A stretch of 21,979 nucleotides of DNA from positions 1 to 21,979 of the IMG/VR virus record IMGVR_UViG_3300003937_000125. One strand, 5' to 3'. The notes under the pieces were generated by a model, which worked only from the letters and a program-made list of their open reading frames with translations, had not been told where the DNA came from and did no database searches. A program made the translations under genes and the position numbers. This DNA is from a virus. Positions 1 through 21,979 of the stretch are shown here, one piece after another (within the stretch, counting starts at the first letter, position 1; the number at the start of each line of letters is the position of its first letter).

Positions 1-478
1 TTTCGTGAGTAATATAAATTACATCACAATTCAATTGATAGATTGCTTCCAATAGGAAATAGAAAGTCTTATTTCTATTACCATACTGAAATGGCATAAT
101 CTTGGTAACTACTCTTGGATTAGGATTAACCTTTAGAATACAACTATCTAGCCAAGTATCTACACCATCCATAACGAATACAATGTCTTCACCTGCTTCC
201 ATTTGTTCTTTAGCAAAGTTAATGAAGTCGAGAGAGTTTTGTTCGCTCTTATCAATATCCATAATGTTATCCTTTCGCATTACAATTGGACAATATACAT
301 TGATTCGGTCTGTTGCATCATGGTGTTCAAACCAAGTTGATTCAACGCCTCTATCCCAATCAAGAACATAAATGTTCTTATCGGGGAAGTCTAATGCAAT
401 TCCAGTCTTTCCGGTCTTGGGTTCTCCCCAAATACCTAATACCATTCGTGCTTTTCGTTGCGCTCTTTTTTGAGCCAT
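1..478 (-). CDS. RecA-like ATPase, Sak4/AAA_24 type (3' end cut by window edge)
   Basis: The reading frame opens with MAQKRAQRKARMVLGIWGEP and runs off the left edge after about 159 codons, so the C-terminus is missing. Residues 18-25 are a Walker A loop (GEPKTGKT) and a hydrophobic strand ending in Asp (IVFVMDG, around residue 107) is the Walker B. This P-loop arrangement, with a very short N-terminus, is that of the single-domain RecA/RadA-like ATPases that viruses use in recombination and replication (Sak4 or AAA_24 type), which usually act with an ssDNA-binding protein. The candidate ssDNA-binding gene at 865-2088 fits that partnership. The frame is open upstream of 478, but that stretch overlaps the neighbouring gene, so the ATG at 478 is preferred although no strong SD precedes it. 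A RadA fragment or another P-loop ATPase cannot be excluded without the C-terminus. Confidence 0.75.
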   Translation of the reverse strand, partial: MAQKRAQRKARMVLGIWGEPKTGKTGIALDFPDKNIYVLDWDRGVESTWFEHHDATDRINVYCPIVMRKDNIMDIDKSEQNSLDFINFAKEQMEAGEDIVFVMDGVDTWLDSCILKVNPNPRVVTKIMPFQYGNRNKTFYFLLEAIYQLNCDVIYITHE

Positions 479-506
479 CAATTCTTTAAAATTTGTTTTT
501 TCTTTC

Positions 507-773
507 TTAATCCCTAGCAAGCCAATCACCTATATCATTTTCATTTATATTTACATTTTTACCATTCGCTTGACACCATGCCTTGATGATGCCGAGTAAT
601 TCTTTCTTCGATGAACAGACAAACCTTGTTTCTTTTTCTCCAATGTGAAACTTAACAAAGTATGTTTCTGCTATCTTATCATTTTCATTCCAAGTTAGAA
701 AATCAACCTTTTGCAAATCTGCAATATAACTTTCTCCCTTTAGAATGAATCTATCTTCTATAATATCATTCAT
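507..773 (-). CDS. Hypothetical protein, 88 aa
   Basis: I do not recognise this protein. It is a soluble, mixed alpha/beta-looking sequence with two Cys, no membrane segment and no nucleotide-binding loop. A near-perfect SD (AAAGGAGG) stands 8 nt before the ATG, and it is the first gene after the TATA promoter at 855-864. It probably shares a transcript with the RecA-like ATPase that begins 29 nt downstream. The strong SD and position support it as a real gene. Its function is unknown; a role tied to recombination or replication is only guilt by association. Confidence 0.75.
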   Translation of the reverse strand: MNDIIEDRFILKGESYIADLQKVDFLTWNENDKIAETYFVKFHIGEKETRFVCSSKKELLGIIKAWCQANGKNVNINENDIGDWLARD

Positions 774-793
774 TTATTTTTCCTCCTTTAAGG

Positions 794-812
794 AATGGGC
801 TTTGCACCCATT
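794..812 (-). other. Hairpin in the 5' leader of the 507-773 gene
   Basis: On the minus strand AATGGG and CCCATT pair around a 7-nt loop. The stem sits about 6 nt before the SD of the next gene and about 20 nt after the start of transcription expected from the TATA box at 855-864. It lacks a U-tract, so it looks more like a leader structure than a terminator. A six-pair stem can occur by chance. Confidence 0.35.
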
Positions 813-854
813 TTGGCCTACATTCATTGGTGTAAGACTACACACGCACTTTAC

Positions 855-864
855 TATTTAAATA
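855..864 (-). promoter_or_regulatory. Archaeal TATA box (TATTTAAATA)
   Basis: The palindromic TATTTAAATA lies immediately after the stop codon of the 865-2088 gene, in one of only three real intergenic gaps in the window. It resembles the archaeal TATA element (TTTAWATA). Transcription would start roughly 25-30 nt downstream, near position 830, leaving a leader of about 55 nt before the ATG at 773. This would be read by archaeal RNA polymerase with TBP and TFB; the virus carries its own TFB (13873-14733). Confidence 0.6.
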
Positions 865-2088
865 TCAAAACCAATCAAATGATTCTTCAACCGGCGCATC
901 TACTTCAACAGGCGCACCACGCTTTTCAGTTACAAGAACAGAAGAAACATTGATAGTTACAGGGTCAGCAACTCCATCAATCAATCGTTGTGATGTTCGA
1001 CCAACAACAATTACAGTAGAACCAATACCAAAGTCAATATTTAGATGTTCGGGAATCCAACAAGTAGTCATGTTTGATTCATTATCATAATCGAATTCAG
1101 CATTCAAGTCTGTAATATTTAGAATGCGATTACCATTTGAAGTTGGCATCATATTCATATTACAAACTGTTCCACCAGTAATAACGAAACGGTCTTTGGC
1201 AGGTAGTGTTTGGCGAGTAATGTGCGCTCGGTCAATTTCTACCAATTCAACCATATGACTTTCAAAGTTTTCATTAAGAACACTTAACCATTCTACTTCT
1301 CCCATATCTCGATAATCTGAGTTATCGGGGTCTAAGTCAGCATTACGGATAAGACTGTCTTTTGTTGTCATTGTCATACCATATAGATTACTACCATCTT
1401 CGGAAGGAATCGCTACAAAGTGAACAAAGTCATAACAATCGGGAGTAAATGCTACTCCACCATCATTCTTATATGAAAAGGTATATCGCTTCATATCAGC
1501 ACCATCTACACTTCCGTAGAAAATACCTGTTCTTCGCATTTGTTCCAAAGGCAAAGGCTTACCGTAACTTCGGTTTTCTCCGCCATTCATGTATGTTTTA
1601 GTATTATCCAAAGGAATAACCATTACACCATCCGGCATTTCTTCTGCACCGGAGGGTAAATCAGCGACCATTCGCTCTTGATATTCACCATTATGGTAAC
1701 GGCTAATCATCCACTTACCTAAAGCATTCTTTGTGGCAACGGCTACATGTCCTTCATTCAAAGCATTATCCGAATCACGGTTGTATTCTTCTTTTGCTTT
1801 ATTACGATTCCAAGACATCATATCTCTTGGTGCTTCTAAGGCAATAAAAACACCAAAGCATTTCTTTACTAAAGAATTGCTTCCGGTAGATTTCGGAGAT
1901 TCACCTTGTTTTGCTCGTCGAACAACTTGTGCCGCATATGAACGCCATAGACCTAAGCCTAAATCGTCATTTACTTCCATGTTATTATCGGAACAAATTT
2001 CCGTATATTTTTCAGTTGCTTCCTCTACCGTCATTTTCAGGTATTGTGCGCTCTTTTCTATTTCTGCTTGCATTTTTTCGCTTAACAT
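865..2088 (-). CDS. Putative ssDNA-binding protein (RPA/SSB-like OB fold), 407 aa
   Basis: The C-terminal third (about residues 295-390) alternates short beta strands with Gly-rich turns (FVITGGTVCNM, GSTVIVVGRTS, TINVSSVLV), the pattern of an OB fold. The protein ends in an acidic tail closing with aromatics (EESFDWF). Such acidic-aromatic tips are the partner-docking peptides of bacterial SSB and of T7 gp2.5. The N-terminal 270 residues are unrecognised. An SD of the GGAAGTGA type precedes the ATG. The gene lies between the clamp-loader small subunit and the RecA-like ATPase unit, where an ssDNA-binding protein would be expected. The fold is inferred from strand pattern only; another beta-rich nucleic-acid-binding protein is possible. 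Confidence 0.5.
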   Translation of the reverse strand: MLSEKMQAEIEKSAQYLKMTVEEATEKYTEICSDNNMEVNDDLGLGLWRSYAAQVVRRAKQGESPKSTGSNSLVKKCFGVFIALEAPRDMMSWNRNKAKEEYNRDSDNALNEGHVAVATKNALGKWMISRYHNGEYQERMVADLPSGAEEMPDGVMVIPLDNTKTYMNGGENRSYGKPLPLEQMRRTGIFYGSVDGADMKRYTFSYKNDGGVAFTPDCYDFVHFVAIPSEDGSNLYGMTMTTKDSLIRNADLDPDNSDYRDMGEVEWLSVLNENFESHMVELVEIDRAHITRQTLPAKDRFVITGGTVCNMNMMPTSNGNRILNITDLNAEFDYDNESNMTTCWIPEHLNIDFGIGSTVIVVGRTSQRLIDGVADPVTINVSSVLVTEKRGAPVEVDAPVEESFDWF

Positions 2089-2104
2089 ATTTTCACTTCC
2101 TTCT

Positions 2105-3019
2105 TCATATTAATTGTCCAACCATCCATGATAGTAATACTTTCGGAGTCATGGTAGTTGAACGGTATTCGCTTTCTCCGACTGTTCTTAACAGTTTATA
2201 CTTGGTAGCATTATCCAAGCCATCCGAAGCAATAACAGCATTATGCAAACCTAAACAGATTTGTTTAACGCTTCTACCTTCATAGATTATGCTATGAAGG
2301 GTTGCTAGTGCTTTGTTTGGATTTTTATTTAAGATTTCGATTAATATTTCATTGTATTCTTTGTGAGATGATTCTATTTGTTTCGATAAAGAGAAGCCGG
2401 AAGACTTAGCCGCCTGTATCTCGGTTATCGCTCTACGCAAGTCTCCATCTACCTCATATATGAAGGTTGCTAATTCATCATCTGCAAATACAGTTACTTG
2501 CTCTTTTTGAAGCATTGATTTGATTACACCAAGAATGACTTCATTAGTAAGTGGCTTAAAATGATAATTAGCACACCGACTTTGTAGCGGGTGAATAATC
2601 TTACTTCGGTCATTACAAGTAATAATGAAACGAACATTATGTGCATATCTTTCCATAATGCGCTTCAATGCGCTTTGAGCATCAACCGTCATTCCTCCTA
2701 ATTCATCCAGTAGAATTACTCGAAAAGGCACATCTCCAATTGTTCCACTTTGGGCTACATTCTTAATTGTTGTTCTTACAACTTCAAGTCGCCTATCATC
2801 GGAAGCATTTACTTCTACAAAGTTATCATTAAAACAATCACCTAAAATATCTCTCGCTAATGCAATTCCAGATGCAGTTTTACCTGTTCCTGCATTACCA
2901 AACAATAATACATTTGGCATATTTCTTTCTTCAATCCAAGTAGCGGCATCCATTACAAAATGTTCTTGCCCTACAATATCTCCTATCTTCTTTGGTCTAT
3001 ATTTTTCTGTCCATAACAT
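2105..3019 (-). CDS. rfcS: Replication factor C small subunit (clamp loader ATPase)
   Basis: The N-terminal LWTEKYRPKKIGDIVGQE is the RFC box found at the start of archaeal and eukaryotic RFC small subunits. It is followed by Walker A (GNAGTGKT, 41-48), Walker B (LLDE, 103-106), sensor 1 (IITCND, 132-137) and the SRC arginine-finger motif (147-149), then the C-terminal collar region. At 304 aa it is slightly shorter than cellular RfcS. It should load PCNA on DNA using ATP. After the Walker B the usual DEAD box reads DELG. I chose the ATG at 3019 over the one at 3043: it starts exactly at the conserved MLWTEKYRP, lies 2 nt after the upstream stop and has GGTGG 8 nt before it. It is translationally coupled to the genes at 3022 and 3306. 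Confidence 0.97.
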   Translation of the reverse strand: MLWTEKYRPKKIGDIVGQEHFVMDAATWIEERNMPNVLLFGNAGTGKTASGIALARDILGDCFNDNFVEVNASDDRRLEVVRTTIKNVAQSGTIGDVPFRVILLDELGGMTVDAQSALKRIMERYAHNVRFIITCNDRSKIIHPLQSRCANYHFKPLTNEVILGVIKSMLQKEQVTVFADDELATFIYEVDGDLRRAITEIQAAKSSGFSLSKQIESSHKEYNEILIEILNKNPNKALATLHSIIYEGRSVKQICLGLHNAVIASDGLDNATKYKLLRTVGESEYRSTTMTPKVLLSWMVGQLI

Positions 3020-3021
3020 AT

Positions 3022-3309
3022 TTATTCCACCTTTAATTCCCAAATTACCTGCTTCGTTTCTTTACAAAAGCCTTCTTTATTTGCAACACTTCGCATAATG
3101 TTACACAATTGGTTCATAGTAGGTGCATCTAAACGCCTATTAGAACGCTTAACTTTCTTATATCCAATTATTTCACCATTTACAGTAATCTTTCTTGTTC
3201 CTCTAGTAGATTCGTCATCTTTCAACCTTGTCATAATTTGACCTGTTGTTTTTGGCCCTTCTTCTAGAATCGCTCTAATTCTTTTTTTATTATTTTTATT
3301 TCTACTCAT
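3022..3309 (-). CDS. Small basic winged-helix-like protein, 95 aa
   Basis: A strongly basic N-terminus (MSRNKNNKKR) leads into an HTH-like segment (RIRAILEEGPKTTGQIMTRL, residues 10-29) and a C-terminal part with a helix (MNQLCNIMRS) followed by a strand ending in WEL. That order is typical of small winged-helix DNA-binding proteins. The ATG overlaps the stop of the large clamp-loader-like gene (ATGA), and the stop lies 2 nt before rfcS, so all three are translated as a coupled set. It may bind DNA in the replication complex or act as a regulator. No family is recognised. Confidence 0.8.
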   Translation of the reverse strand: MSRNKNNKKRIRAILEEGPKTTGQIMTRLKDDESTRGTRKITVNGEIIGYKKVKRSNRRLDAPTMNQLCNIMRSVANKEGFCKETKQVIWELKVE

Positions 3310-4157
3310 AGGTAATCACCTAATGTTTTTTGCTGAACCCTTATTGGGTCAGTCTTTTTTCTTCTTCTCTTTTCTCCTAATCCAAGTATTCGACAATCGC
3401 CATTGTTAAGTTTAGTTTTAGCAAACTCTACAAACTCTTCGTCTTTCTTAAACTGCTTGAATAGTCGTTCTTCTCCACTTTTAATTCCCAACCTTTTGAT
3501 TAGTTTAGGTTTCTGTGAATACTTGCCTCTCTTTGGCATTGATACTTGCCCGAATGTTTTACCACTATGGGTATATGCCAACATCTCATAAAAATAAGAC
3601 AAGGGCCATCTACGCTTTACTACACTATCAATGAATACTATTTTGTTTGGGTGCATGTTTTCAACCAACCAAGAAAGCATTTGTGTATCTGATGGTTTAT
3701 TATACTTCAATATTTTTGCCATCAAATCTCTATCTGTTTCCTTTAGATACATTGAAACTAAACTGTAAGTGTCTTGTTCCATTGACAAAGGCTCGCAAGA
3801 GCGTGGTGCTATTTCTTGAATAGCATTTAGTAAATGTTTAGTTGAACCTGCTCTTTTGATTTGACACATACTCTTAATGTCTTTAGGCACTGACTTTTCG
3901 TTGATAGAAGTAATTATAACTTGCCCTCGATACTTTCTAAGAACATTGAGTATCTCATCTTTCTTCGGTTTAATGTGAATGTCCTCTATGATTATACCGT
4001 TTTCTATTGACATCGAACCTAATTCTCTAATATTCATTTCGTTAGCATAATACAATGCGGCATCCGGCAACCATTCTTTTGCTTTAGTTGTTTTTCCCGT
4101 TCCCGCTTTACCAGTTAAGAGTATCGGCCTTTTTATTTCCATTGTTGTAAATCCCAT
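3306..4157 (-). CDS. Minimal RFC large-subunit-like ATPase with C-terminal PIP box
   Basis: The protein opens with a P-loop (GKAGTGKT, 16-23), has a hydrophobic strand ending IIIEDIH where Walker B belongs (54-61), and a sensor-1-like strand (VIITSINEK). The last eight residues, QKTLGDYL, match a PCNA-interacting peptide (Q-x-x-L-x-x-Y-L). Archaeal RFC large subunits carry such a peptide at their very end. A basic stretch (EKRRRKKTD) precedes it. At 283 aa it is far shorter than cellular RfcL (about 400-600 aa). It lies one small gene upstream of rfcS, which supports a two-component viral clamp loader. The ATG at 4157 is favoured over a TTG at 4163, because the GGGG SD is 7 nt from the ATG but almost touches the TTG. 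Walker B is ED rather than DE, so ATP hydrolysis may be weak. Confidence 0.8.
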   Translation of the reverse strand: MGFTTMEIKRPILLTGKAGTGKTTKAKEWLPDAALYYANEMNIRELGSMSIENGIIIEDIHIKPKKDEILNVLRKYRGQVIITSINEKSVPKDIKSMCQIKRAGSTKHLLNAIQEIAPRSCEPLSMEQDTYSLVSMYLKETDRDLMAKILKYNKPSDTQMLSWLVENMHPNKIVFIDSVVKRRWPLSYFYEMLAYTHSGKTFGQVSMPKRGKYSQKPKLIKRLGIKSGEERLFKQFKKDEEFVEFAKTKLNNGDCRILGLGEKRRRKKTDPIRVQQKTLGDYL

Positions 4158-4159
4158 AA

Positions 4160-4555
4160 TCAAACCCCTTTCAATTCAAATAATTCTTCTAAGCCGTCTA
4201 ATTGTAAGTGCCTATCATTGGCTACAATATCTACTGCTTTCCTAAATACTAGCCATTCATCCTTTGCATCCGGTAAAGTCTCAGGAATTAAAAGACATAA
4301 TTTATACAAGTTTTTAATTCCACCAATCCTAAGAATTGGTTTAGGGCGGCTCTTATGTTCAGTCTCCTTATAGGTAGTGCCTATTTGGTGTTGTTCTAAA
4401 CTTCGTTGAATCGCCAAAAGGAACTCAGCGTTTGCTCGAAGATTTACCCTAAGCCTAACTCTATAACCAATTTGTGACTTATCATTTCTATCTAAGTAAA
4501 TATCAGTCTTAGACATACCGAGAATAATACCAATCAACATATCTTTACTAAACAC
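4160..4555 (-). CDS. LAGLIDADG-fold protein with degenerate catalytic motif
   Basis: Residues 6-16 (MLIGIILGMSK) have the shape of the first helix of LAGLIDADG proteins (compare LIGLLLGDG). They are followed by strand patterns YRVRLRVN, helix EFLLAIQRSLEQH, a strand LRIGGI, and the helix IKNLYKLCLLIPETLP, the usual single-motif order. The catalytic Asp of the GDG position is replaced (GMS), which suggests loss of nuclease activity or a non-nuclease role. A GTG start at 4555 is chosen because GGAGG stands 7 nt before it and the upstream gene stops 2 nt earlier; a longer ATG version from 4597 would overlap the previous gene. The gene sits between the histone-fold gene and the clamp-loader genes, and it is free-standing rather than inside an intron or intein. 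Confidence 0.65.
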   Translation of the reverse strand: MFSKDMLIGIILGMSKTDIYLDRNDKSQIGYRVRLRVNLRANAEFLLAIQRSLEQHQIGTTYKETEHKSRPKPILRIGGIKNLYKLCLLIPETLPDAKDEWLVFRKAVDIVANDRHLQLDGLEELFELKGV

Positions 4556-4557
4556 AC

Positions 4558-5007
4558 TTATTCCTCCTTCTTTGCATATTCGTTCTGTGTGGGCCAATAG
4601 CCACGAACTTGCATATTAGTCTCCAACCAATAAATATCTCCTGCTTGGATTGTTTTTGCACCTCTACGCATAGCATTATGTTGTGCATTGATAATGGCAT
4701 TACGGATTCCTGTATCTGCCCATTCAGATAATAGTCGTATTGCTGAATTACTAATCGACATTTCTACTTCTTCCTTTGCTACTTTTCTTACACTGATTTT
4801 AGTTTTTACTTTAAACTCTTCCACTGGTTCAGGTTCAGGTGTAATAAAAACGCCATTCTCAAAATACGGAACTAATACTGCTTTCATTTTCTTTGGTCTT
4901 CCCTGCGTAGTAGTTATGTCTTTTAAGTGTGCATATCCTTCCGTGTCAATTTTAACACAAGAATATGTCTTAAAATCTATTACTGTTAATCCTCCTACTT
5001 CTATCAT
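4558..5007 (-). CDS. Histone-fold protein with N-terminal extension
   Basis: Residues 71-130 follow the archaeal histone pattern: a short helix (VRKVAKEE), a loop, a long central helix (about SNSAIRLLSEWADTGIRNA through AQHNAMRRG), then the loop AKTIQAGDI leading into the last helix. The final segment parallels the RKTIKAEDI signature of HMfB-type histones, except that the Arg of the Arg-Asp pair is Ala here. The first 70 residues form an unrecognised extension with an acidic, Pro-rich linker (TPEPEPVEE). Cellular archaeal histones are usually about 65-70 aa, so this 149-aa form is unusual. The start overlaps the ligase stop (ATGA) and has GGAG about 8 nt before it. It could coat viral DNA or serve as a TAF-like partner in transcription or replication. 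Confidence 0.72.
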   Translation of the reverse strand: MIEVGGLTVIDFKTYSCVKIDTEGYAHLKDITTTQGRPKKMKAVLVPYFENGVFITPEPEPVEEFKVKTKISVRKVAKEEVEMSISNSAIRLLSEWADTGIRNAIINAQHNAMRRGAKTIQAGDIYWLETNMQVRGYWPTQNEYAKKEE

Positions 5008-6533
5008 ATTAATCTCTCCACATCTTCAATCGTGTTTATGTCTGCTACAAACTTATCATTTCTAATTCGTTTCATTCTAGGGAATCGCAAACCTATATTT
5101 CCCTTTGCATCTCGGCTAATTAAATCAGCCTTAACTTCCAAAACAATTCGAGGAAGGAATACATACCTTCCATCATTGTAAGACTCTACAACCTTACGCA
5201 ACTGATTAGTTAAACTAATCAAATCGCTATCAGTAAACCCACTACCAATAGAACCAATGTTAGTAAATCCACTTTCGGACTTAACGCCCATCTCAAAAGT
5301 TCCGAACACATTTGCTCTACGACCTTCTCCGTAAGAAGCCGCAAGAATAACAACATCTAATTCAATTTGAGGCGGTTTGTATTTAGCCCAACCTGTGCTT
5401 CTTTTACCTGCTTCATATGGTAATGTAGTGTCTTTTACAATAATACCTTCAAAGCCATCGTTAATTGCATTGTTATAGAATGCCATAATGTCTCCGTCTT
5501 TTTCCATTCTGTGCGCTTGGTCGGGATTAGACTTGAATTTCTCTAATCGTTGAGCATAAGAAAGATTCATAATAGTTTCTCTTTCCCATTTCAAACAATC
5601 GAAAATAACCCATCGAACCGGCACTCTTTCCATAGCCTCGGCATGGTCTTTAGAATGCACTCTCGTTCCCATTTTCTTGTGTTCATCGGGGCTTCCGTCT
5701 TCCTTTATCGGGTAGATTTCGCCGTCGAATATGGCTTGCATAACCTCATACTTACTTACTTGTTCTGCAACATCAGCAAATTGGGCAGTTACAATATTAC
5801 CTTTACGATTAAAAATAATTACATTATCTCTATTCTTATGAATTTGATAACGATTGCCGTCATACTTATAATCAACAATAGGTTTACTAGGCCATTTCTT
5901 CATAGGTATTTCCTTAGCAAGCATAGGTGAAATAAACTTTCCATGTGTTAAATCACATGGGGGTTCTTCATCACGCTCATAATAAGAAACTACATCTTTG
6001 ATAGAATTGAAATTACAGTGTTTCTTAACAATTGATATTTTCTTATTATAATGTTTGGCTATAATCTTTTTAACTACTCCATCACGCAAGCCATTACGGG
6101 TTGTCTTTAACCAGTAACGAATAAACCATTTTGCTTCCAATGCAGATAAACCTGCTAAGAAGAAGTCAATAGTTTTATAGGCATCCGAATCAACGCCTCC
6201 ACAATCTAAAGAAAGAATCCTATGAAATGTAGCAAGGTTATGTTTTGTTTTAGTTACAGCCGATGTATCGAGATAATAAACAGCATCACCTAAATCATCA
6301 TGCACACTATATTCTTGTTCAATTTCATCATCAAAACAATCATACATTTTAGTAAGCCATTTCTTAGCCTTTGCTAAACCAATATTGTTTGATGGGTATT
6401 CTTGGGCTAGAATAGAAAAGAAAATATCTTTCTCTTCAAAATTCTCCAGTGCCTTCGAAATTGATGTTACTTGTTGTGTTGGAGTCATTTCCTCCGTTGC
6501 TTCCAGTAGTCTTGTCATTCTCGTCATTGTCAT
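5004..6533 (-). CDS. lig: ATP-dependent DNA ligase
   Basis: All nucleotidyltransferase motifs are visible: motif I KYDGNR with Lys223 as the expected adenylated residue, motif III FDGEIY (about 269-274), motif IV FEGIIVKD (361-368), motif V GWAKYKP (381-387) and a basic motif VI region (GLRFPRMKRIRNDK). An alpha-helical DNA-binding domain fills residues 1-195 and an OB fold follows the catalytic domain, the archaeal/eukaryotic ligase I layout. At 509 aa it is a little shorter than cellular archaeal ligases (about 560-600). It seals nicks such as those between Okazaki fragments, in line with the neighbouring clamp-loader genes. The ATG at 6533 is favoured by GGAAGTGAT 5 nt upstream; the start region overlaps the previous gene by 98 nt. 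Confidence 0.97.
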   Translation of the reverse strand: MTMTRMTRLLEATEEMTPTQQVTSISKALENFEEKDIFFSILAQEYPSNNIGLAKAKKWLTKMYDCFDDEIEQEYSVHDDLGDAVYYLDTSAVTKTKHNLATFHRILSLDCGGVDSDAYKTIDFFLAGLSALEAKWFIRYWLKTTRNGLRDGVVKKIIAKHYNKKISIVKKHCNFNSIKDVVSYYERDEEPPCDLTHGKFISPMLAKEIPMKKWPSKPIVDYKYDGNRYQIHKNRDNVIIFNRKGNIVTAQFADVAEQVSKYEVMQAIFDGEIYPIKEDGSPDEHKKMGTRVHSKDHAEAMERVPVRWVIFDCLKWERETIMNLSYAQRLEKFKSNPDQAHRMEKDGDIMAFYNNAINDGFEGIIVKDTTLPYEAGKRSTGWAKYKPPQIELDVVILAASYGEGRRANVFGTFEMGVKSESGFTNIGSIGSGFTDSDLISLTNQLRKVVESYNDGRYVFLPRIVLEVKADLISRDAKGNIGLRFPRMKRIRNDKFVADINTIEDVERLI

Positions 6534-6672
6534 CTATAATCACTTCCATATTTTCGTGTATTTCTTTTATCAGTTGTTTTAACAGCCTACTGATGCGCTG
6601 ATTCATTTTTTCGTTGTTTTCTGCATATGCCCACATTAGTTGTGAGATATATACCCAATCATTCTTCTTCAT
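6436..6672 (-). CDS. Hypothetical helical protein, 78 aa, acidic Asn/Gly-rich tail
   Basis: Residues 1-45 look helical and could form a coiled coil (NQRISRLLKQLIKEIHENM). The remaining 33 residues are low-complexity (NDENDKTTGSNGGND) and lie in the stretch shared with the start of the ligase gene, so the tail's composition may simply reflect the ligase frame. GGTGG stands 5 nt before the ATG, and the start overlaps the stop of the previous gene by 14 nt. No family is recognised. The 98-nt overlap with ligase is the longest in the window. Confidence 0.6.
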   Translation of the reverse strand: MKKNDWVYISQLMWAYAENNEKMNQRISRLLKQLIKEIHENMEVIIDDNDENDKTTGSNGGNDSNTTSNINFEGTGEF

Positions 6673-6994
6673 CTAAACCACCCAAAAGCCGTGTAAAATT
6701 AATGTTCATCATGTGAACTGCGTTGGCTTCTTGCATTTTATTTATTTGCAAAAATTTATCAGCCATAGTCATTAAAGTGGCTTGTGTAATATATACTGCA
6801 TACTTAGACAAATTATCATCTGTTTGTATTTCCCAATAGATTACAAAGGTTGCTTTAATGTAAAGGTTGGCTTTACTCATGGTAGCCTGTTGTTGATTAA
6901 ACAAATCTAAGTATCTACCGGATAATTTCCTTCGCATATTTTTTGCCCATTGATTCATGGACTTGTCTGTTTTCCAATGTTTTTCATAATTCAT
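6659..6994 (-). CDS. Hypothetical helical protein, 111 aa
   Basis: This is a Met-, Gln- and Asn-rich, mainly helical sequence with no Cys and a DEEE C-terminus. No catalytic or binding motif is seen. Its ATG overlaps the stop of the previous gene (ATGA) inside one of the 18-nt junction cassettes (6991-7008), whose GGAGATGA serves as SD. It lies between two candidate chromatin or DNA-binding genes and the ligase. A histone fold was considered but the loop signatures are absent. Confidence 0.75.
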   Translation of the reverse strand: MNYEKHWKTDKSMNQWAKNMRRKLSGRYLDLFNQQQATMSKANLYIKATFVIYWEIQTDDNLSKYAVYITQATLMTMADKFLQINKMQEANAVHMMNINFTRLLGGLDEEE

Positions 6995-7008
6995 TCTTCT
7001 TCATCTCC
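6991..7008 (-). repeat. Junction cassette B (GGAGATGAAGAAGAATGA), copy 1
   Basis: This 18-mer codes for Gly-Asp-Glu-Glu-Glu-stop of one gene, supplies GGAGATGA as SD, and contains the ATGA stop/start overlap for the next. Exact copies are at 20122-20139 and 20337-20354, and shorter forms occur at 6659, 10491, 11095, 19982 and 21094. Confidence 0.85.
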
Positions 7009-7320
7009 ATTTATGGCAATTCTTACGGAAGCCATCAATTCCAATTCTTTCTTTAAGAAGGCATCTAATTCCATCTCTAGTTTTAGATATGCCATATTTA
7101 CATGGCTAGTAGTTACTCTACAACCGTGACCTGTATTTGGTGCTTTAATCATTTGGTTATCAACATACGCCGCAAACAAATCTATAATTGCACTTGCCTT
7201 CGTTCTAAATCTATCTACCGAACCATCGGCATATTGTCTCTTTGGATTAGCCAATCTTAGGGCTTTTCTTGCCTGTTGATAGGGAATCCTATTTTCTTGA
7301 TATTCTCTTTCTTCACTCAT
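6991..7320 (-). CDS. Second histone-fold candidate, 109 aa
   Basis: Residues 12-80 can be laid over a histone or TAF fold: first helix PYQQARKALRLA, a loop, a 28-residue central helix (34-62, including KASAIIDLFAAYVDNQM), then a loop and last helix GCRVTTSHVNMAYLKLE. The last element resembles the RVTxxxV and RKTVTAxDV segments of H2A, H4 and TAF proteins. The C-terminal 25 residues are helical and acidic, ending GDEEE. With the protein at 4558-5007 it could form a heterodimer, but that is inference. The start overlaps the stop of the PC4-like gene by 8 nt, and GAGGG stands 6 nt before it. The match is by pattern only, and an unrelated three-helix protein remains possible. Confidence 0.5.
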   Translation of the reverse strand: MSEEREYQENRIPYQQARKALRLANPKRQYADGSVDRFRTKASAIIDLFAAYVDNQMIKAPNTGHGCRVTTSHVNMAYLKLEMELDAFLKKELELMASVRIAINGDEEE

Positions 7321-7516
7321 CTAAAACCCTCTTTAATACATTTAATAGTTTCTTTGCTTCTTCCATATTCAATCGAATACCTTTCCTTGTAGGCTTTGAT
7401 AAGGTGTGCCAACGAATATCCAAGACTTCGATATTATAATATTCACCTGTTTTGATTAGGATTTCATCCTTTTCATTTCTTGCAATTGTTCCTCTTGTTT
7501 CAAAATCATCACTCAT
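7313..7516 (-). CDS. PC4/p15-like ssDNA-binding protein, 67 aa
   Basis: The sequence follows the PC4 fold: strands with charged turns (NEKDEILIKTGEYYNIEVLD), then IRWHTLSKPTRKGIRLN and a C-terminal helix (MEEAKKLLNVLKRVLDE). The RKGIRLN turn before a helix that starts with acidic residues parallels the RKGISLN signature of human PC4 and its prokaryotic relatives. PC4-like proteins dimerise and bind ssDNA or melted duplex, and act in transcription and repair. Here it may help the viral TFB at promoters or protect replication intermediates. It starts inside the end of the upstream gene (8-nt overlap), with GGGGTGG as SD. At 67 aa it is the length of the PC4 core alone. Confidence 0.75.
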   Translation of the reverse strand: MSDDFETRGTIARNEKDEILIKTGEYYNIEVLDIRWHTLSKPTRKGIRLNMEEAKKLLNVLKRVLDE

Positions 7517-7910
7517 TAAACCACCCCTGCTTAAACTTGTCTAATTCCTTTCTTGAAGTAAAATACTTTGGTGATTCTAAATCATCTAAGCGATTTACAA
7601 TCCAACAAGCACCACCCAAAGACGAAACTTGAACAATTTCATATTGCCCATCATTTATATTAACTACTTCAGTAGTGCTAAACTCAGGAACAAGCCCATA
7701 CAATTTAGTTATTTCTTTTGCTACTTCATGTATGTTATCCACAACATACTTAATAATATGCGCCCTTTGAATAGGAATCTTCGGTGCAACTTTAATTGAT
7801 AACTTACCCTTCAATCCACACACTTTACATTTGTTTCCTTCGCAAATAGGGCAAGGTATTTCCGCATTATGTGGGGCAGGTAGTGTTACGGTAACTGCTC
7901 TCTTTTTCAT
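7509..7910 (-). CDS. Zinc-binding protein with DnaJ-like Cys cluster, 133 aa
   Basis: Near the N-terminus stands CPICEGNKCKVCGLKG (about residues 20-35), a CxxCxGxxCxxCxGxG-like array resembling half of the DnaJ zinc domain. The rest is an alpha/beta segment (HEVAKEITKLYGLV, then EIVQVSSLGGACWIVNRL) that resembles no family I know. There is no J domain, so it is not a DnaJ. The ATG overlaps the stop of the 34-aa zinc mini-protein gene (ATGA). Protein-binding or DNA-binding roles are both plausible. Confidence 0.78.
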   Translation of the reverse strand: MKKRAVTVTLPAPHNAEIPCPICEGNKCKVCGLKGKLSIKVAPKIPIQRAHIIKYVVDNIHEVAKEITKLYGLVPEFSTTEVVNINDGQYEIVQVSSLGGACWIVNRLDDLESPKYFTSRKELDKFKQGWFNE

Positions 7911-8011
7911 TTTTTACCCCTCGACTTCAAATCATAAATACAATTTACGCACATACCATAGTTTTTCATATAATGGGCATTCGTTTCTTCTTCACATTTA
8001 GGACACTTCAT
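7907..8011 (-). CDS. 34-aa zinc-ribbon mini-protein
   Basis: The gap between the genes at 7509 and 8014 contains a complete small gene: MKCPKCEEETNAHYMKNYGM continuing to a second Cys pair (CVNC) and a basic end (SRGKK). Two CxxC knuckles 15 residues apart are enough for one zinc ribbon. The start uses the 15-nt cassette GGAGGAATAAATATG, and the stop forms an ATGA overlap with the next gene, so both ends are tied into the operon. Its size suggests a protein- or RNA-polymerase-binding adaptor, but no function can be assigned. Confidence 0.75.
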   Translation of the reverse strand: MKCPKCEEETNAHYMKNYGMCVNCIYDLKSRGKK

Positions 8012-8023
8012 ATTTATTCCTCC
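8009..8023 (-). repeat. Junction cassette A (GGAGGAATAAATATG), copy 1
   Basis: This 15-mer fuses the last two Glu codons and stop of one gene (GAG GAA TAA), the SD of the next, and its ATG. Exact copies are at 8284-8298 and 20427-20441. Near copies (GGTGGAATAAATATG at 3017-3031; GGAGGAATA plus variable bases at 13521, 18944 and 19325) use the same layout. Confidence 0.85.
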
Positions 8024-8286
8024 CCTCTAAAATAATGGACTGTTGCCTTATAATTTGTCTTAACTGGTTTATTAGTTGCATTGCTAAGAAATACCTTAGA
8101 ATAATTCCTAGCGAGGTAGTATTGTAATTCACTCCTAGTAGGCATTGTAGATTTATTAGAAGCACTATTACTTTTTCCTGCTTGTTTGAATAAATCGTCT
8201 AATATTGACTGAAACGGTCTTGGCTCAGAAGTTATTATTTCATCTACATTTTTTACCGCCCATTGGCTTATTCCTCTAATTCCCAT
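8014..8286 (-). CDS. Hypothetical protein, 90 aa, possible DNA-binding
   Basis: The N-terminal half is helical and a Ser/Asn/Lys-rich linker (about 39-48) separates it from a second segment (MPTRSELQYYLARNYSKVFL, then KATVHYF). The second part could be a small helix-turn-helix with a strand, but this is weak. The ATG lies 2 nt after the GroEL stop and is served by the exact cassette GGAGGAATAAATATG (8284-8298). It is therefore co-translated with GroEL. Confidence 0.78.
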   Translation of the reverse strand: MGIRGISQWAVKNVDEIITSEPRPFQSILDDLFKQAGKSNSASNKSTMPTRSELQYYLARNYSKVFLSNATNKPVKTNYKATVHYFRGEE

Positions 8287-8298
8287 ATTTATTCCTCC
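8284..8298 (-). repeat. Junction cassette A, copy 2 (GroEL end to next gene)
   Basis: This is an exact copy of GGAGGAATAAATATG. It ends groEL (Glu-Glu-stop) and starts the 8014-8286 gene 2 nt later. Confidence 0.85.
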
Positions 8299-9791
8299 AA
8301 TAACACAGCAACTTCAGTAGTCAAGAATAATGAAGCAATTGAGATTGCCGCATTAAAACTTCCCTTTGTTACCTTTACAGGGTCAAAGACACCTGCATCC
8401 CACAAGTTTTCATATTTTTCAGAAAGGGCATTGTAACCGTAGTGAGGTTCACTTAAATTATAAGCCAAACCACTTTTTCCACTATTTTGCAAAAGAACAA
8501 GAGCAGGTTTAGATAACGCATCATAAACAATCTTATGTCCAGTCTTCTCAATTGCTAAGGCATTTCTTGCATTTAATAGACCAATACCACCACCTGTAAT
8601 GATACCTTCGGACAATGCCGCTTTTGTTGCATTCAAAGCATCATCCAACCTTTCTTTCTTTTCACGCATTTCCATAGAAGAAGAAGCACCGATTTGAATA
8701 GTAGCAATACCACCACTTAAACGAGAGATACGCTTTTTCATACGCTTCTTATCGAAATCATCATCTAGTGTTTCAAACACTGACTTGAGAGTATTAATTC
8801 TCTCATCCGCAGAATTGCCACCTATAATAGTAGTAGTCTCCTTTGTAATAACAATCTTTTCACAAGAACCTAATTCTTCCTTGGTAATCAATTCTGGGTC
8901 ATCCTTACTTTCGTCAGTATAGAGGCGACCTCCAACAATAGAAACAATATCACCCAATTCATCCAATTGAGCATCTCCAAAATTAGGAGAAGTAACAACT
9001 GCTACTTCAATTGTCTTTTGAAGAACATTCATAATAATATTATTCAAAGCACTTCCATCCATTCCTTTCACGAACATTACCATTGGTCGCTTCTCAACCG
9101 CCGCTAATTCTAACATTGGTAGAATATCACTAAAGTTTTTAATCGCTAGATTAGAAGTAAAGATAAGAGGATTATTGAATTGAACCTTACCATCTTCACC
9201 ATTAGCCATTAAATGACTCAAATACCCTTCATCAATTTCTAATCCTTTACGGACAACTAAGTTTGTTCGGTGACTATTTGATTCTTCTACTGTAATAATA
9301 CCATCTCTTCCGACTTCATTAAGTGCCTCTTCAATTAAACCACCCAAGTAAGAATCATTGTTTGCCGCAATTGTAGCAACAGAAACAATATCGGCATCTC
9401 CAACATCTACTGCCATCATTTCAAGTGCTTCTACAATAATTGCCTGTGCTTCATCCAATTCCTTACGGAGTGTATGGAGGTTTGAAACATCAGCATTATT
9501 GATTTGTTCACACAATGCTCTTGCTATAATACAAGCAGTTGTTGTTCCATCACCGGAATTATCCTGTGCTTTACTCGCTAAGTTTTGAACCATTTGAACG
9601 CCCATTTGAACATAGGGGTCAGCATGTGATACATACTTAGTAATGGTAACACCATCGTTAATAATAACTGGTGGGTTTCCTTGAAGGATTACCGTTTTGG
9701 CTTGTGGGCCAAGTGTCGGTAATACTGTATCGGCTACTAAATTAATTCCTTGTAATAGTTTTTCTTTTACTTCGTTTCCATGTATAATCAT
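8289..9791 (-). CDS. groEL: Group I chaperonin (GroEL/Cpn60)
   Basis: The sequence tracks GroEL throughout: TLGPQAKTVIL at the N-terminus, NDGVTI (Asp of the nucleotide site), GDGTTTA (80-86), the apical and intermediate domain segments DGIITVEES and ITKETTTIIGG, RLSGGIATIQIGA, and DALNATKAALSEGIITGGG with the catalytic Asp (D398 in E. coli) conserved. It is clearly group I and not an archaeal thermosome. At 500 aa it ends right after the LTTEVAV helix and lacks the usual GGM-repeat tail, which in GroEL projects into the cavity. It should form folding chambers for viral or host proteins. A GroES-like gene is two genes upstream (10267-10494). The ATG at 9791 overlaps the previous stop (ATGA); its SD is GGGG. 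Confidence 0.97.
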   Translation of the reverse strand: MIIHGNEVKEKLLQGINLVADTVLPTLGPQAKTVILQGNPPVIINDGVTITKYVSHADPYVQMGVQMVQNLASKAQDNSGDGTTTACIIARALCEQINNADVSNLHTLRKELDEAQAIIVEALEMMAVDVGDADIVSVATIAANNDSYLGGLIEEALNEVGRDGIITVEESNSHRTNLVVRKGLEIDEGYLSHLMANGEDGKVQFNNPLIFTSNLAIKNFSDILPMLELAAVEKRPMVMFVKGMDGSALNNIIMNVLQKTIEVAVVTSPNFGDAQLDELGDIVSIVGGRLYTDESKDDPELITKEELGSCEKIVITKETTTIIGGNSADERINTLKSVFETLDDDFDKKRMKKRISRLSGGIATIQIGASSSMEMREKKERLDDALNATKAALSEGIITGGGIGLLNARNALAIEKTGHKIVYDALSKPALVLLQNSGKSGLAYNLSEPHYGYNALSEKYENLWDAGVFDPVKVTKGSFNAAISIASLFLTTEVAVLLEE

Positions 9792-9931
9792 TTCAATTGC
9801 CCCCTAAAGAACTTTTCATATTTTTCCATTATTTGTCTTGCCCTTAATGGTGGGCCATCATTCATTTCTTTATAGAATAACTTAATTAACTCAATCAAGT
9901 ATTCTGCATCTTTGTTATGTTTGTCTGTCAT
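9788..9931 (-). CDS. Hypothetical helical protein, 47 aa
   Basis: A small complete gene fills the gap between the MazG-like gene and GroEL. It begins MTDKHNKDAEYLIELIKLFY and is wholly helical and highly charged, with no Cys. GAGGG lies 6 nt before its ATG, and its stop overlaps the GroEL start (ATGA), so GroEL is translationally coupled to it. A role as a small partner of the chaperonin is possible but rests on position alone. Confidence 0.72.
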   Translation of the reverse strand: MTDKHNKDAEYLIELIKLFYKEMNDGPPLRARQIMEKYEKFFRGQLK

Positions 9932-9940
9932 ATTAAACCC

Positions 9941-10264
9941 TCAAAAACTTTTACCATGCATATATTCTCTATTTTGGTTATATTCAATTTTAGCAATAAT
10001 TGCTCCTGCAATATCTAAATCCTTACCAAAAGAATAATCCATAATTCTAATTATGACATCTGCCAATTCTTCTTCAAGCGAAGAAAACTCAATAATCTTA
10101 TTGGATGAAGGGTTTCCATCTCTAAGAGCCTCAAGTGCTTCACTGACTTCTGCGTGAATTAGTGCTATTCTTTCACCATCATTCGGAGTTTCCTTCCAGA
10201 AACCGTGATTAACAGCATTAGTATAAACCTTCTTTGCTATCTTATTCCAATCTTTTTCAAACAT
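9941..10264 (-). CDS. mazG: MazG-like nucleoside triphosphate pyrophosphohydrolase
   Basis: The all-helical protein carries the MazG/dUTPase-2 metal-binding pattern: HAEVSEALEALRDG (ExxE, residues about 39-42) followed by EEELADVIIRIMDYS (ExxxD and following Asp). These acidic residues bind Mg2+ and the NTP. Family members cut NTPs or dNTPs to the monophosphate and pyrophosphate. Viral copies are thought to clear non-canonical dNTPs or alter the host stringent response. At 107 aa it is a single-domain form. GAGGTG precedes the ATG, and it lies 2 nt after the GroES-like gene's stop. dCTP pyrophosphatase-like specificity is possible and cannot be read from the sequence. Confidence 0.88.
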   Translation of the reverse strand: MFEKDWNKIAKKVYTNAVNHGFWKETPNDGERIALIHAEVSEALEALRDGNPSSNKIIEFSSLEEELADVIIRIMDYSFGKDLDIAGAIIAKIEYNQNREYMHGKSF

Positions 10265-10266
10265 TA

Positions 10267-10494
10267 TTACACCTCATATCCGTAAATCTTCGTAAAGGGA
10301 ACAACAGTTAAGTGTCCAATAGTCTGATACTTTGTTCCAGTATTATCGAAATAGACAGTCTTACCGATTAAGTATTTGTAGTCATCACTTGTAGATAAGC
10401 ACTTTCCTTTGTTATCAGATTTCATTACAATGCCACTCCTACTGGCTTGTTCCGTTTCAATAAGAATCCATTCTCCACAACCTTTCAACATCAT
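10267..10494 (-). CDS. groES: GroES-like co-chaperonin, 75 aa
   Basis: The order of elements is that of GroES: a strand (EWILIETE), a short loop with SRSGIVM where GroES has its mobile loop SAGGIVL, a Gly-Lys strand, then LIGKTVYFDNTGTKYQTIG and a final strand TVVPFTKIYGYEV matching the GroES end (LIMxxSDILAVIE). The GIVM tripeptide would dock into the GroEL apical groove. At 75 aa it is shorter than GroES (about 97), mainly through a reduced roof loop, as in other divergent viral co-chaperonins such as T4 gp31 in concept. Its place two genes before groEL in the same operon is the best support. The match is by pattern. Confidence 0.72.
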   Translation of the reverse strand: MMLKGCGEWILIETEQASRSGIVMKSDNKGKCLSTSDDYKYLIGKTVYFDNTGTKYQTIGHLTVVPFTKIYGYEV

Positions 10495-10826
10495 TCTTCT
10501 TCCTCCTTTCCTACTCTATGGTGTGGATAATTAGGTAATTGTGAACCTAAAGAACGAATTGTTGCCCACAAATGGTCTCTCGTGTCTTGAGTATCAGAAT
10601 TAAGAGCCGCATCTACCGTAAATTGCATAGCCTTTTTAATATCTAAACTTTTCACATCAGTGTCATTATCTAAAAAGTATTGAACCTTTGCAAGTTTCTC
10701 ATTAAAAGCAATTCTTAATTTAGCCAGTCGTCTTTCATTTTCAACTGTCCAATCCTGTAATGCTTTAGGGTAGTATTCTTTTAGCCAACCAATATCTATT
10801 GTTACTGTTCCAAATATTTTATCCAT
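10491..10826 (-). CDS. Hypothetical protein, 111 aa
   Basis: This is a mostly helical, charged protein (WTVENERRLAKLRIAFNEKL) with a KEEEE C-terminus. No motif is recognised. The stop overlaps the start of the GroES-like gene (ATGA), and the GAG-GAA-GAA-GAA codons supply that gene's SD. Its own start overlaps the previous stop by one base (TAATG) behind GAGGAGG. It belongs to the chaperonin operon by position. Confidence 0.8.
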   Translation of the reverse strand: MDKIFGTVTIDIGWLKEYYPKALQDWTVENERRLAKLRIAFNEKLAKVQYFLDNDTDVKSLDIKKAMQFTVDAALNSDTQDTRDHLWATIRSLGSQLPNYPHHRVGKEEEE

Positions 10827-11098
10827 TATTCTTCCTCCTCAAATCCTGCAACTCGCACCCAAGCCCTATTCATATTTCTATCAACAAAGGTATAGATATG
10901 TTCCTTGTAAAACTTATCCATCTTTTTAGTGTGTTTACCTGCTGTATTCCAAGTAACGCCATTCTTACCCTTTGGTATGTTATTATCGTTAGGGTGTTGT
11001 TGTTGATGGCGTTTATGTCTTTCAGTGAGAGTAATCTTTTCATATTCTCTCATTGGTATCTCTTGCATCTTACTTGCGTTTCTATCTCCTATTTTCAT
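10826..11098 (-). CDS. Hypothetical basic protein, 90 aa
   Basis: This is a His-, Lys- and Asn-rich protein (RHKRHQQQHPNDNN) with a C-terminal aromatic/Arg segment (YTFVDRNMNRAWVRVAGF) and an EEEE end. No known family is seen; the basic composition could suit nucleic-acid binding. It lies directly after the JAMM protease gene with an ATGA overlap, so it might be a partner or substrate of that enzyme, which is inference from position. Confidence 0.78.
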   Translation of the reverse strand: MKIGDRNASKMQEIPMREYEKITLTERHKRHQQQHPNDNNIPKGKNGVTWNTAGKHTKKMDKFYKEHIYTFVDRNMNRAWVRVAGFEEEE

Positions 11099-11643
11099 TC
11101 TTCTTCACTTCCTGCTTGTGTTTGTATTCGGTAACTTCCGTCTTTTTCTTTTATCTCTAAACTGTTTCTTTTGGCATTAGTCCAAAATCCATAGTGTTCA
11201 TCTCCACCAATGACATATGCTGTTTGCATAACTGTATTAAATGTATTTACAGTAGTCCAATCTGTTCCGCTAAAATAAGCCGAACCGAAAGGATGAGTGT
11301 GAAACCAACACTTCATAGGCAATTCCATTCCCTTTGGTGGCATAGGAAAAGAAACATAGCCGCTTGTTCCCGATGAAATGTGCGCTCTATTCTTAGCATC
11401 AATTACTACTTGAACTTCAAGGTTTGGTAGCATTTGAGTAGAAGCATACCAAATCGAGTAATGCCATGACTTAGAGTGTATTGCATCCTCTCCGTTCATA
11501 TCAAACTCTTCAATCCAATTGTTCTGCAAGAAAGAAATTATTTCGTTTCTTGCTTCTGCGACCTGCATTTGATATTCCCAGTCAATATCATTAATTCCAT
11601 ATCTTTCTTCATTTTGTGCGCTTTTTTCACTCATTCTTCCCAT
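11095..11643 (-). CDS. JAMM/MPN+ zinc metalloprotease (JAB domain)
   Basis: The JAMM signature HxHx(10)D is exact: H115-T-H117-P, then SGTD with D128, in WFHTHPFGSAYFSGTDWTTV. Preceding strands (VQVVIDAKNRAHISSG) and the following TAYVIGG fit the MPN core. A conserved upstream Glu should complete the site but cannot be fixed by eye. JAMM enzymes cleave isopeptide or peptide bonds after ubiquitin-like modifiers or process phage tail proteins. Two genes away is an E1-like enzyme, and the genome carries a GG-ended ubiquitin-like protein, which favours deconjugation or maturation of that modifier. The ATG at 11643 is preferred to a GTG at 11652, since GAGGTGA stands 5 nt before it. Length 182 aa. 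Confidence 0.9.
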   Translation of the reverse strand: MGRMSEKSAQNEERYGINDIDWEYQMQVAEARNEIISFLQNNWIEEFDMNGEDAIHSKSWHYSIWYASTQMLPNLEVQVVIDAKNRAHISSGTSGYVSFPMPPKGMELPMKCWFHTHPFGSAYFSGTDWTTVNTFNTVMQTAYVIGGDEHYGFWTNAKRNSLEIKEKDGSYRIQTQAGSEEE

Positions 11644-11644
11644 T

Positions 11645-12619
11645 TCATTCACCTCGTAGTTTGTTCAATTTTGCCTCAAGATTTGCCGCCTTGCGTTCCT
11701 TCTTGAGTTGTTTTCTTGCCATTTTAGCCGCCTTCCGTCGCTTAAAATACCCGTTCTTATAGGATTCTATCTCTTTAGCCTTTCGTGCTTTAATGAAGAC
11801 ACTGGCTTCCATAAGTAAAGACATATGTTCAGGTTGTGCGCTTTCAAAAAGAGACTCAAGCCGAGATGCAATAGTCCCATAGTCTCGGCCATAACGCTCT
11901 TTTGCTTCCAAAATAGACAATTCATAGAAGTTACAAAGCAAATCAAAGTCTTCTTCCTTAGACCATTGATTTTCTGTCTTATTAGTGACCTTCATTTTAT
12001 GTAACTTTGTATTGGGGCGTTTCTTTGCTACGATTTTGGTATTGGCTTTTGCTTTTTTCCTAAGAGAATAGTAACGCTGCTTTACGGCACTTTCAGTCCT
12101 ATTGGGTAATTTTAGTGCGACTGCTGACATAGCACTATGACAAGATAGAATCGCATTATTTTCTGATTCTGTCCAAGGAATATTCTTCATTCCCTTTCTA
12201 CTCGACTTAACAGTATTTACCTGCAATTCTAAAGACTGAATCCTTTCACTAGCCATATCCTTAGTAAACTCCCCACTAAAAGACTTATCATAGAGTTGGT
12301 CTTCTAATGTCTTTTTTAGTTTCTTACTACCATTAGGCAGGGTTAGCCCTGCAATATAACTGCATTGTTTTCTTGTTGCTGGTTCATTTTTCCAATTCAT
12401 ATTTTCACTTCCTTTTTCTTCAATTAATTCATCCATTTCTTTTTTTCTTTTGTGATACTGATTCATAGCATTCTTAACAGTAGTTGTAATATTAAAGTGC
12501 TGTTGAAGCCTACGGACAATTTGAGACCACTTAGCCTTTTTAATGTTCCTTTGCTCTGTAATATAATCTACAACTTCTTCTGTCCAAATGGTTCTTACTT
12601 TTCTTATTTTCTCACTCAT
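11645..12619 (-). CDS. Protein with three Myb/SANT-like repeats
   Basis: Three segments have the Myb/SANT pattern of a Trp followed by acidic residues and two further helices: residues 10-58 (IWTEEVVDYI, KWSQIVRRL), 147-190 (IPWTESENNAIL, LPNRTESAVKQRYYSLRKK) and 217-262 (NQWSKEEDFDLL, YGRDYGTIASRL). Between the first and second, residues 75-133 (ATRKQCSYIAGL, FTKDMASERIQSL) resemble a small domain seen in phage proteins, in which TxxQxxYIxxL is followed by a T/KxxAS-x-I helix. The last 45 residues are a long basic helix. It is probably a sequence-specific DNA-binding protein, such as a transcription or packaging factor. It lies between the E1-like and JAMM genes, overlapping the E1 stop (ATGA). 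Architecture is read by pattern; repeats 2 and 3 are the clearest. Confidence 0.7.
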   Translation of the reverse strand: MSEKIRKVRTIWTEEVVDYITEQRNIKKAKWSQIVRRLQQHFNITTTVKNAMNQYHKRKKEMDELIEEKGSENMNWKNEPATRKQCSYIAGLTLPNGSKKLKKTLEDQLYDKSFSGEFTKDMASERIQSLELQVNTVKSSRKGMKNIPWTESENNAILSCHSAMSAVALKLPNRTESAVKQRYYSLRKKAKANTKIVAKKRPNTKLHKMKVTNKTENQWSKEEDFDLLCNFYELSILEAKERYGRDYGTIASRLESLFESAQPEHMSLLMEASVFIKARKAKEIESYKNGYFKRRKAAKMARKQLKKERKAANLEAKLNKLRGE

Positions 12620-13173
12620 ACATTCACAACCTTAAAATCACTTACTTCTTCCTTATTGAAATATCTTTGAATCCACTGTGCGCCCATACCTGCTATTGCT
12701 ATTTGCATAAAGTGAACATTCTTATTTGTTCCATCCCAAGAATCGCCTTGGCAACTAAACGAACCATCTTCACCCATAAGCAAAGTATCGTGCATTTTAA
12801 CATCTGCCATATGGCTAACAAGGGCGGCGTTCCTGCCCTGCGCTCGTAAGTCCAACCATTTAATACTTGTGTTGTATAAGGTTCGACGAACACTCAAATT
12901 ATCAACACAACAGATAACCAAATCAAATCCATCCATTTGCTTTGCTGTGAGAATAGGAAACTTAGAATAATGATTGACTGATTCATACTCATTCATCATT
13001 ACACTAGCCTTATTCTGCCCAACATGACCTTTCTTAAAGTTTTGATAGGTTAAGTTTTTTGTTTCAACTGAATCGGGGTCTGCAACAGTAATGTTGTATA
13101 GTCCGACTTTATCTAAGTATTGAGTCAAGAATGACCCAATTCCACCTGTTCCAATTATTAGTATTTTTCTCAT
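12616..13173 (-). CDS. E1/ThiF-like ubiquitin-like-protein activating enzyme (minimal)
   Basis: A Rossmann ATP-binding loop GTGGIG (8-13) is followed by the acidic strand end ADPDSVETKNL (D32, N40), VGQNKA with Lys55, and VICCVDNLSVRRTL with D91, N92 and R96. These are the adenylation residues of MoeB/ThiF/E1 enzymes. The usual NLxRQ reads NLTYQ, so the ATP-contacting Arg is Tyr43. Cys141 (FSCQGD) is the candidate thioester Cys. At 185 aa it is only the adenylation core; MoeB/ThiF are about 240 and have CxxC zinc pairs, absent here. It would adenylate the C-terminal Gly of a modifier such as the protein at 18746-18946. The start overlaps the previous stop (ATGA). Confidence 0.88.
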   Translation of the reverse strand: MRKILIIGTGGIGSFLTQYLDKVGLYNITVADPDSVETKNLTYQNFKKGHVGQNKASVMMNEYESVNHYSKFPILTAKQMDGFDLVICCVDNLSVRRTLYNTSIKWLDLRAQGRNAALVSHMADVKMHDTLLMGEDGSFSCQGDSWDGTNKNVHFMQIAIAGMGAQWIQRYFNKEEVSDFKVVNV

Positions 13174-13523
13174 ACTCCCAACTCCTCTTCATTTAGCATA
13201 GCAATAATCATCGCATCAAACTTTCTATAATCATTAATTCTATTGCAAAAATCATAAAAATTAGCACTGACGGCATTCATTACTTGATGTTCAATGTCTT
13301 CCATAAGACAATAATATTCTCCCGCCATCATTCTTTCTCTAAACAATTCCCATTCTCCATAGGATAGTTCCTTTTGATGATTAAAAACATATTCATAATC
13401 TACCTGCCTGTCAATTTTTGCAGCATTTACAGCGATTTTTTCAATGTCATTTAATGCTGTTTTTTTCGATTTCTTCAGCGTTTCAATATCTGGCGCATAA
13501 TTTTCTTTATCTATTTTTCTCAT
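13170..13523 (-). CDS. Hypothetical helical protein, 117 aa
   Basis: No family is recognised. It has a Lys-rich N-terminus and several amphipathic helices (LSYGEWELFRERMMAG, YYCLMEDIEHQVMNAV). It precedes the E1-like gene with an ATGA overlap and follows the 115-aa Cys-pair gene with a one-base TAATG overlap. GGAGG stands 7 nt from its start. Being coupled to the E1-like gene, it is a candidate partner or target of that system, which is only positional inference. Confidence 0.8.
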   Translation of the reverse strand: MRKIDKENYAPDIETLKKSKKTALNDIEKIAVNAAKIDRQVDYEYVFNHQKELSYGEWELFRERMMAGEYYCLMEDIEHQVMNAVSANFYDFCNRINDYRKFDAMIIAMLNEEELGV

Positions 13524-13870
13524 TAGTATTCCTCCTTATCAATTTCTTCTGCAAGAAATTCTCCTTTATTTAATCTAATAAATCTTTTTTGCTTGCTTTT
13601 CAAAAACTTTGAATAAAATTCAGAGTTTAGAATAACTCCATCAAGTTCTTCAATATGATAAGATTGAGCATATCTGAAAATAGTCCACCAATCAGCATCT
13701 AAATTAGAGTTTTTATGAATCCATCTAGCAATAGTTTTTAATGAATATCCTTCCATTTGCTTTTCAATTCTTTCAACCATACATTCTTCGCAGTAGTCTT
13801 TACTGCCTTCACTATGGTATATCTCTAATCCATGTGTTTCACATGGTATCTTAATTTCTATTTCTTTCAT
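13523..13870 (-). CDS. Hypothetical protein with CxxH/CxxC zinc knuckle, 115 aa
   Basis: Residues 10-30 hold CETHGLEIYH and then CEEC, four possible zinc ligands in a small knuckle. The remainder is helical with aromatic residues (DADWWTIFRYAQSYHIEEL). No catalytic motif is seen. AAAGGAGA precedes the ATG, and the gene begins 2 nt after the TFB stop, so it is translated with TFB. A DNA- or RNA-polymerase-binding role is possible but unproven. Confidence 0.8.
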   Translation of the reverse strand: MKEIEIKIPCETHGLEIYHSEGSKDYCEECMVERIEKQMEGYSLKTIARWIHKNSNLDADWWTIFRYAQSYHIEELDGVILNSEFYSKFLKSKQKRFIRLNKGEFLAEEIDKEEY

Positions 13871-13872
13871 TT

Positions 13873-14733
13873 TTATTCTCTCCTTTCTAATTCACTTATT
13901 TGTTTGCCTTTTACTTGGGCACAAGTTTTTAATCCAATTAAACCTAAAAGGTCTTTGGTTTGTTTCTGTATTGCCGACCAAGAAGCATCTGTCTTCTCGG
14001 CAATAAGCGTCAATGTTATTCTTGGATATACAAAGATGTTCTTTGAAATCCAACAAATGCTTTCATAGTAAGCGTTTCTTTTATTATAGTCGCTACTATT
14101 AACTATTCTCTCAAACATTTCTAAAGTTTCCATACATTGAGAAATGAAAACAATATCATCTGTTATTTGATTGGCTACTTTCTTTAGTAAGTATTGGGGG
14201 TCGGCTTCCATATGTCTCATTCTACTACCATAATAGGTAGATATTCTGCGTATCAAACGATTCAATGACTTTCCCGAACAACTAAACTCTTCACTCAATT
14301 TTCTAATCTTGATTGGAGTTTTATTTTCTTTCATCACAAACCACACTACTGCGGTCGCTCTTACTTCTAATGAAACTCCCTTGAATACATTCTTAGAATG
14401 TAATTCTCTATACACTTCTCCTACCCTATCTCTAAGAGTAGTAGTAGAATCAAATACATTAGAAAGAACCATTTGGCACATTACTACGCCTTTCTTCAGG
14501 TGGTTGTCTTTATCACTATATCTATTGTGGATATGGGCCATTTTCCCATTACCAGAAACAATACTACCTAATCCTGTTCTTTCGGAAGATTTTAACAATA
14601 CTTCCTTATCTACTGACATTTGCCGCTCTTCAAACATTTCAGTTACAGCGATAAGGCCGCATTCTACACAGGCGGTTTCGCCCATTACTTCATCATATTC
14701 AAAATTACTTGTGTTGCACTCTAAGCATTTCAT
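13873..14733 (-). CDS. tfb: Transcription factor B (TFB/TFIIB homologue)
   Basis: The N-terminus is a TFIIB zinc ribbon: C3-x2-C6 and C22-x2-C25 (KCLECN to CVECGLI). A short linker with ERTGLGS resembles the B-reader/linker end, and two helical cyclin-like repeats follow (about 80-180 and 185-280). Archaeal TFB bridges TBP at the TATA box and RNA polymerase. Cellular TFBs are about 300 aa; this one is 286. The start at 14733 places Met two residues before the first Cys and overlaps the end of the upstream gene by 29 nt; a longer start at 14760 would add nine residues unlike the family. A viral TFB could direct polymerase to viral promoters such as those at 855-864 and 21696-21702. Confidence 0.9.
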   Translation of the reverse strand: MKCLECNTSNFEYDEVMGETACVECGLIAVTEMFEERQMSVDKEVLLKSSERTGLGSIVSGNGKMAHIHNRYSDKDNHLKKGVVMCQMVLSNVFDSTTTLRDRVGEVYRELHSKNVFKGVSLEVRATAVVWFVMKENKTPIKIRKLSEEFSCSGKSLNRLIRRISTYYGSRMRHMEADPQYLLKKVANQITDDIVFISQCMETLEMFERIVNSSDYNKRNAYYESICWISKNIFVYPRITLTLIAEKTDASWSAIQKQTKDLLGLIGLKTCAQVKGKQISELERRE

Positions 14734-15880
14734 CAAAATCCATCCTATTCGTATTTTCATCTGCGACTAAATATCGCTTAATTGTATTTACTATTTGTAT
14801 TGTATGAGTATCATTAATTAAGGCTAATGCCCTTGTTGCGAATTGGTCGCCAAGAGAAGAACCCTTTGCCATATTATCAATACATATTGGGCCTTTCCAT
14901 TGCCAAACACATTCCGATAATGGTATTGGCATGTTATTTTCATCAGTTTTAGGCTTTGGCTGACAAACAAAAGTAGATACCATTTGAATATCGCTCTTGT
15001 ATTCATTAGCATTTAGTAGCCAATCGTAGCCTTGTCCTTTGATATAAAGAGACTTGGGTTCTTTTCCATCCATGACTAGATGAAGATTATTTGGCGATTC
15101 TTCTACTAATTCATGTAGCAATTGAATCGCTCTATCTTCTACAATGTCCTGTTGTCGGTTCTGTCTTAGGAATTGACGCATTAATTCTAAATCTGAATCA
15201 GTTGGTTCTTTCCCTAACAAGTAAGTATATAATCGCTTAATTCCCATATGCTTAAACTTACCTTGTTTCTTGTCATGTAAGAAAAAGGTGCAAAACTTAT
15301 CTAATTCTTTATTAGGAATGCTTGCCCAAACGCCATCACTTATCTCAATAGCGCATTCTTTTTCTGAAATCTGCTGAACATTCAAGCGAACATCTACTTT
15401 CTCAAAATTGACATAATAATGAAATGGCACTCTGTTCTCAAGACAATACTTTACATTCTCAGATAAACTTAAAACTTTCATCAAGGATGACATTAACTTA
15501 ACTGGTGATTTTTCACGAATTGCCGAAACTGTTACTCTAGCCAAGGCATTGGCAATAGTGCTAGCCGATTCGGATTTACCATTCAATCGAAATCTACCAT
15601 TAGTGCGTTGTAATGCTATCGGTAGAGACTCTATGTTTATAACAATGGGTTCTGACTTAAATCGAATTCTAGGTGCGTTGTAATGCACTTTCTTAGCCAA
15701 TGTTCTTTTCCAAAACTGAACAAGACCCGCATGAATTGGGTCTTTTTCATTCCTTTGATATTCGACCTTGTATTCCCAACCACTACTATAATTAATAATA
15801 CTATTACTGGTTACAGTAACAGTGGGGTAGTATTCTCGACTATCATCTGGTTTTCTTATTCTTATTCCTATTCTATCCAT
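14705..15880 (-). CDS. Hypothetical protein, 391 aa
   Basis: I do not recognise this protein. The first 200 residues are beta-rich and basic; the middle has a Lys-rich stretch (HDKKQGKFKHMGIKRLYTYL) and helices (QFLRQNRQQDIVEDRAIQLL). The last 100 residues end in helical DQFATRALALINDTHT. There is no signal peptide, membrane segment or P-loop. The ATG at 15880 is preferred to a GTG at 15889, as GATGTGA sits 5 nt before it. It directly precedes TFB and overlaps it, so a transcription-related or replication-initiator role is possible. Confidence 0.82.
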   Translation of the reverse strand: MDRIGIRIRKPDDSREYYPTVTVTSNSIINYSSGWEYKVEYQRNEKDPIHAGLVQFWKRTLAKKVHYNAPRIRFKSEPIVINIESLPIALQRTNGRFRLNGKSESASTIANALARVTVSAIREKSPVKLMSSLMKVLSLSENVKYCLENRVPFHYYVNFEKVDVRLNVQQISEKECAIEISDGVWASIPNKELDKFCTFFLHDKKQGKFKHMGIKRLYTYLLGKEPTDSDLELMRQFLRQNRQQDIVEDRAIQLLHELVEESPNNLHLVMDGKEPKSLYIKGQGYDWLLNANEYKSDIQMVSTFVCQPKPKTDENNMPIPLSECVWQWKGPICIDNMAKGSSLGDQFATRALALINDTHTIQIVNTIKRYLVADENTNRMDFDEMLRVQHK

Positions 15881-15885
15881 AATCT

Positions 15886-16056
15886 TCACATCATATATAT
15901 ATTGTCATGTTTAATTTTCATAGCACAGTTATCGTGCATTTCTTTTCTAATTTCTTCTGGTATTAGCAACTGTTGGCCGCATATGCGACAAGAGGTTGCT
16001 ATTCTTTTTTTGTAAGTCCTATGACTTGTTGTATAATTGGGGTTCTTTTCTTTCAT
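15886..16056 (-). CDS. 56-aa basic protein with Cys/His knuckle
   Basis: This small gene lies between 15880 and 16053. It encodes a basic protein with CRIC (residues 23-26) and a later HDNC (41-44), four possible zinc ligands, and ends in Met-Met. AGGTGG stands 6 nt before the ATG. The start overlaps the previous stop (ATGA), and the stop lies 5 nt before the next gene, so it fits the operon's spacing exactly. Function is unknown; a nucleic-acid- or protein-binding knuckle is likely. Confidence 0.72.
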   Translation of the reverse strand: MKEKNPNYTTSHRTYKKRIATSCRICGQQLLIPEEIRKEMHDNCAMKIKHDNIYMM

Positions 16057-16391
16057 GATTTCCACCTAAATGCTATTTTGCAGACCTCGCAATTGTAGTC
16101 GCATTCGTCTTTGTTATTTTCGTGATAGATAAAAGCATTTGCTCTTTCTACCAAATTCTTATCCTTCCAAGTATCAAAGCCCAGTTCTATTGCCTCGTCT
16201 AATTCCCATAAAGCAGCATTAACACTTTGCTCAATTCTAAACAATCTGTCTTCCTCCGGTAACTCTTCGCAAACTTCTAAGGCTAATAATATTTTTCCTT
16301 TGCTATCTTTTGAAAATTGATTTAACAGCGACACTACCGCTTTCTTATAGCCCGAATAGGGTAATTTTCTATAAGAAAGCGGGCGAGGCAA
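16053..16391 (-). CDS. Hypothetical protein, 112 aa, TTG start
   Basis: The frame has no ATG near its start. A TTG at 16391 preceded by GAGGTGGTTAA is the likely initiator, making the first residues MPRPLSYRKL. The body is helical and acidic (LALEVCEELPEEDRLFRIEQ), and the C-terminus has CDYNCEVC, a possible metal-binding or redox cluster. It begins 9 nt after the ribonucleotide reductase stop, so it may assist that enzyme, for example as a reductant, but this is inference. No family is recognised. Confidence 0.75.
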   Translation of the reverse strand: MPRPLSYRKLPYSGYKKAVVSLLNQFSKDSKGKILLALEVCEELPEEDRLFRIEQSVNAALWELDEAIELGFDTWKDKNLVERANAFIYHENNKDECDYNCEVCKIAFRWKS

Positions 16392-16400
16392 TTAACCACC

Positions 16401-18275
16401 TCAAATATCGCAAAGTCCACCGGCACAAGCAATTTCGCCGGATAAATCAGTATTGTCTTCACTTTCGATTATCTTAGTTAAATCAATAGAACCAAGGAGA
16501 GCATACATATCATTGTATTGTTCCTTACTAATAGTCTCAAATGGTGCTTGTTTGTATGTTCCACCATCATAAGGAAGAACAGCCAATCCATTGTAGTAAT
16601 GGCGGTTAAACCACATCCATTCTGCAACATCATCCCATTCGTCTTCTTTGATTGAAATAGTCGCTGAAACATTATGAGTGTTCATTCCATCAACATGCCC
16701 ATTATTAACCCACCTAATACTAAATTGTTTCACCCTTTCAAGTAAATCAAATACACTTTCTTTTCGAGTGATTGCATTATCTGGTGCTTTTTGAGGAATA
16801 CTAATTACGGCTTGTTCTGTTGGATTGAAATACTCATCCTCCACTAATTCGGGATGATTGTTTGCCAAATAAGAATAAATTGCTTCATTCTTTCCAACTC
16901 GAACACGACGAATATAATACTCATCATGCCAAGCATGTATTCCCGAAGAAGAACCTAATACAAGAGAAGTTGTTCCTGCGGGCTTAACACAAGTTACTCT
17001 ACTAGCAGGATTAATTTGTAGTATTTTAGCAACTCTACGGTTCTCTAATTTTGCTTGTAGAGAAGCCGATTCAATATCCAATTTCTCAACGATATTAGAT
17101 GCAATACCTGTCATTGACACACCCAACAAAGAGTCTTTCTCAGTAGTCTTTCGCCAAATATCTCTCAAGTAGTGAAAATCAGTATATCCTGCTTGTAGTG
17201 TTCCTAAAAACGAAGCCGCTTTAACTCGGTCTTCTAAATCCTTTTGTCCTTCAATGTTTGAAGCATTTACTTCTGTCAAATTACAGAATTGAAACGGTCT
17301 TAGTGCAATTTCACAACATGGATTTGTTCCCCAATCTTTATCATTACTAAAATAAATTCCGGGTTCTCCACTACCACTCAATTGTATTCTTTCCCAAATA
17401 GACATGAAAAATTCTTTATTGATTCTATGTCTAAGTAATACTGCTGAATTATTTGCTCTTCCTCGTTGTGGGCTATTTTCCCACCAATTACCGGATTTGC
17501 AAGAAAGCATCTTAGCATCATCAGCACTAAATAGACTAATCATAGCCGCACGACGAATACCACCTGCTAATACCGCATCAGCAATATGGCACATAATATC
17601 ATGTGCTTGAATAGGTTCAAGTTTAGAACCATTAGGGATATTTTGTAGCATACCTTCGACCTTTACTAAACATTCCCGCAAAGGTTGAGGGCCGGGGGCT
17701 TTTCCACCAGAAGTCTTCAAAAGAGAACCTTTGGGTCTAATATCAGAATAGTCAAACTTAGGGCTATCCTTTTTAATTCCCATGTAACATTCCATCAATA
17801 CTTTAACAGCGTCTGCCCAACCTTCAATAGAATCATTAATAAGATAACGACGCTTTCTTGCGTCATTAGGTTGTTGGATTTCTGGTAATTGTTCAATATG
17901 GTGTCTTTGGACAGAATACCCAACCCCCGTTCCACCGAGAAGAAGAAACATAGATTCACTAAAAGCAATATAGGAGTCAATAGGCATATAAGCGCAGTTA
18001 TAAACCCTATTCGGGCTAATCTCCACAGGCTTTCCGCCAAATTGCATAGAGCGCATTGACGGGAGGATTTTTCGGGTTCTGATAAAGTTAGTATATATGT
18101 CATGTATTTCATTCTCCAGTTGAGGGTATGTTTTTATGTGCATTTGTTCGTTTCTTGAGACTATTTCATCCCAAGTTTCTCGTCTATTTAATTCCGGTAA
18201 AAACCGAGCATATTTCATATGCACAGTAATATCAGATAGTATTTGAATTGCTTTGTTTTCTTTGTTTTCTTTCAT
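16401..18275 (-). CDS. nrdJ: Class II (B12-dependent) ribonucleotide reductase, monomeric type
   Basis: This enzyme makes deoxyribonucleotides from ribonucleotides using adenosylcobalamin. Active-site residues line up with the Lactobacillus leichmannii triphosphate reductase: Cys94 (VYNCAY), the NPCCEI motif with Cys320 as thiyl and Glu322, Cys331 in FCNL exactly 11 residues later, the VKPAGTTS loop, and a C-terminal shuttle pair C617-AGGL-C622. At 624 aa it is shorter than the bacterial enzyme (about 740). Start: the ATG at 18275 follows AGGTG and lies 2 nt after the upstream stop. A start at 18362 would overlap the neighbour by 85 nt and add residues unlike the family. Class II needs neither oxygen nor a second subunit, which suits a virus in variable oxygen. 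Confidence 0.95.
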   Translation of the reverse strand: MKENKENKAIQILSDITVHMKYARFLPELNRRETWDEIVSRNEQMHIKTYPQLENEIHDIYTNFIRTRKILPSMRSMQFGGKPVEISPNRVYNCAYMPIDSYIAFSESMFLLLGGTGVGYSVQRHHIEQLPEIQQPNDARKRRYLINDSIEGWADAVKVLMECYMGIKKDSPKFDYSDIRPKGSLLKTSGGKAPGPQPLRECLVKVEGMLQNIPNGSKLEPIQAHDIMCHIADAVLAGGIRRAAMISLFSADDAKMLSCKSGNWWENSPQRGRANNSAVLLRHRINKEFFMSIWERIQLSGSGEPGIYFSNDKDWGTNPCCEIALRPFQFCNLTEVNASNIEGQKDLEDRVKAASFLGTLQAGYTDFHYLRDIWRKTTEKDSLLGVSMTGIASNIVEKLDIESASLQAKLENRRVAKILQINPASRVTCVKPAGTTSLVLGSSSGIHAWHDEYYIRRVRVGKNEAIYSYLANNHPELVEDEYFNPTEQAVISIPQKAPDNAITRKESVFDLLERVKQFSIRWVNNGHVDGMNTHNVSATISIKEDEWDDVAEWMWFNRHYYNGLAVLPYDGGTYKQAPFETISKEQYNDMYALLGSIDLTKIIESEDNTDLSGEIACAGGLCDI

Positions 18276-18277
18276 AT

Positions 18278-18652
18278 TTAACACCTGTATGTTTTTGCGT
18301 TTGGTAATTCTAGAAGAGAAGTAAATGAATGAAGCCATTCGCCATCTTTGTAAATGACCCATTCTTTTTCTTCAATAAACTTCCAGTTATCAAAATCTTC
18401 GACTGCTGTTTCACCATGCTTAGAAATAAGCATTTCTACACAATCGAAGGTATTACCTTGATAATTTATAATTGAATGTCCTTTAGCGCATATTTTTCCA
18501 GTCTTACCCTGCGCTATAATATACATATCTTCATAAAAGTCGGGTTTAAAGACCGCTTTCTCTCCGAAGATATGGGGAATAAGCATTTGCCAACCTTTTG
18601 TTTGTAAAAAAAGATTTAATGCTTCCTTAGAGATAAAAATAGATAAGTCCAT
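18278..18652 (-). CDS. Hypothetical protein, 124 aa
   Basis: The protein begins MDLSIFISKEALNLFLQTKG and has mixed strands with a Lys/Gly segment (IIAQGKTGKICAKGHS) and many aromatics near the end. No family is recognised. The ATG at 18652 is chosen because a longer frame from 18721 would read straight through the GC-rich hairpin at 18666-18710. The SD is weak. Its stop lies 2 nt before nrdJ and it should be co-translated with it, so a link to nucleotide metabolism is possible. Confidence 0.75.
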   Translation of the reverse strand: MDLSIFISKEALNLFLQTKGWQMLIPHIFGEKAVFKPDFYEDMYIIAQGKTGKICAKGHSIINYQGNTFDCVEMLISKHGETAVEDFDNWKFIEEKEWVIYKDGEWLHSFTSLLELPNAKTYRC

Positions 18653-18665
18653 GTTTGCCACACTC

Positions 18666-18710
18666 AAAAAAGGGGCAGGGGATTGCCTCGTAAGGCAACA
18701 CCCCCACCCC
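18666..18710 (-). terminator. Long GC-rich hairpin followed by six U
   Basis: On the minus strand GGGGTGGGGGTGTTGCCT pairs with AGGCAATCCCCTGCCCC around a TACG tetraloop, allowing a few G-U pairs and one bulge, to give a stem of about 17 pairs. TTTTTT follows at 18671-18666. This is the form of an intrinsic terminator and would end the transcript of the small-gene cluster at 18746-21923. It is only 14 nt before the next ATG, so it could instead act as a 5'-leader structure if a promoter lies at 18733-18740. Confidence 0.7.
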
Positions 18711-18732
18711 AAGATTCGCAAGTTGTGGTCGG

Positions 18733-18740
18733 TTTAATAA
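18733..18740 (-). promoter_or_regulatory. Possible TATA-like box (TTATTAAA)
   Basis: The AT-rich octamer lies inside GGTTATTAAACC, directly after the stop of the ubiquitin-like gene and about 25 nt before the hairpin at 18666-18710. It is the only TATA-like element in this gap and could drive the 18278-18652 and nrdJ genes. The match to the archaeal consensus is modest. Confidence 0.35.
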
Positions 18741-18745
18741 CCTGC

Positions 18746-18946
18746 TTATCCGCCAACGATAGCAGGAGTCAAATTAACTGAAGTAACTTCATCCCAGTTA
18801 ATTTCAGTAATATTCTCCCTTGAAACCAATACATTGTCAATAAACACCCAATGAGTCGGGTGTGTATCAATTTGTTCAAGAACCCCACTACTTTCAAGTG
18901 TGAGGTCGGTGTGGCCTGTTTCATTCAAAATCCGTAATTTAATCAT
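18746..18946 (-). CDS. Ubiquitin/ThiS/MoaD-like protein ending in Gly-Gly, 66 aa
   Basis: The 66 residues follow a beta-grasp order: strand IKLRILNE, strand TDLTLES, a short helix (VLEQIDTHP), strand THWVFIDNVLVS, then WDEVTSVNLTPAIVGG. The ending is that of MoaD/ThiS sulfur carriers and ubiquitin-like modifiers (compare VxLxPAVxGG), with the mature di-glycine as the last two residues. The length suits ThiS/MoaD (65-85 aa). Such C-termini are adenylated by E1/ThiF enzymes, and this genome has one (12616-13173) plus a JAMM protease (11095-11643). It could be a protein modifier or a sulfur carrier. GGAGG lies 7 nt before the ATG, which overlaps the previous stop. No Lys-rich tail follows GG, so no processing is needed. 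Confidence 0.72.
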   Translation of the reverse strand: MIKLRILNETGHTDLTLESSGVLEQIDTHPTHWVFIDNVLVSRENITEINWDEVTSVNLTPAIVGG

Positions 18947-19044
18947 ACATATTCCTCCGTTGTGTTCTCTCCATGTCCTACACCCTTATAAACAGATGTC
19001 TGTCGGGCGGTCTTTTCATTTTTGTTCATTTTTCCTTTATTCAT
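18943..19044 (-). CDS. Hypothetical basic peptide, 33 aa
   Basis: The start MNKGKMNKNEKTARQTSVYK is preceded by GGAAGTGA at 5 nt, and the stop overlaps the start of the ubiquitin-like gene (ATGA), whose SD lies within this gene's last codons. It could be a true peptide or mainly a coupling leader for the next gene. A longer frame from 19125 would overlap the upstream gene and is less likely. No function can be assigned. Confidence 0.5.
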   Translation of the reverse strand: MNKGKMNKNEKTARQTSVYKGVGHGENTTEEYV

Positions 19045-19060
19045 TTTTTTCACTTCCTTT

Positions 19061-19327
19061 TCAATATTCGGCTTCATAAGCCCTATCCTCTCGCTCAAAA
19101 CTTCTTTGTTCCAATAAATACGCATCTAGTAGCGAATCCATTTTCCCTTGAAGGGCTTCCATTATTCCTGCAATAACCTTTCTATTGTAACTAATCCATA
19201 TCTTATGATAGATATTGACTATTACTTTAGGGTCATCGTTCTCATTCATCGTAATTACAATAGGTGGTAATTCACTATCATCAACCATTCTAAATTCGAC
19301 TTTCTTTTCTTTTTCCATTATATTCAT
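19061..19327 (-). CDS. Hypothetical protein, 88 aa
   Basis: The protein has an N-terminal beta-like half (FRMVDDSELPPIVITMN, VIVNIYHKIWIS) and a C-terminal charged helix (LEQRSFEREDRAYEAEY). It has no Cys and no known motif. GGAGG lies 7 nt before the ATG, which overlaps the previous stop. It is part of the small-gene cluster before the ubiquitin-like gene. Confidence 0.75.
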   Translation of the reverse strand: MNIMEKEKKVEFRMVDDSELPPIVITMNENDDPKVIVNIYHKIWISYNRKVIAGIMEALQGKMDSLLDAYLLEQRSFEREDRAYEAEY

Positions 19328-19689
19328 TGGTATTCCTCCATTTCAAAATTAGGTAGCACTTTGGCAACTACCTCTCCATTTTCGTCATATTCTTCTTGAG
19401 TTATTTGTTCCATTACCCACTTTGCGTCTTCGTGCATTACCATCCGAACATTGTCACTATTGTTAGAAAACAACGGCACTTCTACATTATCGAAAAAACG
19501 CCTTTGTAATTCCATGACTAATATTTCAGAATAGGCTTCTGCCGCTTCATCAGTTATAGGTAGTTCGCTATTTTTAATAATATCAGTTATTTCACTAATG
19601 GTAATAACTCCATTAGCAAACAGCAAGTTAAGTATATTTCTATCTATTTGACCCAACATGCTATTTTCCTCTTGGCCGGTTAAGGTCAT
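19324..19689 (-). CDS. Hypothetical protein, 121 aa, possible HTH
   Basis: Residues 13-40 (QIDRNILNLLFANGVITISE, then ITDIIKNS) have the spacing of an N-terminal winged-helix segment, followed by acidic helices and a strand-rich end (VVAKVLPNFEMEEYQ). No known family is assigned. GGTGATGGT precedes the ATG at 19689. An internal ATG at 19659 also has an SD-like GAGG, so the start could be ten residues later. Confidence 0.75.
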   Translation of the reverse strand: MTLTGQEENSMLGQIDRNILNLLFANGVITISEITDIIKNSELPITDEAAEAYSEILVMELQRRFFDNVEVPLFSNNSDNVRMVMHEDAKWVMEQITQEEYDENGEVVAKVLPNFEMEEYQ

Positions 19690-19985
19690 ACCATCACCTG
19701 CAACAAGGACACAAGGGACTCTTTATTCTTTGCCCCCACAAGGGCAAAAAGTCGCTCAAAATCAGGGTTATCGTCAGCATCAACCAAACTAATTAGAGTA
19801 TCGGACAACAATCTAGCCATTCTATTCATACTCAAATCCATCAAAACCATAGTCAGTTTAACTCTTAACTCTTGTTTCATTTTTTCATGTGACATACACT
19901 CAACACAATTAACTCTCATCATTACATCATGGTAATAATCTGGTTGTAGAGTATATCCTTCATTATTACATTCTTTACAATTCAT
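19686..19985 (-). CDS. Zinc-ribbon protein, 99 aa
   Basis: The N-terminal MNCKECNNEG and later NCVEC form two CxxC pairs about 20 residues apart, a zinc ribbon. A long helical C-terminal part follows (MVLMDLSMNRMARLLSDTLI). The ATG at 19985 is chosen over 20018 because GGAGGGAGAAGA precedes it and the ribbon then begins at residue 3, as in TFB and other ribbons here. Function is unknown; transcription or RNA-polymerase binding is possible. Confidence 0.75.
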   Translation of the reverse strand: MNCKECNNEGYTLQPDYYHDVMMRVNCVECMSHEKMKQELRVKLTMVLMDLSMNRMARLLSDTLISLVDADDNPDFERLFALVGAKNKESLVSLLQVMV

Positions 19986-20125
19986 TCTTCTCCCTCCGCA
20001 TTGTCGCCATCTATCCATCTACCGTTTACATAGAAAAAGCCGCAATCATTAAGTAAATCATGGCAGTCTCTTAACCTCGATATCAATACTTTATTTCGTT
20101 CTTGTAAACGCACTATTTCTTTCAT
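19982..20125 (-). CDS. Hypothetical protein, 47 aa
   Basis: This short gene fills the gap between 19985 and 20122. It begins MKEIVRLQERNKVLISRLRD, a helix with a possible short coiled coil. It continues with a Cys-x-x-x-x-x-x-Cys segment and YVNGRWIDGD, and ends GEE. It starts in an exact 18-nt junction cassette (GGAGATGAAGAAGAATGA) and its last codons form the SD of the next gene. Function is unknown. Confidence 0.7.
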   Translation of the reverse strand: MKEIVRLQERNKVLISRLRDCHDLLNDCGFFYVNGRWIDGDNAEGEE

Positions 20126-20139
20126 TCTTCTTCATCTCC
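20122..20139 (-). repeat. Junction cassette B, copy 2
   Basis: This is an exact 18-nt copy joining the 20122-20340 gene to the 47-codon gene at 19982-20125. Confidence 0.85.
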
Positions 20140-20340
20140 AAATAATTCTTCATAACCATCTCCATTCTCATAATCTTCACGAAGACTACTTTCATAATCA
20201 CTCATTCCAACTCGATATGCTATGGGGTCAATTCGATATAATCCCACTGATGGGGAATACTCCAAACTGCCAATTTTAATCTTTGGGTAGCATTCGTCTA
20301 ACATATCATCATACAATTCTTTTAATAGTTTTTCATTCAT
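20122..20340 (-). CDS. Hypothetical acidic protein, 72 aa
   Basis: This is a strongly acidic small protein (LYDDMLDECYPKIKIG, YENGDGYEELFGDEEE) with several Tyr. It might mimic nucleic acid or bind a basic partner, but no family is recognised. Both its start and its end lie in exact copies of the 18-nt cassette, so it is a cassette-bounded gene. Confidence 0.75.
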   Translation of the reverse strand: MNEKLLKELYDDMLDECYPKIKIGSLEYSPSVGLYRIDPIAYRVGMSDYESSLREDYENGDGYEELFGDEEE

Positions 20341-20354
20341 TCTTCTTCATCTCC
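20337..20354 (-). repeat. Junction cassette B, copy 3
   Basis: This is an exact 18-nt copy joining the 30-codon gene to the 20122-20340 gene. Confidence 0.85.
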
Positions 20355-20429
20355 TTCTATACCCAAATGGGCAGTTATTTTCTTCAATTCTTCTAGTATT
20401 TGTGCAAGCCAATATCCATCATTTATCAT
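20337..20429 (-). CDS. Hypothetical peptide, 30 aa
   Basis: A very short gene, MINDGYWLAQILEELKKITA and ten more residues, ends GDEEE. It starts in a perfect GGAGGAATAAATATG cassette (20427-20441) and ends in an exact 18-nt cassette (20337-20354). The two strong signals argue that it is translated. It may be a functional peptide or a coupling leader. Confidence 0.6.
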   Translation of the reverse strand: MINDGYWLAQILEELKKITAHLGIEGDEEE

Positions 20430-20441
20430 ATTTATTCCTCC
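20427..20441 (-). repeat. Junction cassette A, copy 3
   Basis: This is an exact copy of GGAGGAATAAATATG. It ends the 20432-21097 gene (QEE-stop) and starts the 30-codon gene at 20337-20429. Confidence 0.85.
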
Positions 20442-21097
20442 TGTAATTTAGCGTTATATGTTTGGTTGAACGCTTCAACCTTTTTTGCCATCATATTATC
20501 ATAATGGTTCTTAGGCCACCAATTAGGCGGCGATGTTTTCCATGATGCAAACTCCCACTTACCTGTAAGGTAATAGTGTTTGTAAGAATCAATTACAAAA
20601 TCCCAATCTTTAGCATTAGGATTACGATTATAGTATTCGTTTTCATCCAGTCTATATTTATCAAACATAGCAATAGTTACCGGAGTTAATCCCCTATGGG
20701 AAAATACCCATTCTTTGTGAATTCGCCAGTTATACAAGTAGATTCCATCAATTATCCTGTCATGTGAGCCATGTCTTTTACCATAGCGAAGGGTATATTC
20801 TTCGCAAAGGGCCAAACCATGCTGACAAAGCCAAAGAAAGTTGGCTTTAGATTGCCTCGCCCAAATGGTTGAGGGGTGGTTTAGCATGGCGGGCTTCATC
20901 AATTTTGACTTTGAGTGCTTGTGAAAACGCTTAAGGTCTTTCAATTGAGGTTCTTCATCCCAATCTTGAATGTATTGCATGTAAAGAATGTTAGTATGAA
21001 GCATTTGACATGTTTCAGTTGGCATCTTAACTACATGCTTATCAATCATTTGTATTGCTGATTCTGCGGGGTCTTTTGATAGTGCAAATATATTCAT
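20432..21097 (-). CDS. Conserved phage/virus protein of unknown function (MNIF..DKHVVKM family)
   Basis: The N-terminus MNIFALSKDPAESAIQMIDK followed by HVVKMPTETCQML, the later NHPSTIWARQSKANFLWLCQH and LCEEYTLRYGKRH, and the end TGKWEFASW are the recurring blocks of a protein I know from cyanophages and other marine phages, usually left without a function. Conserved His, Trp, Arg and Lys suggest an enzyme acting on nucleic acid or nucleotides, which is inference. Length 221 aa is in the usual range. GTGTGAAGAAGA precedes the ATG, which overlaps the previous stop (ATGA). Confidence 0.7.
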   Translation of the reverse strand: MNIFALSKDPAESAIQMIDKHVVKMPTETCQMLHTNILYMQYIQDWDEEPQLKDLKRFHKHSKSKLMKPAMLNHPSTIWARQSKANFLWLCQHGLALCEEYTLRYGKRHGSHDRIIDGIYLYNWRIHKEWVFSHRGLTPVTIAMFDKYRLDENEYYNRNPNAKDWDFVIDSYKHYYLTGKWEFASWKTSPPNWWPKNHYDNMMAKKVEAFNQTYNAKLQEE

Positions 21098-21261
21098 TCT
21101 TCTTCACACCCCGATTTGTAAGCATCAAGCATAATGTCAATTACACTACAAACAGCATATTGCATATCATGGTCGAAACCATTTACTTGTTCTCTCGCTA
21201 CTTCTTTAATATACATTAGTAGCATATATTGGTCTTCTTTTAGTTGGGGTAATTCTTTCAT
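21094..21261 (-). CDS. Hypothetical acidic helical protein, 55 aa
   Basis: This small gene lies just before the 20432-21097 gene. It begins MKELPQLKEDQYMLLMYIKE and has two helices with a single Cys in the second, ending GCEEE. Its ATG overlaps the previous stop (ATGA) behind GGAG, and its stop overlaps the next start. Function is unknown. Confidence 0.7.
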   Translation of the reverse strand: MKELPQLKEDQYMLLMYIKEVAREQVNGFDHDMQYAVCSVIDIMLDAYKSGCEEE

Positions 21262-21449
21262 AATCTTAATCTCCTTATTGATTTTTGGTATGCTTCAAAG
21301 TGGCGCACACCATTAGCCACATATTGTTTATAGAGCGTTACTCTTTGTTCTTCCAATACTACCAACCTATTCAAATACTTCTTTTTGTATTGGCGGTGGT
21401 AGCCAATTGGGATTATATCTTTCATATATTTCGTCATAACAATCATCAC
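21258..21449 (-). CDS. Hypothetical basic protein, about 55-63 aa, start uncertain
   Basis: The C-terminal 35 residues (VVLEEQRVTLYKQYVANGVR and following) are basic and helical and end directly on the start of the next gene (ATGA). Starts at 21449 or 21425 overlap the preceding zinc-ribbon gene by up to 83 nt and lack a good SD. A TTG start after that gene's stop (21367) would give a shorter protein. The reading frame may be real, but its start is not settled. Confidence 0.45.
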   Translation of the reverse strand: MMIVMTKYMKDIIPIGYHRQYKKKYLNRLVVLEEQRVTLYKQYVANGVRHFEAYQKSIRRLRL

Positions 21450-21606
21450 ATATTTTTATTAATATTCTTTCTTCTAATTCTTCGAGTGCTAATGTTTTAA
21501 ACTCCATTAGCACATATTTAGTTGCTCTAAGCCCACAAGATGCACACTTAGGAACTTTTCTTTCTTTTCTATCAGTTACAAAAAACTGCTTTATCCAATC
21601 TATCAT
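21367..21606 (-). CDS. Zinc-ribbon protein, 79 aa
   Basis: After a short helix (MIDWIKQFFVTDRKERKVPK) come CASC and, 27 residues later, CDDC, one widely spaced zinc ribbon, then a Pro-rich C-terminus. The ATG at 21606 has GGAGATGA 4 nt before it; a start at 21666 would read through the G/C-rich leader and is rejected. It is the first gene after the control region at 21607-21737. Confidence 0.75.
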   Translation of the reverse strand: MIDWIKQFFVTDRKERKVPKCASCGLRATKYVLMEFKTLALEELEERILIKICDDCYDEIYERYNPNWLPPPIQKEVFE

Positions 21607-21695
21607 TCTATCATCTCCTTTAGTTGGGGAAAGGGGGGAGGAACAGACAAATGAAACCCCCATCAAGAATATTGATGCTTAACCCTTTATTACCC

Positions 21696-21702
21696 TATAA
21701 AA
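21696..21702 (-). promoter_or_regulatory. TATA-like box (TTTTATA)
   Basis: TTTTATA within GGGTTTTATAGGG lies about 95 nt before the ATG at 21606. Transcription would begin near 21673, close to the small stem at 21661-21677. It is the best archaeal promoter match in this gap. Confidence 0.5.
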
Positions 21703-21711
21703 CCCAACTTA

Positions 21712-21732
21712 CCTGTCAGTTAAACTGACTGG
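21712..21732. repeat. 21-bp inverted repeat, operator-like
   Basis: CCTGTCAGTTAAACTGACTGG is a near-perfect palindrome: GTCAGTT and AACTGAC flank a single A, with CC/GG outside one mismatch. The spacer is too short for an RNA loop, so a dimeric DNA-binding protein is the likely reader. It lies about 9 bp upstream of the TATA-like box, where an activator or repressor would bind. Confidence 0.6.
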
Positions 21733-21737
21733 AGTTA

Positions 21738-21979
21738 TTAACCCTCTAATATACCTTTAAGCGTTTGTAACATTCTATGAGATAGAACGCCGTCTTCAAT
21801 CATTACTTGTTTTATTGAGGCAAGACTACGAATTTCATGTGATTTATATTCACCTTCTACATCAAATGGTTTGATACCATAGTAGTCGCACATATTATCA
21901 AACAATTCATTTGAACTTTCCATAATTCTTCTAGCCTCAATTACTGCTTTGCGCTGTCGAATTTTTCTTTCTCTCTCTA
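21738..21979 (-). CDS. Hypothetical protein (5' end cut by window edge)
   Basis: The frame is open to the right edge of the window. The visible C-terminal part is about 80 residues: a basic, helical stretch (ERERKIRQRKAVIEARRIME) followed by an acidic region (DYYGIKPFDVEGEYKSHEIR) and a short end. An internal ATG at 21923 could be a start, but its only SD-like GAGG is 11 nt away and the upstream frame is rich in charged residues like a real protein. I therefore call it a partial gene. No family is recognised. Confidence 0.6.
   Translation of the reverse strand, partial: ERERKIRQRKAVIEARRIMESSNELFDNMCDYYGIKPFDVEGEYKSHEIRSLASIKQVMIEDGVLSHRMLQTLKGILEG

Follow-up and report, generated by a model that had tools for sequence, protein, structure and literature searches.

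The virus record IMGVR_UViG_3300003937_000125 of IMG/VR was analysed over a stretch of 21,979 nucleotides, hereafter called the window, which is probably a piece of a magrovirus-like archaeal head-tailed virus genome. Its gene content is in line with the ICTV profiles of Magrovirales, with which it was compared by description; the traits given there are TFB, RFC-S, an ATP ligase, a chaperonin and a genome of ~90–110 kb (PMC10768690, PMC12999244). The longest relatives of the window measure 92–97 kb, and the predicted Cpn60/TCP-1 chaperonin supports the magrovirus-like identity. Archaea are probably the hosts of this widespread marine virus family. Magroviruses were reportedly first described in Philosof 2017. 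The features of the locus are listed in Table 1. Three of them, a ubiquitin-like modifier (Ubl), an E1/ThiF protein and a JAMM protease, form the set discussed below, and its neighbours are genes for replication and for expression (RNR, TFB, ligase, RFC and chaperonin). The TFB-like gene holds the same position in relatives. The RNR is an optional insert separating the Ubl and E1 genes and belongs to the context, not to the set.

Table 1. Features of the Ubl/E1/JAMM locus and its context in the window.
Feature	Coordinates	Strand	Basis or remark
Cpn60/TCP-1 chaperonin (context)	8289..9791	-	PF00118, E 4.1e-45
JAMM/MPN+ metalloprotease	11095..11643	-	Complete EXnHTHX7SXXD; Prok-JAB
Minimal E1/ThiF adenylation domain, 185 aa	12616..13173	-	PF00899
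TFB-like transcription factor (context)	13873..14760	-	PF08271 zinc-ribbon, 3.7e-5, under cut-off
~391–394-aa syntenic protein	14705..15880	-	Invariant Cys336; weak E2/RWD-like candidate
Class II (B12-type) ribonucleotide reductase (RNR)	16401..18362	-	PF02867 + PF21995
Ubl, 66 aa, tail-less form, ends PAIVGG	18746..18946	-	Fold prediction, invariant GG, pN<<pS

An earlier note on this DNA had described a 66-aa protein ending in VNLTPAIVGG, a 185-aa ThiF/E1 core and a JAMM protease with an exact HxHx(10)D, and all three are present on the minus strand. A structure check of the 66-aa protein had been set beforehand, and the predicted fold is indeed a beta-grasp. The AF2 model (pLDDT 93.2) has the order strand–strand–helix–strand–strand–(short helix)–strand, and the best named Foldseek matches in the PDB were ubiquitin, MoaD, SUMO and ISG15. 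The match probability reached 0.98 at most (ubiquitin, MoaD), with a best PDB E-value of only 0.013 and TM-scores of 0.4–0.6. The C-terminal block has a pLDDT of 68, compared with 93–97 in the remaining blocks, which places the GG on a flexible tail. Searches by sequence alone gave no convincing Ubl homologue in Pfam, PHROGs or PDB, and the ThiS, MoaD and ubiquitin Pfam families were matched by none of 42 family members. A Pfam match of the Ubl to PinA (Lon inhibitor) was observed at 1.4e-4, and 23 of the 42 members match this family. In one genome scan for a cellular source of the Ubl, the matches were limited to two contigs from an Altibacter MAG and, in a Bdellovibrio MAG, a partial match of 34 residues.

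The GG end is conserved rather than variable, being kept in 74/74 distinct Ubl relatives, and this invariance rules out a GG ending by chance. Most relatives also carry residues after the GG, a feature that the earlier note had missed: there are two in 52/74 and one in 6/74, and their identity varies. Mapping of presence and absence on a 91-genome tree indicated that this tail was gained or lost at least five times. Since the post-GG residues are variable and change repeatedly, the GG looks like the functional end of the protein and the next position like a processing point. In the nearest relatives, a Shine–Dalgarno-like GGAGG lies shortly 5′ of the gene. The pN value is far below pS for the Ubl, E1 and JAMM genes alike.

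The E1 protein matches PF00899 with an E-value of 4.7e-19 (68.9 bits, cut-off 28.1) as a Rossmann-type ThiF domain with GxGGxGS, and its top PDB match is MoeB (1.5e-7). Residues D32, N40, Y43, K55, D91, N92, R96 and C141 are invariant, with 64 sequences compared for D32, K55, D91 and C141; by alignment, D32, K55 and D91 correspond to the catalytic D62, K86 and D130 of MoeB. The position of MoeB Arg73 is taken by the invariant Tyr43. The ORF begins at the first strand, so that the N-terminal Arg-finger segment is absent, and neither CxxC zinc pairs nor a rhodanese domain are found in the protein. Judged from its sequence, the E1/ThiF core is real yet minimal, with most ATP-site residues kept; without the Arg-finger segment and with Tyr at the Arg73 position, its activity is not assured.

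The JAMM gene starts with ATG at 11643, and an alternative in-frame GTG upstream, at 11652, would give 185 aa. In the 185-aa numbering, the site residues are E79, H118, H120, S128 and D131, spaced as E79-x38-HTH-x7-S-xx-D, in agreement with the JAMM/MPN+ signature EXnHS/THX7SXXD (PMC300881). The window protein alone matches PF14464 (Prok-JAB) weakly, at 4.6e-4 and under the curated cut-off, while 19 of 20 homologues match this family and the family profile picks up AMSH and RPN11 (E 0.0026). The site EXnHTHX7SXXD is intact in 63/63 aligned relatives, tail-less lineages included. Trimming of a precursor is insufficient to account for a protease kept intact where there is no tail, and the predicted role of the JAMM protein therefore probably goes beyond it.

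These active-site data bear on the idea that the three proteins act as decoys or inhibitors, disturbing a SAMP/Urm1-like system of the host by competition with UbaA or by stripping of modifiers, with no viral cycle involved. A minimal E1 that lacks the usual Arg might bind without catalysis, and haloarchaea have SAMPs together with JAMM proteases (PMC4443979). However, invariance of E1 D32, K55 and D91 and of the JAMM active site is unexpected in pure decoys, and three matched parts would be redundant, which makes this explanation improbable.

The distribution of the three genes was followed in related viral genomes, as the earlier note had proposed. When loci were picked by the ligase gene as a neutral marker, E1 and JAMM were both present in 51/51 of those with at least 8 kb upstream. 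The Ubl accompanies E1 in 220/220 and 132/132 covered loci, in two sets that overlap and are not independent. Wherever contigs extend far enough, the three genes are inseparable without exception; some ligase-picked contigs seemed to miss genes, and in those examined the sequence stops short of the locus. This joint conservation in every covered relative had escaped the earlier note, which had regarded the distance of 5.5 kb between the Ubl and E1 genes as a weakness. That concern is largely removed, because the genes in between vary while the set persists: RNR was not detected in 100/229 loci, and the Ubl and E1 are retained there. As the co-conservation is confined to one virus lineage, it reflects one conserved block and not many independent gains.

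The same context bears on a structural or assembly role, in which the Ubl would be processed by the JAMM protein, as has been suggested for the lambda tail proteins I and K, and E1 would be unrelated. Phage tail clusters do have pairs of Ubl and JAB (PMC1779556), and the lambda tail proteins I and K, like the viral set, combine a phage-encoded Ubl domain with a JAB protease. They differ from it in having no E1, in their location in a tail cluster and in the fusion to NlpC/P60. Here, the genes sit amid RNR, TFB, ligase, RFC and chaperonin, E1 is present in all covered loci, the JAMM protein has no NlpC/P60 domain and the Ubl is one domain terminating at GG. Tail assembly of the lambda TAPI type is ruled out by the gene context and the presence of E1, and an assembly role in general is very improbable.

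A more serious competitor is sulfur carriage, in which the GG activated by E1 would become a thiocarboxylate and serve as sulfur source for an enzyme of the host or the virus, acting in tRNA thiolation or in the synthesis of a cofactor or of cysteine, and the JAMM protein would uncap the precursor, as QbsD and PtmS1 do, or free the product from the carrier, as Mec+ does. Known systems of this kind (QbsCDE, PtmS1/S2/S4 and CysO-Mec+-MoeZ) likewise combine JAMM and a MoeB-type E1 with a carrier whose GG is capped by one or two removable residues (PMC6006322), and their hallmark of one or two post-GG residues is present in 58/74 viral Ubls, with JAMM and E1 alongside. The size of the Ubl matches ThiS and MoaD, the closest structural relative of the E1 is MoeB, and CysH has been reported from magroviruses (PMC10160649). 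On the other hand, the E1 is without a rhodanese domain and CxxC zinc pairs, and JAMM is kept where the GG is already exposed. Unlike the known capped carriers, the viral relatives tested have no domain of a sulfur donor or acceptor enzyme: rhodanese (PF00581), PAPS reductase/CysH (PF01507), ATP_bind_3 (PF01171) and PALP (PF00291) were all absent from 16–20 long relatives with positive controls, though host enzymes could fill the missing steps. Sulfur carriage is a possible but less likely explanation. Because a capped GG with JAMM and E1 also describes such systems (PMC6006322), conjugation is only moderately favoured over it; of the viral modifier cycle proposed in the earlier note, the Ubl/E1/JAMM set is well supported, and its use may be conjugation or, less probably, sulfur carriage.

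The earlier note had seen no E2-like or E3-like gene, and none was recognised by sequence here; the Prok-E2_B search gave no match, but neither did its positive control. A protein of ~391–394 aa accompanies the Ubl and E1 in 229/229 loci, and its C336 is invariant (47 sequences). In the AF2 model (pLDDT 88.7), the C-terminal part is arranged as helix–4 strands–Cys–helix, and Foldseek returned weak matches with a probability of at most 0.23, some of them RWD proteins. The family has no E2 Pfam match, its profile has no match in the PDB, and profile–profile comparison with crAss001 gp78 and gp75 gave no match. The protein is a weak candidate for an E2/RWD-like partner, as suggested by synteny, the invariant Cys and the structural model.

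Similar sets are known from cells. Bacterial operons of Ubl, E1, E2 and JAB were described by Iyer, Burroughs and Aravind in 2006 (PMC1779556), with processing and removal of the Ubl as the suggested tasks of JAB, and these operons, as well as the defence systems Bil and CBASS Cap2/Cap3, likewise bring together a GG-ended Ubl, a ThiF-domain E1 and a JAB. The present set, in contrast, is virus-borne, with no antiviral defence use known for it, and differs from the bacterial operons in having no recognisable E2 and in being spread over ~8 kb with optional genes inside. The archaeal SAMP system (SAMP, UbaA, HvJAMM1; PMC4443979, PMC4895103) shares with the viral set a small beta-grasp modifier, a MoeB-type E1 and a JAMM protease, and likewise has no known dedicated E2. 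The viral genes differ in being co-located and virus-encoded, and the viral E1 is shorter and without the usual residues; in archaea, JAB genes are seldom linked to Ubl genes (PMC2948915). In the crAss-like phage crAss001, a JAB (IHSHNNMATFFSGTD) adjoins ThiF (gp77–gp76) near a B12-type RNR, and the viral E1 profile matches this ThiF protein with an E-value of 1e-14. However, crAss001 is a bacterial virus, its E1 has 383 aa with an additional N-terminal part, unlike the 185-aa viral E1, and the Ubl profile has no match in the whole crAss001 genome. The JAB–ThiF pair of this gut phage suggests a wider viral use of the same chemistry.

The reading we favour, with a probability of roughly 0.55, is that magrovirus-like viruses encode a self-contained set for reversible Ubl conjugation. 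In this scheme, the 66-aa beta-grasp protein would have its C-terminal glycine adenylated by the E1-like protein and would then be attached to lysines in proteins of the virus or the host. The transfer could be direct or could pass through a cysteine, either Cys141 of E1, invariant in the 64 sequences, or Cys336 of the 394-aa protein. By cutting after the GG, the JAMM protein would mature the tailed precursors of most relatives and would also strip the modifier from its targets. The fuller version, a complete reversible viral cycle that remodels host or viral proteins with the 394-aa protein as a new kind of E2 acting through Cys336, seems unlikely.

The role known for archaeal and bacterial viruses in Ubl conjugation is chiefly that of a target of bacterial systems (Bil, CBASS). 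Earlier work reported that a MoeB/ThiF gene is prevalent among viruses of archaea and connected it with ubiquitination, considering E1 alone (PMC8276007), and no Ubl or JAMM partner was found named in the literature searched, with Philosof 2017 and Prabhu 2025 lying outside the search. In this widespread marine virus lineage, modifier, activating enzyme and protease are a fixed set, and the natural alternation of capped and uncapped forms of the modifier offers a direct comparative test of the role of JAMM. Should the set conjugate, it would amount to a minimal Ubl cycle owned by a virus and would help in learning how conjugation proceeds when a standard E2 is missing. The virus may thus label proteins, or move sulfur, using its own machinery.

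The earlier note had proposed that the virus encodes its own modifier cycle, consisting of a GG-ended ubiquitin-like protein (Ubl), an E1-like ThiF protein and a JAMM protease, and all three genes were confirmed at the stated positions in the window, an IMG/VR virus record of 21,979 bases. The gene content agrees with how ICTV describes magroviruses, a group of tailed viruses associated with Poseidoniales, an order of marine archaea (PMC10768690; PMC12999244). The window probably comes from a magrovirus-like virus, with the exact family and host deduced from gene content. The Myb/SANT-like gene between E1 and JAMM is among the fastest-changing of the genes measured and is undetected in some relatives. 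EEE is a frequent C-terminus among the proteins of the window; the likely reason is that the following gene's Shine-Dalgarno sequence (GAGGAGGAATGA type) is translated into Glu residues ahead of an overlapping stop/start.

Features of the window at and around the modifier locus
Feature	Position	Strand	Remark
Ubl, 66 aa	18746-18946	-	
Class II RNR	16401-18362	-	domain search; between Ubl and E1
394-aa protein	14705-15880	-	
TFB-like zinc-ribbon protein	13873-14760	-	domain search
E1 (ThiF), 185 aa	12616-13173	-	PF00899, 4.7e-19
JAMM protease	11095-11643	-	alternative GTG start at 11652
Cpn60-type chaperonin		-	PF00118, E 4e-45
RFC small-subunit-like AAA protein			domain search
ATP-dependent DNA ligase			domain search
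Pyrimidine-dimer glycosylase family protein	20432-21097		Pfam Pyr_excise, E 1.2e-6; PHROG 624, 7e-48
Myb/SANT-like DNA-binding protein	11645-12619		between E1 and JAMM
75-aa ORF near the Cpn60 gene	10267-10494		GroES co-chaperonin-like in looks; no Pfam match
Proteins with EEE C-termini	6991-7320, 10491-10826, 11095-11652, 20122-20340, 21094-21261		

Family profile searches with Ubl and its relatives gave no match to the ThiS, MoaD or ubiquitin families. The AlphaFold2 model (42-sequence alignment, pLDDT 93.2) predicts a beta-grasp fold, its elements arranged as strand-strand-helix-strand-strand-(short helix)-strand, with a looser C-terminal tail. The 50 Foldseek PDB matches listed are almost only ubiquitin, NEDD8, SUMO, ISG15 and MoaD, with probabilities of up to 0.98, E-values of 0.013-0.07 and TM-scores of about 0.4-0.6. 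In the structure search against viral proteins, an uncharacterised phage protein ranks first (E 1.3e-3) and ubiquitin-like proteins of viruses come next. Separately, 23 of 42 Ubl relatives match Pfam PinA, a T4 protein that inhibits Lon protease, at E 1.4e-4 for the best of them, and Ubl homologues of 73-74% identity are encoded on two contigs of the MAG Altibacter sp. EAC109 (L092 and L093), which are probably virus contigs binned into that MAG.

The GG end, on whose conservation the proposal depended, is kept in 74/74 distinct Ubl relatives. It is followed by no residue in 16, one in 6 and two in 52, and the last group carries PAIVGG (49) or a variant of it (3). The added residues vary (SL, NL, NY, CY, HY, QE and others). 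On a tree of 91 genomes, built on E1 and the 394-aa protein, tail presence changed at least five times and tail length at least eight times; capped precursors are spread over the tree, and several lineages, including that of the window, stop exactly at GG. An invariant GG with a variable tail is the pattern expected if GG is the functional end and a protease removes the remainder.

The JAMM protein alone matches Pfam Prok-JAB weakly (4.6e-4), but 19/20 of its relatives match this family, and the family profile retrieves AMSH and RPN11, two deubiquitinases of eukaryotes, with E-values from 0.0026. The site E79...H118-T-H120-x7-S128-xx-D131 (numbered from the GTG start) is invariant in 63 sequences and represents the complete EXnHS/THX7SXXD motif of AfJAMM (PMC300881). 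Tail-less Ubl lineages retain JAMM with an intact active site, which argues for an additional job; judging from these sequences, the protease probably does more than uncapping, such as stripping the modifier from something.

The best solved relative of the viral E1 is MoeB. Residues D32, N40, K55, D91, N92 and R96 are invariant in relatives. Both Arg73 and the Arg finger have known roles in MoeB-type enzymes; in the viral E1, the Arg73 position is occupied by an invariant Tyr43, and the N-terminal segment bearing the finger is missing. The protein contains no CxxC pairs, and its invariant Cys141 could be the thioester cysteine. On sequence grounds this E1 is unusual, and its predicted activity is not to be assumed.

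As the earlier note had remarked, no E2 is recognised. The 394-aa protein accompanies Ubl and E1 in 229/229 loci, and its Cys336, within GPICIDN, is invariant in 47 sequences. In the C-terminal region of its confident model (pLDDT 88.7), a helix is followed by four strands, then by the Cys and a further helix, a predicted order resembling UBC/RWD folds. Foldseek matches are weak throughout and include the kinetochore proteins Ctf19-Mcm21 and CENP-P, which carry RWD domains. The protein matches no Pfam E2 family, and its role as an E2 is a lead rather than a finding.

The three genes were not found apart in related viruses wherever the sequence reaches the locus. Of 118 loci chosen by a neutral marker, the DNA ligase, 51 extend 8 kb or more upstream; every one of these has both E1 and JAMM, and E1 never occurs without JAMM. 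When 47 ligase-picked contigs were searched over their whole length, 37 proved to contain Ubl, 38 E1 and 39 JAMM, the absences arising where the available sequence stops short of the locus. Ubl and E1 behave likewise in a further 23 virus contigs, where E1 lacks Ubl only within 5 kb of a contig end. Given sufficient flanking sequence, E1 lies downstream of Ubl in 220/220 loci and Ubl upstream of E1 in 132/132, two overlapping and non-independent sets. The region is not merely static, since the intervening RNR is undetected in 100/229 loci. In all three genes pN is far below pS. This co-conservation comes from one virus lineage and therefore reflects shared inheritance and strong retention, not repeated independent assembly. 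One record, IMGVR_UViG_3300021958_000021 (184,733 bases), has both Ubl and E1 in duplicate, the copies separated by about 90 kb, and is probably a join of two different virus genomes.

Established sulfur-carrier systems include proteins whose GG is covered by one or two further residues, a cap that a JAMM removes before a MoeB-type E1 acts (PMC6006322), and hence the anatomy of the viral set fits conjugation and sulfur transfer alike. Of the proposed virus-owned cycle, the conserved gene set stands, and conjugation is its more probable use, at roughly 0.55. That Ubl is a sulfur carrier is the main rival reading and is less probable: host enzymes could supply the remaining steps, but no rhodanese, PAPS-reductase, ATP_bind_3 or PALP domain was found in 16-20 long relatives, in which positive controls were detected, and JAMM is retained where uncapping is unnecessary.

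Operons of Ubl, E1, E2 and JAB are known in bacteria, as are Ubl and JAB in lambda-type tail clusters (PMC1779556); in archaea, JAB-Ubl linkage is rare (PMC2948915). In predicted archaeal viruses, MoeB/ThiF was already reported to rank with the commonest auxiliary genes and was linked to ubiquitination (PMC8276007). ThiF, ubiquitin and JAB are unmentioned in the main text of one magrovirus paper (PMC10160649) and one magrovirus-read survey. In crAss-like phages, a JAB protease (IHSHNNMATFFSGTD) adjoins a ThiF gene near a B12-type RNR (L339:6256-8654, crAss001 gp77/gp76; L338:6598-8654), and the Ubl profile found no match in the whole crAss001 genome. Upstream of this pair, crAss001 gp79 (L339:4244-4921) starts in a way that looks beta-grasp-like by eye; in the crAss001 ThiF (L339:7503-8654), TAIVGG occurs some 40 residues after the N-terminus, and the likeness to the AIVGG ending of magrovirus Ubl may be coincidence. 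The set described here is real and strongly conserved: Ubl, E1 and JAMM are carried together by a virus, with a variably capped modifier and no recognised E2.
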